This document shows positions 1 to 64,000 of a stretch of 64,000 nucleotides of DNA, piece by piece. The first letter of the stretch is position 1. Each line of letters starts with the position of its first letter. The stretch is from Marinobacter salsuginis. GTDB lineage: Bacteria > Pseudomonadota > Gammaproteobacteria > Pseudomonadales > Oleiphilaceae. The translations under genes were made by a program, and so were the position numbers. The stretch spans positions 558,001-622,000 of the forward strand of contig NZ_BGZH01000001.1 of assembly GCF_009617755.1 (NCBI RefSeq), written 5' to 3'. The notes beneath the pieces are model-generated. The model saw only the letters and a list, made by a program, of their open reading frames with translations, searched no databases and had not been told where the DNA came from.

Positions 1-1952
1 GCCTGCGCCTTTTTGTCAGCTCCCTCCCGGATTCGATAGCGGCGATCGGCAATCGCCAGGAAGCCGCCAGCCGCCATAAAGAGCGACCCCAGCCAGAGCC
101 AGCGAACCAGTGGTTTGTACTGCAGCCGGATGGCCCAGGCCTCGTCGGTGATGCGTTCACCAATGGCCACGAAGATATCCCGGAACAAACCGGCGTCGAT
201 GTCCGCCTCGGTCATGACGCTCATACCAACGGAGTACTGGCGTTTCTCGGGATGAAGCACGGATACACGCTCACCATCCAACATGACATCGAAAGTGCCA
301 TATTGAGCCGTAAAATTGGGACCCTGGCGGGCACCGATATCCCTGAACACAAATTGATAATCGCCGACGGTCGCGACATCGCCGGGTACCATACGTACGT
401 CACGCTCGATGCCGTAGTTGGAAACCACCGTAGCCCCAGCCATGGTAATTGCCAGACCCAGATGCCCAAGCACCATGCCATAGTAGCTGCGGGACTGCCG
501 CTTGAGGCCGTGAAGGCGACCTTTCCGGGAAGAAGACTTGTCCCACAGATCCCAGAACGTGGCAACGGTTACCCACAGGGCGGAGAAAATGCCCAGGAAC
601 GCCCAGGGCTTGAAGCCCCCGTAGCCAATCAGAACCGCCGTGGTACCCACAATGCTGATTGCCAAGGGCCACAGAAGCTTTCGCGCCAGCCAGCCGCCAT
701 CGGTTTTCTTCCAGCGAGAGAAGATACCGGCGCCCAATAACAGGCCTGTTGCCACCGCCAGGGGGCTGAACGTCAGGTTGAAGAAGGGCTCGCCAATCGA
801 CAGTTTGCCCAGTTCCAGGTAATCAAGCACCAACGGATACAGCGTGCCGACTGCCACCAGAAGCGTAGCGGATACCAGCAACACGTTGTTGAGCAGCAGG
901 AACACTTCCCGAGACAAAGAGCCATACCGGGAGCGGACATGCACCACCGGTGCCCGGAACGCATACAGTGCCAGACTGGCGATCACTGTGACCGCCAACA
1001 GGCCCAACAGGAAAGTGCCCCGCTCCGGATCAGATGCAAAGGCGTGGACCGATGTCAGTACGCCAGACCGGACCAGGAAGGTACCCAGCAGGCTGAGTGC
1101 AAAGGTGACAATGGCCAGCAGCACGGTCCAGCTCTTGAACACACCGCGCTTCTCGGTGACCGCCAGCGAATGCATCAGGGCCGTCCCGGAAAGCCAGGGT
1201 AACAATGAGGCATTCTCGACCGGGTCCCAGAACCACCAGCCACCCCAGCCAAGTTCGTAGTAGGCCCACCAGCTTCCCAGGGCGATACCAAGGGAGAGAA
1301 ACGCCCAGGCAACTGTGGTCCAGGGCCGCGACCAACGTGCCCAGGCGGCATCGAGACGACCGTTAATGAGAGCGGCAATGGCAAAGGCAAAGGCCACAGC
1401 AAAGCCGACGTAGCCCATGTAGAGCATGGGCGGATGGACGATCAGTCCGAAATCCTGGAGCAAGGGGTTCAGATCCGTGCCATCGGCGGGCACATTAGGC
1501 AGCAGACGGTCAAAGGGATTAGAGGTGATAACGATAAACAGCAGGAAGCCGACACAGACCATGCCCAGCACCGACAGCACCTGGGAAATCATCACCGCCG
1601 GCAGGCGACGGCTGAAGATAGCCACCGCCAGAGTCCAGCCCGCCAGCATCAAAATCCAGAGCAGCAGTGAGCCCTCGTGCCCGCCCCATACAGCGCTGAA
1701 CTTGTAATACCAGGGCAACAGGCTGTTGCTGTTATTGGCCACATAGGCCACTGAAAAGTCATCAGTCACAAACGCATGGGTCAGGACGGCAAAGGCAAGC
1801 CCCACAAACACAAACATGCCGGATGCCAGGGGCCTGGCAAAGGCCTGAAGATTGTCCCTGCCGGTCAGGGAACCGGCCAGGGGGACTACGGAAAGGAGCA
1901 CTGCCAACAACAGCGCGAGAATCAGTGCAAGCTGTCCGAGTTCGGGATACAT
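1..1952 (-). CDS. ccmF: CcmF, cytochrome c heme lyase subunit (3' end cut by window edge)
   Basis: Large polytopic inner-membrane protein of the System I cytochrome c maturation pathway; with CcmH it attaches heme from holo-CcmE to apocytochrome CXXCH motifs on the periplasmic side. The frame opens with ATG at 1952 (MYPELGQLALILALL) and stays open to position 3, about 650 codons, close to the usual 640-660 aa, so only the last few residues are likely missing. The tryptophan-rich WWD heme-handling motif is clear (WGGWWFWDPVENASLLPWL, encoded around 1200-1260), and the visible end is charged (ADRRYRIREGADKKAQ). It starts 37 bases after ccmE and belongs to the same minus-strand operon. Identity is very secure; only the stop is unseen. 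Confidence 0.96.
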   Translation of the reverse strand, partial: MYPELGQLALILALLLAVLLSVVPLAGSLTGRDNLQAFARPLASGMFVFVGLAFAVLTHAFVTDDFSVAYVANNSNSLLPWYYKFSAVWGGHEGSLLLWILMLAGWTLAVAIFSRRLPAVMISQVLSVLGMVCVGFLLFIVITSNPFDRLLPNVPADGTDLNPLLQDFGLIVHPPMLYMGYVGFAVAFAFAIAALINGRLDAAWARWSRPWTTVAWAFLSLGIALGSWWAYYELGWGGWWFWDPVENASLLPWLSGTALMHSLAVTEKRGVFKSWTVLLAIVTFALSLLGTFLVRSGVLTSVHAFASDPERGTFLLGLLAVTVIASLALYAFRAPVVHVRSRYGSLSREVFLLLNNVLLVSATLLVAVGTLYPLVLDYLELGKLSIGEPFFNLTFSPLAVATGLLLGAGIFSRWKKTDGGWLARKLLWPLAISIVGTTAVLIGYGGFKPWAFLGIFSALWVTVATFWDLWDKSSSRKGRLHGLKRQSRSYYGMVLGHLGLAITMAGATVVSNYGIERDVRMVPGDVATVGDYQFVFRDIGARQGPNFTAQYGTFDVMLDGERVSVLHPEKRQYSVGMSVMTEADIDAGLFRDIFVAIGERITDEAWAIRLQYKPLVRWLWLGSLFMAAGGFLAIADRRYRIREGADKKAQ

Positions 1953-1989
1953 CAAAGGCCTCCAGAAACCAGGCTGTCAGATAAATTGA

Positions 1990-2460
1990 TTAGTAGGACA
2001 CGGTTTCCGCACTACCACTGGCTTTGTGCTGGCCCTTGGAGGCCTTCTCCAGTGCGTCGGCGACTTCCGGCGGCATATAGTTTTCATCGTGCTTGGCAAG
2101 CACCTGATCGGCCACAAAGCGGCCGTTTTCATCCAGCCGGCCCATGGCAACCACGCCCTGCCCCTCGGCAAACAGATCCGGAAGGATACCGGTGTACTGG
2201 ACCGGCACAGATGCGTTGAAGTCGGTCACCTTGAACTCAACCTTCAGGCTGTCCGGATCACGCCGAACCGAACCCTCCTCGACCATGCCACCGGCCCGGA
2301 TTCTGACATCGACCGGAGCTTCACCGGCAGAAATCTGAGTGGGGTCGTAAAACAGGTTGATATTCTGTCGCAGCGCGTAGGTGGTCAAACCCACGGCAAT
2401 GCCCAGTCCCACCAACAGGAACAGGACAATGGTCAGCCGCTTTTTTCGGATTGGATGCAT
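1990..2460 (-). CDS. ccmE: CcmE, periplasmic heme chaperone
   Basis: 156 aa, normal for the family. CcmE binds heme covalently through a histidine and passes it from the CcmABCD complex to CcmF/H. A short cytoplasmic start ([10 protein letters not shown]) is followed by one membrane anchor at residues 9-29 and a beta-barrel periplasmic domain. The heme-binding segment [12 protein letters not shown] places the covalent His at 124 and the axial-ligand Tyr at 128. The tail after residue 135 is flexible and contains another His. It sits between ccmD and ccmF in the usual order. Confidence 0.97.
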
Positions 2461-2474
2461 CAGTCATCTGCCTT

Positions 2475-2705
2475 TCAGTCTTGGGAAACCTTGACGCGGG
2501 TGAAGGACGCTGCCGAAGCCGATGCATCCTGCTGGCCTGCCTGAAACTCATAACCCCGACGGCAGGCCTCAATGGCAGCCTTGCGGCGGCGCAGGGACCA
2601 CACCATGAGGCCAATCATCAGGAGGAAGAAGGCAGCGTAACAGGACCAGACATAGGGCCCGTGACCTTCCATCACCATAAATGCCGAAAAGGAATCAAAT
2701 GCCAT
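2475..2705 (-). CDS. ccmD: CcmD, small heme exporter subunit
   Basis: 76 aa single-span membrane protein. CcmD is needed to release holo-CcmE from the CcmABC transporter. One hydrophobic helix (about residues 18-37, ending in WSLRRRK) is followed by a charged cytoplasmic tail, which is the family pattern; the N-terminal MAFDSFSAFMVMEGHGPYVW is also typical (the E-G-HGPYVW stretch). Assignment rests partly on position between ccmC (3 bases upstream) and ccmE (14 bases downstream), because CcmD proteins are small and poorly conserved. Confidence 0.92.
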   Translation of the reverse strand: MAFDSFSAFMVMEGHGPYVWSCYAAFFLLMIGLMVWSLRRRKAAIEACRRGYEFQAGQQDASASAASFTRVKVSQD

Positions 2706-2708
2706 ACT

Positions 2709-3452
2709 TCAGCCCCTCCCGGCCAACACGTAATCTTTAACCCAGCGCGTTTTCTGCTCGCGTAAGAGAATCTCGGTCTGCATGCGCAAACACGCCAGCC
2801 AGCCGAACAGCAGGTACAGCCCGAGCACAGACAACAGCAACGGGACCCACATCTCTGCCGGCATGGACGGCTTTTCCGTCAGCTTGAACGTCGACGGCTG
2901 GTGTAACGTATTCCACCACTCAACGGAGTATTGGATAATCGGTATATTCACCACCCCGACCAGCACAAGTACCGATACGGCCCGAGCAGCAGATTTTTCG
3001 TCGTTAATCGCCCTGTCCAGCGCAATCACGCCCCCGTACAGGAACAGCAGGATCAGCATCGAGGTCAGTCGGGCGTCCCAAACCCACCAGGTGCCCCAGG
3101 TGGGCTTGCCCCAGACAGCACCGGTGAACAGGGAAAGAAAAGTCAGCACCAGGCCCACCGGAGCGACCGACTTCACGAACACATCGGCCAGTTTCATACG
3201 CCAGACCAGAGTGACAACGGCTGCCACTGCCATCATTACGTAGACAGATTGGGCGAGAAATGCCGTCGGCACGTGAATGAAAATAATCCGGTAGCTGTTG
3301 CCCTGCAGGTAATCCTTGGGCGCAAAGGCCAGCCCCCAGACAATGCCCGCCATCAACAGCAGGATCCCACCCGCCAGCAGCCAGGGCATCAGCCGGGTTG
3401 CAATCCCGAAGAACCATTTGGGAGAACCCAGCTTGTGAAAAAATTGCCACAT
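2709..3452 (-). CDS. ccmC: CcmC, heme exporter / heme-CcmE ligation protein
   Basis: 247 aa inner-membrane protein with six predicted helices. CcmC presents heme to CcmE and is needed for the covalent heme-CcmE bond. The WWD motif typical of the heme-handling protein family is visible as [17 protein letters not shown] near residue 115, with periplasmic histidines on both sides (for example FIHVPTAF). Length fits the family (about 245 aa). Three bases separate its stop from the ccmD start, so the genes are tightly coupled. Confidence 0.97.
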
Positions 3453-3483
3453 CAGATGGTCACCGTCCTACCGTTACCTTGTT

Positions 3484-4209
3484 TTACCCGTTAGACAGGC
3501 TGATACGCAGCGCCGCTGCCGATGCGAAGGGCGCCAGAGTCAGCGCCAGCACCAGAAATGCGCCCATCAAAGCGAGATACGCGCCCACGGGAGCGCCCTC
3601 CGCGGCCGAAGCCACTGTTCCCGTGCCAAAGATCAGGACGGGAATGTACAGCGGAATGATCAGCAGGGACAAGAGTACCCCTGCCGACCGTAATCCAAGT
3701 GTCAGTGCCGCGCCGATTGCCCCTATCAGGCTCAACACCGGTGTACCGATCAGCAGCGTTAGACACAAAACTCCGATGGAGTTCCCGTCGAGATGAACCA
3801 TTACGCCCAAAACCGGCGTGAGCACCACCAGTGGCAAGCCTGTTAGCACCCAGTGCGCCGCCGTTTTGGCCAATACCAGCAGAAACAGGGGCTGGGGCTG
3901 AAGCACGAGCTGCTCAAGCGTGCCATCATCGAAATCATGGCGAAACAAATGGTCCAGCGACAACAGCACCGATAGTAATGCCGCCACCCACAGGATACCG
4001 GCTCCGGACTCGCGCAAAAATGCCACTTCCGGACTGACCCCGAGGGGAAAAAGGCTTACAACCATCACGAAAAACAGGAGCGGATTGAGCAGATCCTGGC
4101 GCTGCCGGAAGGCCACCTTCATATCCCGGGCAAACACAGCCTTCATCGCTGCCAGTGCACCGACGCCGTCCTGCTGCAAACTCAGTACCGGCCGGCAATC
4201 AGCATTCAT
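3484..4209 (-). CDS. ccmB: CcmB, heme exporter ABC permease
   Basis: 241 aa permease with six hydrophobic segments, the membrane partner of the CcmA ATPase. I chose the ATG at 4209 because GGAGGT lies 7 bases upstream and because it overlaps the ccmA stop (ATGAATGCTGA), which suggests translational coupling. A longer frame goes up to 4233 and a shorter ATG at 4146 gives 220 aa, nearer the classic length, but 4146 has no ribosome binding site. The mature start contains the usual amphipathic segment FARDMKVAFRQRQDLLNPLL before the first helix. Confidence 0.94.
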   Translation of the reverse strand: MNADCRPVLSLQQDGVGALAAMKAVFARDMKVAFRQRQDLLNPLLFFVMVVSLFPLGVSPEVAFLRESGAGILWVAALLSVLLSLDHLFRHDFDDGTLEQLVLQPQPLFLLVLAKTAAHWVLTGLPLVVLTPVLGVMVHLDGNSIGVLCLTLLIGTPVLSLIGAIGAALTLGLRSAGVLLSLLIIPLYIPVLIFGTGTVASAAEGAPVGAYLALMGAFLVLALTLAPFASAAALRISLSNG

Positions 4210-4837
4210 TGGCCGCACCTCCACCCAGAACAATGCGCTGCATACCGGGCAAATTCAGATCGTGGTGCGTCGTCACAACCACTGCACCTCCCTCGGAGGC
4301 GCGCTGTTGAAGCAGGTTCTCAATGGCGCTGACGCCGGCCGAATCAATGGCGGTAAAGACCTCATCGAGCAACCAGAGAGGCTCATCGGCAATCAACAGG
4401 CGCGCCAGGGCCACCCGCCGTTGCTGACCGGCAGAGAGATTCCGACAGGGCACATCCTGAAACCCCGCCAGACCGGTACCTTCAAGCGCCTGACGCAAAA
4501 CGGGGTCCGGCAGCGGACGCCGCCCCGCCGTCAGTGCCCGGAGATTTTCCAGGGGTGTCAGCAATGGCTTGATGCCTGGACGATGGCCAAGGTACAGGGT
4601 ATTCCGGAGAAACTCCTCCCGCTGAGCTGACCTGGGTTGGCCGCACCAGAAGAGATTGCCGGACCAGGCATCGTTCAGACCGGCCAGCATCCGCAGCAAC
4701 GTGGTCTTTCCAGAGCCGTTCGGCCCCTCGACACGGGTGACCGTACCGGGCAGTATGGAGAACGACAGGTCACGGAACAGGATCCGTTCATCCCGTTCGC
4801 ACTGCAGTTCGACAGCCTGTAATAACGGCTCAGACAT
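4199..4837 (-). CDS. ccmA: CcmA, heme exporter ABC ATPase
   Basis: 212 aa ATP-binding subunit of the CcmABCD complex; ATP hydrolysis releases holo-CcmE from CcmC/CcmD. Walker A is GPNGSGKTT, the ABC signature is LSAGQQRRVALARLL, and Walker B is PLWLLDEVFTAID. A second in-frame ATG nine codons upstream (4864) is possible, but the one at 4837 (MSEPLLQAVELQ) has a GGGGA stretch just before it and gives the family length. It is the first gene of the minus-strand ccm operon and overlaps ccmB by 11 bases. Confidence 0.96.
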   Translation of the reverse strand: MSEPLLQAVELQCERDERILFRDLSFSILPGTVTRVEGPNGSGKTTLLRMLAGLNDAWSGNLFWCGQPRSAQREEFLRNTLYLGHRPGIKPLLTPLENLRALTAGRRPLPDPVLRQALEGTGLAGFQDVPCRNLSAGQQRRVALARLLIADEPLWLLDEVFTAIDSAGVSAIENLLQQRASEGGAVVVTTHHDLNLPGMQRIVLGGGAANEC

Positions 4838-4927
4838 CAGGTCCCCGTAACCAGGACGATGCACGTGAAGACGGCATCGGGTGCATTCGTGACATCGACG
4901 GCCAAGAGCATTGTTCGCGCGTGACCT

Positions 4928-4960
4928 GCCGGCGCGGCGTATTATAACGAAAGCGCCGGC
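4928..4960 (-). promoter_or_regulatory. Possible ccm promoter inside an inverted repeat
   Basis: In the 150-base divergent gap between ccmA and the plus-strand FliK-like gene, GCCGGCGC (4928-4935) is repeated as its exact reverse complement at 4953-4960. The spacer holds a perfect minus-strand -10 box TATAAT (4946-4941). A -35 match at 17 bases is weak (GAGTAA). This may be the ccm promoter with a cruciform or operator-like structure around it; function is inferred only. Confidence 0.35.
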
Positions 4961-4987
4961 GGATTACTCTTGCTCAACATCAAATCA

Positions 4988-6352
4988 ATGACCATGAAAC
5001 TACCCAGCGGACAACAGCCCCCGACACCCCCGGCCCAGCCAGCAACGCAGACTTCCCGGCCGTCGGTCACAACCGAATCGGCCCGGGAGCCCCTGCCGGC
5101 CTCTGCCAGGCAGCTGCTCGACCAACTACAGTTGAAAAACCGGGAAACAACCCTGGCCCGGGTCGCAGAGATCATCAACCGTCAGGGCGGCAACAGCGCA
5201 GACCTTTTGCTGGACATTCGCGGCAAGTCACTTCTTGTCCAGGCCGCCGTTGGCAAGACCGAGCTGGCGACCGGTGACTGGGTAAAGGTAATGCGGGCGG
5301 GCAATGAGCTGCAGCTGATGGGCAAACTGGCGCCCGCGCCGGAGGCCGGGATCGCCCGGGCCCTGGCCCAGCGGCTGCCCTGGCAACAAACCCTGGACGC
5401 AGGCCTGGCAAGGCTGTTGGGCACACTGACACAGGGAGTCCGTCAGGAACCACTGCCAGGCCAACTGCCGTCATCCCAAAGCCCCCAACCTCTTCCGTCG
5501 GCCGCCAGGCAGGCTATTGAACAAATAGTAGCAAGGCTGCCATCGGGGAACAGCCTGACCCCCGGTGCCGGCAACCAGGAAACGACACCGCAGCAGGTCC
5601 GTCAATGGCTTTCTGAGAGCGGCCTTTTCGCCGAGTCCCGTCTGGCCCAGGCACCGTCTGCGCAGTTACCCGATCTGAAACTGGCACTTGGCAGGGTGAT
5701 TTCCGCATTGCTTGCCCACCAGGGGAGCACACCGGAACACTTCAACAGGCTGACCCCTATCTCAACGCCGGAACTCATGCAGGCACCCTTGCAGTTTCCC
5801 CAACCCCTGGCCACACCCCAGCCCCCCGGTAGTGGTGATGCGCCGACCGTGGGCCAGATGCTCCGCCTGCTGGCGGGGATGCTTAACCGGATCACCGTCA
5901 ATCAATTGCACAGCCAGGTACTAACGGCCCGTGGTGGTGGCGAGGCGCCGGGGCCGGCACCTGCTTCCACTCTGGTAATCGATCTGCCCTGGCTGACACC
6001 CCAGAACGAGCCAAGACTGGCTCAGGTTCGGATCGAACAGTACCCTGAAGACAGGGAATCAGAGGGCAGATCCGGGAAAACCACCACGGCCGAGTGGCGT
6101 CTGTCGCTGACCATGGATCTGGATGAGGCTGGGCCGCTGCATTTCGATGTCGCCCTCCGCCAGCAGGCAGTAAGCGCCCGTGTGTGGGCAGAAAAACAGG
6201 CAACCCTGCGCCAGGTGAACCAGGAACTGCCCGCATTGCGCCAGAGCCTGACCGACCTCGGCCTGGAAGTGACCGACCTGGACTGCCGCCGCGGGACGCC
6301 CCAGAGCAGCGCCACCCGACTCGAACACAGACTGGTGGATACACGAGCATGA
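4988..6352 (+). CDS. FliK-like protein with C-terminal hook-length-control domain (second FliK paralogue)
   Basis: 454 aa from the ATG at 4988; a TTG at 4970 and an ATG at 4994 are alternatives, and none has a strong ribosome binding site. The first 70 residues and much of the middle are low-complexity Pro/Gln/Ala/Ser. The last 110 residues resemble the FliK C-terminal domain: a beta-rich stretch (EWRLSLTMDLDEAGPLHFDV), then a helix pair (LRQVNQELPALRQSLTDLGL). This domain in true FliK contacts the FlhB C-terminal domain to stop hook export. The classic fliK is at 33.5-34.6 kb, so this is a paralogue. Its stop overlaps the next gene, an FlhB-C protein, by four bases (ATGA), which strongly suggests a functional pair. 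Confidence 0.8.
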   Translation: MTMKLPSGQQPPTPPAQPATQTSRPSVTTESAREPLPASARQLLDQLQLKNRETTLARVAEIINRQGGNSADLLLDIRGKSLLVQAAVGKTELATGDWVKVMRAGNELQLMGKLAPAPEAGIARALAQRLPWQQTLDAGLARLLGTLTQGVRQEPLPGQLPSSQSPQPLPSAARQAIEQIVARLPSGNSLTPGAGNQETTPQQVRQWLSESGLFAESRLAQAPSAQLPDLKLALGRVISALLAHQGSTPEHFNRLTPISTPELMQAPLQFPQPLATPQPPGSGDAPTVGQMLRLLAGMLNRITVNQLHSQVLTARGGGEAPGPAPASTLVIDLPWLTPQNEPRLAQVRIEQYPEDRESEGRSGKTTTAEWRLSLTMDLDEAGPLHFDVALRQQAVSARVWAEKQATLRQVNQELPALRQSLTDLGLEVTDLDCRRGTPQSSATRLEHRLVDTRA

Positions 6353-6666
6353 CAACAGAGACAGAACACCCGGGCAGAGCCGCGGTTGCACTTAAATACG
6401 ATGGCGAAAAAGCGCCCACCATCAGCGCCACCGGTACCCACGAACTGGCCGAGGAAATCATCCGCATTGCCCGGGAGCACAATGTGCCTCTCTACGAAAA
6501 CGCGGAGCTGGCCAGCATTCTGGCGCGCCTGTCACTGAACGAGGAAATTCCCGAGTCGCTGTACCGGGTGATCGCGGAAATCCTGGCGTTTGCTTTCCAT
6601 ATTCGCGGGCTGACTCCCGAGGACCGCAAACCCGGTACGCCAACGGTCGACTCAGTGAATGAGTGA
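6349..6666 (+). CDS. Stand-alone FlhB C-terminal-domain protein (EscU/YscU/FlhB switch family)
   Basis: 105 aa, starting at ATG 6349 inside the FliK-like stop. It aligns by eye with the part of FlhB (27.8-29.0 kb) after the NPTH cleavage site: here AAVALKYDGEKAPTISATG, there AVALKYDQKEMAAPIVVAKG; then ELAEEIIRIAREHNVPLYEN against EVAFKIMEIARENKVEILRT. It has neither the FlhB membrane domain nor an NPTH site, so it looks like a pre-cut FlhB-CC fragment. Small FlhB-C proteins of this type occur in other bacteria and can act as soluble export-gate partners. Its 3' end overlaps the convergent MoxR gene by 15 bases. Confidence 0.85.
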   Translation: MTTETEHPGRAAVALKYDGEKAPTISATGTHELAEEIIRIAREHNVPLYENAELASILARLSLNEEIPESLYRVIAEILAFAFHIRGLTPEDRKPGTPTVDSVNE

Positions 6667-7755
6667 GCGCAGCGCCCAGGCCTGCTGCCAGTTGTCACCC
6701 CGTCTGGGCGCCACTGTTGTTTCAAAGTAATGGCGCAGCCTGCGCCGGTCTTCAGGCTGGTCCTTGAGTGCGGAGCCGACGATGTGATGCATCAACTGCT
6801 CGACCGTGATGCTGCCCCCACCGTAATACCAGGCATTGAGACTCGCCGCGTGGGCGACCGATACGGCTTCCGCAGTCGACAGCGCCGAGCCGGCGAGGCG
6901 ATCGGTACTGCGTCCGTCCAGGGTCTGACCATTGCGTAACTCGTGGAACATGGTCACGAGAATCTCAATGACCGACTCCTCCAGCGCCACCTCAATTCCG
7001 GCCCGACCATTAGCCCTGCGAACCTCCCGCAGAACGACATCCATTTCGTCGGCCAGGTTTCGGATCGGCCTGATTTCCTCAAAGTCCATCCGCCGTTTCA
7101 ACGCGGCACTCATGCGGTGAACACCCTCATCGATGCTGTTGGACGTGGCGATCACGTTGAAACCTTCCCGCGCGAGTACCACGCCGTCATCACCTGCCAG
7201 CTCGGGAATCACCACCACCCTGTCGGAAAGAACCGACAACAGCGCGTCCTGAAGCGCCTGGGGGCAGCGGGCAATCTCTTCAAACCGAACCAATCGCCCC
7301 TCTATCATGCCCCGCAGCAAGGGGCTGGGCACCAATGCTTTCAGACAGGGACCATCGGTACGCAGCACCGCCTCGTTCCAGCTGTACAGCAGTTGTCCCA
7401 CACTGTTCACCGCCCCGCCCTGCAGGGTCAGTGTAGAGTTCCCCGAAATGCCGGCGGCCAGTAATTCCGACAACCAGGATTTGGCCGTGCCGGGCTCGCC
7501 CACCAGAAGGCAGCCGCGGCTGGTACACAGGGAAATGATGATCCGGACCACCATGGCCCGGTCGGCAACGAATTTCCGCTCAATGCCGAGCTTTTCATCC
7601 CCCATCACGAACTTTTCCACCGCCCGGGGAGACATTAACCAGCCGGGTGGCACCGGACCATGATCCTGGCCTCTGAGCTTGTCCAGCTCAGCCCCATAGA
7701 CCACTTCCACGGGTTCCCGTTGGGCCGCCTTGTTAACCGATTGCTTGTTGCTCAT
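6652..7755 (-). CDS. MoxR-type AAA+ ATPase, orphan
   Basis: 367 aa. Walker A is GEPGTAKS (about residue 88), Walker B is VRFEEIARCPQ with the acidic residues shifted as in many MoxR proteins, sensor 1 is NVIATSN, and the arginine-finger region is SAALKRRMDFEEI. The overall pattern (PPGWLMSPRAVEKFVMG before the AAA core, LSTAEAVSVAHAA in the lid) is that of the MoxR subgroup I know from operons with VWA and DUF5682 proteins, but neither is visible here. The start overlaps the PCMT-GspE stop by four bases (ATGA), so it is translationally coupled to that gene. Substrate and role are unknown; MoxR proteins usually act as chaperones for metal insertion or complex assembly. Confidence 0.85.
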   Translation of the reverse strand: MSNKQSVNKAAQREPVEVVYGAELDKLRGQDHGPVPPGWLMSPRAVEKFVMGDEKLGIERKFVADRAMVVRIIISLCTSRGCLLVGEPGTAKSWLSELLAAGISGNSTLTLQGGAVNSVGQLLYSWNEAVLRTDGPCLKALVPSPLLRGMIEGRLVRFEEIARCPQALQDALLSVLSDRVVVIPELAGDDGVVLAREGFNVIATSNSIDEGVHRMSAALKRRMDFEEIRPIRNLADEMDVVLREVRRANGRAGIEVALEESVIEILVTMFHELRNGQTLDGRSTDRLAGSALSTAEAVSVAHAASLNAWYYGGGSITVEQLMHHIVGSALKDQPEDRRRLRHYFETTVAPRRGDNWQQAWALRSLIH

Positions 7756-10034
7756 TGCTGACTCCTGCGGCCGCCACGGACTTCCGGTGCCATGCGCTCC
7801 CTCGGGAGAATCCGCGGCAGTTCGGAAAGCGGGATAATGCCTTCAATTACATGATCCAGGGCGCTGTCGCGCATGGTCACCAGGCCGGCATCAAGGGCGC
7901 GCCACCGCAGTTCCCCGATGGGCGGTTGGCTCGAAATGGCGTTGCGGATGTCCGAATCGACTTCCATATACTCAACAATCGCCACCCGGCCCTGGGTGCC
8001 ACGCCCGTTGCATTTATCGCAGCCGGCGCCTTCAAAACAGCGGAAATCCGCCGGCGGGCCATCGGGAAACACCTCGGACAGAATCACCGGATCTGGCTCG
8101 GCAGGCTGGCTGCAATGCTTGCAGATACGCTTCGCCAGGCGCTGGGCAATAACGGCCAGCAGCTCACCGGCGATGGAGTTGGGATGGATCCCAAGATCGT
8201 AGAGGCGTTGCAGTGAATCCACCGCGTCGTTGCAGTGCAGCGTCGACAGAACCACGTGCCCGGTCTGGGAAGCCCTGATCGCCTCCAATGCCGTTTCCTG
8301 ATCGCGGATCTCGCCCACCAGAATGACATCCGGATCTTCCCGGACAAACGCTCTCATGGCGTTGGCGAAACCAAAGCCGATTTCCGAGCGAACCCGGGTC
8401 TGCTGGATGTTATCGATGGAATACTCGATGGGGTCCTCCACCGTAATCACTTTACGCCGGCCATCATCGGCAAGAGTCTGCAGCCCGGCATACAGGGTGG
8501 TGGACTTGCCGGAGCCGGTCGGCCCCACCACCAGCACCAGCCCCGCCGGGTTGTCGAGCAATCGCTGATAGCGGGCACCGATCATCGGTGACATGCCGAG
8601 CTCGGCGATGGTCATGGCCCGGCCTGTCTGCGGCAACAGCCTGATAATCGCGTGCTCGCCATGCAGCGAGGGTTGGGTCTGGATTCGCAGGTCGTAGGCC
8701 ATATCGCCAAGCTGAAGTCGGGATCGCCCGCCCTGAGGCAGCCGGTGCTCGGCGATGTTCAGTTCCGCCCGCAGCTTGATCACGTTGATCACCCCTTTTA
8801 TCTCCCGGGGCGACAACTGGTACTGAGGCAGATCATGGAGATCACCATCCACCCGCAGGCGGATCCGAATCCGGTCACCGTACTGTTCGATGTGAATATC
8901 GCTGGCTTTTTCGCTCACGGCATCCAACAGGATGGCCTCGTAGACAGACACCAGATAGGGGCTGACGTGCTTGCTTTTAGGATCGTTGCCCAACAACTGA
9001 TCAGTGCTGCCGTTTGCATGGTCTGACTGTTCCGGGCCCGGCCCATGATCCGCCACGAAATTGCGGCCCTTCGCGGTCAGATCGAGTGCTGACCAGAGAC
9101 GGCGGAAGTCTGTGGGAGTCACCAGCAGGCAATCAACCACCTGGTTGGGGCTCAGGCGCTCAAGCTGATCGGTGCGGGCATCCGGATCATCGGTCACAAC
9201 GGTGATCCGGCCATCTTCCTCGGCGATGGGGATCAGTCGCGACAGGTCCAGAAACGTCCGGGAAAACCGGCGGAACAGCGCCGGGTGGAGCTCAGGCAGA
9301 ATCCCGTCGGCATCGGTGAACGTCATGCCACGCTGGCTGGCAAGAGATCGATAGAGATCCATCTCTTCAAGATTCAGTTTGCGCCGGAGAACTTCAAGCA
9401 GGCGGCAATTCTGCTTGGCCGCCTCCGCCTTCGCTTCGGCCAGGATCTTGTCATCCACAAGGCCCTGATCGATGAGAATCTGCTCAACATTGCGATTGAA
9501 ATCGACCCACCCCAGTGTCCTCACCCGCTCCAGTCCCGCCTCACGGCGCACAAACATGGCGAGGCTCGGAACAGGTCCGGCGCGCCCCTCCAGGCAAACC
9601 AGGTGCCCTCCTTGCCGCACCAACCGGGCCAGAACGTGGCGCTCGGTGATAAACGTTGTGCACAAAACGAGATCGCAAAGGGGATCCGGTTCCGGTGCGT
9701 CTTCCGCACTGGCCACCAGAACATCCACATTATGCATACCGAGCCGGAAGAATCGCTCCCTGGCGGCCTCGGCGACAACGGCGTTTTTTTCCAGATAGAT
9801 TACCCGATGGGCCAGGCCTGATAGCACAGCGGCGAGATATCCGGAGCCACCACCCACGTGCATCACCACCTGATCCGGTTCGATCTCTGGCAACAGGGAG
9901 AGAATGTGGCTGACGGTTTCTTCGCGGGGGATGGAATGGCCGGTTATCGATGGAACCAGATCAGAACCGGAAACAAAATCATGGCGGGATACAGACCGGA
10001 GGGCCTCAAGGGCCCTCGGATAAACTCTCTTCAT
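7752..10034 (-). CDS. Fusion: PCMT-like methyltransferase + MshEN-like domain + GspE/PilB-type ATPase
   Basis: 760 aa with three parts. Residues 1-180 resemble protein-L-isoaspartate O-methyltransferase: ALEALRSVSRHDFV, then SAM motif VMHVGGGSGYLAAVL (57-71) and acidic post-I LEKN. The PCMT substrate loop (usually a Q-T-I-S-Q-P type) is altered to REETVSHI, so isoaspartyl repair is doubtful. Residues 182-315 look like an MshEN (GSPII_E_N) domain with a degenerate c-di-GMP motif (RLLEVL in place of RLGE). Residues 355-745 are a complete secretion ATPase: Walker A GPTGSGKST (504-512), Asp box HGEHAIIRLLP, Walker B ILVGEIRD (571-578), His box STLHCNDAVDS, and four Zn-type cysteines C638, C641, C672, C675. 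No PilC, pilin or GspF gene is nearby. It lies between DUF2802 and MoxR genes at the end of the chemotaxis operon. Confidence 0.88.
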   Translation of the reverse strand: MKRVYPRALEALRSVSRHDFVSGSDLVPSITGHSIPREETVSHILSLLPEIEPDQVVMHVGGGSGYLAAVLSGLAHRVIYLEKNAVVAEAARERFFRLGMHNVDVLVASAEDAPEPDPLCDLVLCTTFITERHVLARLVRQGGHLVCLEGRAGPVPSLAMFVRREAGLERVRTLGWVDFNRNVEQILIDQGLVDDKILAEAKAEAAKQNCRLLEVLRRKLNLEEMDLYRSLASQRGMTFTDADGILPELHPALFRRFSRTFLDLSRLIPIAEEDGRITVVTDDPDARTDQLERLSPNQVVDCLLVTPTDFRRLWSALDLTAKGRNFVADHGPGPEQSDHANGSTDQLLGNDPKSKHVSPYLVSVYEAILLDAVSEKASDIHIEQYGDRIRIRLRVDGDLHDLPQYQLSPREIKGVINVIKLRAELNIAEHRLPQGGRSRLQLGDMAYDLRIQTQPSLHGEHAIIRLLPQTGRAMTIAELGMSPMIGARYQRLLDNPAGLVLVVGPTGSGKSTTLYAGLQTLADDGRRKVITVEDPIEYSIDNIQQTRVRSEIGFGFANAMRAFVREDPDVILVGEIRDQETALEAIRASQTGHVVLSTLHCNDAVDSLQRLYDLGIHPNSIAGELLAVIAQRLAKRICKHCSQPAEPDPVILSEVFPDGPPADFRCFEGAGCDKCNGRGTQGRVAIVEYMEVDSDIRNAISSQPPIGELRWRALDAGLVTMRDSALDHVIEGIIPLSELPRILPRERMAPEVRGGRRSQQ

Positions 10035-10060
10035 TCAACAGCGTCCGTAACGGCATGGTA

Positions 10061-10453
10061 TCAGGCCGCCTGACGTTTTCTGAGTGCTGACACCAGCTCG
10101 GCCTCGGGACGGGAAATTCCGCACGTGTTCATAAGATCGTCGATATCGGCGCCGAGATCAACCAGTCGAGAGGCCTCATCATAGGAGATTCGCAGCGGAT
10201 CGTTCTGGCGCATTTCATCGAGTGTGGTTCGCAGCTCGTGCAACTGGCGTTCACAAGTGACGAGCCGCTGACCTACACCCATGCTTCCGCTGGTGGTGGC
10301 ATGCAGCTCCCGGCCAAGGGTATCGCACCGATCTTTCAGGTTCGCTCTGAGGCTACGTACCTGGCGCCCAAGCACGAGGCCCTGCACGAATACCAGCGAC
10401 AAGGCGGCAACAGTCAACGCCCAGGGAAGATACGAAGGAATTTCTGCAAACAT
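10061..10453 (-). CDS. DUF2802 family membrane protein
   Basis: 130 aa. One N-terminal transmembrane helix (residues 9-29), then a coiled-coil segment (about 30-85, HELRTTLDEMRQ), then a C-terminal helix-turn-helix-like block (YDEASRLVDLGADIDDLMNTCGISRPEAELV). DUF2802 proteins are found next to cheW in the flagellar clusters of pseudomonads and relatives; no function is established that I know of. It follows cheW by 68 bases and precedes the PCMT-GspE gene by 26 bases on the same strand. Confidence 0.85.
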   Translation of the reverse strand: MFAEIPSYLPWALTVAALSLVFVQGLVLGRQVRSLRANLKDRCDTLGRELHATTSGSMGVGQRLVTCERQLHELRTTLDEMRQNDPLRISYDEASRLVDLGADIDDLMNTCGISRPEAELVSALRKRQAA

Positions 10454-10520
10454 GACGGATGTCTCCCGTTAATTGCCACGGAAGGCATCCATCTTCAGGC
10501 CCGCAACGGGTTGCCCCGGA

Positions 10521-11009
10521 TTACAGTGCCGCGATTTCAGCCCACTCGTGGTCTGACAGCATCTTGTCGAACTCGACCAGAATGATCAGTTCGCCATCCT
10601 TGTTGCACACGCCCTGGATAAACTTGGCACTTTCCTCGTTACCCACGTTCGGTGCGGTCTCAATTTCGCTGGCTTTCAGGTACACCACCTCAGCCACGGA
10701 ATCCACCAGAATGCCCATGACCTGGTTGGCCGATTCCATCACCACAATCCGGGTGGCATCGGTGACTTCAGCATCCGCCAGGCCAAAACGCCGGCGGGTG
10801 TCGATGACCGTAACCACGTTACCCCGGAGGTTGATGATGCCGAGCACATAATCCGGAGCTCCCGGAACCGGAGCAATCTCCGTGTATCTCAGCACTTCCT
10901 GGATCTGCATGACATTCAGACCGTAGGTCTCATCATCCAGCCGGAAGGTAACGTACTGCAGTACCTGATCGTCCTGGGCCTGATTGGTTTGTCCGCTCGG
11001 GGATGCCAT
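10521..11009 (-). CDS. cheW: CheW chemotaxis coupling protein
   Basis: 162 aa adaptor that links chemoreceptors to CheA. The CheW fold is visible through VLQYVTFRLDDETYGLNV, the PGAPDYVLGIINLRGNVV segment with its receptor-binding residues, and a C-terminal FIQGV...ELIILVEFDKML. The start at 11009 (MASPSGQTNQ) has AGGAG about 10 bases upstream; the frame extends to 11147, but the added residues are not CheW-like. It follows parP on the same strand. Confidence 0.96.
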   Translation of the reverse strand: MASPSGQTNQAQDDQVLQYVTFRLDDETYGLNVMQIQEVLRYTEIAPVPGAPDYVLGIINLRGNVVTVIDTRRRFGLADAEVTDATRIVVMESANQVMGILVDSVAEVVYLKASEIETAPNVGNEESAKFIQGVCNKDGELIILVEFDKMLSDHEWAEIAAL

Positions 11010-11143
11010 TGCGATGTTTCTCCTCTTGGGCTGCCCGGCGGGCAACCTGATCGTCAAAAAAATATCATCAGTGCCCAATACTATAGTTAAGGGCACAAAC
11101 CGTGCCAGCACGGCTCGGTTTCTTTCAGTAACCGTTGTTTGCG

Positions 11144-11953
11144 TCAACTAAGATCCAGATGGTGCTCTCTTTCCGCCCGCTCCAGCAAGTCTGCCATGGT
11201 GCGCACATCAATCAGTGCGCACATATGGTCAATCACCGTACCGGCTAGCCAGGGCCGTTTGCTGCGGGCGCTGCGCCAGCGCACTTCGTCGGGCCGGAGG
11301 GTGAAAGACTGGGCCACATCGTCACAGGCCAGCCCCCACTCACTGTTATCAAGCCGGATCACGAAGCGATAGTTATCACGAGCGCCAGGGGGTACCCGCC
11401 CCGCCATGATCCATTCAGCGGAATCCACAACCCGCAGGTTCTGGTCCCGATCCGGGCGAATACCCATGTACCAGCGTGGACTGCCCGGGATCGGCCGGAT
11501 CTCTTCCTCAATACGATGGATGGCGCCCAGAAGAATCAAAGGCACCGCCAGTTGCAGCCCGGCAACCGTGAATATCAGGCACTCGAAGGGCTGCTCCGAC
11601 CACTCGGGGCGCGATGGTGGCGCAGCCGGCTCTGGCTCGGGCCGAACCTCCTCTCTCTGCTTTGGCACAGGCACTTCCGGAGCCTGGCGTACCACTGGCC
11701 TCGCTGGCTCTGCCGGCTTTTCGGGCGCCGGGCGCCGCGGCTCGGGTCTCGCCGCCGGTTTTTCGACGGTTGGTGCCGGAGCTGGACTCGGTCGGGTTGC
11801 TACCCGGGGCTCTTCACGCACCGGTTTCACGGGCGCCGGCGTCTCGGTTTCCTCCCGAAGTGCGGTGTCAGTGGCCGTATGCAGCAGTTCGTCAAGGTAA
11901 CTGGCAATGGCGGTTTCCGGATCCGCCAGCCTTGTCAATTTATCGTCAGCCAT
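11144..11953 (-). CDS. parP: ParP, CheW-domain protein for polar array localization
   Basis: 269 aa. A short helical N-terminus (MADDKLTRLADPETAIASYL) is followed by a Pro/Ala/Glu/Arg-rich linker (residues 40-118) and a C-terminal CheW-like domain (FECLIFTVAGLQLAVPLILL onward). This is the architecture of Vibrio ParP, which joins CheA and receptors to the polar ATPase ParC; I infer the same role. It overlaps the parC stop by 8 bases and lies just before cheW. Less specific databases call it a CheW domain protein. Confidence 0.85.
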   Translation of the reverse strand: MADDKLTRLADPETAIASYLDELLHTATDTALREETETPAPVKPVREEPRVATRPSPAPAPTVEKPAARPEPRRPAPEKPAEPARPVVRQAPEVPVPKQREEVRPEPEPAAPPSRPEWSEQPFECLIFTVAGLQLAVPLILLGAIHRIEEEIRPIPGSPRWYMGIRPDRDQNLRVVDSAEWIMAGRVPPGARDNYRFVIRLDNSEWGLACDDVAQSFTLRPDEVRWRSARSKRPWLAGTVIDHMCALIDVRTMADLLERAEREHHLDLS

Positions 11954-12743
11954 GCTGACGCTCCTTGACCGTGCCCACCCGACTCATGAGGTCGTCCAGC
12001 AGGTGACTGTACGCCCGGACACCGTGGGTTTCCGCATCCAGTGCAGAGGGCGTGATACCGCCCTGGCTGGCATCCCGGAACTTGGTGTCCACTGGAATGG
12101 CAAATTGCCACAGGGAGTCACGGTAGGTTTTTCGGAGCAGATTAAGGCTCTTCACCGACGCCTGGGTACGGCGGTCAAACAGGGTTGGCACAATGGTGTA
12201 GGGCAGCTCGTTTTTCTGGGAACGCATGATCATCTTCAGAGTATGCAGCATGCGCTCCAGGCCCTTGATGGCCAGAAACTCGGTTTGCACGGGAATAATC
12301 AGATGCTGCGCCGCCGCAAGGGCGTTGACCATCAGAACCCCGAGCGAGGGGGTATTGTCCAGCAAGACATAGTCGAAATCGTCCCAGAGCTGGGCCAGGG
12401 CCCTGGAGATAATCAGCCCCATGCCCTCAACCCCGATCATCCTGCGCTCAAGGGTAGCCAGAGCCGCACTTGCCGGTAGCAGGGACAGCCCCTTGCAGCT
12501 GGTTTCGGTAATCAGCTGGGCCGGAAGACCCTCGGGCACCTTACCCTGATGCTGGAACAGATCGAAAACGCTGTGGGCGATGGTATCCGGGTCATACCCG
12601 AACCAGCTGGTGAGCGAGCCGTGTGGGTCCAGGTCTACAACGAGAACACGCTTGCCGCGCTCGGCAAGCAGGCCGCCCAGCGCGACAACACTCGTGGTTT
12701 TACCGACACCACCTTTTTGATTGGCTACTGCCCAGATTCGCAC
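11946..12743 (-). CDS. parC: ParC, ParA/MinD-family ATPase for chemotaxis array positioning
   Basis: 265 aa ParA-like ATPase. The deviant Walker A is KGGVGKTT (residues 10-17), the switch region is VDLDPHGSLTSWFGYDP, and Walker B is YVLLDNTPSLG. In Vibrio and pseudomonads the ParA-like protein encoded in this spot, next to a ParP-type CheW protein, gives polar placement and inheritance of chemosensory arrays. This ATPase differs from FleN at 20-20.8 kb. There is no parB or parS nearby, which argues against a chromosome-partition role. Confidence 0.87.
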   Translation of the reverse strand: MRIWAVANQKGGVGKTTSVVALGGLLAERGKRVLVVDLDPHGSLTSWFGYDPDTIAHSVFDLFQHQGKVPEGLPAQLITETSCKGLSLLPASAALATLERRMIGVEGMGLIISRALAQLWDDFDYVLLDNTPSLGVLMVNALAAAQHLIIPVQTEFLAIKGLERMLHTLKMIMRSQKNELPYTIVPTLFDRRTQASVKSLNLLRKTYRDSLWQFAIPVDTKFRDASQGGITPSALDAETHGVRAYSHLLDDLMSRVGTVKERQHG

Positions 12744-12850
12744 GCTTCGATTCTCCAGAGAACACGTCGGTGTGGCCGAACTTTAACGATAGCCACAGCC
12801 CGGTTATCGGCCACTCCCCGGGCAACTTGAACGAATTGCATCGGGGAGTT

Positions 12851-12868
12851 CCGGCAAGCTCTTGCCGG
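12851..12868. repeat. Intergenic inverted repeat between motD and parC
   Basis: CCGGCAAG and CTTGCCGG form an 8-bp perfect stem with almost no loop in the 197-base gap between motD and parC. A T-run (CCTTTTTG) follows on the plus strand, so as an intrinsic terminator it would work against the direction of the flanking genes; on the minus strand no T-run follows. It could moderate readthrough or protect mRNA. The rest of the gap shows nothing I recognise. Confidence 0.5.
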
Positions 12869-12940
12869 CGCCTTTTTGTTAACGGGGATTAATACAGGAA
12901 CCGTGCCAATGGCTCTATACGCATCTGCCGACGATGCCGT

Positions 12941-13723
12941 TCAGCGCATAGCGCCGCGGATACTGGCGTCACGGGAAATCAGCAATACCACCCGCCGATT
13001 TCTGCGCCGTCCCTCTTCCGTGTCATTCCGGGCAACCGGCTGATACTGGCCATAGCCCACAGCCGCCAGACGCTCCGGCTCGATGCCCTCCATCACCAAC
13101 ATCCGTACCATCGAGGCCGCCCGGGCGGCAGACAATTCCCAGTTGGAGGGATAGCGGGAGGTACTGATCGGCTGGTTATCAGTGAAGCCTTCCACTTTAA
13201 CCGCGTTGTCCCGGTTATTCAGGACAGAGGCAATCTTCTCGACAACATCGAACGCGTCGTAATGGGGCTCGGCGTCACCGCTGCCAAACAACAAACTGTT
13301 GGGAAGATTCAACTCCAGCCACTCGTCACTGGTCTCGAGTGACACGACCCCCTGGTTGATCAGTTCATCGAATTCCATGGACAGCTGGTCGGCCATGGCC
13401 CGCAGCGCTTCCGTTCGGGCCTGGGCGTCCATTTCCGGATTACGGGGGGCTTCGGTCACTGCTGGCGGAATGACGTTTTCCGCAGGGGCGTTCAATGATC
13501 GTTGGGGCTGATCGCCAATCTCTATGGGCTGAAAGGACCTCTGGGGCGCGTTAAACACACCCGTCAGGGTTTCCGACAGGACTTTGTACTTGCCTTCGTT
13601 AACAGATGATACCGAGTACATCACCACGAAAAATGCAAACAGCAGCGTGATGAAATCCGCATAGGAAATCAGCCACCGCTCCTTGTTGTGCAGATCATCC
13701 TGGGGTTGCCTACGGCGCCGCAT
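12941..13723 (-). CDS. motD: MotD, flagellar stator subunit with OmpA-like domain
   Basis: 260 aa. One transmembrane helix near residues 19-41 (WLISYADFITLLFAFFVVMY) carries Asp23, the expected ion-binding residue of MotB-type stators. A plug/linker follows and then an OmpA-like peptidoglycan-binding domain (VKVEGFTDNQPISTSRYPSN, NWELSAARAASMVRML, RRRNRRVVLLI). MotCD is the second stator pair of Pseudomonas-type polar flagella, usually proton-driven and associated with swarming or viscous media. It is 18 bases downstream of motC. Confidence 0.95.
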   Translation of the reverse strand: MRRRRQPQDDLHNKERWLISYADFITLLFAFFVVMYSVSSVNEGKYKVLSETLTGVFNAPQRSFQPIEIGDQPQRSLNAPAENVIPPAVTEAPRNPEMDAQARTEALRAMADQLSMEFDELINQGVVSLETSDEWLELNLPNSLLFGSGDAEPHYDAFDVVEKIASVLNNRDNAVKVEGFTDNQPISTSRYPSNWELSAARAASMVRMLVMEGIEPERLAAVGYGQYQPVARNDTEEGRRRNRRVVLLISRDASIRGAMR

Positions 13724-13741
13724 AAGTTGGCCTGCGCATGC

Positions 13742-14482
13742 TTACTGCAGGAAGCCCCGCAGCCGCAATTCGATGGATTTCGGGTTTTCGCCTTCGGCGA
13801 TGGCAATGAGACCGTCGATCATCATGTCCTCATATCGGGTCCGTTCCCGCACGATGCCACGCATCTTGTTGGCAACTGGAAAAAACAGCAGGTTGGCCAG
13901 GGCCACACCGTAAATAGTGGCGACAAAGGCGGTCGCGATCCCGCTGCCCAGAGACTGTGGATCCTCGAGGTTGGTCATTACCTGGATCAGCCCCATCACC
14001 GCGCCGATGATACCGATGGTCGGCGAGTAACCGCCCATGGCCTCGAACACTTTGGCGGATTCCAGATCACGCTGCTCCCGGGACTCGAGATCCACCTCCA
14101 TGATGCCCCTGATGGTTTCCGTTTCCGCTCCGTCCACCAGCAGTTGCAAACCCTTGCGGGCGAAAGGTTCAGGTTCCCGTTCAGCGAGACCTTCAAGACC
14201 CAGCAATCCCTGCTTTCGCGCTTTGACACTCCAGTCGATGACCTTGCCAATGCCATCTTCGAGATTGATAAACGGCGGGACGAACACCCAGCGCACCTGT
14301 ACAAAGGCCCGTTTCAGCATGGGCCAGGAGGTCTGGAGGATAGTGGCCGCCAGGGTACCCCCAATGACGATGATGGCGGCCGGCCCATTAAACAGGGAGC
14401 TTACTGCACCGCCTTCAAGCAGATTGCCGCCAAGTATCGCGGCAAAGGCCAGTATGACCCCCAGCAAACTCAGGATATCCAT
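13742..14482 (-). CDS. motC: MotC, flagellar stator channel subunit
   Basis: 246 aa MotA/PomA-family protein with four helices: residues 3-22, 33-50, about 150-170 (YSPTIGIIGAVMGLIQVM) and about 182-203. The cytoplasmic loop between helices 2 and 3 contains the charged torque-generating segment (REPEPFARKGLQLLVDGAE). Its ATG overlaps the cheB stop by one base (TGATG). It pairs with MotD. Confidence 0.95.
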   Translation of the reverse strand: MDILSLLGVILAFAAILGGNLLEGGAVSSLFNGPAAIIVIGGTLAATILQTSWPMLKRAFVQVRWVFVPPFINLEDGIGKVIDWSVKARKQGLLGLEGLAEREPEPFARKGLQLLVDGAETETIRGIMEVDLESREQRDLESAKVFEAMGGYSPTIGIIGAVMGLIQVMTNLEDPQSLGSGIATAFVATIYGVALANLLFFPVANKMRGIVRERTRYEDMMIDGLIAIAEGENPKSIELRLRGFLQ

Positions 14483-15633
14483 CAGCAGACACCTTCGACC
14501 AGACGCGGACCGATTTCGTCCAGGGACAGCACGTCGTCGGTCAGTCCTGCCTTGGCAACGGCCATGGGCATGCCATAGATAACCGATGACTTTTCATCCT
14601 GGGACCAGATGTCCGACCCGCTCTGCTTCATCATCCGGCACCCTTCCTTGCCGTCCGAGCCCATGCCGGTGAGAATGACGCCGAGCGTCTTGCCCGGGAA
14701 ACTCCGGGCCAGGGAACCGAAGGTTACGTCGACACAGGGCTTGTAGTTGAGCCGCTCGTCGCCGGGCAGGATGCGGATCCTGGCCTGCCCACCCCGGTTC
14801 TCAACCATCATCTGCTTGCCACCGGGTGCCAGAAGAGCAAGTCCCGGCCGCAACACATCGCCATCCGCGGCCTGCCGGACTTCAATCCGACAGAGCTTGT
14901 TCAGGCGTTCAGCGAAAGCCGGCGTGAAGCTGGCAGGCATGTGCTGTACCAACACGATGGGAGCCGGAAAGGTTGCGGGCAACGCCGTCAGTACCCGTTG
15001 CAGGGCAACAGGTCCACCGGTGGAGGTTCCGATGCCAACCACAGCGTAATGCTTTGCCGGGCCTCGGCGGGTAGGACGCCTCGGCGCCTCGGGTTCAGTC
15101 GCAGCCGGAGGGCTGTGGGCGCCTGGCCGCTGGCGCGGCGTGACTTCCGCACGAGGACGGGCCGGCGTGGCGGGAGCGCGGGACGTGGGCGCCGACAGTT
15201 CGGGGCGGGCCGGCGCTGCAGGGCGGTTGCCCGGGCGGCTGCGGGCCACGTCCAGAATCCGCTCAATCAGGATTTTCTGGAGCTGGCTGTTGTCACGGGC
15301 AATTTCTTCAAAGTTCTTGGGCAGGAAATCAACGGCACCCGCCTCGAGGGCATCGAGTGTGACCCGGGCGCCCTCGTAGGTGAGAGAAGAAAACATGAGT
15401 ACCGGTATGGGATGTTTGCGCATGATTTCGCGCACGGCGGAGATGCCATCCATCACCGGCATTTCATAATCCATGGTGATCACATCGGGACGAAGCTTTT
15501 CAGCCAGCTCCACGCCTTCCCGGCCGTTGGTTGCAGCCCCAACCACCTTGATCTGGCCGGAGCTGGTCAGGATTTCCGTCAGCCGTTTGCGAAAAAACCC
15601 TGAATCGTCAACGACCAGGACAGAAACTGTCAT
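14482..15633 (-). CDS. cheB: CheB, receptor methylesterase
   Basis: 383 aa. The receiver domain (1-125) has its phospho-Asp at 55 (VITMDYEMPVMDG). A 65-residue Pro/Arg/Ala linker (about 130-192) is longer than in enteric CheB. The catalytic methylesterase domain shows Ser204 in GIGTSTGGP, the catalytic His in VLVQHMPASF and Asp in the GMGSDGKEG region. It removes methyl groups from chemoreceptor glutamates for adaptation. No cheR is present in this window. Confidence 0.96.
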   Translation of the reverse strand: MTVSVLVVDDSGFFRKRLTEILTSSGQIKVVGAATNGREGVELAEKLRPDVITMDYEMPVMDGISAVREIMRKHPIPVLMFSSLTYEGARVTLDALEAGAVDFLPKNFEEIARDNSQLQKILIERILDVARSRPGNRPAAPARPELSAPTSRAPATPARPRAEVTPRQRPGAHSPPAATEPEAPRRPTRRGPAKHYAVVGIGTSTGGPVALQRVLTALPATFPAPIVLVQHMPASFTPAFAERLNKLCRIEVRQAADGDVLRPGLALLAPGGKQMMVENRGGQARIRILPGDERLNYKPCVDVTFGSLARSFPGKTLGVILTGMGSDGKEGCRMMKQSGSDIWSQDEKSSVIYGMPMAVAKAGLTDDVLSLDEIGPRLVEGVC

Positions 15634-15698
15634 CCACTTCTCCTACCCAATCCATCGTTCTTCGGCCTTCTATGGCCGCAGTCACCTGAAAGCCCGGC

Positions 15699-17831
15699 TT
15701 AGCCGTAGTGTTGCAACAGGCTTGGCACATCAATGATCAGCGCGATCCGGCCGTCGCCGGTAATGGTGGCGCCGGCCATTCCCGGCGTACCCTGGAGGGC
15801 TCGACCGAGGGGCTTGATCACCACCTCTTCCTGCCCCACCAACTGGTCGACCACAAAACCGACCTGTTTGGTCCCCATGGCCACGATGACCACATGGGCG
15901 TTTTCCGGCACTTCCTGGGAAGTACCATCACGCACCAGCCATCGTTTGATGTGAAACAGCGGGAACACCTTTTCCCGGACCACAATACACTCTCGTCCGT
16001 CGACGATATTGGTCTTGGTCAGGTCCAGGTGGAAAATCTCGACCACATTCACCAGCGGCAGCGCGAACGACTGATCACCCAACATGATCATCAGTGTGGG
16101 CATGATGGCCAGGGTCAAAGGAACCTTGATAACAATCCGGGAACCCTTCCCCAGTTGCGATTCAATGCTCAACTGGCCATTGAGTTGCCCTATCTTGGTT
16201 TTGACCACATCCATGCCGACGCCACGACCGGAGACGTCCGAGATCTGCTCCTTCGTGGAAAAACCGGCAGCGAAAATCAGGTTAAAGCACTCGGAATCGG
16301 TCAGGCGATCCGCGGCATCCTGATCGTAAATCCCCTTCTCAACGGCCTTGCGACGGAGCACTTCCGGATCCATACCGGCGCCATCATCCTCGATGAACAG
16401 CAGGATATGATCCCCCTCCTGTTCGGCAGACAGGGTTACCGTACCCTGGCGAGGCTTACCTGCTTTCTCGCGCACTTCCGGGGCTTCGATCCCGTGATCG
16501 ACCGAGTTTCGAACCAGGTGAACCAGCGGATCAGACAGCGCTTCGACCAGATTCTTGTCCAGGTCGGTGTCTTCACCGTGCATCACCAGGTTGACCTCTT
16601 TCTTGAGGTTCCGGGCCAGGTCACGCACAACCCGGGGGAACCGGCCGAACACCTTCTTGATCGGCTGCATACGGGTCTGCATGACGGCAGACTGGAGGTC
16701 GGTGGTGACCACATCCAGGTTGGACACGGCTTTGTGCATGTGTTCGTCTTCGCTTTCCGCGCCCAGACGCTGCAAGCGGTTACGCACCAGCACCAGTTCA
16801 CCCACCATGTTCATGATGTCGTCGAGACGCTTGGTGTCAACACGCACCGTTGTTTCAGCCGCGGGCGCGTGTTCGCGGGCGGGCATCGCAGGGGTGGCAG
16901 CGCCTTTGGTCTCCGGCTTCCCGGGCTTCGGTGCCTCTGCTTTTGGCTTGGCTGGCTCTTTCGGCGCTGAGGGCTCTTTCGGCGCTGGCGGCTCTTTCGC
17001 TGCTGAAGGCTCCTTCGGACCGGAGGACTCTCCCCCGGCTGTCGGGCTTCCGCCCTTGCCGTGCAGATCGTCCAACAATTTTTCGAATTCGTCGTCGGTG
17101 ATCAGATCGTCGCTGCCACCGCCTTCTGCCTTTGCCGCCGGCTTTTCTTCTTTGCTGACAGCATCGTCCTCGCCCGCAGGTGCGCCGGCAAACTGCCCTT
17201 TTCCATGCAGCTGGTCGAGCAGCGCCTCGAACTCGTCGTCGGTTATCTCGTCGTCGCCGGAACCCTCCCAGTCACCGGAAGACGCTCCGGAGTCTGAAGC
17301 CGGTGCCTGGTCTTCGCTCTTTTCGTCCTGCAAGGCATCCAGAAGCTGTTCGAATTCGTCGTCGGTGATGTCGCCACCATCCTCCGCCGGTTCACTCTCT
17401 TCGTGTTCTGGCTGAGGGTCGGCGACAGGCGCTCCCTCACCTTCTGGCAGGGCCAGGGCATCGAGGCGGGCAATCAGTTCGTCCGGAGCCGGTGTTGGTT
17501 CCTCGTGATTGCGAACCTCTTCAAACATGGCATTAACGTTATCCAGGGCCTCCAGAACCACGTCCATCAGTTCGGAGTCCACCTTACGCTTGTGATTGCG
17601 CAGGGTATCGAAAACGTTCTCGGCGGAGTGGCAGCAATTTACCAGCGCTTCAAGCTGAAGGAAGCCCGCGCCGCCTTTAACGGTGTGAAAGCCACGGAAA
17701 ATGGCGTTGAGCAGATCACTGTCGTCAGGATGTTGCTCAAGATCTACCAACTGCTCTGACAGCTTTTCGAGAATTTCACCGGCTTCTACCAGGAAGTCCT
17801 GCAAAATCTCTTCATCAGCATCAAACGCCAT
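15699..17831 (-). CDS. cheA: CheA, chemotaxis histidine kinase with triple linker motif
   Basis: 710 aa. An Hpt domain at the N-terminus carries phospho-His49 (FHTVKGGAGFL). The kinase core shows an N-box (HLVRNSVDHGIEAPEVR), G1 (EDDGAGMDPE) and G2 (SGRGVGMDVVKTKIGQLNG), followed by the CheW-like regulatory domain to residue 710. The linker between Hpt and dimerisation domain (about 130-328) is unusual: a 17-residue motif of the form ITDDEFExLLDxLHGKG occurs at about 155, 196 and 244, and a Lys-Glu-Pro repeat follows (273-300). No obvious P2 CheY-binding domain is visible. Upstream genes are cheZ and cheY. Confidence 0.96.
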   Translation of the reverse strand: MAFDADEEILQDFLVEAGEILEKLSEQLVDLEQHPDDSDLLNAIFRGFHTVKGGAGFLQLEALVNCCHSAENVFDTLRNHKRKVDSELMDVVLEALDNVNAMFEEVRNHEEPTPAPDELIARLDALALPEGEGAPVADPQPEHEESEPAEDGGDITDDEFEQLLDALQDEKSEDQAPASDSGASSGDWEGSGDDEITDDEFEALLDQLHGKGQFAGAPAGEDDAVSKEEKPAAKAEGGGSDDLITDDEFEKLLDDLHGKGGSPTAGGESSGPKEPSAAKEPPAPKEPSAPKEPAKPKAEAPKPGKPETKGAATPAMPAREHAPAAETTVRVDTKRLDDIMNMVGELVLVRNRLQRLGAESEDEHMHKAVSNLDVVTTDLQSAVMQTRMQPIKKVFGRFPRVVRDLARNLKKEVNLVMHGEDTDLDKNLVEALSDPLVHLVRNSVDHGIEAPEVREKAGKPRQGTVTLSAEQEGDHILLFIEDDGAGMDPEVLRRKAVEKGIYDQDAADRLTDSECFNLIFAAGFSTKEQISDVSGRGVGMDVVKTKIGQLNGQLSIESQLGKGSRIVIKVPLTLAIMPTLMIMLGDQSFALPLVNVVEIFHLDLTKTNIVDGRECIVVREKVFPLFHIKRWLVRDGTSQEVPENAHVVIVAMGTKQVGFVVDQLVGQEEVVIKPLGRALQGTPGMAGATITGDGRIALIIDVPSLLQHYG

Positions 17832-17847
17832 GCGTTACCCTCTTTGT

Positions 17848-18642
17848 TCAGAAACCGAGACTGGACAACAGGTCGTCAACGTCATCCTGTCCCGAAACTA
17901 CATCTTCACGCTCATCGGCCTTGATCTGGGGCCCGACGCCCTTCTCTGCAGATTCTTCCTTCTCTTCAATCTGGTGCACGGTGCCGGTGAGCTGATCCAC
18001 ATGGCTGGCCATCACCACCAGGCTGAGCATCTGCTCCTCAACCTCTTTTACCAGGGCGGTGACCTTCTGGATAACCTGGCCCGTCAAATCCTGATAATCC
18101 TGAGCAAGCAGAATTTCCGAAAGATTGTTGTACATGGTGTCAGCGTCGCTGGCCGTACTGACAAAAAAGCGATCAATCCGGCCGTACAGTTCCCGGAACT
18201 CCGCCGGCTGCATCTCCCGACGACGCAGACGTTGCCATTCGTCCCGCAAGGAGGCCGCCTCTTCCCGAAACGCGTTGGCCACCGGCATGGTTTCCTCAAC
18301 CAGATCCATGGTGCGGTTGGCCGCTTCGCCGGTCATCTGCACAACGTATTCGAGGCGATCGGAGGCGTCTGTCATCTTCGACAGCGCTTCTTGCTGTTCC
18401 GCGTTCCGGGGGTCAATCTGGAAGTTCCGGATGGCTTCGTGCAGGCTCCGGGTCAATCGCCCTACCTCGCGGTACAGACTTTGATCCCTGACCTCGCTGA
18501 GTTCATTGATCAGGGTCATGGCTTTGGCATAATCACCGGCATCAACACTCTCTGCCAGCTCTGCTGCCTGCCGCTGGAGCTTTTCGGTCACCTCCGGCTC
18601 AAGGCCCCGATGGTTCTTTTTGCTATCGCTCATGAGAGCCAT
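17848..18642 (-). CDS. cheZ: CheZ, CheY-P phosphatase
   Basis: 264 aa, longer than enteric CheZ (214 aa) and typical of pseudomonads. The catalytic segment is LLAQDYQDLTGQVIQKV, with Asp and Gln that position water for CheY-P hydrolysis. The C-terminal CheY-binding peptide is DDVDDLLSSLGF. Long coiled helices fill the rest. The ATG at 18642 is 3-4 bases after AGAGGT; an ATG three codons further on (18633) is also possible. It lies 11 bases downstream of cheY. Confidence 0.95.
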   Translation of the reverse strand: MALMSDSKKNHRGLEPEVTEKLQRQAAELAESVDAGDYAKAMTLINELSEVRDQSLYREVGRLTRSLHEAIRNFQIDPRNAEQQEALSKMTDASDRLEYVVQMTGEAANRTMDLVEETMPVANAFREEAASLRDEWQRLRRREMQPAEFRELYGRIDRFFVSTASDADTMYNNLSEILLAQDYQDLTGQVIQKVTALVKEVEEQMLSLVVMASHVDQLTGTVHQIEEKEESAEKGVGPQIKADEREDVVSGQDDVDDLLSSLGF

Positions 18643-18653
18643 CCGACCTCTGG

Positions 18654-19037
18654 TTACTGGATTCTTTCAAAGATTTTCTCAATCTTTTCCTTGAGCACAG
18701 CGGCAGTGAACGGTTTGACAACGTAGCCGTTCACACCCGCCTGAGCCGCGGCAACAATCTGGTCGCGCTTCGCCTCAGCCGTTACCATCAATACCGGCAG
18801 GGTTTTCAGATTCTCGTCAGCCCGGACAGCCTTCAGAAGATCGAACCCGGACATGCCCGGCATGTTCCAGTCGGTGACCAGAAAGTCGTATTTGCCGCTC
18901 TTCAGCATCGGCAAGGCTGTGTTGCCATCGTCTGCTTCATCGGTGTTGGTGAAGCCCAGATCACGCAGCAGGTTTTTGATGATCCGTCGCATTGTGGAGA
19001 AATCATCCACAATGAGGATTTTCATGTTTTTGTCCAA
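18654..19037 (-). CDS. cheY: CheY, chemotaxis response regulator
   Basis: 127 aa single receiver domain that binds FliM. The acidic pair is DD (11-12), the phospho-Asp is 56 ([13 protein letters not shown]), the switch Thr is in VTAEAKRDQ and the conserved Lys is in VVKPFTA. The start is taken as TTG at 19037, which has GGAGG five bases upstream; the ATG four codons later (19025) is 17 bases from that site. The sequence is nearly canonical for polar-flagellate gammaproteobacteria. Confidence 0.96.
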
Positions 19038-19199
19038 TGGGACCTCCAGTTAGTAACACCCGGAATTCGTTTGACCTTCGCGTTCAAAGTCTAGCAGGCC
19101 GCTGTTTAAACCGCTTATTGTCAGACCTTTGCTTCCGTTGTAAAGCATCGGTTACCAAAAACTACAGACTGCACCTTCGCAGACACAGACTGAACGCAA

Positions 19200-19943
19200 T
19201 CAGCTGTCCGGTTCCTGGCGCCAATCCGACAACCGCCCCCGAAGGCGCAAGGCAGCCTGGCTGTGAATCTGGCTGACCCTGCTCTCGCTGACGCCCAGCA
19301 CGGCGCCTATTTCCTTGAGGTTCAGCTCTTCCTGGTAATAAAGGCTCAGAACCAGTTTTTCCCGCTCCGGCAGGTCTTCAATGGCCTCAGCCAGGCTCCG
19401 CCGGAAGGCATCGGAGGACAACCCCTCCAGAGGGTTATCCTGCGTCTCTGTCTGTTCTATCGGCAGCTCTCCGGATTCATTGAGCTCATCGAGGCTAAAA
19501 AGTCGGCCACTGTTGGAATCGGAAAGATAGGAATGATACTCCGCCAGCTCCATACCCAGCTCCTCGGCCACTTCCTGATCCTGGGCTTCCCGGCCAAGCC
19601 GGTCTTCCACAGCCTTGATGGCCCGGGAAATGCGACGGGCGTTTCGATGCACGGAGCGGGGAACCCAGTCGCCCTTGCGGATTTCATCGACCATCGCCCC
19701 ACGAATCCGGATACCGGCGTAGGTCTCGAAGGTGGCTCCTTTGGTGGAACTGTATCGCTGGGCAGCCTCAAGCAGGCCAATCATGCCGGCCTGCATAAGA
19801 TCTTCAAGCTGAACGGAAGCCGGCAGGCGGGCCATCAAATGGAGGGCGATTTTCTTGACCAGCGGCGCGTGTTGCTCAACAAGCTGAGATGCCTTCTGCG
19901 CACCTGACTGGTTATAAATTCCGAGGTTTTTCGCCAATGTCAT
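19200..19943 (-). CDS. fliA: FliA, flagellar sigma factor (sigma-28)
   Basis: 247 aa from the ATG at 19943 (MTLAKNLGIYNQ). Region 2 is clear (HAPLVKKIALHLMARLPASV, EDLMQAGMIGLLEAAQRYS, FETYAGIRIRGAMVDEIRKG, DWVPRSVHRNAR), and region 4 ends with an HTH (LNLKEIGAVLGVSESRVSQIH). The frame extends upstream to a GTG at 20018, inside fleN, but family starts match the ATG. It directs late flagellar and chemotaxis genes. It follows fleN with a 31-base gap. Confidence 0.96.
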   Translation of the reverse strand: MTLAKNLGIYNQSGAQKASQLVEQHAPLVKKIALHLMARLPASVQLEDLMQAGMIGLLEAAQRYSSTKGATFETYAGIRIRGAMVDEIRKGDWVPRSVHRNARRISRAIKAVEDRLGREAQDQEVAEELGMELAEYHSYLSDSNSGRLFSLDELNESGELPIEQTETQDNPLEGLSSDAFRRSLAEAIEDLPEREKLVLSLYYQEELNLKEIGAVLGVSESRVSQIHSQAALRLRGRLSDWRQEPDS

Positions 19944-19974
19944 GTATCCGGTTTCTTGTTTGACTGGATCCGAT

Positions 19975-20787
19975 TCAGACTTCGACGAGCCGCTCCACAA
20001 AGAATTCCAGATGTCCACGGGGTGAGGACGGCAACGGCCAGCTGTCTACCTTGTCGGCCAGAGACTTGATGGCCAGGGAGGCTTTCGCTCTGGGATAGGC
20101 ATCCAGCACTGCCCTCTGTCTCTGGACTGCTTTCTTCACTGCCTCATCGTAGGGGACTATACCGACATATTGTAGTGCCACATCGAGGAAGCGCTCGGTG
20201 ACCCGAGTCAGTTTTTCGAACAGATGCCGGCCTTCCTGCTCATTCCGCACCTGGTTGGCAAGAATGCGGAAACGATTGGTTCCATAATCCCGGTTCATCA
20301 GCTTGATCAGGGCGTAGGCATCGGTGATGGACGTGGGTTCGTCACACACCACCAACAGTAATTCCTGGGACGCCCTGAGAAAGCTGACCACCGATTCGGA
20401 GATACCGGCGGCGGTGTCGACGATCAGTACATCGATCTGATCCCCCAGCTCGCTGAACGCATTAATGAGCCCGGCATGCTCCATGGGACTGAGCTGGGTC
20501 ATCCGCTGGGTACCTGAGGAGGCAGGAACGATCTTTATGCCGCCGGGACCATTTACCAGAACGTCCTTGAGGTCACAGTCGCCTGCCAGAACATCCTGAA
20601 GGTTACGGTTGGCGGTGATGCCCAGCAATACGTCGATGTTGGCGAGCCCAAGATCGGCGTCGAGCAGCACCACTCTCCGGCCTTTCTGCGCCAGGGCAAT
20701 TCCGAGGTTGACCGACACGTTACTCTTGCCGACTCCACCTTTACCGCCGGAAACTGCAATCACCTGTACCGGATGTGCTCTGCTCAT
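19975..20787 (-). CDS. fleN: FleN (FlhG), flagellar number regulator ATPase
   Basis: 270 aa MinD-like ATPase. The deviant Walker A is GGKGGVGKSN (residues 14-23), the switch I region is LLDADLGLANIDVLLG, and Walker B is DVLIVDTAAGI. In Pseudomonas FleN restrains FleQ and keeps flagella to one per pole, working with FlhF, the gene just upstream. An N-terminal activation helix is nearly absent, as in the Pseudomonas form. Confidence 0.95.
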   Translation of the reverse strand: MSRAHPVQVIAVSGGKGGVGKSNVSVNLGIALAQKGRRVVLLDADLGLANIDVLLGITANRNLQDVLAGDCDLKDVLVNGPGGIKIVPASSGTQRMTQLSPMEHAGLINAFSELGDQIDVLIVDTAAGISESVVSFLRASQELLLVVCDEPTSITDAYALIKLMNRDYGTNRFRILANQVRNEQEGRHLFEKLTRVTERFLDVALQYVGIVPYDEAVKKAVQRQRAVLDAYPRAKASLAIKSLADKVDSWPLPSSPRGHLEFFVERLVEV

Positions 20788-20854
20788 ACTGTTTTTTGTC
20801 TCTTGCCACGTTTCGCCGGTGCGTTTCCGACGCCTGCTGTCAATCTGTCCGGTC

Positions 20855-22165
20855 TCAGGCGTGCTCTTTCAGGCCCTCTGCGACCGCCTGCTGTTGCTGG
20901 AGTGTTTTAAGCCGATCCACGGCCAGCCGCACCAGCGGAACAGCTTCTGCGTGGTGCAGATCTTCAGGAATCTTCTGCCCGTCTGTGTAGTAGGCTACCG
21001 GCAGACCGGTTTCCATGACAAAACCGAGGGACTCACCCAATGTGAGGGCCTCATCGATCTTGGTCATCACACAGCCCGCAAGATTTGCCATCTTATAGCA
21101 ATGCCAGACGGATTTCATGATGCGCGGCTGACTGGTTGCCGAGACGACCAGATGCGTTTTGACATTGTGATGGCTGCGAGCCAGTTCGGCCAGCTGTTCC
21201 TGATAACCTTTATCCGAACTTGTCAGCCCGGCAGTATCAATCAGAACCAGGTGACGGTCTGACAGCTCGTCCAGAATATCGTCCAGGCTGTGAGTCTCAT
21301 CCACCACCCGAACCGGCACATTCAGGATACGACCGAACACGAACAACTGCTCGTGCGCCGCCACCCGGTATCGATCGGTGGTGACCAGAGCCAGGGAGTC
21401 GGAGCCATGCTTGAGCACATACCGCGCCGCCAGCTTTCCAATCGTGGTGGTCTTGCCGGAACCGGTAGGACCCACCAGCGCATAGGCGCCCCCCTCATCA
21501 AGCCACTCCATGCGAGAGGTCCGGACGCCGGTGCACAGCATTTTCAGGGACTGCTTCCAACCATCTTCCAGTCGCCCTGCCTTATGGCGACGGGAAATTG
21601 ACCCTGCCAGCTCGCTGCCCAGGCCGAATTCCTGCAGGCGCTCGGCCAGCCTTTGCTGAACAGCCGTGTTTGTCGAAACCACAGAGTCCGGCTGCGGGCG
21701 ACCACCCTGCATCATATCCCTGAGGGAGCTGATCTCGGCACGCATCTGTGCGAGTTCATCAGAATAGACATCCTTCGGCGCCTGGGGCTCAGCCACACTA
21801 TCACCGAAATCGCCGCCGACCGTTTCCTGAACAGCAGCAAACGACGGACCTGAGTAGCCGGCTCCCTGGGAGGCACGCTTTTCCCTGACTTCACGGATGC
21901 GGTCACGGGATCGGCTCAATTCATCCTCGAGACGACGATGCTGGTCAGCCTGCATTTCTGCCAGGCGGGATCCGTTGGTGGCTTCTTCGGCCTGGTTGCC
22001 CAGGCGCTGGCGCGCCATGTTTTCGTCATAGTCCAGCGCCGTCACGATTTCGACACCACCGTCGACCCGACGGTTGGAAAGAATAACGGCATCCGGCCCC
22101 ATCTGTTCACTGACCTGTTTCAGCGCCTCTGCCATGGTCTGAGCAAAAAACCGTTTTACTTTCAT
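20855..22165 (-). CDS. flhF: FlhF, SRP-type GTPase for polar flagellar placement
   Basis: 436 aa. The N-terminal B domain (MKVKRFFAQTMAEALKQVSE) is followed by a variable charged linker, then the NG GTPase domain: G1 VGPTGSGKTTTIGKLA (about residue 230), TTDRYRVAAHEQL, DTAGLTSSDKG, and TKIDEALTLG. FlhF recruits early basal-body parts to the pole. flhA lies 60 bases upstream on the same strand and fleN 67 bases downstream. Confidence 0.96.
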   Translation of the reverse strand: MKVKRFFAQTMAEALKQVSEQMGPDAVILSNRRVDGGVEIVTALDYDENMARQRLGNQAEEATNGSRLAEMQADQHRRLEDELSRSRDRIREVREKRASQGAGYSGPSFAAVQETVGGDFGDSVAEPQAPKDVYSDELAQMRAEISSLRDMMQGGRPQPDSVVSTNTAVQQRLAERLQEFGLGSELAGSISRRHKAGRLEDGWKQSLKMLCTGVRTSRMEWLDEGGAYALVGPTGSGKTTTIGKLAARYVLKHGSDSLALVTTDRYRVAAHEQLFVFGRILNVPVRVVDETHSLDDILDELSDRHLVLIDTAGLTSSDKGYQEQLAELARSHHNVKTHLVVSATSQPRIMKSVWHCYKMANLAGCVMTKIDEALTLGESLGFVMETGLPVAYYTDGQKIPEDLHHAEAVPLVRLAVDRLKTLQQQQAVAEGLKEHA

Positions 22166-22225
22166 GATGCCTCTTCCTCCACCGGCAACACCGTGCCGGC
22201 CCTGTCCGCTCTGTCATCCGCGCCG

Positions 22226-24406
22226 TTACTGGCCAACGGACGCCACGATCGTAATCTGTTTGTTATCCGGAATTTCCTGGTACGAGAGCACGTGCAGTCG
22301 CTCTACCCCATAGCTGGCAAACTTCGCCAGGACCGGCCGCAGTGGCCCGGACACCAGCAGAATGGCCGGTTTGCCAAGCATCTCCTGGCGCTGGACGCTC
22401 TCCTGAAGCGATCGCTGGAGCTTCTCCACCATATTCGGCTCCAGAACCAGGCCAATGTCTTCCTGACCGCCGGATTGTTGACTCTGCTGAACAGACTTCA
22501 GCAATAACTGTTCCAAGTCCGGATCCAGGGTGATCACCGGTATCTCCGATTCGTTGCCGCAGATGCTCTGGACAATCATCCGGCGCAGGGACTGCCGGGC
22601 TACGGTGGTCAGCAGCTTGGGATCCTGACTCTTCGGATGAACATTCACGATGGCCTCGGCAATGGACCGCATATCCCGGATCGGCACTTCCTCCTTCAGC
22701 AGGTTCTGCAAGACCTTCAGGAGCAGACTGATGGAAACGGTGGTGGGCACCAGCTCTTCGGCCAGCTTCGGAGAAATCTTCTCAAGCTGATCCAGCCACT
22801 TCTGGACCTCTTCGTGGCCCAGCAGTTCGTGGGCGTGTTTCTGCAACACCTGGTTCAGATGGGTGGCAACCACGGTACTGGCATCGACTACGGTATAGCC
22901 AAGGGTCTGTGCCTGGTCTTTCTTATCGGGCTCGATCCAGCAGGCATCCAGACCGAACGCCGGATCCTTTCCTTCAATCCCTTCGACCTTTCCAAATACC
23001 TGGCCGGGGTCGATGGCCAGCTCCCGGTCCGGGTGAATCTCTGCCTCGGCGATGGTTACGCCCATCAGGGTGATGCGATAGACGTTGGGCATCAGGTCCA
23101 GATTGTCGCGAATATGAACCGAAGGCATCAGGAAACCCAGATCCTGGGACAGTTTTTTGCGAACGCCCTTGATGCGACTGAGCAACTGACCGCCCTGGGA
23201 TTTATCGACCAGCGGAATCAGCCGGTACCCCACTTCCAGACCGACGATATCGACGGTGGACACATCGTCCCAGCCCAGCTCTTTGGTCTCTCCGGGTGCC
23301 GGCAGCTGACGACCCTGATCGCCACCCGCGTCTCCGCCCGGCGGCAGATCACGACCCGCCGGTCGCGGTGCCGCGCCGCCAGCGCCCCTGGCCGGGAAGG
23401 CGCCCTCCTCCTCGACAGTCTGCCTCTGGTGTTTCCAGATATACCAGGCAGCGCCGCCAGCCAGCGCACCCAGACCCAGGAAGGCCACGTGAGGCATGCC
23501 GGGAATCAGGCCGAGGATAATCAGGATTCCAGCGGCAATGGACAGTGCCTTCGGCGCACTGAACATCTGCTGCAGGATCTGGCCGCCCATGTCCTGGCTG
23601 GAAGTGACCCGCGTTACCATGATCGCCGCAGACGTGGACAGCAGCAGCGAGGGAATCTGTGCCACCAGGCCGTCACCAATGGTCAATAGCGCATAGCGCT
23701 CCATGGCCAGCCCGAAATCCAGGCCATGCTGGAGCATACCGATGGCGATCCCGCCGACGATGTTAATGGCAAGAATGAGCAAGCCGGCAATGGCATCGCC
23801 TTTAACGAACTTGGACGCACCGTCCATGGAACCATAGAAATCCGCCTCCTGGGCAATCTCGGCCCGGCGATGCTTGGCTTCGTCCTGATTGATCAGGCCG
23901 GCGTTGAGATCCGCATCAATGGCCATCTGTTTGCCGGGCATGGCATCCAGGGTGAAACGGGCACTTACTTCGGAGACCCGGCCGGCGCCCTTTGTGACCA
24001 CCAGGAAGTTGATGATCATAAGAATCGCGAAGACCACCAGACCCACGGCGTAGTTGCCTCCGATGAGTACCGCACCGAAGGACTCGATCACCTTACCGGC
24101 CGCGTCGCCGCCCTCGTGGCCGTTCAACAGAACGATCCGGGTAGACGCCACGTTCAGGGCCAGACGCAGCAGCGTGGCCACCAGCAGTACCGTGGGGAAA
24201 GAGGCAAACTCCATGGGCCGCAGGGCGTAGACACAGACCAGCAGAATGACAATCGACAGGGTGATGTTGAACGTGAAGAACACGTCCAGCAAAAACGCCG
24301 GCATGGGCAGAATCATCATACCGAGCAAGCCCATCAGCATGATGGGAATGCCCAGATTTCCCCGCGTCAGGGTTTTGACGTTATTGAGGACTAAAGCTCT
24401 GTCCAT
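22226..24406 (-). CDS. flhA: FlhA, flagellar export gate protein
   Basis: 726 aa from the ATG at 24406, which has GGAGAAG about 8 bases upstream. The frame runs back to 24580, but the sigma-54 promoter at 24492-24506 lies inside that extension, so the short start is preferred. About eight transmembrane helices fill residues 15-325. The FHIPEP-type cytoplasmic loop is seen as [20 protein letters not shown]. The cytoplasmic domain follows a long Gly/Pro/Ala-rich linker (around residues 335-380). With FlhB it forms the export gate. Confidence 0.96.
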
Positions 24407-24491
24407 GCCGGATACTTCTCCGATTGGCCGTGCCTGCAGGCGTTTCAAAGGTCGAAAATCTGACGCGGCGGCGTCGTTTGGAAGAGTTATC

Positions 24492-24506
24492 GCAAGATCC
24501 GTACCA
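24492..24506 (-). promoter_or_regulatory. Sigma-54 promoter upstream of flhA
   Basis: On the minus strand the sequence is TGGTACGGATCTTGC: GG and GC are separated by exactly 10 bases, and both elements are close to TGGCACG-N4-TTGC. Predicted transcription start is near 24480, about 74 bases before the flhA ATG. FleQ with RpoN is the expected regulator. On the other strand this is just upstream of upp. Confidence 0.75.
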
Positions 24507-24624
24507 GCCCTTAGTGGATTTCCGCGAACCGGCCATTTGCGGCCTGACTCGCCTTGCCAGATGCGGTATCCTTGCGCCATTTAATTGCGACGCTAAAACC
24601 CCAACCAGACACACAGGTGACCCC

Positions 24625-25263
24625 ATGCCAATCCACGAGGTAAAACACCCTCTGATCCGCCACAAGCTCGGCATCATGCGCCGTGCGGATATCAGCACCA
24701 AGAATTTCCGGGAGCTGGCACAGGAAGTTGGTGCACTTCTGACCTACGAGGCCACCAAGGACTTCAACCTGCAGGAAAAAACCATCGAAGGCTGGGCCGG
24801 CCCAGTGAATGTGGAACAGATTCACGGCAAGAAAGTCACCATCGTTCCGATCCTCCGGGCCGGGCTTGGCATGCTCGACGGTGTTCTGAGCCTCATTCCT
24901 GTTGCCCGGGTCAGTGTTGTCGGCCAGATCCGCAACGAGGAAACACTCGAGGCCAGCACCTACCTGGAAAAACTGGTGGGTGAGCTGGATCAGCGAATGG
25001 CCATGATCGTCGATCCCATGCTCGCTACCGGCGGCTCCATGATTTCCACCATCGACCTGCTCAAGAAAGCCGGCAGCACCGAGATCAGGGCCCTGGTTCT
25101 GGTAGCCGCGCCCGAGGGCGTCAAGAAAGTCCTCGAGGCCCATCCGGACGTGTCGATCTACACAGCCTCCGTTGATGAACGCCTGAACGAGAAAGGTTAT
25201 ATCCTTCCGGGTCTCGGCGATGCCGGCGACAAGATCTTCGGCACCAAGCAGAAGGACGTTTAA
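24625..25263 (+). CDS. upp: Upp, uracil phosphoribosyltransferase
   Basis: 212 aa enzyme that makes UMP from uracil and PRPP (pyrimidine salvage). The PRPP-binding loop is [12 protein letters not shown], and the uracil-binding end is [16 protein letters not shown]. The ATG at 24625 is preceded by AGGTGA; the open frame extends further upstream to 24424 but the family start is here. Two bases separate it from uraA, the matching transporter. Together they sit as a plus-strand island between flhA and flhB. Confidence 0.98.
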
Positions 25264-25265
25264 GC

Positions 25266-26522
25266 ATGCAGGATCATACCAACGACCCGGTCTGGAAACA
25301 GGCCATTGCCGGCTCACAAATGCTGCTGGTGGCCTTCGGTGCCCTGGTGCTGATGCCATTGATCACCGGCCTGGATCCCAACGTGGCCCTCTTCACCGCC
25401 GGCCTGGGCACCCTGATCTTTCACGTGGTGACCGGCGGGCAGATCCCGATCTTCCTGGCGTCCTCCTTCGCCTTTATTGCCCCCGTAATCGCTTCCAAGG
25501 GCCGGTTTGGCATGGAAGAAACCCTGGGCGGCCTGATGGCCGCAGGTATTCTCTACATCTTCCTGAGTGGCCTGGTTCGGATGCGGGGCACCGGCTTTGT
25601 CCGCCGCCTGCTGCCGCCAGTGGTCATCGGCCCCGTGATCATGACCATCGGTCTCGGCCTGGCACCGGTTGCAGTTCACATGGCCTCCGGCCGTACGGGT
25701 GACGGCGCCAACCAGCTGATCCCCTACGACACCGCCATCTGGATCGCGATGATCTCTCTGGCCGTAACCATCATCATGTCGGTCTGGGCCAAGGGCATCT
25801 TCCGCCTGATTCCCATCATGTTTGGCGTGATCACCGGCTACATCCTCTCCGCGTTTGCAGGCATCGTGGATACCACGCCCATCAAAGAAGCCGCCTGGTT
25901 TGCCGTTCCCAACTTCGTTGCGCCCGAGTTCAGCTGGGGCGCCGTGCTGTTCATGATTCCGGTAGCCATCGCCCCGGCCATCGAACACATTGGCGACGTG
26001 CTGGCCATCGGCAACGTGACCCGCAAGAACTATCTGGAAAAGCCGGGCCTCCACCGCACCCTCCTGGGTGACGGCCTGGCCACCAGTGCTGCTTCCATGC
26101 TCGGTGGACCACCCAACACCACCTACTCTGAAGTCACCGGCGCGGTCATGCTGACCAAGAACTTCAACCCGAAAGTCATGTGGTGGGCGGCCGGCGTAGC
26201 CATCGTTCTGGCCTTTGTTGGCAAGTTCGGCGCGGCACTGCAGACCATCCCGGTCCCCGTTATGGGCGGCATTCTGTGCCTGCTGTTCGGCTCCATTGCC
26301 GTGGTTGGCCTTAACACGCTGATCCGTCACCAGGTGGACCTGTCACAGTCTCGCAATCTGGTGATCGTCGGGGTCACCCTGGTATTCGGTATCGGCGGGA
26401 TGGTGCTGGGTCATCTGGAAGGCATCGCGCTGTGCGCGGTGGCCGCCATTATCCTGAACCTGATCCTCCCCGGCAGCCGCGAGGCATGGGGCAAAGCCGT
26501 CTATGAGCAGAAAGCCGACTGA
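25266..26522 (+). CDS. uraA: UraA, uracil permease (NCS2 family)
   Basis: 418 aa, with about 12-14 membrane segments. NCS2 features are visible: the SSFAFIAP segment near residue 75, the APAIEHIGDVLAIG motif with the substrate Glu, and GGPPNTTYSE near residue 280. It imports uracil for Upp. Its 3' end overlaps the next gene by 20 bases. Confidence 0.96.
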   Translation: MQDHTNDPVWKQAIAGSQMLLVAFGALVLMPLITGLDPNVALFTAGLGTLIFHVVTGGQIPIFLASSFAFIAPVIASKGRFGMEETLGGLMAAGILYIFLSGLVRMRGTGFVRRLLPPVVIGPVIMTIGLGLAPVAVHMASGRTGDGANQLIPYDTAIWIAMISLAVTIIMSVWAKGIFRLIPIMFGVITGYILSAFAGIVDTTPIKEAAWFAVPNFVAPEFSWGAVLFMIPVAIAPAIEHIGDVLAIGNVTRKNYLEKPGLHRTLLGDGLATSAASMLGGPPNTTYSEVTGAVMLTKNFNPKVMWWAAGVAIVLAFVGKFGAALQTIPVPVMGGILCLLFGSIAVVGLNTLIRHQVDLSQSRNLVIVGVTLVFGIGGMVLGHLEGIALCAVAAIILNLILPGSREAWGKAVYEQKAD

Positions 26523-27357
26523 CAGCTCCGGCATCAGCTTCACTGCCCTCTACACCGGTGCCGTCTGGCACCGGTACGGGCTTTCCGACGACATTCTGGC
26601 CACGGAAAAAGGTCGCTGGCTATACCGCCTGATGACACCCTTCGAGGCCGCCAGCAAGGCGGCCATCGGTGGCAACATCCGCACCTTCCTCCTGCAACGC
26701 CATCTGATCATCGAGCATCTGATCGACCAGGCCATCAAAGAAAAGGGCATCACTCAGGTCCTGGAAATCGCCTGCGGCATGTCTCCCCGGGGCATCCGGT
26801 TACGCCAGAAACATCCCCTGCTCCATATGGTCGAAGCCGACCTGCCCGACATGGCCGCCCGCAAGGCGCTCCGCCTGATGGCCACTGGCCGCCTCGGCGA
26901 CCATCACCAGGTCACGCCCATCGATATCCTCGCGGATCACGGCGAGTACCAACTGGAAAAAGTAATCGACCGGGTATTCGAGAACAACGAGCCGGTAATC
27001 ATCGTTACCGAAGGCCTGACCAGCTATTTTTCCCTGGAAACCATCACCGTGTTCTGGCGCAGACTCTCCTCCGCCATGGGCAAGCGCCCGGGTTCGGTTT
27101 ACCTGTCCGAAAGCTACTACCAGCCAAGCCAGCCTGTACTGAACACCACCCTGAAAGCATTAGGAGGCGTCCTCGGGGCCATCACCCGCAGCGAGGTATC
27201 CTTCCACTTCCGGACTGACGCTCAGGCAAGGGAGCATTTCCTGTCCTGTGGGTTCGCCTCTGCCACCGTGCATGACCCGCGGTCCTGGTATGGAATCTTG
27301 CCGATTCCCGAAAGCCGCGGTGAGCCGATGGTTCGGGTTATTGAGGCTGGTTGCTGA
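26503..27357 (+). CDS. Class I SAM methyltransferase, leucine carboxyl methyltransferase-like
   Basis: 284 aa. It begins inside the uraA 3' end. The SAM-binding motif is VLEIACGMSPRGIRLRQ (about residues 86-102), an acidic VEADLPDMAARK follows, and VIIVTEGLTSYFS matches the LCM/PPM1-type motif. The N-terminal segment (GAVWHRYGLSDDILATEKG) resembles other bacterial members. Substrate is unknown; polyketide, O- or protein methylation are all possible. It is the last gene of the plus-strand upp-uraA unit and is followed by the hairpin array. Confidence 0.75.
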   Translation: MSRKPTDSSGISFTALYTGAVWHRYGLSDDILATEKGRWLYRLMTPFEAASKAAIGGNIRTFLLQRHLIIEHLIDQAIKEKGITQVLEIACGMSPRGIRLRQKHPLLHMVEADLPDMAARKALRLMATGRLGDHHQVTPIDILADHGEYQLEKVIDRVFENNEPVIIVTEGLTSYFSLETITVFWRRLSSAMGKRPGSVYLSESYYQPSQPVLNTTLKALGGVLGAITRSEVSFHFRTDAQAREHFLSCGFASATVHDPRSWYGILPIPESRGEPMVRVIEAGC

Positions 27358-27399
27358 CCTTGCCTTCGAGTCCTGCCCTAGCCTGCTGTTTCGGGGTAA

Positions 27400-27507
27400 G
27401 AGGTTTGTGGGTCTGCTTCCCAAAAACCGCTACGAGCACATCCATGTGCGCTTGGCTGTGGCCATCCATGGCCACAGACATTTTTGGGAAGCAGACCCAC
27501 AAACCTC
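27400..27507. repeat. Hairpin element A: 27-bp perfect arms around a 54-base core
   Basis: Arms 27400-27426 and 27481-27507 are perfect reverse complements of 27 bases. The 54-base core (27427-27480) holds two more hairpins: GCACAT-CC-ATGTGC (27436-27449) and CTGTGGCCAT-CC-ATGGCCACAG (27456-27477). The predicted fold is a three-way junction. The core recurs, inverted, in element B at 27672-27777 with two differences. It lies in the 466-base gap between the converging methyltransferase and flhB genes. Confidence 0.85.
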
Positions 27508-27536
27508 GCAAACCTGACGGGAATCCGCCAAAACCG

Positions 27537-27630
27537 CGTAGATTGGATTAGGCGAGGCCCAAATCCAACAAATGTTATTAAAACCACAACGGGATTGTCG
27601 GATTACGGCTTCGCCTAATCCGACCTACGG
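27537..27630. repeat. REP-like doublet (REPIN-type inverted pair)
   Basis: Two similar palindromic units face each other. The right unit, 27597-27624, is GTCGGATTACGGCTTCGCC followed by TAATCCGAC, flanked by CTACGG. The left unit, 27541-27569, is GATTGGATTAGGCGAGGCC followed by CAAATCCAAC, preceded by CGTA. Read on opposite strands they share CGTAG-TYGGATTAGGCGARGCC. This is the layout of REP doublets; the motif GTCGGATTAGGCG is widespread in proteobacterial intergenic regions. It sits exactly between hairpin elements A and B. Confidence 0.75.
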
Positions 27631-27671
27631 TCAGCACTAGTATTTTTCAGCGATATCGATGGGTTTGAAAA

Positions 27672-27777
27672 GCGGTTGTGGGTGGCCTTTTCAGGACTGT
27701 CTGTGGCCATGGATGGCCACAGTCAAGCGCACATGGATGTGCTCGTAGCGTGTCCTGAAAAGGCCACCCACAACCGC
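27672..27777. repeat. Hairpin element B: inverted copy of element A core with different 26-bp arms
   Basis: Arms 27672-27697 and 27752-27777 are perfect reverse complements of 26 bases. The core (27698-27751) read on the minus strand matches the element A core at 52 of 54 positions. The arms share their outer part with element A (G-A/C-GGTT-T-GTGGGT) but differ almost wholly in the inner half, and in each element both arms changed together. It ends 46 bases before the flhB stop. Confidence 0.85.
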
Positions 27778-27823
27778 GCTAACTCCTAAACCCGCAGGCT
27801 ACTTACAGGAACCCCACTCAGAA

Positions 27824-28960
27824 CTAAACGTCGCGCCGCAAATCAGAGGGAATGGGGAAGTCAGGCATACCAGGTTTAGGCCCACGCCCCTTGCGGAACT
27901 GGCGAAGCTGGAACACATAGGCGAGCACCTGGGCGATCGCCATGTAGAGGCCATCGGGAATTTCCTCGCCGATATCCGTGTTGTGGTAAACCGCTCGGGT
28001 CAGCGGCGGTGTTCTCAGAATCTCGACTTTGTTCTCGCGGGCAATTTCCATGATCTTGAACGCCACCTCATCGGCCCCCTTGGCCACTACAATCGGCGCA
28101 GCCATCTCCTTCTGATCGTACTTCAACGCGACGGCATAGTGGGTCGGGTTGGTGATTACCACGTCTGCGGTCGGCACATCCTGCATCATCCGGCGCTGGG
28201 CCATTTCGCGTTGGAGCTGTCGGATCTTGCCTTTGACCTCGGGTTTACCCTCGGTGTCCTTGTATTCGTCTTTCACCTCCTGCTTGGTCATGCGCAGTTT
28301 TTTCTGGTGATCGTAGATCTGGAAGGGTACGTCGATGGCCGCGATGATGATGGTGGCGCAAGCGAGGAGGAAAAAGCTCCAGGCGATGGTCCAGAGTACG
28401 TGTTCCATGGCCGGCACCACAGGTTCCTCGGCGATGGACAACAGGTCTTCGGTGCGCAGGTCCAGGATAAGGATGGCCAAAGCCATGACAAGGCCGACTT
28501 TTGCAATGGCCTTGACCAGCTCGATCAGCGAGCGCATTGAGAACATGCGCCCCAGGCCCTTGATGGGGTCCATACGATTGAGTTTCGGGGCCACGGCCTT
28601 GCCGCTGATCAGCAGACCGCCAATTCCGATTGAGCCGAAGATGGCGGCAATAAGAAGTAGTACCAGAATCGGCGAGAGGGCCCAGGCGGCTTCCTTGGAA
28701 GATTCGATGAGCTGGACGCTCATGTGCCGCATGTCAAAGATGGCGGACCGTTCGATCACGAAGCTGTCGCGCATGATGGCTTCCAGCGACGCTCCGAGGC
28801 TGGCGCCGAACACGAGCATGCCTCCCGCGCCAGCCAGAAGCACCGCCATGGTGGCCAGCTCTTTGGAACGGGCAGTCTGGCCCTCCTCCCTGGCCTTTTC
28901 GAGCCTTCGGGGGGTGGCCTCTTCCGTTTTTTCCTGACTGTTATCGTCTTCTTCGGCCAT
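27824..28960 (-). CDS. flhB: FlhB, export gate switch protein
   Basis: 378 aa. A charged N-terminus (EKTEEATPRRLEKAREEG) precedes four transmembrane helices (about 36-55, 92-115, 148-168, 188-208). The cytoplasmic domain contains the autocleavage site N271-P272-T273-H274, then AVALKYDQKEMAAPIVVAKG. FlhB changes export specificity from rod/hook to filament on FliK signal. It is the last gene of the fliL-flhB run; the flagellar unit then stops and the repeat array begins. Confidence 0.97.
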   Translation of the reverse strand: MAEEDDNSQEKTEEATPRRLEKAREEGQTARSKELATMAVLLAGAGGMLVFGASLGASLEAIMRDSFVIERSAIFDMRHMSVQLIESSKEAAWALSPILVLLLIAAIFGSIGIGGLLISGKAVAPKLNRMDPIKGLGRMFSMRSLIELVKAIAKVGLVMALAILILDLRTEDLLSIAEEPVVPAMEHVLWTIAWSFFLLACATIIIAAIDVPFQIYDHQKKLRMTKQEVKDEYKDTEGKPEVKGKIRQLQREMAQRRMMQDVPTADVVITNPTHYAVALKYDQKEMAAPIVVAKGADEVAFKIMEIARENKVEILRTPPLTRAVYHNTDIGEEIPDGLYMAIAQVLAYVFQLRQFRKGRGPKPGMPDFPIPSDLRRDV

Positions 28961-28966
28961 GAGTCT

Positions 28967-29752
28967 CTATGGCTGCCCTTGCAGTCCCCGCATGAATTCA
29001 AAGGTCTCCCGGGTGTACTGATCAAAGTGCGGCAGAAAATTGGCGTGCAGCACCCATATGGCAAACAATCCAAAAATCAGGCCAATCGGAAAACCGAGAG
29101 CAAAGATGTTCATCTGGGGAGCAGCGCGGGTCATGACGCCGAAGGAGATGTTGACGATCAGAACGGCGGTAACCGCCGGCAGCGCCAGGAGCATGGCGGA
29201 GGCGAACATCCAGCTGATCCGATGGGCCAGTTCCCAGACGCCGGTCTGGCCCAGTCCCTCCATGCCGATGGGCAGGGTCCGGAAGCTTTCTATGAAGACT
29301 TCGAAGGCCACCAGGTGACCGTTCATGGCCAGGAACAGCAGAGTGATGGTGATGGTATAGATCTGGGACAGTACGGGCACGTTAACGCCGTTGGCCGGAT
29401 CTACCATGGAAGCGAAGCCCAGGCCCATCTGCATGGCGATCATCTGGCCGGCGATGACGAAGAGTTGCCAGAGCGCCGTGAGTGCGAAGCCCATGCCGAC
29501 ACCAATGAGGATCTGCTGCAGGGTGATCACCACCGCATCGGCGCTCAGGGCCTCCACCTGAGGTACAGGCGGGATCATGGGTGCAATCAGGATGGTCATT
29601 AGCAGAGCCAGCCCCAGACGGATCCGCGCGGGTACCAGCTGGGTACCGAAGATGGGGATCACCATCAGGAAGCTGGCCAGGCGGAACAATGGCCAGATGT
29701 GCTGGCCGACCCATTGGCCGATAACGTCCGCGCTGATTTCCGCCGGTATCAT
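28967..29752 (-). CDS. fliR: FliR, flagellar export gate protein
   Basis: 261 aa membrane protein with about six hydrophobic segments; part of the FliPQR export gate. Typical motifs include PIFGTQLVPARIRLGLAL and ASMVDPANGVNVPVLSQ. It starts 3 bases after fliQ and ends 6 bases before flhB. Confidence 0.97.
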   Translation of the reverse strand: MIPAEISADVIGQWVGQHIWPLFRLASFLMVIPIFGTQLVPARIRLGLALLMTILIAPMIPPVPQVEALSADAVVITLQQILIGVGMGFALTALWQLFVIAGQMIAMQMGLGFASMVDPANGVNVPVLSQIYTITITLLFLAMNGHLVAFEVFIESFRTLPIGMEGLGQTGVWELAHRISWMFASAMLLALPAVTAVLIVNISFGVMTRAAPQMNIFALGFPIGLIFGLFAIWVLHANFLPHFDQYTRETFEFMRGLQGQP

Positions 29753-29755
29753 CCG

Positions 29756-30025
29756 TCAGCCGATCAGGTAGGGAATGTTACCGAACAGCCGGTTGGCGTG
29801 GTCCAGCAGCTGCGTCAGCATCCAGGGGCCCCACACGATGATAACGATCAGCGTAACCAGCAGGCGGGGCAGGAAGCTCAGGGTCTGTTCGTTGATCTGC
29901 GTTGCCGCCTGAAAGGTACTGACCACAAGGCCAATCACCAGACCCGGTCCGATGATTATCGAGGCAAGGAGAACAATCATCCAGAGGGCTTCGCGCAGGA
30001 TGTCGATAACGGTTTCCGGAGTCAT
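29756..30025 (-). CDS. fliQ: FliQ, flagellar export gate protein
   Basis: 89 aa with two transmembrane helices (about 13-37 and 50-73). The ATG at 30025 is preceded by AGGAGG; an upstream extension to 30079 overlaps fliP and lacks family similarity. FTPETVIDI-type start and VVSTFQAATQINEQTLSFLP are typical. Confidence 0.97.
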   Translation of the reverse strand: MTPETVIDILREALWMIVLLASIIIGPGLVIGLVVSTFQAATQINEQTLSFLPRLLVTLIVIIVWGPWMLTQLLDHANRLFGNIPYLIG

Positions 30026-30033
30026 GACGCCTC

Positions 30034-30810
30034 CTATATTCCGTAGCTGGCGGCCAGGGTGCCCATGATCAGGGCCCAACCGTCCACCAGCACAAACAGC
30101 ATGATCTTGAACGGCAGGGAGATGATGATCGGCGACAGCATCATCATACCCATGGCCATGAGAACACTGGCCACCACCATGTCGATAATCAGGAACGGAA
30201 TGAACAGGATAAACCCGATCTGGAATGCGGTCTTGAGCTCACTGGTCACGAATGCCGGCATCAGTATCCAGAAGGACACGTCCTCGGGCGTGTCGTACTG
30301 TACGTCCGAGATTCGCATGAACAGGGCCAGGTCACTCTCCCGGGTCTGCTCCAGCATGAATTTCCGGAACGGCTGGCTGGCCAGTTCGACCGCCTCCAGG
30401 GAGGTCACTTCTTCCTGCATGTAGGGTTGCAATGCCACCCGATTGGCCTCCTCCAGCACCGGTTTCATGATGAAGATGCTGAGGAACAGGGCCAGGCCCA
30501 GGAGAATCTGGTTCGAGGGCGTGGACTGCAGGCCGATGGCCTGGCGCAGGATGGCAAACACGACGATGATTCGGGTAAACGAAGTCATCATCATGAGCAT
30601 GGCCGGCAGGAAGGTCAGCGCGGTCATCAGCGCCAGGATCTGAAGGGTGACCGAGTATTCCTGCGCGCCCTCGCCTTCTCCCGGGGTCACGGTAAACGCC
30701 GGTATACCGGGGATGCCGGAGGGTTCCTGGGCGAACGCCAGAGGTGCCCAGAAAAAGCCTGCCAATAAAATCAGGGAAGGCAGCAGTCGCTTGATGGTTG
30801 CGGCAAGCAT
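30034..30810 (-). CDS. fliP: FliP, flagellar export gate protein
   Basis: 258 aa. A cleavable signal peptide is present ([20 protein letters not shown], cut after AFA), then the family core [40 protein letters not shown] and the C-terminal [20 protein letters not shown]. FliP forms the central pore with FliQ and FliR. Four bases separate it from fliO. Confidence 0.97.
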
Positions 30811-30814
30811 GGGG

Positions 30815-31264
30815 CTAATCGTTCCTTGTCGGGGAGGTCCAGGATTTGCCGATCATGCCCTGCAGGCGGCGGGCAAAATCGCTGGAACCGGCGCTGCCGG
30901 CCTCGACAACCGGCTCATCAAACACATGGAGGGTTCGGATCGCCGATGGCGTAATGCCCAACAGGATCTGCTGGCCGCCCACTTCAATCAGGGCAATACG
31001 CTCCCGGGCTCCTATAGCCATCACCGAAACCACCTTGATGGCGTTGTTGTTCATGCCGGTCATGCCGTTCATCCGCCGGATGATCCAGGCGCAGCCATAG
31101 ATGACTGCCACCACGGCCACCAGACCCAGCCCGAGGCTGAGGATGGTACCGAGCGTATCCGGGGCTCGCACCGGAGAGTCGGGCGCGGCCGTCTTTGCCG
31201 TTTCCTGGGCAACAACCGGATGGATTACCAGCAGCGCCAGTGCCGCAGTCAGTCTGGCCCACAT
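30815..31264 (-). CDS. fliO: FliO, export gate assembly protein
   Basis: 149 aa. An N-terminal hydrophobic stretch (2-19) and a second one (about 41-63, [20 protein letters not shown]) are followed by a cytoplasmic beta domain ([20 protein letters not shown]). FliO helps FliP assemble. The first ATG lies one base past the fliN stop. Confidence 0.93.
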
Positions 31265-31265
31265 G

Positions 31266-31757
31266 TTACTTCTGCAACCGCTTGATGCGTTCGCCCGGGC
31301 TGATCACATCGGTGAGACGGATGCCGAACTTTTCATTCACCATGACCACCTCGCCATGGGCAATCAGCGTACCGTTGACCAGCACATCCAGGGGCTCGCC
31401 CGCCAGCCGGTCCAGCTCGATAACCGATCCCTGGTTCAGCTGTAGCAGGTTCCGAATCGGGATCTGGGTGTTGCCGACTTCCATGGAGATAGTGACCGGT
31501 ATGTCGAGGATAACATCGATATCCGGAGCCGGGCCGCCACCCTGGGCGGGCTCACTTCCGGCATCAAACTCTTCCATGGGGGCAGCCTGAACGTCGTCTT
31601 CGTTGCCACCGGTCTCGCCGGCCTCGGCCATGGCAGCGGCCCACTCGTCCTCACGTTCGCCTTCGTCACCGGACTCTTCCATGGCGGCTTCCCACTCGGC
31701 AGCCAGCTTTTCGTCTTCGCTGAGTTCCTGCTCGTCTTTCTTGTCGTCGTCAGCCAT
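31266..31757 (-). CDS. fliN: FliN, flagellar switch protein
   Basis: 163 aa. The C-terminal SpoA domain is canonical (LDIPVTISMEVGNTQIPIRN, GSVIELDRLAGEPLDVLVNG, EKFGIRLTDVISPGERI). The first 75 residues are strongly acidic (many Asp/Glu, some Ala), as in other Pseudomonas-type FliN. It overlaps the fliM stop by 8 bases. Confidence 0.97.
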   Translation of the reverse strand: MADDDKKDEQELSEDEKLAAEWEAAMEESGDEGEREDEWAAAMAEAGETGGNEDDVQAAPMEEFDAGSEPAQGGGPAPDIDVILDIPVTISMEVGNTQIPIRNLLQLNQGSVIELDRLAGEPLDVLVNGTLIAHGEVVMVNEKFGIRLTDVISPGERIKRLQK

Positions 31758-32748
31758 TGCGTCCCACCTTCAGTTGTTTCTTTACCTTGGGCACAGATGC
31801 CCGTTCGTGAATTCGAAGCGCCAGTTTCCCGTCACGGGTTCCCAGAGTCGCCTTGTAGACCGGGATTCCGTTGGCAGTGACCGTCAAATGCTCGGGAATC
31901 TCAACCGGGATGATGTCGCCGGCTTTCATCTTGGCAATGTCCCGCAACGAGATCCGACGGCGACAGACCGTGGTGTTGATCGGAACGTTTACCTCTTTGA
32001 TATCTTCCTGAAGCGCATTCACCCAGCGCTCATCCACATCGTCGATATCACTCTGGACACCAGCATCCAGCACGTCACGAATGGGCTCGATCATGGAATA
32101 GGGCAAGGCAAAGTGCAGCTCACCACCGCCGCCGTCGAGCTCAATATGGAAGGTGCTGACGACGACCACCTCACTGGGGCTGACGATGTTGGCCATGGCC
32201 GGGTTGACCTCGGAGCTAAGGTACTCGAAGTCCACCTTGAGGACCGCATGCCAGGCTTCCTTCATGTCATGAAACACCTGATCCAGAACCATCTGGACAA
32301 TGCGGGTCTCGGTCGGGGTGAACTCGCGGCCCTCGATCTTGGCGTGGCGCCCTTCCCCACCGAAAAAGTTGTCCACCAGTTTGAAGACCAGTTTGGCATC
32401 CAGCACGAAGAGCGACGTGCCGCGCAATGGGCGAACCTTGCACAGGTTGAGACTGGTGGGCACGTAGAGGGTGTGGATGTATTCGCCAAACTTCATGATC
32501 TGAACGCCGCCAGTCGAGACATCGGCGTTACGTCGCATCAGGTTGAAGAGGCTGATCCGGGTGTAGCGGGCAAAGCGCTCGTTGATCATTTCCAGGGTCG
32601 GCATCCGGCCCCGGACAATGCGGTCCTGACTGGCAAGGTCGTAGGACTTTATGCCGGTATCGTCAGTCTCTTCATAGGTGTCTATGTCACCGTCGTCCAC
32701 CCCGTGGAGGAGGGCATCGATTTCATCCTGTGACAACAAGTCCTGCAT
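31750..32748 (-). CDS. fliM: FliM, flagellar switch protein
   Basis: 332 aa. The extreme N-terminus MQDLLSQDEIDALLHGV is the CheY-P binding peptide. The middle domain contains the GGE-type segment (VDNFFGGEGRHAKIEGREFT) and the C-terminal SpoA domain follows (VNVPINTTVCRRRISLRDIA). It sits in the C-ring with FliG and FliN. Confidence 0.97.
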   Translation of the reverse strand: MQDLLSQDEIDALLHGVDDGDIDTYEETDDTGIKSYDLASQDRIVRGRMPTLEMINERFARYTRISLFNLMRRNADVSTGGVQIMKFGEYIHTLYVPTSLNLCKVRPLRGTSLFVLDAKLVFKLVDNFFGGEGRHAKIEGREFTPTETRIVQMVLDQVFHDMKEAWHAVLKVDFEYLSSEVNPAMANIVSPSEVVVVSTFHIELDGGGGELHFALPYSMIEPIRDVLDAGVQSDIDDVDERWVNALQEDIKEVNVPINTTVCRRRISLRDIAKMKAGDIIPVEIPEHLTVTANGIPVYKATLGTRDGKLALRIHERASVPKVKKQLKVGRNG

Positions 32749-32784
32749 ACGTAGTCCTGCCCCTGAAGTACCTTGGCACGTGCG

Positions 32785-33294
32785 CTATTGCACGACGAAA
32801 TTTCTGAATAACACCCGTTTGATCGCGGGCTCGCCTTCCTGCTCCAGCACCTGATTCACCGTAGTCAGCATCCGGTCGGCCAGGCCGCTCCGCCCCTCGG
32901 GCGTCTGCAATTCATTGAAGTCGCTGCTTCCAAGAACCGTGACCAACTGGCTTCGAATCAAGGGCATATGCAATTTGGCAGCTTCCAGCGCCTGCTGATC
33001 TGTTGACTCGAGCGCCAGATAAACCTGGGCGTAGCGCTGGCGACCCTCCGCCTGAACCGTGGTAACGATGGCTTTGTCGATCTGGTGATAGCTACTGGGA
33101 ATGAAGGTTTCCTCTGCAACCTCTTCTGCCTCACCGTCGTCGCCACCCATACCCGGCAAGCCATCACCGAGAAACCAGAGGGTGCCCACCACGGACAGTA
33201 CAATCGCCAGAATGACCACCACAACCAGCATGATGATCAGCTTCAGTTTTCCTTTCTTGGCGGGCGCCGCTTCAGATTCGTTATTTTCAGCCAT
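32785..33294 (-). CDS. fliL: FliL, stator-associated basal body protein
   Basis: 169 aa. A short Lys-rich cytoplasmic start (residues 1-18) precedes one transmembrane helix (about 19-41) and an acidic linker. The periplasmic domain ends in the typical VLFRNFVVQ. FliL forms a ring around stators. It is the first gene of the fliLMNOPQR-flhB unit, with a sigma-54 promoter 63 bases upstream. Confidence 0.95.
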   Translation of the reverse strand: MAENNESEAAPAKKGKLKLIIMLVVVVILAIVLSVVGTLWFLGDGLPGMGGDDGEAEEVAEETFIPSSYHQIDKAIVTTVQAEGRQRYAQVYLALESTDQQALEAAKLHMPLIRSQLVTVLGSSDFNELQTPEGRSGLADRMLTTVNQVLEQEGEPAIKRVLFRNFVVQ

Positions 33295-33356
33295 AGTCTT
33301 CGATTTGCCAGAAATCCGTCAGACGGAGCGTTTTCCGTGACTTTTCAGGATAAGAT

Positions 33357-33371
33357 GCAAAGGACGGGCCA
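33357..33371 (-). promoter_or_regulatory. Sigma-54 promoter upstream of fliL
   Basis: Minus strand TGGCCCGTCCTTTGC, with GG-N10-GC spacing and both elements near consensus. Predicted transcription start is near 33345, about 51 bases before the fliL ATG. It should drive fliLMNOPQR-flhB under FleQ or FleR. Confidence 0.78.
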
Positions 33372-33457
33372 GAACACCCAACCTTCCCGTTCAGAACAGC
33401 AGTTTAGCGTTGCCGGGAAGGATGGGCAAAAGAGATTGGGGGGAATTTTCAGGAGTG

Positions 33458-34645
33458 TCAGGCGAAGATGTCCACTTCGCCTTTCCAGCTCAGATCAAGG
33501 CTACCGGTATTGGCATTGTCATCTTCATGATCGCCAGCGACGAGGGACGTCGAATCTGCCTCGGAGCCGTCACCGCCTCCGGTTCCCTGTTCGCCGGTCT
33601 GCTGCCTGGGCGAGTCAGACACATCAAAGCCTGCCAGTGACAACCCCTGCTCACCCAGCATGTCCCGGAGCCGATGGGAGTGAAGTTCCAACTGATCCCG
33701 GACCACCGGATTCGCAGAATGGACAGTAATGTTCGCCTGCTCGTTCTGCACCCTAACCTTGACCTCCATGGGCCCCATGTCCGGCGGAGTCAGGTGGATT
33801 TCAGCAACCGACATATTGCGGGCGGTCAGCCAGCTGAGCTTGCCGACCAGTTTGTCGCCCCATTCAGCGTGGCCGACCGGCACGTCGATCGACGTGGCAT
33901 AACCTCGCAGGGGCGCAGCATTCTCGCCTGCCAGCTTGGCGGCGCCATTCGCGTTATTGGCCACCTGCTGGGAGACAAGATCCATGGCTGACTGGAATCG
34001 GCCAGACCCCATCAGCGAGCCCGAATCCGGATTCCGACCTGAATCGGTGAGTACCGACGCTTTCATAACATCTGTCAATGTGGCATCGCCAGTGACGGCA
34101 CCGGCCGAGGTCTGCCCCTTCTGACCGGACACGGACGAGAGAACGCCATTAAACATGCCGGCAACCGCAGTTGCCTGCCCCGTCCCGCCAGCTGACACAC
34201 TGGCGCCGGTTCCAGCGCCGCTCACCGAAACGACGGCCTCACCGGAACGGCCAGCCTGCGGCCCCAGTAATGACTGTAACTCGGCAAAGGTCAGTGGCAG
34301 TGCGGTGGGCCCTGCTCCGGCTTCATCGCTGGCAACGGGCACGTCACTGGATTCCCGGGAGTCGCTACCGGAGGCCGCATCAGGCTTCTCGCCAGACTTT
34401 GCGCTGGCATTGGCATCGGGTTTTGTATCCGACGCATCGTCACGGGCAGACCGGGTTTCATCAGCAGACTTTGCATCGGCGTTGCGATCCGCTCTCTGGC
34501 GGTCCAAACGCTTCTGCTCTGCCTGGGAGACAGATTCAAAATCGTTTTTTCTGTCAGCCGGATCCCGGCTGGCTCCGGATTTCGACGGGCCGGAATCCTT
34601 TTGAGTCCCGGGCGAGGGAGTTTGGGGGAGAACCATCTGGGCCAT
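33458..34645 (-). CDS. fliK: FliK, hook-length control protein
   Basis: 395 aa. The first 130 residues are low-complexity and highly charged (Asp, Ser, Lys, Ala), acting as the molecular-ruler part. The C-terminal FliK domain is clear around residues 270-350: WLTARNMSVAEIHLTPPDMG, then PMEVKVRVQNEQANITVHSA and VVRDQLELHSHRLRDMLGEQ. AGAGG lies five bases before the ATG. It has its own sigma-54 promoter at 34740. Compare the second FliK-like protein at 5-6.4 kb. Confidence 0.94.
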   Translation of the reverse strand: MAQMVLPQTPSPGTQKDSGPSKSGASRDPADRKNDFESVSQAEQKRLDRQRADRNADAKSADETRSARDDASDTKPDANASAKSGEKPDAASGSDSRESSDVPVASDEAGAGPTALPLTFAELQSLLGPQAGRSGEAVVSVSGAGTGASVSAGGTGQATAVAGMFNGVLSSVSGQKGQTSAGAVTGDATLTDVMKASVLTDSGRNPDSGSLMGSGRFQSAMDLVSQQVANNANGAAKLAGENAAPLRGYATSIDVPVGHAEWGDKLVGKLSWLTARNMSVAEIHLTPPDMGPMEVKVRVQNEQANITVHSANPVVRDQLELHSHRLRDMLGEQGLSLAGFDVSDSPRQQTGEQGTGGGDGSEADSTSLVAGDHEDDNANTGSLDLSWKGEVDIFA

Positions 34646-34739
34646 GGCAACCTCTTGCCGCTTTTATCGCATTGTCGCCCTCACCTTGCCGGACTTCGCC
34701 GGTGTTTGGGCGGTTAATCAACTCTATGCGAAAGACTTA

Positions 34740-34754
34740 GCAATTGTGATGCCA
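34740..34754 (-). promoter_or_regulatory. Sigma-54 promoter upstream of fliK
   Basis: Minus strand TGGCATCACAATTGC, exact GG-N10-GC spacing. Predicted transcription start is near 34728, giving an 83-base leader to the fliK ATG. It lies in the 154-base gap between hptB and fliK. Confidence 0.75.
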
Positions 34755-34799
34755 GAGCACATGGGCGCTTTCTGGGGGAAGACCTCCTGTTGACGAAAA

Positions 34800-35147
34800 T
34801 TACCGGGCCATCAATCCATCAAGGCCATGAATCACCTGCGCGAATTCCTGATCGATATCATTCAATAGATCCGGCGCATCGCCCAGCCTGGATTCTTTTC
34901 CAGCCATCTCGGCCTTGAGACAAATTTCGCCAAGCCTGGGTGCACCGATATTGATGCAACTGCCCTTGAAACTGTGGGCTGTCTTCGCGAAGGCGTCGCT
35001 ATCCTCTGCCTCGAGCGCTTCCCGCAGCGCCCGGATTCTGTCCCGGGAATCTGCCAGATAGGTCTGTATCAGGACTTCGAATTCATCCTCCATGACGTCC
35101 CGAAGTTCAGCCAGCGCCTCCTCGTCCAGGTGTGGTTTATCAGTCAT
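34800..35147 (-). CDS. hptB: HptB-like histidine phosphotransfer protein
   Basis: 115 aa from the ATG at 35147, which has GGAGG six bases upstream; the longer frame to 35213 is inside hsbR. The Hpt motif is TAHSFKGSCINIGA with phospho-His58. The start overlaps the hsbR stop by 8 bases. In Pseudomonas HptB passes phosphate to HsbR, the neighbouring protein, in a relay that controls swarming, biofilm and FlgM. I infer the same partner here from the three-gene arrangement. Confidence 0.87.
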   Translation of the reverse strand: MTDKPHLDEEALAELRDVMEDEFEVLIQTYLADSRDRIRALREALEAEDSDAFAKTAHSFKGSCINIGAPRLGEICLKAEMAGKESRLGDAPDLLNDIDQEFAQVIHGLDGLMAR

Positions 35148-36897
35148 CTCGATCCTCCGCTGTACGGGCGAACTGCCAATCATAAACAATTTCAACATGA
35201 TTGCCCTGTTCATGAAACCTGATGGTTTCAGCCAGGCGTTTCAACAGCAGCAGGCCCCGCCCTGCATAACGCCCCCCTTTTGGCGGGGAGATACCGGAAG
35301 CCACACTGGGATGATTCCGGAAATCGAACCCCTGACCACTGTCCTCGCAAACAACACGAAGCCTGCCGCCATCCGGTTTCAGGGAATGATGCAGCGTAAA
35401 CCGGATGTAGTGACCCTCTACGTTGGCCAACCTCCGGTTGCGCTCGGCATAGTAACGGCCAAACCCCTCGGGCGAATGCTTCCAGTCTGAGGGCAGCTCC
35501 AGAACGCCGTGTTCCAGTGCATTGTTGTAGAGTTCCGCCAACAAGGTGTAGATTTCGCCGCTTTTCCGTCGAAGACCCGGCACTTCCATGCAGATATGAA
35601 GCAACAAAGGCAAGGGGCTGAATTCTCCGAGGGTCCTTTCCCGGATTTCATAGGTGCAGCGCCACTCCGCCGGCCCTGCAAGCGCAGACGGTGAGGCACG
35701 ATCTGGCAGCGGCGCCAGCCCTGCCTCGTCCATCATTTCCAGACAGCACAGCGTCAGGTCGTCGCCATCCTCAAAGTTGCCGGTAAACCGGTGAACCGCG
35801 GCCATCATGGCGTCAAAAGGGTGGTCATCCGCTTCCAACTGATCAAGGGTTCCAGTCACACCCTGCTCGCCAAAAACGTTGCCCTCGCTGTCGGCGGACT
35901 CCAGAAAGCCGTCGGTCATCATCAACACCCGGTCACCCGGTGCAGCTCCGACCCTCTCGAAATCGGCATTGAACTGATCCGGCGACAGGATACCGAGGGG
36001 CAAATGCCGTGATGGTAATGCCAGATGCTCGCCTGAGGGCCGGATCAGCCAGCCATCCGGAAGCCCACCGTTCCAGATCTGAATCTGATTAAGCTTGAAG
36101 TCCGCCTCTATCATGGCGCCACAACAGAACATCCCGGTGGGCAGAATTCGTTTGAGCTTCTGGTTAATCTCGCGCAGTACGTCCTCACCATTAAAGCCCT
36201 TGTTGCTCATGCCGTAGAAGATCTCGGCAACCGGCATGGCCCCAATCGCCGCCGGCAGACCGTGGCCGGTGAAATCCCCCATAAAAATCAACATTCCGCC
36301 CGCGGGCCGGGGCGAAGCAAACAGCACATCGCCGTTGAAAATGGACTGAGGGGAGGCGTGATAGCGAATGCTGGCGGCGTCGAGGCAACCCGAATGGGCC
36401 ACATTATCGAACACCCGCTTGGCGATCTCCTGTTCTTCCGTGAGCTGGCGATTGCGCTCACGGATCAGATCGCGCTGGTCTGACAGGGTCTGGTGCATCA
36501 GCCGCATTCGATTGAACGCCTTGATCTTGGCTTCGATGATAATCCTGTTGTAGGGCTTGCCCAGAAAGTCATCACCACCGGCCTCCAGGCACCGGGCCAG
36601 GGCGCCCGCTTCAGACAGGGAAGTCAGAAAGATCAGGGGGACCAGCCGCTCACCAGCCAGAACCTTGATCTGACGGGCAGCTTCCATGCCATCCATGATC
36701 GGCATAAGGGCATCAAGCAGAACCAGATCCGGTGCCTCGCGCTGAAATACCGAGACGGCATCCAGCCCATTGGCGACGTCCAGAACCTCGTGCCCGAGGC
36801 GCTTCAGGAGTGTTTTCAGGATGAGGCGGTCGCTGTCCGAATCGTCAGCGATGAGTATTCTCAGAGGACTGCTATGTTCTGCAGCGGAATCATCCAT
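35140..36897 (-). CDS. hsbR: HsbR-like response regulator with PP2C phosphatase and kinase-type ATPase domains
   Basis: 585 aa in three domains. Receiver (12-130), phospho-Asp62 (LVLLDALMPIMDG); SpoIIE/PP2C phosphatase (about 180-390; FMGDFTGHGLPAAIGAMPVA, VLMMTDGFLES); and an RsbW-type HATPase (about 440-575; LAELYNNALEHGVLEL, CEDSGQGFDFRNH). It is expected to phosphorylate or dephosphorylate the anti-sigma antagonist HsbA, switching on receiver phosphorylation by HptB. It is 24 bases after hsbA. Confidence 0.9.
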   Translation of the reverse strand: MDDSAAEHSSPLRILIADDSDSDRLILKTLLKRLGHEVLDVANGLDAVSVFQREAPDLVLLDALMPIMDGMEAARQIKVLAGERLVPLIFLTSLSEAGALARCLEAGGDDFLGKPYNRIIIEAKIKAFNRMRLMHQTLSDQRDLIRERNRQLTEEQEIAKRVFDNVAHSGCLDAASIRYHASPQSIFNGDVLFASPRPAGGMLIFMGDFTGHGLPAAIGAMPVAEIFYGMSNKGFNGEDVLREINQKLKRILPTGMFCCGAMIEADFKLNQIQIWNGGLPDGWLIRPSGEHLALPSRHLPLGILSPDQFNADFERVGAAPGDRVLMMTDGFLESADSEGNVFGEQGVTGTLDQLEADDHPFDAMMAAVHRFTGNFEDGDDLTLCCLEMMDEAGLAPLPDRASPSALAGPAEWRCTYEIRERTLGEFSPLPLLLHICMEVPGLRRKSGEIYTLLAELYNNALEHGVLELPSDWKHSPEGFGRYYAERNRRLANVEGHYIRFTLHHSLKPDGGRLRVVCEDSGQGFDFRNHPSVASGISPPKGGRYAGRGLLLLKRLAETIRFHEQGNHVEIVYDWQFARTAEDRDD

Positions 36898-36921
36898 GAC
36901 TACTCCGGCAGTCCGCGAGCA

Positions 36922-37227
36922 TCAGCGGATGTTGAACAATTGCTCGAAATTGGAGATGGAGAGAATCCGCCGCACATCGTTATTACAGTTTTCAATGACG
37001 ATGCGGGCACTGTCGCCCCCGGCGTAATCCCTGAGCAGCAACAACATACCAAGGGCCGAGCTGTCCAGATAGGTGGTGTCCGACAGGTCCACAATGTAGT
37101 TGCGGACAGTCGGGTCACCGTGCTCATAGGCATCCCGGAACGCCTGGTGGGTGCTGAAATCAAACCGACCCTTGATCCTGATAACAAGGGTCTGACCGTC
37201 ATCATCACGGCGGGTCTGAATCGGCAT
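36922..37227 (-). CDS. hsbA: HsbA-like STAS anti-sigma factor antagonist
   Basis: 101 aa STAS domain. The phosphorylation site segment is DTTYLDSSALGMLLLL with Ser56/Ser57. In Pseudomonas HsbA switches between FlgM and the diguanylate cyclase HsbD depending on its phosphorylation by HsbR. Here flgM is outside the window. The gene lies between fliJ and hsbR in the middle of the flagellar block, with a 122-base gap to fliJ. Confidence 0.88.
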   Translation of the reverse strand: MPIQTRRDDDGQTLVIRIKGRFDFSTHQAFRDAYEHGDPTVRNYIVDLSDTTYLDSSALGMLLLLRDYAGGDSARIVIENCNNDVRRILSISNFEQLFNIR

Positions 37228-37349
37228 TCCTCAACCTCCCAAGATATCAAGAGCAGCGTTTAACCGGCGGTTTTCACCGGTCCTTCCTCGGGTAAGGATA
37301 GCTGAGTGGACTGACTTTGCATCCGTTTTTGCTTGATGTGGAGCAAGAT

Positions 37350-37793
37350 TCAGCGTTGACGGCGAGTAAAGGCCCGCCCGGCCGCCTCATCCGAGAGCTT
37401 TTGTTCGCGAAGATCCTGCTCTTTTTGCTCCTGTTGCCGACAGGTTTCTATGTACTTTTCCATGCCGCGACGCCGCTCCCAAGCCTGCTGCCACTCATGT
37501 TTGCGTGCCTCAAAGACCTGTTCGGCCTGCTCCAGTTGCTTCTGCTGCTGCCGTATCACCTGGTCCAGCTGCGCAATAAAGGCCTGCCAGGCCTGTAGAC
37601 GGGACACCTGCACCACGCCCTGCTGGCTATTGCGGATCTGGTCCCGGTACTCCTGCTGGTAACGGTTCAGGTTCTGCACCTGTTCGCGCTGCTGTTCGGC
37701 CAGCTTTCGGGCCTCCCCCATTCGCTCCAGTGCTTCCTGCTCCTTGCGTTCTTCCAGGGAAAGAACCACCTCCAGTCGCCGGGATCGCAGCAT
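37350..37793 (-). CDS. fliJ: FliJ, flagellar export chaperone-escort stalk protein
   Basis: 147 aa, almost wholly a Gln/Glu/Arg-rich coiled coil (VLSLEERKEQEALERMGEAR, QAWQAFIAQLDQVIRQQQKQ). FliJ sits in the FliI ring and cycles chaperones. It overlaps fliI by one base. Confidence 0.93.
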   Translation of the reverse strand: MLRSRRLEVVLSLEERKEQEALERMGEARKLAEQQREQVQNLNRYQQEYRDQIRNSQQGVVQVSRLQAWQAFIAQLDQVIRQQQKQLEQAEQVFEARKHEWQQAWERRRGMEKYIETCRQQEQKEQDLREQKLSDEAAGRAFTRRQR

Positions 37794-39190
37794 CAGGCAT
37801 CACCGCCGGTCGCGCCGGCAGCCGGATTGGGAACTGCCGACTTGCGCCGCTCGGGGGAACGACGTTCCGGCACAACAGCCAGCAACTGTTCAATGCTCTC
37901 TTTCAGCGGGGCGCTCTCGTTAAGCCCCTGCTGCAAAAACTGGCGCATATTGCCGATGTGGGTGATGGCAAAATCGGTCTCCGGGTCGGAGCCCTTCACG
38001 TAGGCGCCCACGGAAATCAGGTCCCGGGCCTGCTGATACCGGGAGTACACCTGTTTGAAACGCTGGGCTCTGGAAAAATGCTCGGTCTCGGTAACCTGGG
38101 GCATCACCCGACTGATGGACGCTTCCACATCAATGGCCGGGTAATGGCCCTCTTCGGCGAGCCGACGGGACAATACAATGTGGCCGTCCAGAATCGCACG
38201 GGCGGCATCGGCGATCGGATCCTGCTGGTCGTCACCCTCGGTAAGCACGGTGTAGAAGGCGGTAATCGAGCCGCCCCCGGGGCGACCGTTGCCGGTTCGT
38301 TCCACCAACTGGGGCAGCTTGGCAAACACCGAGGGTGGGTAGCCTTTGGTCGCCGGAGGCTCGCCCACAGCAAGCGCGATCTCCCGCTGGGCCTGGGCGT
38401 AACGGGTCAGGGAATCCATGAGCAGGAGCACTCGCTTGCCCTGGTCCCGGTAATATTCGGCAATCCGGGTGGTCAGCATGGCGGCGCGCAGCCGCATCAG
38501 GGGGGAGTCATCGGCGGGCGCGGCCACCACCACCGAGCGTGAAAGCCCCTCCTCGCCCAGGATATCCTCGATAAATTCCTTTACCTCGCGGCCCCGTTCA
38601 CCAATCAGGCCCACGACCGTAATGTCGGCATCGGTAAAGCGGGTCATCATGCCGAGGAGCATACTCTTGCCCACGCCGCTGCCGGCGAACAGACCCAGGC
38701 GCTGACCCTGGCCGACGGTCATCAACGTGTTAATTGCCCGAATACCTACATCCATCGATTGGCGCACCGGCGCACGATTCAGGGGGTTGATGATATCGCC
38801 TGTGAGCGCTACGCGGGCTTCGGCCTGCAAGGGCCCTTTTCCGTCCAGAGGCTCACCGCTGCCATCCACAACCCGACCGAGCAACTGGGGCCCGACCGGA
38901 ACTCGGCTGGCGGCGGAGAGCGGCACGACCCTGGCACCGGGCTTGAGCCCTTCAATGGCAGTGAGCGGCATCAGGTAAACCCGGTCATCCTCGAAACCCA
39001 CCACCTCTGCTTCAACATTGCCGGTGTTCTGGCCGAAGATCACGCAGCGGTCACCGACAACCATGGGGCAGCCGACACATTCCAGTGTCAGACCGACCAT
39101 TCGGGTCAATCGGCCCGAGAGTTCCGGCTCCGGTTCGTTGCCCAGAAAGCCCTGAAAGCGGTTCAGACGGTCAGCGAGGTTCGAGGTCAT
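37793..39190 (-). CDS. fliI: FliI, flagellar export ATPase
   Basis: 465 aa from the ATG at 39190 ([12 protein letters not shown]), with AAGGTGA 5-7 bases upstream; the frame extends to 39244, inside fliH. Walker A is [16 protein letters not shown], Walker B is [20 protein letters not shown], and the F1-beta-like [18 protein letters not shown] is clear. It forms the export ATPase with FliH and FliJ. Confidence 0.97.
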
Positions 39191-40064
39191 CACCGTCACC
39201 TTCATCTTGCGCCGGCTTCGAATCACCCGAGGAATCCCCGGCATCCTGAGAATCCAGGACGTCCCGGTGGAAACCGGTCAGGTCTTCCATCATCGAATCC
39301 AGCTCTTCGGTTTCTCCGCCCTCGCTGTCGTTCATCTGCTGGTCCAGCATGCTCTGAACCGACCGCTGGAAGCGTTTTTCGACGGTGAAGTCCACAAGGC
39401 TGTGACGGGTCTCTACCTTGCAACCACCAGGTAGAATGCTGGCGTCTTCAATGACTGAAGCAGAGGCATCCAGACGCGCGGTCACCTCGCGGACCATCTC
39501 ACAGTCTTCGGGATTTATATGGATCCGGATATTGTCGGCAGTGGAGGGCAAGGCTTCCATGGCACGGCGAACGACATGCCGGATCTGGGAGGAGTCGATG
39601 GTCAGTTCGCGGTAGACCACGGCCCTCGCCAGAACCGTAGTCAGGTTCACCAGAGAGGTTTCCAGCTCGTCTTCGTGCCGCTTGATTGGCTGCAGCAGCT
39701 CACCCAGCAAATGCTCAAGCCGGTCGAGCTTGGCGTCGATCTCCTTGCGGGTGTCATCGTACCCCTGGGTCTGGCCCTGTTCCCTGCCCTCTGCCAGGCC
39801 GGTTTCCAGTCCTTCCCGGTGCCCTTCTTCCTTCCCGGCCCTCAGACCGTCCTCGTAACCCTGATCCCGCCCCTCTTTAAAACCGTCTTCACGGGCGGCC
39901 TGACGAATCTCATCGATGTCCGCTGCCGTCAGGGGTTTGACCTCGCGCTCCTCCTCCCGGGGCACTTCATTGCCACGGGCATCGAGCAAGGGCAACTCCC
40001 AGCGCTCATAGGCGGTCAGCTGCTCCTTGGGAATACGATTGACGTCTCGGCTGGAATCTTTCAT
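39171..40064 (-). CDS. fliH: FliH, FliI regulator
   Basis: 297 aa. The middle contains the GxxxG-type repeat helix ([38 protein letters not shown]), then the conserved C-terminal domain ([20 protein letters not shown]). It has an unusually long acidic tail after residue 245. It overlaps fliI by 20 bases and fliG by one. Confidence 0.94.
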
Positions 40065-41113
40065 TACATCATTTCTTCGCCGGCCCCGCCGAGGGAGATT
40101 TCACCGGCCTCGGCCATACGGCGGGCAATGGTAATAATGTCCTTCTGGGCCGACTCGACTTCGCTGACCTTGACCGGCCCCTTGGCCTCAAGATCATCCT
40201 GCAGCAACTCCGCAGCACGTTTGGACATGTTCTTGAAGATCTTCTCCTGGACCTCCTCGTCAGCACCCTTGAGGGCCACCACCAGCACTTCCGAGGATAC
40301 TTCCCGCAACAACGCCTGAATACCGCGATCGTCCACTTCCTTGAGGTTGTCGAACACGAACATCAGATCCTCAATGGTGCTGGCAAGATCCGGATCCATA
40401 TCCTTGATGGAATCCATCAGATTGCCTTCAATGCTGCGATCCATGAAGTTCATAATGTCGGCTGCGCGTTTGACACCACCGATACGGCTGGTCTGGGAGG
40501 CGGCACCGCCAGAGAACTGCTTCTCCAGAATATCGTTGAGCTCCTGTAACGCCTGGGGCTGGATACTCTCAAGAGACGCCACCCGCATCATGACGTCAAG
40601 GCGCACTTTTTCGTCGAGGGTACCAAGAATTTCGGCTGCCTGATCCGGATCCAGGTAGGAAATGACAATGGCCTGAATCTGCGGGTGCTCGTAGCGGATG
40701 ATGTCGCCCACTGCACGGGGCTCCATCCATTTGAGGGTATCAAGGCCCGTGGTGTTGCCACCAATGAGGATGCGATCGATCAGGCTCGATGCCTTGTCAT
40801 CTCCCAGCGCCTGGGTCAGCATCGTGCGGATGTACTCATCATTACCAACACCCAGACCGGTCTGGCCGCCCACGGCGTCAACGAACTGATTCATCACATA
40901 GGTAACTTCGTCCTTGCTGACGTCCTTCATCTGGGCCATGGCCACGCCCACACGCTGAACTTCCTTTGGCCCCATATGCTTGAGGATCTCAGCGGCGTCC
41001 GCTTCGCCCAGTGACATCAGCAGAATCGCAGCCTGTTCCACACGCGGAATCTTCCGCTGTGGCTTCTTCGCCTCACCGCCACCCTGTTGATTGGTTTGCT
41101 CAGTCATCGACAT
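40064..41113 (-). CDS. fliG: FliG, flagellar motor switch protein
   Basis: 349 aa. The N-terminal domain includes AAILLMSLGEADAAEILKHM and the middle shows the EHPQxQAIVISYL segment. The C-terminal torque domain has the charged ridge DRGIQALLREVSSEVLVVAL. Two ATGs (41113, 41107) are both in the fliF stop region; the second has better spacing from GGTGA. It overlaps fliF by 14 bases. Confidence 0.97.
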   Translation of the reverse strand: MSMTEQTNQQGGGEAKKPQRKIPRVEQAAILLMSLGEADAAEILKHMGPKEVQRVGVAMAQMKDVSKDEVTYVMNQFVDAVGGQTGLGVGNDEYIRTMLTQALGDDKASSLIDRILIGGNTTGLDTLKWMEPRAVGDIIRYEHPQIQAIVISYLDPDQAAEILGTLDEKVRLDVMMRVASLESIQPQALQELNDILEKQFSGGAASQTSRIGGVKRAADIMNFMDRSIEGNLMDSIKDMDPDLASTIEDLMFVFDNLKEVDDRGIQALLREVSSEVLVVALKGADEEVQEKIFKNMSKRAAELLQDDLEAKGPVKVSEVESAQKDIITIARRMAEAGEISLGGAGEEMM

Positions 41114-42803
41114 TCACCCACTGGCGCATTACCTGTGCGACCCTCGCAGGATCCTCGGCAATCAGACCTTTCAATGCGTTCAGCTGCCTATCATAGCCGT
41201 CTGTGGCACCCGGCAAAAGCAGATCATCCTGAGCAGACATGGCCTTGCGTAACTCATCTCCGCCCTCGATATCGTCAAGACCACCGTAACCGCCACCGCT
41301 GCCAGAATCCAGACCGCGCTCGCGCTGGCCACCACCCGACAGGCTCTTGAGCGTGGGACGCAACAAGCCAAGCACCAGCACCAGAATGACCAGACCTGCC
41401 AGCACCTGCTTCATCAGGTCCCAGAACCAGGGCTGCTCCCAGAAGGCCGGGGCCTCAAATTCGACCGCTTCTTCCGGTGCAAACGCGGTATTCATTACCG
41501 TAACGCTGTCTCCCCGGGCGGCGGAGTACCCCACCGCATCCCGCACCAGCATGCTCAGACGCTGCAGTTCCTGCTCCGGCCAGGGTTCGTAGCTGACTTC
41601 GCCGGTCTGGGGATCAACCACTTTCATATCATCCACCGCCAGAGCAACAGTGACGCGCTTCACTCGTCCCAGTTCCTGGCGTCTGTAGCTGACAGTACGA
41701 TCCATCTCGTAGTTCCGCGTTGACTCACGACGCACGTTCACCGGCTGGGGCGCAGCCTCTTCGCCATCAGCACCGGCGGCCTGTTCCGGAACAGTGGCAT
41801 CGGCCGGGGGCTGATTCGCCAGCGCTCCGGGGATGCCGCCCTGGGCGCCAGCTGCACGCTGTTCGGTGAGTTCCCGCTCGCTGCGCACCGCCTGCTGTTC
41901 GGGGTTGAACAGCTCTTCCGCCTGCTCCACCGAGGAAAAGTCCAGATCTGCCGAAACTTCCGCGCGATAACGGCCATCACCCACAATCGGTGCAATCAAT
42001 GACGCCACCCGGCGGGTCAGACGCTCCTCGACCTTCGCGGTGTATTCATATTGATCCGCCATCTGGTCGGCGGTGCTCTGACTCTCCTTGCCGGTCAGCA
42101 GATTGCCGTTCTGGTCGACGACGGTGACATGTTCCTTGCTCATCATGGGTACGCTGCCGGCAACAAGATTCACAATGGCGTTGATCTGCTCCTGCTCCGG
42201 CCGGCGGCCGGCAAACACTTCGAGGAATACCGAAGCCGACGGATCGCGTGCATCACGGACAAAGACCGAGCGCTCCGGAATTGCCAGGTGCACCCGGGCA
42301 TTCCGCACGCCGCGCATACTGGCGACTGTTCGGGCAAGCTCCCCCTCAAGCCCGCGGCGGTATGAAATGGTTTCCATGAACTGGGAGGTGCCAAGACCGC
42401 GTTCCTGATCCAGCAACTCGTAGCCCATGGTTTGACGATCGGTAACACCCTCCGCCGCCAGTTTCAGACGAGCGTCGTAAACCTGCTCGGACGGCACCAG
42501 CAATGCGCCGGTACGCGGATCCATCTTGTAGTCGATGCCGCTGTTGTCGAGGATGCTGGTCACGTCCTGAGGGTTGTAGGAGGAAAGGTCGCCAACTACC
42601 GGCTGATAGTTCGGTTCCTGGGCCCAGAGCACGACCGCCAATCCCAGCGCTACGCTGGCGGCAAGCCCCACCATCAAACCGATCTGACGCAGCAGATTGA
42701 GCCGGTTGAAACCCATGAACAGGTCGCTACGGCTCTCTGGTGCGTCGCCCTCGCGAGCTGCCGGCATGTTGGAGGGGTTGGATTCTGCAGGTACGCTGGC
42801 CAT
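41100..42803 (-). CDS. fliF: FliF, MS-ring protein
   Basis: 567 aa. Transmembrane helix 1 is at about 37-60 and helix 2 at about 455-475. Periplasmic ring-building motifs are present (DYKMDPRTGALLVPSEQVYD, GELARTVASMRGVRNARVHL). The C-terminus, which binds FliG, ends in KGLIAEDPARVAQVMRQWV. The loop between the two rings (residues 300-350) is Ala/Pro/Gly-rich. Confidence 0.97.
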   Translation of the reverse strand: MASVPAESNPSNMPAAREGDAPESRSDLFMGFNRLNLLRQIGLMVGLAASVALGLAVVLWAQEPNYQPVVGDLSSYNPQDVTSILDNSGIDYKMDPRTGALLVPSEQVYDARLKLAAEGVTDRQTMGYELLDQERGLGTSQFMETISYRRGLEGELARTVASMRGVRNARVHLAIPERSVFVRDARDPSASVFLEVFAGRRPEQEQINAIVNLVAGSVPMMSKEHVTVVDQNGNLLTGKESQSTADQMADQYEYTAKVEERLTRRVASLIAPIVGDGRYRAEVSADLDFSSVEQAEELFNPEQQAVRSERELTEQRAAGAQGGIPGALANQPPADATVPEQAAGADGEEAAPQPVNVRRESTRNYEMDRTVSYRRQELGRVKRVTVALAVDDMKVVDPQTGEVSYEPWPEQELQRLSMLVRDAVGYSAARGDSVTVMNTAFAPEEAVEFEAPAFWEQPWFWDLMKQVLAGLVILVLVLGLLRPTLKSLSGGGQRERGLDSGSGGGYGGLDDIEGGDELRKAMSAQDDLLLPGATDGYDRQLNALKGLIAEDPARVAQVMRQWVNVDD

Positions 42804-42818
42804 GACTCTGCTCCGTTA

Positions 42819-43187
42819 TCAGATCGGCATGTTCATAATGTCTTCGTAGGCCCGAACCACCCGGTTACGTACCTGGGTCAGCGCTTCGAAGGAGACAGAG
42901 GATTTCTGGGCGGCGATCATCACGCGGGTGATGTCGACATTCGGATCGCCCATGTCGTACGCGGTTCTTAGATCCCCCGCGGTTTTCTGGAGGTCGTTCA
43001 CGGTGTTCACGGCATTGCTCAGCATGTCATTAAAACTGGGCGTTTCCTGGGTTTCCTGAACCTGGCGGGGACCGTCTATCCGGCCACGAACAGATTGATC
43101 CTGTTCGATTCGCTGGTTCTGCATCATCTGGGAACGCAGGGACCGGATATCGGACAAAACACTGTTGATGTCGGCACGCTGAACCAT
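42819..43187 (-). CDS. fliE: FliE, MS-ring/rod junction protein
   Basis: 122 aa. The C-terminal family segment is YDMGDPNVDITRVMIAAQKS followed by FEALTQVRNRVVRAYEDIMN. The first 50 residues are Gln/Arg-rich and variable. It is the first gene of the fliEFGHIJ unit. Confidence 0.96.
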   Translation of the reverse strand: MVQRADINSVLSDIRSLRSQMMQNQRIEQDQSVRGRIDGPRQVQETQETPSFNDMLSNAVNTVNDLQKTAGDLRTAYDMGDPNVDITRVMIAAQKSSVSFEALTQVRNRVVRAYEDIMNMPI

Positions 43188-43253
43188 AACTCTCTCCTGG
43201 CTCCGCCCTCCCCGGGACGGACTTGCTCTTGGGGTGCTGTTATCCCCAATTAA

Positions 43254-43268
43254 GCAATTGGCAGGCCA
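43254..43268 (-). promoter_or_regulatory. Sigma-54 promoter upstream of fliE
   Basis: Minus strand TGGCCTGCCAATTGC, exact GG-N10-GC spacing and a full TTGC. Predicted transcription start is near 43242, about 55 bases before the fliE ATG. FleR or FleQ is the expected activator. Confidence 0.78.
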
Positions 43269-43353
43269 AGTAACTTTCTATATTTATTATCAGACACTTA
43301 CGAAGAACATCCGTCGTACAGGAGAAATCACTGACGGACTTTTGACGACAGAT

Positions 43354-43380
43354 AAAAAAATGGCACCCTGACGGGTGCCA
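43354..43380 (-). terminator. Intrinsic terminator after fleR
   Basis: On the minus strand TGGCACCC, loop GTCA, GGGTGCCA, then seven T residues. The 8-bp perfect stem is at 43361-43380 and the T-run at 43354-43360. It ends the fleSR transcript before the fliE promoter. Confidence 0.9.
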
Positions 43381-43405
43381 ATGAAGGAGTTCGTTTTGCA
43401 GGGGG

Positions 43406-44869
43406 TCAGACCAAGGCCATTTCGGCGTCCAGATCGATACCGGCGTCGCGCATCTGGGCCAATTTGTACCTCAGCGTCCTGGGACTGATGCCCAGCTGCT
43501 CGGCGGCCCGGTTGCGACGTCCACGCTCTTTCCGAAGTGTCTGGATAATAATACGGAATTCCTGCTGCCTCAGATCATCTCCGAGCGAAACCGCGCCTTC
43601 CGGCTCTCCAGCCTGCCCATGAGGCGGCTGATTGATGGCAGAAACGGCGGGCTCTGACATCTCCGCGTCAACCGCCGGGTTGGCAACAGGTTCAGGATAC
43701 GAAACCGGCTCCAGGCTGCGAAGGTCCGGTCGCCCGGTAATGCCCAGCTCCAGACACAGGTCCCCGGCGTGAATAACATTGCCCTGGTGCAGCACCAGGG
43801 CTCGCTGGATTGCGTTGTCCAGCTCCCGGACATTCCCAGGCCACTGATGATTCATAAGCGCGCTCTTTGCGTCCTGGGCGAAGGCAATTCCTGTCAGCTT
43901 CATTTTTCGGCAGTGCTTTTTAAGCAGTGACGTGGCGAGCGGCATGATGTCCAGCGGACGCTCCCTGAGCGGCTGCCAGTGCATCGGGAAAACCGTCAGG
44001 CGGTAATAGAGATCCTCCCGGAACTTGCCTTCGCGCACGTAATCTGCGAGATCGCGGTTGGTGGTCGCCACCACCCGGACATCGAGACTGATGGTCTTGC
44101 GACCTCCAACCCGCTCCACTTCGCGCTCCTGCAGAACCCGCAACAGCTTGGACTGAAGCCCAAGATCCATCTCAGAAATTTCGTCCAGAAGGATAGTGCC
44201 ACCGTTGGCCTGCTCGAATTTACCGGGCGACGAGGCAACAGCCCCGGTAAAGGCACCTTTCTCGTGACCAAACAGAATGGCTTCCAGCATGTTCTCGGGG
44301 ATGGCGGCACAGTTTATGGCCACGAAGGGCTGATCCGCCCGTGGGGACTGCTGATGGATATACCGGGCGAGCACTTCCTTGCCAGTTCCACTTTCCCCGG
44401 AGATCATGACGGTCGAGTCGCTGCCGGCCACTTTGGTCGCCAGCTGGAACATGCGCTTGCTGATCGGATCCTCGGCCACCGGCTCATCGCTGGCTTTTTC
44501 GCGGCCGCCACCCACAATTTTACTGACAGCGTCGACCAGGAACCGTGGCTCGAAGGGCTTCACAAGGTAATCGATAGCGCCGGCTTGCATGGCCGAGACC
44601 GCATCGCTGATCTGGCCATAGGCCGTGATCAGCATCATTGGCAAGCCCGGATACAGCCGCTGGACCTCGGACAGCAACTCATGCCCAGACAGGCCCGGCA
44701 TATTGACATCGCTGACCACCATATCAACCGGGGACTCTGCCAGTCGCTGAAGTGCCTCGTTGGCATTTGACGCTTCCCGCACCCGGAATTTTGCCAGTTC
44801 AAGGGTGGTTACCAGCGCTTCCCGCAGGTCATGGTCGTCCTCAACAATCAGAATCTGGGCCTTTGCCAT
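43406..44869 (-). CDS. fleR: FleR, sigma-54-dependent flagellar response regulator
   Basis: 487 aa. The receiver has phospho-Asp54 (MVVSDVNMPGLSG). The AAA+ domain has Walker [11 protein letters not shown], the GAFTGAV sigma-54 contact loop and the Walker B-type GGTILLDEISEM. A Fis-type HTH ends the protein (RRNRAAEQLGISPRTLRYKL). FleR activates the basal body and hook genes with RpoN. It follows fleS by 12 bases. Confidence 0.96.
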   Translation of the reverse strand: MAKAQILIVEDDHDLREALVTTLELAKFRVREASNANEALQRLAESPVDMVVSDVNMPGLSGHELLSEVQRLYPGLPMMLITAYGQISDAVSAMQAGAIDYLVKPFEPRFLVDAVSKIVGGGREKASDEPVAEDPISKRMFQLATKVAGSDSTVMISGESGTGKEVLARYIHQQSPRADQPFVAINCAAIPENMLEAILFGHEKGAFTGAVASSPGKFEQANGGTILLDEISEMDLGLQSKLLRVLQEREVERVGGRKTISLDVRVVATTNRDLADYVREGKFREDLYYRLTVFPMHWQPLRERPLDIMPLATSLLKKHCRKMKLTGIAFAQDAKSALMNHQWPGNVRELDNAIQRALVLHQGNVIHAGDLCLELGITGRPDLRSLEPVSYPEPVANPAVDAEMSEPAVSAINQPPHGQAGEPEGAVSLGDDLRQQEFRIIIQTLRKERGRRNRAAEQLGISPRTLRYKLAQMRDAGIDLDAEMALV

Positions 44870-44881
44870 GGTTGCCTCCGA

Positions 44882-46120
44882 TCAGTTTCTGTTACGTAAT
44901 TGCGGCAGGCGCAAGGTAGCGATGGCGCCACCCTGCTCTGGCGATTCAATGGAAAACCGCCCCTGATGCGCCTTGATGACGGCTTGCACCACCGCAAGGC
45001 CGAGCCCCGTACCATGGGACTTGGTTGTGTAAAAGGCTTCGGTTAACCGGGCCGCGTCCGAGTGCTCGAACCCCGGCCCGTTGTCCACAACGCGAATAAC
45101 CAGCTCGCTGTTCTCCTCGGTTACCCGAACTGCAACCTGGGTCGCTCCGGCCTCAAGACTGTTATTCACAAGATTGGTGCAGGCGCCGACAAGGGCGTCC
45201 CGGTTACACATGAGACGGCAGTCGCCGGAAATTTCGTTCTCGAGAGTCACCTCTGCGCCGGGAGCCGGCTTGAGCCCCTCCATTGCGGACGCCAGAGCCG
45301 AGACCAGCTTGCCGGCAGACAGCTCCTCTGCCAGCCGGGTTTCGCCCCGGGCGAATATGAGCATATCCCGCACCTGCTGCTCCAGGTGAGTCAGTCGAGA
45401 CATCAGACGCGAAGCGCAGCGTTGACGCATTTCTTCATCGAGGTCGTCCTGGCTCAGGTGGCCACCATAGAGAATTGCCGCAGACAGAGGCGTACGGATC
45501 TGGTGTGCAAGGGATGCCACCATCTTGCCCATGGCAGACAGCCGCTGGGCGTGTGCCAGCTGCGCCTGGAGATGTCGGGTTTCAGTGAGGTCGGTCAGAA
45601 GGATCAGCTGGCCGGGCTGGTTTTCCATGGTCCGGATCTCAATGCTGACCCTGCGACCATCTTTCAGGGAGACTTCGTGGCCATCGTCCCGCCGGGGGGC
45701 AAAACAGCGATGGATGACATCCACCCACCGGGTGCCGTCCAGGGGTTCCCCGAGAAGCGCAATGGCGGCGGGATTGGTCTGCGTCACCACGCCCTGGCTG
45801 TCCAGCACCACCACGCCCGCAGGCAGTGCGTTCAACAAGGTCGACAGACGGTCTGCCAATCGCTCTTTCTCCTCCAACTCCTGCTGACGCTGGAGCGATT
45901 CCTGGTTCAACTCGCCGGAAAGCTGGTTCACCCGGGACTCAAGGGTTCGGTAGGAGTCGGTAATCTGTCGCGACATACGGTTGAACAGCTCGAGGGCGGA
46001 ATCCACCGCCGCGTCGTCCTGCTCCGGGAACAGGGCCGTAACCTTGTCGTTTACATCCGCCGCCGCGTTGGCTTTCGCGCTGCCTGCGCCGGACTGAAGA
46101 ACAAACTGTGCCTGACTCAT
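44882..46120 (-). CDS. fleS: FleS, flagellar sensor histidine kinase
   Basis: 412 aa from the ATG at 46120 (MSQAQFVLQSG), with GGGGAG about 8 bases upstream. An in-frame GTG at 46186 is rejected because it precedes the predicted transcription start. A coiled coil (about 55-105) and PAS domain (about 105-200; LPAGVVVLDSQGVV) lead into the HisKA domain (MVASLAHQIRTPLSAAILYG, His about 230) and an HATPase (NLVNNSLEAGATQ, DNGPGF, GTGLGLAVVQAV). There is no membrane helix, as in Pseudomonas FleS. Confidence 0.95.
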   Translation of the reverse strand: MSQAQFVLQSGAGSAKANAAADVNDKVTALFPEQDDAAVDSALELFNRMSRQITDSYRTLESRVNQLSGELNQESLQRQQELEEKERLADRLSTLLNALPAGVVVLDSQGVVTQTNPAAIALLGEPLDGTRWVDVIHRCFAPRRDDGHEVSLKDGRRVSIEIRTMENQPGQLILLTDLTETRHLQAQLAHAQRLSAMGKMVASLAHQIRTPLSAAILYGGHLSQDDLDEEMRQRCASRLMSRLTHLEQQVRDMLIFARGETRLAEELSAGKLVSALASAMEGLKPAPGAEVTLENEISGDCRLMCNRDALVGACTNLVNNSLEAGATQVAVRVTEENSELVIRVVDNGPGFEHSDAARLTEAFYTTKSHGTGLGLAVVQAVIKAHQGRFSIESPEQGGAIATLRLPQLRNRN

Positions 46121-46189
46121 AACCTGACTCCCCGATCGGTCCGTCGGATCGGACCTCCTGATTCGGATACTTCGTTTACAGGTCACTAA

Positions 46190-46204
46190 GCCAGCACCGT
46201 GCCA
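46190..46204 (-). promoter_or_regulatory. Sigma-54 promoter upstream of fleS
   Basis: Minus strand TGGCACGGTGCTGGC: a full consensus -24 element TGGCACG and a -12 element TGGC in place of TTGC, with exact GG-N10-GC spacing. Predicted start is near 46178, about 58 bases before the fleS ATG. FleQ is the expected activator. Confidence 0.78.
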
Positions 46205-46286
46205 ACTTAATTTTTCCTTTATATATCAGCAGGAAAGAGAATCCAGAAAGAGGCGAATGACAATTTTACGTCGGTCAAAAACAGAA

Positions 46287-46319
46287 ACGGCGCCTCAGGT
46301 TACGAACCTTTGACGCCGT
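46287..46319 (-). terminator. Probable terminator after fleQ
   Basis: Arms ACGGCG (46287-46292) and CGCCGT (46314-46319) enclose a second pair AGGTT/AACCT. On the minus strand the hairpin is followed by TTTCTGTTTTTG. The interrupted stem makes it weaker than the fleR terminator, but position and T-rich tail fit. Confidence 0.65.
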
Positions 46320-46350
46320 CTCAAAAACTCGAAAATGCGAACTATCCAGT

Positions 46351-47802
46351 TCACGAATCCTCGGATTCCTCTTCTCTCAGCCCGTACTTACGCACCTTCT
46401 CTACCAGTGTGGTTCGACGAATACGCAGCTTTTCTGCAGCCCTGGCCACGACACCGCCAGCCTCGTCGAGCGCCTGCTGGATCAACTGCTTCTCGAGGTT
46501 CGAGAGGTAATCCTTCAGATCGATGCCGTTTACCGGCAGCAACGCAGGGGCATCCAGCCCGACCAGTCCCGGAATACCGGACGGCATGCCGGTGTCCTCG
46601 ACCGGACGGTTCTCATCGTAGTCATCCACGTAGCGGAACTTCTTGGGCAACTCCTGTACGCCGATCACACCGTACGGGTGCATGATCGAGAGGCGTTCGA
46701 CGAGATTGGCCAGTTCACGCACGTTGCCAGGCCAGTCGTGGCGGCAAAGACTCATGATTGCGGCCGAATTCATCCTCAGCGAGCCGCGCTTCTCTTTTTC
46801 CATCCGGGAAATAAGCTCATTGATCAGCAGGGGAATGTCTTCCACCCGATCACGCAAAGCAGGCATCTCGATGGGGAATACATTCAGGCGGTAATAGAGA
46901 TCTTCCCTGAAATCCCCGGACTCAATCATGTCTTCCAGATGCTTGTGGGTTGCAGCAATCACACGGACATCAGCCGATTGGGTCCGGTTACTACCCACCC
47001 GTTCGAAGGTACGCTCCTGCAGAACCCGAAGAATCTTTACCTGCATATTGAGAGGCATGTCGCCGATTTCATCCAGAAACAGGGTACCGCCCTCAGCCAT
47101 TTCGAAGCGCCCTACCCGGGCTGTGATAGCACCGGTAAAGGCGCCCTTCTCATGGCCAAAAAGTTCGCTTTCCAGCAGTTCGGCGGGGATGGCGCCACAA
47201 TTTACAGGCACAAACGGCTTATCCCGTCGGGAAGAGTGATAGTGCAGGTTTCGGGCAACCACTTCCTTGCCAGTACCGGATTCGCCGGTGATCAGAACGC
47301 TGACGTCCTTATCGGCCACCTGTTCCATTAACTGACGGACCTGCTGGACCTTGCGGCTGGTTCCCACGAGGCTACGGAAGAGTTGAAGACCGCGCTGTTG
47401 GCCTCGCTCCCGGGATCGACTGAACTGATCGCGGAAGACCTGGGCGCGGTAGAGCGAATCAACAAACTTGGTGTAATTCAGCGGCCACTCCATGCGGGCA
47501 ATAATGCGAGCGCCGGCATCTTCGGAAAGCCCTGAGAGTTCGGGGTGTCCGACCAGCAGTAAAGGAACGCCCTTAACCGCATTGCAGACTGTGGTGATGG
47601 TCTCGGTGACTCCGGCAGCTTCGCCATTTACCACCGCGACCGCGATGTCCGAAAGGCTTTCCTCGTCGCCACTACTCAAAAGTGCCCTGGCTTCATCGCC
47701 TGCAAGGATCTGTTCCTCGCCGATGAACTCAAGAATGGTGACCATGTCCCGCAGTCTTGAATCATCCTCGCTCAGCACCAGCACTTTGTTATTTTTAGAC
47801 AT
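46351..47802 (-). CDS. fleQ: FleQ, master flagellar regulator and c-di-GMP sensor
   Basis: 483 aa. The N-terminal FleQ domain (1-120) is receiver-like without a standard phospho-Asp pocket. The linker carries LFRS at 141-144, the motif tied to c-di-GMP binding in Pseudomonas FleQ. The AAA+ domain has Walker A GESGTGKE (173-180), GAFTGAI and [13 protein letters not shown] Fis-type HTH ends it ([20 protein letters not shown]). It should start the cascade through the sigma-54 promoters listed here and also control exopolysaccharide genes elsewhere. Confidence 0.97.
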
Positions 47803-47872
47803 TCAACCGAATCTCTTGGGGGATTTGTGCGGTATTTAAGACTGTAAGGGCGGCAGAGTCAATTTTATGACG

Positions 47873-48202
47873 CTATTTCGGTCGATTTGAAGAAACGTTC
47901 TGATAGGCCTTCGCTGCGCTGCGATTACGGTTAACACCTTTGAGGCCGTCCTCCGCTTCCTTGCGGGCAATACGCGCGGATTCGTCCGCGGCGTCAATAA
48001 ACTGCTGCAATTCCTGCAAGCGGAGCCGCACCGGCTCCGCCTCGATCTCACCCGCTTCCAGGGCAGCCATCAGCGGCTCGACTGCCGGCTTCACCTTCTC
48101 GTTGAGACTGGCCATCGCTTCCCAGTCTTTATCTGCCAAAGCGCGACCAAGCCTGGCCATCAACTGGTCGAGATGATCAAGGTGCGCTTGCGGGTCTGCC
48201 AT
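47873..48202 (-). CDS. Small helical protein in the fliT (fleP) position
   Basis: 109 aa from the ATG at 48202, which has AGGAGG five bases upstream. It is mostly helical (LDHLDQLMARLGRALADKDW, RLRLQELQQFIDAADESARI). In Pseudomonas a gene of this size and character lies just upstream of fleQ and is called fliT or fleP. The match here is mainly position, size and helix pattern, so the export-chaperone role for FliD is inference. fliC, fliD and fliS are not in the window; a DUF1329 gene lies upstream instead. Confidence 0.6.
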   Translation of the reverse strand: MADPQAHLDHLDQLMARLGRALADKDWEAMASLNEKVKPAVEPLMAALEAGEIEAEPVRLRLQELQQFIDAADESARIARKEAEDGLKGVNRNRSAAKAYQNVSSNRPK

Positions 48203-48219
48203 ATCGGCCTCCTTGGTGA

Positions 48220-49578
48220 TCAACGGCGAGCGGCTCTACGGGCAGCGGAAGCAGTAAATTCATTACCCCGGAACCCCGGGCTGAAATCGTACGCCGGGAA
48301 GCCATCATCCAGCCCATCAATGTAGTAACGCTCCGCCTTCAGGTCGTAGGTCATCTCCATGGTAGTCCAGAATACGGGCTCACTGTAATAGCTGATATTA
48401 TGGGCCTCCGACACACGCCACAGGTTCCCTTCCGCATCGTACTCCTCGGATGCCAGAATCTGCCAGCTGTCTTCGTCCACGTAGAACACGCGGCGATCGT
48501 AGATGTGACTGATCCCGGTCCTGCGTTTCGCCTCAACCACCCAGACCCGGTGCAGCTCATAGCGGGTCAGTGCCTGATTAATGTGGCCCGGACGAATCAC
48601 ATCATCGGCCTCCACCTGCGGCCCGTGTAGCTTGTAGGCATTGTAGGGTACGAACAGCTCCCGCTTGCCTTTCAATTCCCAGTCGTACTGATTGGGTGCG
48701 CCGTTGTACATATCTTTCTGGTCAACCGAACGCAGTGACGATGAGTTCGGCAAGTCCGTCTCATAGGCCAGGTTTGGGGACCTGCGAAGCCGGCGCGAGC
48801 CGGAATCATACCGCCAGGCCAGCCTCGGCGAGCGCACCTGATCCAGGGTTTCGTGGACCAGTGTGATGGTGCCGGCCAGCGAAGAGGGTGCAATGGTGTC
48901 AGTCTTCAGGTAGAAAATCTTGTTATCGATTTCCGCCAGTTCCGCCCCTTTCTGACTATAGGCAAAGAAATAGTCGTAATCGTTTACCACCGGATTGTAC
49001 GAACCGTCCCTTTGGGGCGTTGCGGACGCACTACGCAGGGAAATCTCTTCGCCGCGGTAGCGAAGAATGTGGTTCCAGATTACCTCCAGACCGTCTTTGG
49101 GGATCGGGAATGGGCTGGTCATAATGGTGTCACGAACACCGTTACCGTTGTCCAGCAACTGAGCTGTCAGCGCATTTTCACGAAACTTGTCGTAAACGTG
49201 CTCGGGAAACGCTGCCGTTCGGCGAGTCTGATAGACCGGCATGAAAAAGTCCGGCCCGTACTTTTCCAGCATGGCGATATGGCCATCGGAAAGCTTGTCG
49301 CGGTAGAGATGGACATTATCGGCGGTTATGACGAAGAGGGCCTCGTCTTCGGGAAAGGGATCAATTTCAACCTGCCCCTCGCGCCAGCCGTCCGGGGGCG
49401 TTGCAAGACCACCGGTCCACTCGGGTATGCTGCCTGACCTGTTGCCGGCCCGTTCGGCTCCAACCGGAGTGAGATCATCACCCAGCCGCTGCGCTTCGGC
49501 GGTCGTGACTTTGGACAGAGCCTGTCCGGAAAAACCGAGAAAAACCAGGGCGACACCTGCAACGATGTGGCTTCGCAT
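48220..49578 (-). CDS. DUF1329 family exported protein
   Basis: 452 aa with a signal peptide (MRSHIVAGVALVFLGFSGQA, cut after ALS). The mature part fits DUF1329 (LTPVGAERAGNRSGSIPEWT; VYDKFRENALTAQLLDNGNG; YDLKAERYYIDGLDDGFPAY). These proteins are predicted periplasmic or outer-membrane associated, with a LolB-like fold, and often occur with DUF1302 partners and RND-type exporters of hydrophobic compounds; no partner is visible here. It is 17 bases upstream of the FliT-position gene on the same strand. Confidence 0.88.
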   Translation of the reverse strand: MRSHIVAGVALVFLGFSGQALSKVTTAEAQRLGDDLTPVGAERAGNRSGSIPEWTGGLATPPDGWREGQVEIDPFPEDEALFVITADNVHLYRDKLSDGHIAMLEKYGPDFFMPVYQTRRTAAFPEHVYDKFRENALTAQLLDNGNGVRDTIMTSPFPIPKDGLEVIWNHILRYRGEEISLRSASATPQRDGSYNPVVNDYDYFFAYSQKGAELAEIDNKIFYLKTDTIAPSSLAGTITLVHETLDQVRSPRLAWRYDSGSRRLRRSPNLAYETDLPNSSSLRSVDQKDMYNGAPNQYDWELKGKRELFVPYNAYKLHGPQVEADDVIRPGHINQALTRYELHRVWVVEAKRRTGISHIYDRRVFYVDEDSWQILASEEYDAEGNLWRVSEAHNISYYSEPVFWTTMEMTYDLKAERYYIDGLDDGFPAYDFSPGFRGNEFTASAARRAARR

Positions 49579-49658
49579 CCCTTACACCTCCAGAAGTTCA
49601 TGCTGTTGGGCAGCCGCAACGATCAGAACTCGCACAGCCGGGCGCCTTTTTGCCAAAT

Positions 49659-49674
49659 TCAAACGGTCGTTTCA
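49659..49674. promoter_or_regulatory. Palindromic operator candidate upstream of DUF1329
   Basis: TCAAACGGTCGTTTCA is a near-perfect inverted repeat, of the form CAAAC-N4-GTTTC, which resembles the binding motif of the TetR-type fatty-acid regulator PsrA. It sits 80 bases upstream of the DUF1329 start in the 224-base divergent gap. Regulator identity is inference from motif resemblance only. Confidence 0.4.
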
Positions 49675-49744
49675 AGTGAATGTTTGTATTTTATTGTGAA
49701 ACCTCCCCTGGCAGACAGTTGAAGAAATTTGCCGCCAAAAATGG

Positions 49745-49750
49745 TATGCT
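49745..49750 (+). promoter_or_regulatory. Possible extended -10 promoter for the DUF6586 gene
   Basis: TGG followed by TATGCT (49745-49750) is an extended -10 type sequence, about 50 bases before the ATG at 49803. The best -35 (TTGAAG, 49719-49724) has a spacer of 20 bases, which is too long, so only the extended -10 supports this. Confidence 0.3.
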
Positions 49751-49802
49751 GTCGCATTAATTTTCCGGGGTTGCACCCGCGCTGGGGGATTGAAGGTATT
49801 CC

Positions 49803-50315
49803 ATGGCCTCGCAATGGCACTCGCAGGTTTCGCAAAAACTCTTTCTCGCCCGCACTCTGCTGGGGCAACTGGATCGACCAACAGTCGAGGGCGTAGGCCA
49901 TCCCCCCAATGAAGCTGAACAGGCTTTGCGCCGGGAAGCCGCGATCCAGGGGGCGATCGAGTTACTTCTCAGATCCCGGAAATTATTGCTGGTGATGATT
50001 GCCAGGTTGTACCAGAAAAAATCAGAAGAGCCTGCCACTCTGGATGAACTGGCCTCGCTGATCGGACCGGAACCGAATGAAATAAGTCGGCTCAGAGACC
50101 TGGAACAGCGCTCAGGCAGCTGGTGGAACCATCTGGAACAACTGGAACGCTCTCAGAGCCGACCGCCAGCAACCAAAAAAACCGTGAGCGCGGAGAACAT
50201 TATTGCGGTAGCCGCCGACACCGGCCCGGATCGCTCCGCGGCGGCCTTGCTGAAAACACTGAATGCCGTCAAACACTTTGCCGACGATCTGGAAGACCAG
50301 CACAGCGAGTGGTGA
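49803..50315 (+). CDS. DUF6586-type conserved protein
   Basis: 170 aa, cytosolic and largely helical (EAEQALRREAAIQGAIELLL). No motif of known function. Pseudomonads have a protein of this type two genes away from sulA-lexA, so the neighbourhood is conserved beyond this genome. Next gene begins 51 bases downstream on the same strand. Confidence 0.75.
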   Translation: MASQWHSQVSQKLFLARTLLGQLDRPTVEGVGHPPNEAEQALRREAAIQGAIELLLRSRKLLLVMIARLYQKKSEEPATLDELASLIGPEPNEISRLRDLEQRSGSWWNHLEQLERSQSRPPATKKTVSAENIIAVAADTGPDRSAAALLKTLNAVKHFADDLEDQHSEW

Positions 50316-50366
50316 ACCACTCCAATTGCCGGTTACACTGATCTGATTAACTTGAAGGTTTACTGA

Positions 50367-50627
50367 ATGTCACCATCGTTTTTTGAAATTGTGCAACTGA
50401 CCAACGGCGATTACGCCCTGCGCCGCATTGACGATGACAGTGCGCCACTGGTGAAGATCTCATTCTCGGAGGAAGCCCGGGAAATGATGGAAGACCGTGA
50501 TATGTCTGTTGCTAAAGCAATGATCGCCGCAGGTATCGAGGCGGTCGGAAATGTTGCCCACGATATCGACTGGGAAGACGACGAACTGGACGCTTCAGAC
50601 GCCCAGCCCTCCTACACTCTCCACTGA
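50367..50627 (+). CDS. Conserved small acidic protein next to sulA
   Basis: 86 aa, acidic (many Asp/Glu in both halves), begins MSPSFFEIVQLTNGDYALRR. There is no signal peptide or membrane helix. It resembles the small hypothetical proteins seen in Pseudomonas between topA and sulA-lexA. Function is unknown. It ends four bases before the convergent sulA stop. Confidence 0.75.
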   Translation: MSPSFFEIVQLTNGDYALRRIDDDSAPLVKISFSEEAREMMEDRDMSVAKAMIAAGIEAVGNVAHDIDWEDDELDASDAQPSYTLH

Positions 50628-50631
50628 GTCA

Positions 50632-51123
50632 TTAACGCTGCCTGAGAACGACCCCATGGCTGTTGCCTTCGGCAGAGGCTTTTTGCAGGGACTCAAAGGC
50701 AGCGCGGCCCAGTTTACGGGTCCACATGACCACAGCATGGCAGGTGCCTGCACTGAGGGCTCGCTCGGCCAGTTCCTGCGCGGAATAATCCGACGTTGAA
50801 CGAAGCACTAGCAACTCACCAGCCACGATCCCATGCATTTTCTGCCACTTGCTGACCAATGCCTGAGGCGGATCAATCCAGGCCAGCCAGCGCTTTTCCT
50901 GGTTCAGCTGCGTCAGCATGGGCAACAGCAACTGAAAGTTTTCCACCTGGCCTTCCGGCAAGATGATTTCCGTCACATTTCCAGAGACCTTGGTCTCGGT
51001 GGATTCCGGAGAACGTCGGGCACGAATGACAGAGCGTCGCTCGCGGGCGGCGGTTGCCGGCACTGAACAGGACAGAGCATTGGGATTGTAAGCCAGATTC
51101 TGATTAAAGCTCATTTGTTCCAT
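50632..51123 (-). CDS. sulA: SulA-like SOS cell division inhibitor
   Basis: 163 aa. The C-terminal SulA-like segment is visible (LLPMLTQLNQEKRWLAWIDP, then VVMWTRKLGRAAFESLQKA). SulA binds FtsZ and blocks division after DNA damage. The gene is 42 bases downstream of lexA on the same strand and has no LexA box of its own that I can see, so it probably shares the lexA promoter as in Pseudomonas. An ATG three codons in is also possible. Confidence 0.85.
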   Translation of the reverse strand: MEQMSFNQNLAYNPNALSCSVPATAARERRSVIRARRSPESTETKVSGNVTEIILPEGQVENFQLLLPMLTQLNQEKRWLAWIDPPQALVSKWQKMHGIVAGELLVLRSTSDYSAQELAERALSAGTCHAVVMWTRKLGRAAFESLQKASAEGNSHGVVLRQR

Positions 51124-51165
51124 AATTCACCCGTTTTCCAATCTATCAGAGGTTATCCGTACTGA

Positions 51166-51774
51166 TCAGTGCAGATCAGAGCGTCGGATAACACCCACAC
51201 CCAGGCCTTCGATGAACAATTCCTGCTCGGTAAGGTCTACTTCAATGGGTGCGAATTCTTCGTTCTCGGCAATCAGGTAGACTTTCGAGCCTTCCTTGCG
51301 GAAACGCTTTACCGTAACCTCATCGCCGACCCGGGCAACGACCACCTGGCCGTTGTGAACATCCTGGGTGCTGTGCACTGCCAGCAAATCGCCATCAAGA
51401 ATGCCGATATCTTTCATACTCATGCCCCGGACCCGCAGTAGATAATCTGCCGAGGGCGAGAAGAACTCAGGCTGGAGCGTGCAGTGATCCTCAACGTGCT
51501 CCTGGGCCAGGATCGGACTACCAGCGGCAACCTGCCCGATCACCGGCAGCCCAAGATCCTCCTCTGCCTCTGGCAGCCGGATACCGCGGCTGGCCCCTGG
51601 CACCATCTCAATGGCCCCCTTCCGAGCCAGCGCACGAAGATGCTCCTCTGCAGCATTGGCCGAACGAAAACCCAGTTCAGCTGCGATTTCAGCACGAGTT
51701 GGCGGATAGCCGGTCTCATCGACGTAGCGGCGTATGATATCCAGTACCTGTGACTGCCTTGCTGTGAGTTTCAT
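51166..51774 (-). CDS. lexA: LexA repressor
   Basis: 202 aa from the ATG at 51774 (a TTG just before it is ignored). The N-terminal winged HTH ([40 protein letters not shown]) binds SOS boxes. The cleavage bond is Ala84-Gly85 (VAAGSP), and the catalytic dyad is Ser119 (GMSMKD) and Lys156 (VTVKRF), the same numbers as E. coli LexA. It controls itself and sulA. Confidence 0.98.
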
Positions 51775-51855
51775 CAAGCTACTCCGTTGTATCGGGGTCG
51801 GTGCCAGTATCCGCAGTCCGGGAATGCCTGCTCCGGATAGCCTGCTTCAGGCGCC

Positions 51856-51871
51856 CTGTTTTTTTATACAG
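51856..51871. promoter_or_regulatory. LexA (SOS) box upstream of lexA
   Basis: CTGTTTTTTTATACAG is CTG-N10-CAG with the consensus CTGT...ACAG ends, 82 bases upstream of the lexA ATG. A second CTG-N8-CAG sequence (CTGACTATATACAG, 51876-51889) has short spacing and may be a weaker half-match. Autoregulation of lexA is expected. Confidence 0.75.
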
Positions 51872-52002
51872 TAAACTGACTATATACAGTGTTTTATCCA
51901 GTGTAAAGTCAGGCCCGTGATTTTCTTGCATTGGGTTAACCATGATGATCAGCAGCGGTGTGATATGGTTAGTGTTCAAGCCCTCACAAGTCAGGAAGTA
52001 GC

Positions 52003-53004
52003 ATGACGCAAGCCAGTAGTTGCAGGATGCCTGATATCCGAGAGACAAACGAAGGCCGGGAACGCCGCGTGGGTGTCGAGATCGAATTGTCTGGTCTGGG
52101 CTACGATGAACTGGTCACCCTGGCCGCAAGGCTTCTTGAAGGGACGGCGGTGCTCCAGTCACGCTACGTGACCAAGCTGGAGACCGCACTCGGCGAATTC
52201 ACGGTGGAACTGGATTCCGACCCGATCAAGGACCTTGATCTGGCCGATGAACGCCTGCCTCAGTCGATCCGGGAACTGGGCGGCCAGGCGATGGATGTGA
52301 TTGATGCTGCCGCAGAACGGGTTGTGCCCCTGGAAATCATCAGCCCACCCCTGCCTTTCTCCAGCCTGGAGACTATCGAATATCTCGTTGAAGACCTCAG
52401 GAAAGCAGGCGCTCTGGGCAGCCGGGATGCCATCTATTATGCCTTCGGCCTCCAGTTGAACCCGGAACTGCCCGATCTCAGCCCGGAAACAATGGTTCGA
52501 TACTTCCAGGCGTTCGCGGCGCTTTACGACTGGCTCAAAGACCGGCATCAACTGGATGTCAGCCGCAAATTCACCACCTATATCGAACCCTGGCATGGGC
52601 GCTATACCGAGCTTTTGATGGAAGACAACTACCGGCCCAACCTTGGTGAGCTGATGGAGGACTACCTGGAGTTCAACCCAACCAGGAACCGGGCGCTTGA
52701 CCTGCTGCCTCTGTTTGCTCACCTGGACAGTGAGCGTCTTGAGCGCCATGTTCACGATCCGCGGATCAAGAGCCGGCCAACTCTGCACTACCGGCTGCCG
52801 GATTGCGACATCGATAATCCGGATTGGCATTTTTCTACCGTGTGGAACGATTGGGTGGTACTGGAGCAATTGGCCAACAACCCGGACGACCTGGCGGACA
52901 TGCGGCGGCTGTTCCGGGAGCGACGGAAGCTCAACCTGCATAACCTGACCCACAGCTGGCAGGAAACCACCGACGACTGGTTGGCCAAGAACGGGTATGT
53001 CTGA
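52003..53004 (+). CDS. Putative amidoligase (Amidoligase_2 family)
   Basis: 333 aa. The ATP-dependent COOH-NH2 ligase features are visible: RVGVEIELSG near residue 23 (the E-x-E metal-binding start), VTKLETALGEFTVELD, IISPPLPFSS, YAFGLQLNPE near 145, and RKFTTYIEPW near 186. Members are predicted to form amide bonds, possibly on peptides or small molecules, but most have unknown products. Its stop overlaps the next gene, a class I glutamine amidotransferase, by 8 bases. This pairing has been noted for the family by comparative genomics. There is no signal peptide. Confidence 0.85.
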   Translation: MTQASSCRMPDIRETNEGRERRVGVEIELSGLGYDELVTLAARLLEGTAVLQSRYVTKLETALGEFTVELDSDPIKDLDLADERLPQSIRELGGQAMDVIDAAAERVVPLEIISPPLPFSSLETIEYLVEDLRKAGALGSRDAIYYAFGLQLNPELPDLSPETMVRYFQAFAALYDWLKDRHQLDVSRKFTTYIEPWHGRYTELLMEDNYRPNLGELMEDYLEFNPTRNRALDLLPLFAHLDSERLERHVHDPRIKSRPTLHYRLPDCDIDNPDWHFSTVWNDWVVLEQLANNPDDLADMRRLFRERRKLNLHNLTHSWQETTDDWLAKNGYV

Positions 53005-53731
53005 GCCGTTTCCCGAACAGGAACTTGAGGTTCCCGGCCTGACCATTGGCATCAGTGGTCCTGCTCGCAAAAGCCTGGCCCATCGCCTGATCAGCCTTGG
53101 ATTGCGTCTTCACGGCGCTCGTACCCACTACATTCGTCCCGGGTCGCGGGTGGCCGTAGCCATGCTTGATGGTCTGGTGCTCTCCGGCGGCACCCATGTC
53201 CATCCTGAGCGATATGGCCAGGAACCCCAGGTTACCGCAAACTATGATCGCAAACGGGATGCGACCGATCAGTCGCTGCTGGAGCAGGCCGAGGCCATTG
53301 GCATTCCCGTGTTGGGGATTTGCCGCGGCGCGCAATTCATTAACGTTTTTCATGGCGGATCGTTGTGCCAGAACGTGACCCCGCTGAGGGTCAACACCCG
53401 GCATCGGCCTCTGCTATTGCCCCTGCAAACGGTGCGACTGGTAACGCAAAGCCGGCTTGAACAAGCCATGCGCTCGCCTGTGATCGGCGCCAACCGCATT
53501 CACAGCCAGGCGATCAAACGCCTGGGCCAAAATCTGCGTGTAACCGCCGTGGATAATGATCTTTTTGTACAGGCCATTGAAAGCACGCAAGGTCAGTGGC
53601 TGACGGGCATCCAGTGGCATCCTGAATATCTGCTTTACCACGGTGGGCACCGGCGCATTTTTGGCCAGTTCGTGGATGCCGCCCGCCGATTCAAACTGGC
53701 GCGCCTGGAACCGGATTCCGGCGAAGCCTGA
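52997..53731 (+). CDS. Class I glutamine amidotransferase-like hydrolase (peptidase C26 / gamma-glutamyl hydrolase type)
   Basis: 244 aa. The nucleophile Cys109 is in VLGICRGAQFIN, and His208 and Glu210 are in GIQWHPEY, completing the triad. LSGGTHVHPERYG is the PuuD-type motif. PuuD-like enzymes cleave gamma-glutamyl bonds; here the partner may be the amidoligase upstream, either by supplying ammonia or by reversing or trimming its product. Translational coupling is indicated by the 8-base overlap. Confidence 0.9.
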   Translation: MSEPFPEQELEVPGLTIGISGPARKSLAHRLISLGLRLHGARTHYIRPGSRVAVAMLDGLVLSGGTHVHPERYGQEPQVTANYDRKRDATDQSLLEQAEAIGIPVLGICRGAQFINVFHGGSLCQNVTPLRVNTRHRPLLLPLQTVRLVTQSRLEQAMRSPVIGANRIHSQAIKRLGQNLRVTAVDNDLFVQAIESTQGQWLTGIQWHPEYLLYHGGHRRIFGQFVDAARRFKLARLEPDSGEA

Positions 53732-53762
53732 TCCATCAACGGTTGCCAAAGGAGGCAATGTC

Positions 53763-54467
53763 ATGAACGGAAGGAACCCCAAGCTCCGTTTTAACCTGAA
53801 ATCCCGTTTCCTTATTGCCCTGGCTCTCACAGTGCCAACCCTGGCGATGGCGGGCGAGGTGACGCTCACCGGTGAAGGCAGTGTCCGATACGAGCCGGAC
53901 AGCGCCAGGCTTCAGTTTACTGCCAGTGCCGAGCACGAATTGCCGCAGAAGGCTACTGAACGTGTAGCTGCGCTGATGGAGCAATGGCGGGAGGGGATTG
54001 GCAAATACCGTGACCAACTCAACGACTATTCAGACGCCACCGTGAACCTGTACACCCGAACCTTGCCTGCACCGGAGCGGGAAGAGGAGCCTCGTAAACA
54101 GGCCGTGGCTTCACAAACCATCAGTTTCAGCATCAACGACCTTAACCTGCTCAACCCCCTCCTCCAGCAAGCCCAGTCTCTGGGCCTGGATTACCATCTG
54201 GGCCCACACCAGTTCTTCCACTCGGATGAGACCGGGATGGAGCAGGAGGCGCTTGCCAGGGCAATCGCAGACGCGAAGGCCCGGTGCCAATTCGTGGCCA
54301 ATCAGCTCGACCAGACCTGCGGCGATGTTGTCACCATCAACATCAATGGCGGGCACCGCCCGGTTCCGATGATGATGGCCGAGGCCAAATCCATGTCGGA
54401 TACAGTCGCAAGCGTGGGGGAGCGGGAAATCCGCGCTTCGGTGAGCGCGACCTTCGAACTCGACTGA
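53763..54467 (+). CDS. SIMPL-domain (DUF541) periplasmic protein
   Basis: 234 aa. A signal peptide (SRFLIALALTVPTLAMA) precedes the SIMPL domain (GEVTLTGEGSVRYEPDSARL). AAGGAGG lies 7 bases before the ATG at 53763. SIMPL proteins are periplasmic or outer-membrane associated and of uncertain role (oxidative stress, kinase signalling in eukaryote relatives). It follows the GATase gene by 31 bases and could be co-transcribed. Two bases separate its end from the convergent tamB end. Confidence 0.85.
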   Translation: MNGRNPKLRFNLKSRFLIALALTVPTLAMAGEVTLTGEGSVRYEPDSARLQFTASAEHELPQKATERVAALMEQWREGIGKYRDQLNDYSDATVNLYTRTLPAPEREEEPRKQAVASQTISFSINDLNLLNPLLQQAQSLGLDYHLGPHQFFHSDETGMEQEALARAIADAKARCQFVANQLDQTCGDVVTININGGHRPVPMMMAEAKSMSDTVASVGEREIRASVSATFELD

Positions 54468-54469
54468 GT

Positions 54470-57400
54470 TCAGAAATCCCGCGTGTAGAAAATATCCAGG
54501 GAGGCCGCCAGACCACTGGCCGCCTCCAGGTAGAAGTATCGGCCCAAGTCGTATCGCAGGGCAACGGTCGTGATCGGCTCGAAAATGCCGACACCATAGC
54601 GAACACTCAGCTCGTCCGTCAGATAGCCGCTCGCCACTACGGACGTCTGCTCTCCGGAGCCCTCTGCTTCGAGGGTGAGCTGACGAATGCCGAATTCCTC
54701 GCCAATCTGGCCAGTCACCTTGTTGGCCTGAGTCAGACCCAAAGAAAGCGCCGCCCGCGTCATCTGACCCTCATCGCCCTGGCTTCGAGGAGCTCTACCA
54801 AGGATTACGTACGACAGTGCGTCAGTCTGTGGCATATCAGGATTAGAAAACACCTCGGTCTCCGGAGATTGCACCGGCCCCGTCAGACGGATACCGGCAA
54901 CCACGGTATCAACCCGCCGCACGGCTTCGATATCCAGATAGGGCTGAGCAAGATTGCCAACGAACAGGAGCCTGGCACGCCTGAGTTCGAGTTCCTGACC
55001 GTAGGCCTCATACTGGCCATTAACCAGCTGGAGTGTTCCCCGTGTATCCATATCGTTGGTGATCCTGAGGGAACCTTCGAGATCGCCTGTCACGCCGAAG
55101 GCCGAAAACGTCACCTGATCCTCACCCACCAGGACATTCACATCCATGTTCAGTGAGCGAACTACGGGTTCCTCCTTCTCAACACCTACGATGACTTCGT
55201 CTTCAGAAACCGACACGGCCTGCTCAGGTAGCCCCTTTATCTCGATGTCCCCTCTTGGCACTGCAACCTGCCCGGTGATTTCCAGGGTGCCTTCACGGAA
55301 AACCAGGGTCAGGTCCGGCTCCACCTCAACCTGGGCATAGGGCTCCACACTGAACGGTACGCGCTCCCCGGAAATCGTGATTTTCCCCCGCGGCGCCTGT
55401 TGCCAGTCGACCTCGCCATCCAGGATGGTCTGACTCCGGGCATTGCTCTGGATCCTGCCGCTGATCTGTGCCGAATAGCCCGAGAATTCAATAGTGGCAA
55501 TCATCTCCTCAATGGGCAGCGGCAACCGGGGATCTGAAACCCGTCCATCCACCAGATGCAATTCGCCGGTCACAGCCGGCTTCATCAACGGGCCCGAAAG
55601 CTGACCCTGGCCATTCACTTTCCCCGCCACCTCATCAAGCCCGGACAGCAATCCTGCAAGGGCGATATCAAGCCCTTCCAAATTGAACGAACCCTCGACG
55701 TTGCGATTTTCGGAGTTCGGGTCCAGCCCCATGTCCAGCTCAAACCTGCCCAATTGGGGGCCAGCCAGACGAACGGCGACATCGGCCCGCCGAGGTTTGA
55801 GGGTGACCTCGGTGGTAAAGGCATCATAGTCGAGGTCTTCCCACTCACCATCGACCAACAGCTGGAATTCGCCATCACCGGCATCAAGATACACGCGACC
55901 ATCCGGCCCTTCCGCCGTGGTGGTAAAATCGATCTCGCCATTTAACCGCGCATTCCAGCGCACGGTTTCCGGAAACAAGGGCGCCAAAGCGAGCGTTGGG
56001 AACCGGCTGATTCGATAGGCGATATCGGGAACCGGAAGCAATGTCTGATCGTCGGCGCAAACGGTGCTTTGTTGCCAACGCCAACAATGGCTGCCAAAGG
56101 TCAGTTCACCGTTGGCACCATAGGCGAGGGTCGCTGGTGACTCCAACTGCCATCGCTGCGACTGTTCCGGAACATTTATCACCCCGGTTGATAGCTGCCC
56201 CTGCCAGGTTTTCCATTCGGAACCAGCACCACCCTCGAAAGCCAGTTCCAGGTCGGCTTCGGAATGCTCAGCCCTCAGGCTCACGGTGTGCTGCCCCTGA
56301 GTGCCATTCGCCTGGAGCGTGAGCGTTTCAAGCTCCTGACCGCCCCCACCTATATTCTCCGCTTGCAACTGGCTTGTGAGCCTCAGCCCGTCGTCCAGGT
56401 CGGCCTCAAGGCTCAGGTTTTCAATGGTCAGCTGGTCGCGCCAGGCAAGGTTTTGGCCGCCCGCTCTCAACTCTCCCACCGGACGCTCCGGCGTTCCTTC
56501 AGCCATCAGGGTCGCTTCCAGATTGCCGGTCAGGCCGGGGAGTACGATCTCGGGCTCAGGCAGGTTCAGGGCCAGATCGCCCCGCAACAGCTCGCCCCAG
56601 GTACCACGTCCTTCTACCCGGTTGGCACCGATCGCCAGACTCAGCCCAGACAACTCCCAGCTACCGGATGAGGTATCAAGGCGCCCTTCGAGGGATGCAG
56701 GATTGGAACGCCAGTCACCCTCGAGGTTCCAGGTGGCGTTCATGGCAGGAATGGGACCGTCCCCGAGCTGCCCTTCGGTGGTGACATCGCCACTCAGGCT
56801 GGCTTCAAGAACCGGCACCCAGTATCCCGGATTGAAATTCTGAAGGGCCAGGGCTGCCTGCCAGGACAGCGGGCCGGCAAAGTTGACCGATCCGTTTCCG
56901 GTCAGCGACCCGGCGCCAGTGCTGATTCTCAGATCGGTCAGCGTGGTTTGCTCGTTGTCACCATCCACCGTGGTAGACAGATCAGCACGGCCCTGAGGGC
57001 CGTCAACGCCTGCTTCAAGCTCCGCATGGTAGCTACCCTCTCGCCAGGACACCGTACCATCGAGCGACTGGAGCGTAACCGCCGGCTCTTCAAGGCCCGG
57101 GACCAGGGTGTACCAGGGAAACCCGCGCAAGCGGACATCGGCACTGGCCTCCAAGACCTCACTCCAGGCCACACGTCCGTTGGCCACCACAGTATTCCGT
57201 TCACTGCCATTTGAGCTATCCGTGGCCAGTTCAATACGGATGCCCTGAGCCGCCTGTGTGGTCACAAGGCCCTCAAGCGCCAGCTGCACCGGGCCGGTTG
57301 TGCCGGGCAGTCGTGCTCGCCCCTGTGCACGGAACCCCTTCTGCAGACTGCCACGGGCCTCCACAGACCAGTCGTTGAGCACCAGGGTCTCTGGCAGCGC

Positions 57401-58231
57401 CTCAGTTGCCCGGAACTGGTCCGAGGTTATCCTGAGTCTTGCTGGCAGGCTGGGATCGAGCGGCGCGACCTGCCCCGAGAGTTTGGCATTCAGATAGCCG
57501 CGACTCGTGACTGCCACCATCAGATCCCGCACGCTGCCAGAGAGTGTTGCATCCAGCGTCCACTGGTCACCGTAGGGAGGTGGAACCTCTGCCCTGACCT
57601 CAAGATTGACGGGCCAGTCCCGTCGGGTTTCTATCCGGCCGTTGGCAGAAACCGTGTAATCCCCCAACCGATACCAGGCGCGCTCGATGGTCCAGTCAGC
57701 ACCCGATCCGCCCGCGTCCAGCTCAAGCCGGTCCCAGACCCTGTTGCCATTGAAGGTGAAAGGGCCCATCCGGACGCCGCTGACATTCAGCGCCAGAGGC
57801 AAGTCGAGCCCTGGCAGCGTTATTGCACCGCCATCCCCCGATTTATCCGCCGGGGGCAACTGGGTAACCGCAAGCGTCTCTGCTTTCAGACCGTCAACAC
57901 AAAGCTGTTTCCTGAACAGGCAGGAGGGCGACCAGTCCACGAAAGGCGATTCAACAATAACCTCTACCCCATAACCTCGCCATTGCAGACGATCAGCCTG
58001 CCACTGGCCAAACAATGAGCCACGGTCGTTTTCGACCTGCAGCCCCGGGACCTGTTCAATGACCCACGCGGTCCCGGTCTCGGAACGCAAGGCCAGCAGA
58101 ACCGCTGTCAGCAACAAGATGGGAGCGAGGATCAACACCCCGAGACATACAATCAGCCAGAAGCGAAGCCGGTGTGAGCGGGCCGGCTGGTCCTGTTGGT
58201 TGTCTTCGTGTCTGTCCGGTGTCTGCGTCAA
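54470..58231 (-). CDS. tamB: TamB, translocation and assembly module inner-membrane protein
   Basis: 1253 aa from a TTG at 58231 (TTGA overlap with the tamA stop); a GTG at 58264 is the alternative, 11 codons longer. One N-terminal transmembrane helix (about residues 24-50) anchors a very long beta-taco-rich domain and the C-terminal DUF490 domain (VGIFEPITTVALRYDLGRYF; YVILGRAPRSQGDEGQMTRA). It bridges the inner and outer membranes and helps autotransporter assembly and lipid transport. Length is usual (1250-1300 aa). Confidence 0.93.
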   Translation of the reverse strand: MTQTPDRHEDNQQDQPARSHRLRFWLIVCLGVLILAPILLLTAVLLALRSETGTAWVIEQVPGLQVENDRGSLFGQWQADRLQWRGYGVEVIVESPFVDWSPSCLFRKQLCVDGLKAETLAVTQLPPADKSGDGGAITLPGLDLPLALNVSGVRMGPFTFNGNRVWDRLELDAGGSGADWTIERAWYRLGDYTVSANGRIETRRDWPVNLEVRAEVPPPYGDQWTLDATLSGSVRDLMVAVTSRGYLNAKLSGQVAPLDPSLPARLRITSDQFRATEALPETLVLNDWSVEARGSLQKGFRAQGRARLPGTTGPVQLALEGLVTTQAAQGIRIELATDSSNGSERNTVVANGRVAWSEVLEASADVRLRGFPWYTLVPGLEEPAVTLQSLDGTVSWREGSYHAELEAGVDGPQGRADLSTTVDGDNEQTTLTDLRISTGAGSLTGNGSVNFAGPLSWQAALALQNFNPGYWVPVLEASLSGDVTTEGQLGDGPIPAMNATWNLEGDWRSNPASLEGRLDTSSGSWELSGLSLAIGANRVEGRGTWGELLRGDLALNLPEPEIVLPGLTGNLEATLMAEGTPERPVGELRAGGQNLAWRDQLTIENLSLEADLDDGLRLTSQLQAENIGGGGQELETLTLQANGTQGQHTVSLRAEHSEADLELAFEGGAGSEWKTWQGQLSTGVINVPEQSQRWQLESPATLAYGANGELTFGSHCWRWQQSTVCADDQTLLPVPDIAYRISRFPTLALAPLFPETVRWNARLNGEIDFTTTAEGPDGRVYLDAGDGEFQLLVDGEWEDLDYDAFTTEVTLKPRRADVAVRLAGPQLGRFELDMGLDPNSENRNVEGSFNLEGLDIALAGLLSGLDEVAGKVNGQGQLSGPLMKPAVTGELHLVDGRVSDPRLPLPIEEMIATIEFSGYSAQISGRIQSNARSQTILDGEVDWQQAPRGKITISGERVPFSVEPYAQVEVEPDLTLVFREGTLEITGQVAVPRGDIEIKGLPEQAVSVSEDEVIVGVEKEEPVVRSLNMDVNVLVGEDQVTFSAFGVTGDLEGSLRITNDMDTRGTLQLVNGQYEAYGQELELRRARLLFVGNLAQPYLDIEAVRRVDTVVAGIRLTGPVQSPETEVFSNPDMPQTDALSYVILGRAPRSQGDEGQMTRAALSLGLTQANKVTGQIGEEFGIRQLTLEAEGSGEQTSVVASGYLTDELSVRYGVGIFEPITTVALRYDLGRYFYLEAASGLAASLDIFYTRDF

Positions 58232-59982
58232 AGCTCGGGCCCCATGGAAAAGTGAATCCGCCACTCCCCGCCAAATTCGCGATCCAGCCCTTTGGCAACG
58301 TCGAACCGCAACGGGCCCACCGGGCTGATCCAGCGAATGCCAATGCCAACGCCGGTTGCCAGAGGATCATTCAGATCATTGATGGCATTGCCATGATCGA
58401 CGAACACCGCAGCCCGCCATTGGTCGGCAAACTGGTACTGATACTCACCGCTACCCACCATCAAAAAACGGCCGCCCACCGGCACACCATTTTCGTTTTC
58501 AGGCGAGAGTGTTTCATAACCATAGCCCCGGACGCTTTGATCGCCACCGGCAAAAAAACGGAGGGACGGCGGCACATCCGAGAACCGGTTTGTGGCAACG
58601 GCTCCTGCCTGAAACCGGCCGACAAATCGGTGCTTACCAGCTAAGGTAAACAAGCCCTTAACCAGCGCATTCACGTGCAGGATATCCACATCCGAGAGCA
58701 CAGCCCGATGCGAGCCGGTAACATCAAACTGCAAACGATAGCCGCGGGAAGGGTCCAGGGGCGAATCCGCGTGAATCTTGGAGTAGCCTGCGCCCGGGAG
58801 CAGAAGCGTGCTCGTGCCCTTCTCGTCGTTGCCGATATTGAACCGTTCGCCCTCCCAACGCAGTGAGAGTACCTGGAGCCAGCCATTATCCAGCTGATGC
58901 TGCCACTGCTGGCCTAAGGTCAGAAGTTCCGATTCAACATTCTCGATATCCTCCCGCTGATATCCGGCCGTCAGACGGATCAGATCCGTCATGGGCGGGT
59001 CCAGAGGCAGTTCGTACCAGGTACTCAGATTCTGACGTGGCACCGAAAGCTCTGTCTCCGCACCCCGCTTGTGCCCCATGGGATTGATCCAGTGCTCCCG
59101 CCATGTGCCGCGGAACCGCGGACCCACGTCGGTCGAGAAACCGACGCCGGCCGATACCGAGCGTGCTTCGCGCCGAGTCAGTCCTACGCTAACGGGAATG
59201 ACACCATTTTCGGCTTCTTGCGGTGAAATATTGATGTCGACATTGCTGAAATAGCCGCTGTTAAGCAGATCCTTGTTCAGCTGCGCAATTTCGTCGGCAT
59301 GATAGGGGGTCCCCGGTTCAAAGGTGACGAAATCCCGCAGAAGCTCGATCTCGAACCAATGTCCCTCCTCGAAAGTGACCTCTCCCAGCTGATATCGCTG
59401 ACCACTCTCATAAATGAGCGTGATTTCGGCGCTGCGCCTCGCCGGATCCACCTCCAGGGTGCGAGTGACAAACCTGCCGTCGAAATACCCCCTGCGCCGG
59501 GCACGGGTCTGGATGGTGTCTCTCAGGTTGGCGTAGTCGCCGTGATTGAGAATATCGCCCTCTGCCGGATGTGGCGGCAGATCAGAGGTAAGCCTTGCAT
59601 CAGCCGCAGCCTCGCCCCGTATCTCCACGATCCGGGAGCTGACTCTCACCGGCTCACCGGGGGTAATGGACAGGGTGAGCGTCGCCGTTGTGTCCGAGTC
59701 GCCCTCTTCTATCCGCCAGTCAATCAGGGGCCTGTAATAACCCAAGGCACGCAGGGCTTCCCGGGCCTGATTGACAGCCGTTGGGGCATATCGCCTCAGA
59801 TTGCCGGCGCTTCGGCCTTCAACCTCTCCAATGAAAGCCTCAGCGTTGGATTTGAGCTCTGGATAGTCACCTTCCACGTTAACAACCACCTGTTGAGCAG
59901 AAACCCACGACGGCAGCCAGCAGAGCAGCAGGATCAGAAGCCGGACCCGGCCCGAATTCACGACTTGGTAGATTGATAGCAT
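58228..59982 (-). CDS. tamA: TamA, Omp85-family outer membrane protein
   Basis: 584 aa. A signal peptide (LLILLLCWLPSWVSAQ, cut after VSA) precedes three POTRA-type domains (about 30-270) and a 16-strand beta-barrel with the Omp85 motif SVRGYGYE near residue 475. It forms the outer-membrane part of the Tam system with TamB. Divergent gene at 60169 lies 186 bases upstream. Confidence 0.95.
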   Translation of the reverse strand: MLSIYQVVNSGRVRLLILLLCWLPSWVSAQQVVVNVEGDYPELKSNAEAFIGEVEGRSAGNLRRYAPTAVNQAREALRALGYYRPLIDWRIEEGDSDTTATLTLSITPGEPVRVSSRIVEIRGEAAADARLTSDLPPHPAEGDILNHGDYANLRDTIQTRARRRGYFDGRFVTRTLEVDPARRSAEITLIYESGQRYQLGEVTFEEGHWFEIELLRDFVTFEPGTPYHADEIAQLNKDLLNSGYFSNVDINISPQEAENGVIPVSVGLTRREARSVSAGVGFSTDVGPRFRGTWREHWINPMGHKRGAETELSVPRQNLSTWYELPLDPPMTDLIRLTAGYQREDIENVESELLTLGQQWQHQLDNGWLQVLSLRWEGERFNIGNDEKGTSTLLLPGAGYSKIHADSPLDPSRGYRLQFDVTGSHRAVLSDVDILHVNALVKGLFTLAGKHRFVGRFQAGAVATNRFSDVPPSLRFFAGGDQSVRGYGYETLSPENENGVPVGGRFLMVGSGEYQYQFADQWRAAVFVDHGNAINDLNDPLATGVGIGIRWISPVGPLRFDVAKGLDREFGGEWRIHFSMGPEL

Positions 59983-60168
59983 CCGGCTATTTCAGTGTTG
60001 GTGGTAACAAGAAGGATTTACGTCAAAGCGTGGGAGTTTAATGGCAGACGGTCAAGTTAATCCATGGTTGACCCTCAGGCACACTTCAGGCGGCGCCAGG
60101 GCAAGTCGTTTGTGGCTTCGAAATAAGCTAACCTGTCAGATACTTAGCAACAGACCGGACCCAGGCGA

Positions 60169-61176
60169 ATGCTGAAAATAAATCGAGAAAACCTGAAATC
60201 CAGTCACCAGCTTATCTGGTTCATCATTGATTTCCTGATGCTGGGACTGCTGATCATCAACCTTGCCTTCATTATCTGGGACTCGATCTACAACTTTGTC
60301 GCGGTTCAGAATCTCCTGAAAGAACACGCCCCCGCTATTCAGTCCGCCTACCACCCCATTCATGAACGCTTCATCTTTTACGATCTGATCTTTGTCAGCA
60401 TCTTCCTGACCGAGTTCTTTGTTCGGTGGGGTTATGCCATAAAGGCCAAGGTGTATGACCGCTGGTACTTCTACCCCTTCATCCACTGGTATGACCTGGT
60501 GGGCTGTATTCCCGTAGGAAGCCTGCGTTTCCTGCGTATTCTGCGGGTGATCTCGATCATCTATCGCCTGCACCAGTACAAGATCATCGATATCACCAAC
60601 ACCAAGATCTACCGGTTCGTAAATTTTTATTATGAAGCCTTTATGGAAGAGCTCTCGGACCGCATTGTGCTCAAGGTTCTGAGCGGCGTGCAGCAGGAGG
60701 TCAGACGCGGCTCACCGCTATTCGACAAGATCCAGGAGGACATTCTCTACCCCCGGAGGGACATGCTCTCAGACTGGATTTCCAAGCGCGTTGCTGAGGC
60801 AGCCCAGGAGGGCTACGTACCCAATCGCGGCGCTCTGCGCAGCTATCTGGAGGACCGGGTCGATAATGCCCTCAAGCAGAATCTTGAACTGTCGCGGCTG
60901 AAATACCTGCCGGTGGTCGGCCCCACCATTCAAGAGACCCTGGAAGAGGCCGTGGGAGACATCGTTGCCAACGTTATCCACCAGATTCTGGAAGACCTGG
61001 CCTCGGCCTCCAATCACGCCTTTATTGAAGACATCGTGAACGTGTTCCTGCCGACACCCGGCGAAGTGAGAGCCGACGAAACCCAGAACGAAGCACTGAT
61101 CAATCTGATTATCGAGATCATTGATGCGATCAAGGGGCAGGTTAAAGTGAAACACTGGCGGTCCGAGCTGCCTTGA
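60169..61176 (+). CDS. Voltage-sensor-like four-helix membrane protein without a visible pore
   Basis: 335 aa. Four membrane segments fill residues 15-133. S2 (66-90) has Glu82 and Arg86 in LTEFFVRWGYA, S3 (99-116) has Asp109 in HWYDLVGC, and S4 has Arg at 120, 123, 126 and 133 (LRFLRILRVISIIYRLHQY). This is the residue pattern of a voltage-sensor domain. No S5, pore helix or S6 can be seen: residues 140-335 are hydrophilic and helical (VLKVLSGVQQEVRRG; AEAAQEGYVPNRGALRSYLE). The family is sometimes called an ion-transporter, but a pore-less sensor is what the sequence shows. Function is unknown. Start ATG at 60169. Confidence 0.75.
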   Translation: MLKINRENLKSSHQLIWFIIDFLMLGLLIINLAFIIWDSIYNFVAVQNLLKEHAPAIQSAYHPIHERFIFYDLIFVSIFLTEFFVRWGYAIKAKVYDRWYFYPFIHWYDLVGCIPVGSLRFLRILRVISIIYRLHQYKIIDITNTKIYRFVNFYYEAFMEELSDRIVLKVLSGVQQEVRRGSPLFDKIQEDILYPRRDMLSDWISKRVAEAAQEGYVPNRGALRSYLEDRVDNALKQNLELSRLKYLPVVGPTIQETLEEAVGDIVANVIHQILEDLASASNHAFIEDIVNVFLPTPGEVRADETQNEALINLIIEIIDAIKGQVKVKHWRSELP

Positions 61177-61221
61177 CGAACCGGCGAGATTTTCCAGAAA
61201 CCAACAACAAAGAGAACATCC

Positions 61222-62709
61222 ATGGATGCATCGCACTTGCCACTGCACTACCAATCCGCCCATGACCTTTTGGCGCAGCTGGAGGCGGGCAGTCTGACCA
61301 GCGAAGCCCTTACCACAGCAATTCTGGACCAGATCCGGAAGCACAATCCCGCTATCAATGCCGTTGTGACCCTGGATGAACAGCGGGCACTCGCCAACGC
61401 CCGTCAGGCCGATGAACAACGGGCAGCTAACGCGGTGAAAGGCCCTCTCCATGGACTGCCGCTTACCCTCAAGGACACCTGGGAAGTGGCTGGTATGACT
61501 TGCACCGCAGGCGCGCCGGCCCTTAGAAACCACAACCCGGAATACCACGCTGATGTTGTGCAGAAGCTGGAAGACGCCGGCGCCATTATTCTGGGCAAGA
61601 CCAATGTCCCCATCTACGCCACGGACCTCCAGAGCTACAACAAGCTGTTCGGGGTCACCAACAACCCCCACAACCCGGCTCACACTCCGGGGGGCTCCTC
61701 GGGCGGCGCAGCGGCTGCTCTGGCCGCTGGCATGACGCCCCTCGAAGTGGGCAGCGACCTGGCCGGCTCCATTCGCACACCGGCCCATTTTTGTGGTGTG
61801 TTCGGCCACAAGCCAACCCGCTCCCTGGTCTCGTTTCGGGGCCACATTCCCGGACCGCCCGGCACCCAATCCCGGCCCGACCTGGCCGAGGGCGGCCCAA
61901 TGGCGCGCAGCGCCCGGGATCTGGAGCTTTTGCTAAAAGTCATTGCCGGGCCACGGCCAGCCGAAGAACGCAGCTGGACGCTTCAAATGGCGCCGTCAGC
62001 GCTTCAAAGCCTCGACCAGGCTAGGGTTGGTTTGTGGCTGGTAGATCCCCTGTGCCCGGTAGAGCAGGAACTCACCGAAGGCTATCAGGCCCTGGGAAAA
62101 TCACTGGCAGAGCGGGGCGCACTCGTCACCGAAGTGAAGCATCCATTACTGAGCCTTGAGCATATCCTGCCCGCTTACTTCAACCTGCTCGGCACTCTGC
62201 TCAGTACCTCCCTGAAACCTGTGCAGCGCCGGCAAATGAAATGGATCGCGCGACTCGAACCCTGGCTCAAATTCCTGGGCCCGATGACACCATTTATTGG
62301 TGAATACGGTAGGGGCGTGAACCAGCCTGTGTACCAGTGGATGGCCTGGAGCGAAATGCGGGAGAAAATGCGCGCCGAAATCGAATCCCTGTTTCAGGAA
62401 GTGGACGTTCTGCTGACGCCGGTCACACCAACCACCGCCATCCGACATGACCACACCCACCCAGTCTTCAAACGCCGAATCACCGTCGCCGGCCAGCCAA
62501 GGGCCTACATGGACCAGTTCTGCTGGATCGCCTTCGCCACCCTGCTGGGGCTGCCCGCCACCTCCGTGCCCATCGGACGAACGCAAGAAGGCCTGCCTTT
62601 CAATGTTCAGGTAATCGGTGCACCGGGGATGGATCTGACTACGATCGGGTTTGCGGGACTGCTGGAAGACGCGGGACTGGCGGGATTTGTCCAGCCAGAG
62701 GGATTTTGA
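61222..62709 (+). CDS. Amidase-signature enzyme
   Basis: 495 aa. The Ser-cis-Ser-Lys triad is complete: Lys84 (LTLKDTWEVAGM), cis-Ser159 (GGSSGGAAA) and Ser183 (LAGSIRTPAHFCG). It hydrolyses carboxamides; the exact substrate cannot be read from sequence. It begins 45 bases after the voltage-sensor gene on the same strand. It is not GatA: no gatB/gatC genes are seen and the C-terminal part differs. Confidence 0.9.
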   Translation: MDASHLPLHYQSAHDLLAQLEAGSLTSEALTTAILDQIRKHNPAINAVVTLDEQRALANARQADEQRAANAVKGPLHGLPLTLKDTWEVAGMTCTAGAPALRNHNPEYHADVVQKLEDAGAIILGKTNVPIYATDLQSYNKLFGVTNNPHNPAHTPGGSSGGAAAALAAGMTPLEVGSDLAGSIRTPAHFCGVFGHKPTRSLVSFRGHIPGPPGTQSRPDLAEGGPMARSARDLELLLKVIAGPRPAEERSWTLQMAPSALQSLDQARVGLWLVDPLCPVEQELTEGYQALGKSLAERGALVTEVKHPLLSLEHILPAYFNLLGTLLSTSLKPVQRRQMKWIARLEPWLKFLGPMTPFIGEYGRGVNQPVYQWMAWSEMREKMRAEIESLFQEVDVLLTPVTPTTAIRHDHTHPVFKRRITVAGQPRAYMDQFCWIAFATLLGLPATSVPIGRTQEGLPFNVQVIGAPGMDLTTIGFAGLLEDAGLAGFVQPEGF

Positions 62710-62730
62710 AAACGCGGAAGTAAAAACGAG

Positions 62731-62752
62731 AAAAGCCCGCAAAAGCGGGCTT
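62731..62752 (-). terminator. Intrinsic terminator after tRNA-fMet
   Basis: Minus strand AAGCCCGC, loop TTTT, GCGGGCTT, then TTCTCGTTTTT. The 8-bp stem is at 62733-62740 and 62745-62752. It follows the tRNA by 11 bases and ends that short transcript; the plus strand lacks a T-run. Confidence 0.8.
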
Positions 62753-62763
62753 GACTTCAATAG

Positions 62764-62840
<77 letters not shown>

Positions 62841-62939
62841 TCAAACTGGTTGTTTCTCAGGGAACCCCTGATCAACGTGGCGCGCATGATAAGGGGTGTG
62901 ATCGACACTGTCAAAGGAAAGTTCCGGGTTTAACCAAAC

Positions 62940-64000
62940 CTACCTCTCCAGAATCGCAGTAACCCCCTGGCCACCCGCAGCGCAGATGGAAATAAGGCCC
63001 CGACCGCTGCCCTTCTCCTCCAGCAACTTGGCCAGAGTCGCAACAATGCGGGCACCGGTGGCCGCAAAGGGATGGCCGGTCGCCAGGCTACTGCCTTTCA
63101 CATTGAGTTTGTCACGGTCAATGCTACCCATGGGCTTGTCCAGACCCAGGCGCTCCTTGCAGAAAGCCGGATCCTCCCAGGCTTTCAGAGTGCAAAGGAC
63201 CTGGGCGGCAAAGGCTTCATGGATTTCATAGAAATCGAAATCCTGCAGTGTCAGCCCAGCCTTCTCCAGCATCCGGGGTACCGCATAGGCAGGCGCCATC
63301 AGCAGGCCTTCCTTCTTGTCCACGAAATCTACCGCCGCAACCTCCGAGAACGTCAACCAGGCCTTGACCTCATAGTTGTTGGCCTTGGCCCATTCCTCAC
63401 TGGCCAGCAGCACGCAAGACGCGCCATCCGTCAGCGCCGTGCTGTTGGCCGCAGTCATGGTACCGTTTTCCCGATCAAAAACCGGCTTGAGCGTCGCCAG
63501 CTTCTCCAACGAGGTATCCGGCCGCAGAATGTTGTCCTTTTCCAAACCTGCCATCGGCGTCATCAAGTCGTTGAAGAAACCTTCCTCATAGGCCTTGGCC
63601 AGCTTCTGATGGCTCTCGAAGGCCAGCTTATCTTGATCCTCCCGGGCAATGTCCCACTCCTTCGCCGTCACCTGGGCATGCTCGCCCATCGACATGCCAG
63701 TGCGGGGCTCGCCATTTTCAGGAACCTCCGGCTTGAGATGCCCCGGCCGGAACCGCCCCAGAATCTTCAGCCGCTCGCCCGCAGTCTTGGCCCGGTTCAA
63801 ATCCAGCAAAATCTCCCGGAGCCCCTCACCCACGCCAATCGGCGCATCGGATGTGGTGTCGGTTCCACCGGCGATGCCACACTCGATTTGCCGCAGGGCA
63901 ATCTTGTTGGCCACCAGAATCGCCGCCTCCAGCCCCGTGCCACAGGCCTGCTGGATATCATAAGCCGGAGTCTCCGGAGCCAATCCACAGCTCATCACCG
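62940..64000 (-). CDS. Acetyl-CoA C-acyltransferase (thiolase), 5' end cut by window edge
   Basis: 353 codons visible, with stop at 62940-62942; typical thiolases have 390-440 aa, so about 40-80 N-terminal residues lie outside. The nucleophile Cys is in QQACGTGLEA, the His in YEIHEAFAAQ, and the second active Cys in ICAAGGQG; GHPFAATGARI is the CoA-loop motif. Likely a FadI/FadA-type fatty acid beta-oxidation thiolase; no fadB/fadJ is in view. Frame is open to the last base. Confidence 0.9.
   Translation of the reverse strand, partial: VMSCGLAPETPAYDIQQACGTGLEAAILVANKIALRQIECGIAGGTDTTSDAPIGVGEGLREILLDLNRAKTAGERLKILGRFRPGHLKPEVPENGEPRTGMSMGEHAQVTAKEWDIAREDQDKLAFESHQKLAKAYEEGFFNDLMTPMAGLEKDNILRPDTSLEKLATLKPVFDRENGTMTAANSTALTDGASCVLLASEEWAKANNYEVKAWLTFSEVAAVDFVDKKEGLLMAPAYAVPRMLEKAGLTLQDFDFYEIHEAFAAQVLCTLKAWEDPAFCKERLGLDKPMGSIDRDKLNVKGSSLATGHPFAATGARIVATLAKLLEEKGSGRGLISICAAGGQGVTAILER

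Follow-up and report, generated by a model that had tools for sequence, protein, structure and literature searches.

The two palindromic elements that face each other in the window—the whole 64,000-nucleotide stretch of Marinobacter salsuginis DNA analysed here—belong to TwoAYGGAY (Rfam RF01731), an RNA family published in 2010 that is described but unexplained. They are two of dozens of copies dispersed over the genome, each keeping a stem sequence of its own in almost complete pairing around a shared core, and the mismatches tolerated in the stems give strong support to selection on the structure, acting on one strand, i.e. the one presenting two ANGGAY loops. We put at about 60% the probability that each element is a structured TwoAYGGAY RNA locus of the ANGGAY strand and, as such, likely a CsrA-binding domain, which would be transcribed and would serve the titration or tethering of that protein.

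The two elements, inverted to each other, lie in a gap of 466 nt between two convergent genes (Table 1); the gene before element 1 is presumably that of a SAM-methyltransferase-like protein and the one adjoining element 2 we take to be flhB. A preceding sequence-only reading had described facing elements of 106-108 bases with perfect arms of 26-27 bp and a 54-base core kept at 52 positions, and the measurements agree: the arms, of 27 nt in element 1 and 26 nt in element 2, are 100% complementary, 54 nt separate them in each element, and with both cores read on the GGA strand 52 of the 54 positions are identical and two differ. As also claimed there, the inner halves of the arms are unlike between the elements while remaining paired, the outer halves being alike (GAGGTTTGTGGGT and GCGGTTGTGGGT), and the core contains two small hairpins, so that the AUGGAU loop occurs twice in each window element (as folded; its exposure is predicted). 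Hairpin 1 is fully paired in both window copies, tandem G.A mismatches being seen in many relatives. RNA folding turned both strands of each element into a rod with two hairpins (z from -10.9 to -13.1 over the four strands), and the loop pattern TGTGGCCATCCATGGCCACA has four matches in the window, both strands counted, against 0.04 expected; a chance origin of the elements is excluded. The REP-like doublet noticed between them is present as well, its halves (27537-27571 and 27595-27629) being 83% complementary, and is regarded as an orphan REP in a genome with no Y1_Tnp match. A REP-type 13-mer, GTAGGTCGGATTA, has five copies in 400 kb of the own chromosome and one in a stretch of M. flavimaris.

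Table 1 Features of the two elements and their surroundings (positions in the window)
Feature	Position	Strand	Sequence or remark
Neighbouring gene, stop before element 1	26503..27357	+	
Element 1, possible right outer motif	27378..27385	-	CAGGCTAG, 7/8 to CAGGCTAC; arm 14 nt away
Element 1, palindromic unit	27400..27507	-	ANGGAY (GGA) strand is minus; core 27427-27480; arms 100%, RF01731 match
Element 1, arm	27400..27426		pairs with 27481-27507
Element 1, hairpin 2	27436..27449	-	GCAC-AUGGAU-GUGC (sequence and fold)
Element 1, hairpin 1	27456..27477	-	CTGTGGCC-AUGGAU-GGCCACAG (sequence and fold)
Element 1, arm	27481..27507		pairs with 27400-27426
REP-like inverted doublet between the elements	27537..27629		separate repeat family, outside the palindromic unit
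Element 2, left outer motif	27650..27657	+	GCGATATC; arm 14 nt away; flhB-site feature, not family-wide
Element 2, palindromic unit	27672..27777	+	GGA strand is plus; core 27698-27751; arms 100%, sub-cut-off RF01731 match
Element 2, arm	27672..27697		pairs with 27752-27777
Element 2, hairpin 1	27701..27722	+	CTGTGGCC-AUGGAU-GGCCACAG (sequence and fold)
Element 2, hairpin 2	27729..27742	+	GCAC-AUGGAU-GUGC (sequence and fold)
Element 2, arm	27752..27777		pairs with 27672-27697
Element 2, right outer motif	27795..27802	+	CAGGCTAC
Neighbouring gene adjoining element 2, convergent with the first neighbour	27824..28960	-	

Concerning the family assignment, the RF01731 covariance model matches element 1 on the minus strand (27385-27523) with 43.6 bits and an E-value of 1.6e-5, thus passing the cut-off of 43 bits, and element 2 on the plus strand (27654-27800) with 38.4 bits and an E-value of 0.00024, i.e. 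below that cut-off; element 2 is grouped with element 1 by the identity of their cores and not by covariance score, 43 bits being the curator's threshold rather than a matter of anatomy. The opinion of the sequence-only reading that no described family has this design was therefore wrong. Besides the model match, the likeness to TwoAYGGAY (clan CL00106), a gammaproteobacterial family, consists in two AYGGAY-loop hairpins under a weakly conserved external stem, the latter represented here by arms that are paired but private to each copy. The second loop base is variable in the genus (A, C, G or U over both loops), and the loop is accordingly written as ANGGAY. At 20 own-genome loci scanned, the model finds matches in six with E-values up to 0.5 and in none at 43 bits. 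In the order, 24 of 145 genomes match with E-values up to 0.001, 13 above the cut-off, against none of 14 control genomes, the stricter filters of this order-wide search having lost weak matches. Other genera, from other families of the order, yield many RF01731 matches (e.g. G210, G216, G152, G237; L158, L162, L164, L165), frequently in inverted pairs spaced by a few hundred bases, and with other core layouts. Rfam matches to eukaryotic miRNAs remained below the cut-off and look like chance matches to long hairpins.

It should be noted that the portions of the TwoAYGGAY literature consulted (PMC2864571, PMC4333381, PMC11661157, PMC11701678, PMC7657543) report no tested function for the family and contain no mention of dozens of copies per genome, private stems, a strand-specific mismatch bias or inverted pairs. 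The consulted part of PMC4333381 reports CsrA-motif matches and a tandem-GA module in one stem, with which the inner mismatches of hairpin 1 in the aligned relatives (rows 4-6; GA, AG and GG, all purine-purine on the GGA strand) are consistent. No title or abstract start on Marinobacter copies was found in the open-licence literature on TwoAYGGAY, on CsrA together with repetitive elements or on Marinobacter CsrA/REP. Relative to the portions consulted, the high-copy, private-stem pattern with an exchangeable core, along with the strand evidence, is new.

A query with a 64-base core gave 43 matches in the own genome, two of them fragments of 14-15 bases, and a pattern search added one, which makes 42 places. 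When 400 kb of this chromosome were scanned by structure, 19 elements came to light, five with core subtypes missed by the query (further own elements with other core subtypes: 622315, 718311, 761377, 765950, 766112), and the 42 own copies are therefore a lower bound. The core search of own and related genomes, as proposed by the sequence-only reading, thus gave the opposite of what might have spoken against that reading, namely that the window pair is the only one; in the genus, a core match with an E-value up to 0.001 is present in 113 of 120 genomes. At the same threshold, no element match was obtained in 72,556 plasmid records or 50,697 phage records, which speaks against carriage by the plasmids or phages of these two collections.

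The arms could be parsed in 37 of the 42 own copies, the other five (C1:626965, C2:383443, C5:110977, C1:1314430 and C1:437188) having a changed loop or a nested insert. An insert of ~80-95 nt with hairpins of its own replaces the loop of hairpin 2 in C1:437188, C1:1314430 and C2:383443 as well as in L081, L111, L234 and L254; it shows GAAGC...GCTTC and CAGCAATC...GATTGCTG in several copies, and the variant represents either an insertion nested in the element or an additional RNA domain. In the surroundings of flhB, a loop-blind scan for inverted repeats (exact arms of 14 or more, spacers of 20-150) over 68 loci (1.40 Mb) found 73 repeats, containing at least two ANGGAY in 56 cases, one in 11 and none in six. 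The 17 others were inspected by eye and comprise five REP doublets, ten element variants or pairings of neighbouring copies and two apparently unrelated repeats. On the same loci, a loop-guided finder returned 58 elements, and four on the reversed sequence; since it requires GGA-type loops, the loop conservation in the alignments is partly by construction, the 56 of 73 being the loop-blind count. The inverted-repeat scan, the loop-guided finder and the arm counts did not use twelve of the 80 flhB loci (L143-L146, L149, L151-L157), which are distant or lie beyond the genus group.

The true arms of the 37 parsed own copies pair at a mean of 23.97 of 25 positions (22-25), as compared with 11.95 of 25 (maximum 20) for arms swapped between copies, so that the other outcome which could have counted against the sequence-only reading, a loss of pairing in further copies, was likewise not what was seen. 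No two own copies have their arms in common: the outer arms of different copies have a mean identity of 0.38, and over 18 bases the closest own counterpart of an arm still differs by 5-9 edits, a little less than in the case of shuffled arms (6-9). The 31 own cores with a length of 54 nt share 85% of their sequence. Over 76 distinct rows, the arm cells comprise 1903 Watson-Crick (WC) pairs, 44 GU, one AC and 28 others; when the right arms are redealt, a mean of 1000 WC pairs is left.

On duplex DNA of any composition, one transition from a WC pair is equally likely to give G.T or A.C. On the ANGGAY strand, however, the ratio of G.T to A.C among arm mismatches is 22:0 in the 37 own copies (the five unparsed ones being absent from the count), 23:0 in 58 copies from flhB-flanking loci, 16:1 in 40 copies from loci flanking purE-purK, a set that includes the own locus, and 16:2 in 19 copies of other genera, for which 26 order-wide loci were used (four same-genus loci of 30 dropped) and 13 gave elements. 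It should be pointed out that orthologous rows share ancestry and the counts beyond the own genome are therefore not independent, only the own-genome ratio being nearly so. The remaining arm mismatches are mostly purine-purine on the ANGGAY strand, and the inner mismatches of hairpin 1 show the same tendency. Because G.T far exceeds A.C, the fold of the ANGGAY strand has been selected in RNA form or, at a minimum, in single-stranded form. Of the two structures offered by the sequence-only reading for selection to act upon, the RNA three-way junction thus stands and the DNA cruciform, which would treat both mismatches alike, is not supported. The orientation of the elements on the largest contig, 17 on the minus and 14 on the plus strand, gives no hint of a role of the replication strand.

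How the arms change was followed in 79 nearest-neighbour pairs picked by arm similarity from the own, flhB and purE-purK sets, most of which seem to represent a single site in two genomes and some of which may not. They exhibit 244 double WC-to-WC changes, 52 single WC-GU changes and 29 single WC-mismatch changes, with A.C involved in three in all. With G.U intermediates standing between similar arms, sequential compensatory change under selection suffices, and the copying mechanism once suggested to regenerate arm symmetry is not needed; it may still contribute, since transversions, which make up 121 of the 244 double changes (arm distance up to 14) and 25 of 69 (distance up to 8), are unable to pass through G.U. 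At the orthologous sites of M. flavimaris, the arms are identical at 585399, show one G.U difference at 436831 and differ at many paired positions at 585671, 622315 and 626913, the last of these having three differences in the core and widely different arms. At the flhB site, L109 and L113 have the arms of L127 and L148, but another core subtype. Core and arms are separable, and an exchange of cores between copies would be the simplest reading. In the one case considered (own 641151 versus M. flavimaris), the similarity was too weak for flanking sequence to be claimed as the source of an arm. Elements downstream of flhB in L090, L094, L095 and L120 are chimeric, with one arm derived from one copy and the other arm, sometimes along with an inverted core, apparently from its inverted neighbour; they are taken as a sign of recombination within pairs.

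With regard to gene context, based on a codon-scored gene caller and on the GGA-strand reading, 19 of the 42 own copies are convergent, 17 tandem (11 antisense, six sense) and six divergent; 36 are clear of called genes, and six overlap a called ORF by 41-170 nt, maybe because of miscalled starts. In the 400 kb stretch, six of 19 elements—a small count—are found in convergent gaps, which account for 6,742 of 50,346 intergenic bases, and seven between divergent genes. This inconsistent orientation to the neighbours fits poorly with a simple 3'UTR element of one gene orientation, which is therefore unsupported. The elements sharing a gap point apart with their GGA strands in all pairs of the own genome (8/8), the flhB site (16/16) and the parsed purE-purK set (8/8). 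At the wider spacing of 681-968 nt, the own genome has two pairs pointing apart and one opposite, and the order-wide listing includes one pair facing the opposite way in G249 (C2) and one in G210 with both elements on the same strand.

Outside the arms, the right motif CAGGCTAC, typically 13-15 nt past the arm, is recognizable at seven or more of eight positions in 46 of 95 elements (38/58 in the flhB set, 8/37 own copies) versus 2/95 shuffles, and the left motif GCGATATC, lying 12-14 nt ahead of the arm, at the same stringency in 32 of 95 versus 3/95 shuffles. The latter, found in 30 of the 58 flhB-set elements and only two of the 37 own copies, is for the most part peculiar to the flhB site, which speaks against its being the left end of the whole family. 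A role as a -10 box would be doubtful as well, there being no -35, almost no conservation upstream of it (at most 0.22 bits in 70 aligned copies) and no promoter in the window scan.

Among 30 purE-purK gaps, five are empty with an identical junction, three are element-free with other short gaps, seven contain one element, ten a pair and four a palindrome with another core, while in L240 the core has been deleted and the arm-to-arm palindrome is left as a scar. In the gaps of L242, L244, L252 and L253, similar-looking arms enclose a core that is unrelated and has no GGA loops (ACCGCCTGTCTGAGC...), as though the core had been swapped whole. A purK tree, in which empty and filled genomes are intermixed with weak support, gives no polarity of gain or loss at this site.

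According to the mechanism proposed here, the RNA forms a rod of ~27 bp, largely free in sequence, that ends in a junction bearing two short, projecting ANGGAY-loop hairpins. The pairing of the rod is selected copy by copy while its sequence drifts via compensatory changes, many of them through G.U pairs, so that every copy has come to possess a private stem; the core is held by loop selection and probably exchanged between copies, with the result that cores remain alike while stems differ. CsrA (RsmA) is the most likely partner, by recognition of A(N)GGA in each loop, and with the loops 24 nt apart, one CsrA dimer could hold both. Dozens of RNA domains that tether or titrate CsrA would then arise as intergenic regions are transcribed by read-through or in antisense.

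Two traits of sponge RNAs, A(N)GGA in predicted exposed loops and a CsrA gene in the same genome, are both present. The own genome has one CsrA-family gene, and csrA occurs in 110 of 110 genus genomes with a completeness of 90% or more and a contamination of 5% or less; since genomes without a core match have csrA too, its presence alone does not link it to the elements. The consensus scans detected no sigma-70-like promoter in 27300-27900 (other promoter types being outside their reach) and no own promoter, GacA box or terminator on the GGA strand (window region; GacA box in the 42 copies, its best score being 10/12 in one copy and 6-9 in the rest, which are weak counts without a chance baseline). 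What weakens the CsrA reading most is the missing promoter signal, together with the mixed gene contexts.

As far as known systems are concerned, CsrB/CsrC and the RsmX/Y/Z sRNAs, such as Aln1a-c of Alteromonas in the consulted part of PMC5864184, bind CsrA/RsmA by A(N)GGA in hairpin loops, i.e. by the motif seen here. They are, however, few strongly expressed sRNA genes with promoters of their own, whereas the present elements are dozens of short two-site units, each in a long private stem, and are not assigned to sponge sRNAs of the CsrB/RsmZ type. The REP/BIME/REPIN repeats with their RAYT (Y1) transposases are similarly intergenic, palindromic and often arranged in inverted pairs, but the REP sequence is conserved, unlike the stem sequence of the Marinobacter elements. 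Integron attC sites are recognised by structure as a folded single strand with variable stem parts, and have conserved ends and a varying inside, whereas here the inside (the core) is conserved and the stem varies. The elements do not qualify as MITEs either: their arms are inverted repeats but not common to the copies, the outer motifs are not mutual inverted repeats, and no clear target-site duplication was seen by eye at the one closely read site (purE-purK).

Several other explanations have to be weighed. A structured RNA acting with a partner other than CsrA, as punctuation or protection between genes—a bidirectional terminator or a barrier to RNase III or exonucleases—is unlikely in our judgement. 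A perfect duplex of 27 bp is a plausible RNase III substrate, and the copies clear of called genes as well as those in convergent gaps accord with such a role; the frequent divergent position of elements in the 400 kb does not. Element 1 has a terminator-like stem with a T run (27456-27477, plus strand), yet this lies on the strand for which the mismatch test shows no selection, element 2 is without such a site, and a single match does not exceed the yield of shuffles (mean 0.8). Punctuation would, moreover, leave unexplained the preservation of the ANGGAY loops alongside changing stems. Still less probable are DNA cruciforms, or replication template switching that copies arm onto arm, keeping the symmetry with no RNA function at all, an explanation to which we give almost no weight. 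The perfect private arms and the many paired changes, transversions included, would suit it, and the core deletion sparing the arm palindrome in L240 shows that palindrome-prone mutation occurs; neither process, however, distinguishes G.T from A.C, and the standing G.U intermediates argue against both. As sole causes, cruciforms and arm copying are ruled out by the mismatch asymmetry.

Ranking between these two, and improbable as well, is a non-autonomous mobile element that would move as a hairpin formed by the GGA strand in single-stranded DNA, comparable to IS200/IS605, REP or attC, its fold being kept for a recombinase. As single-stranded DNA, the GGA strand would likewise accommodate G.T more readily than A.C, and the existence of purE-purK gaps with an element beside cleanly empty ones, the single geometry of same-gap pairs and the right motif at a fixed distance are all in its favour. 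On the other hand, the copies stay paired and compensate over time, hence selection persists after any insertion. The search for a RAYT-type transposase, envisaged by the sequence-only reading, had a negative outcome, as the own genome has no Y1_Tnp match, which speaks against mobilisation by RAYT there; 60 others of the 124 genus genomes are also without one (63 have a match), against the wide presence of the core. Arms unshared among own copies are unexpected if units move whole, and the confinement of the left motif mainly to the flhB site weakens the mobile reading further, as do the two exceptional pairs in the order, the empty plasmid and phage searches, the purE-purK site without clear target duplication and the match of the loops to the CsrA consensus.

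Returning to the reading as a CsrA-binding RNA, we regard it as a tentative possibility, well short of even odds, that the elements together constitute a distributed CsrA sponge in Marinobacter and its relatives, made of dozens of dispersed intergenic RNA domains in both orientations, each selected at its own site. If this is true, it would be the transcription of many gaps taken together that sets CsrA, instead of a few sRNA genes, the cores would be homogenised by exchange, and the private stems would also prevent recombination between copies. Counting G.T versus A.C is also an inexpensive way of finding out, for palindromic repeats in general, whether one acts as RNA and on which strand. 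With dozens of natural variants per genome, a fixed core, free stems and a clear strand, the questions of CsrA and transcription can be tested in culturable marine bacteria.
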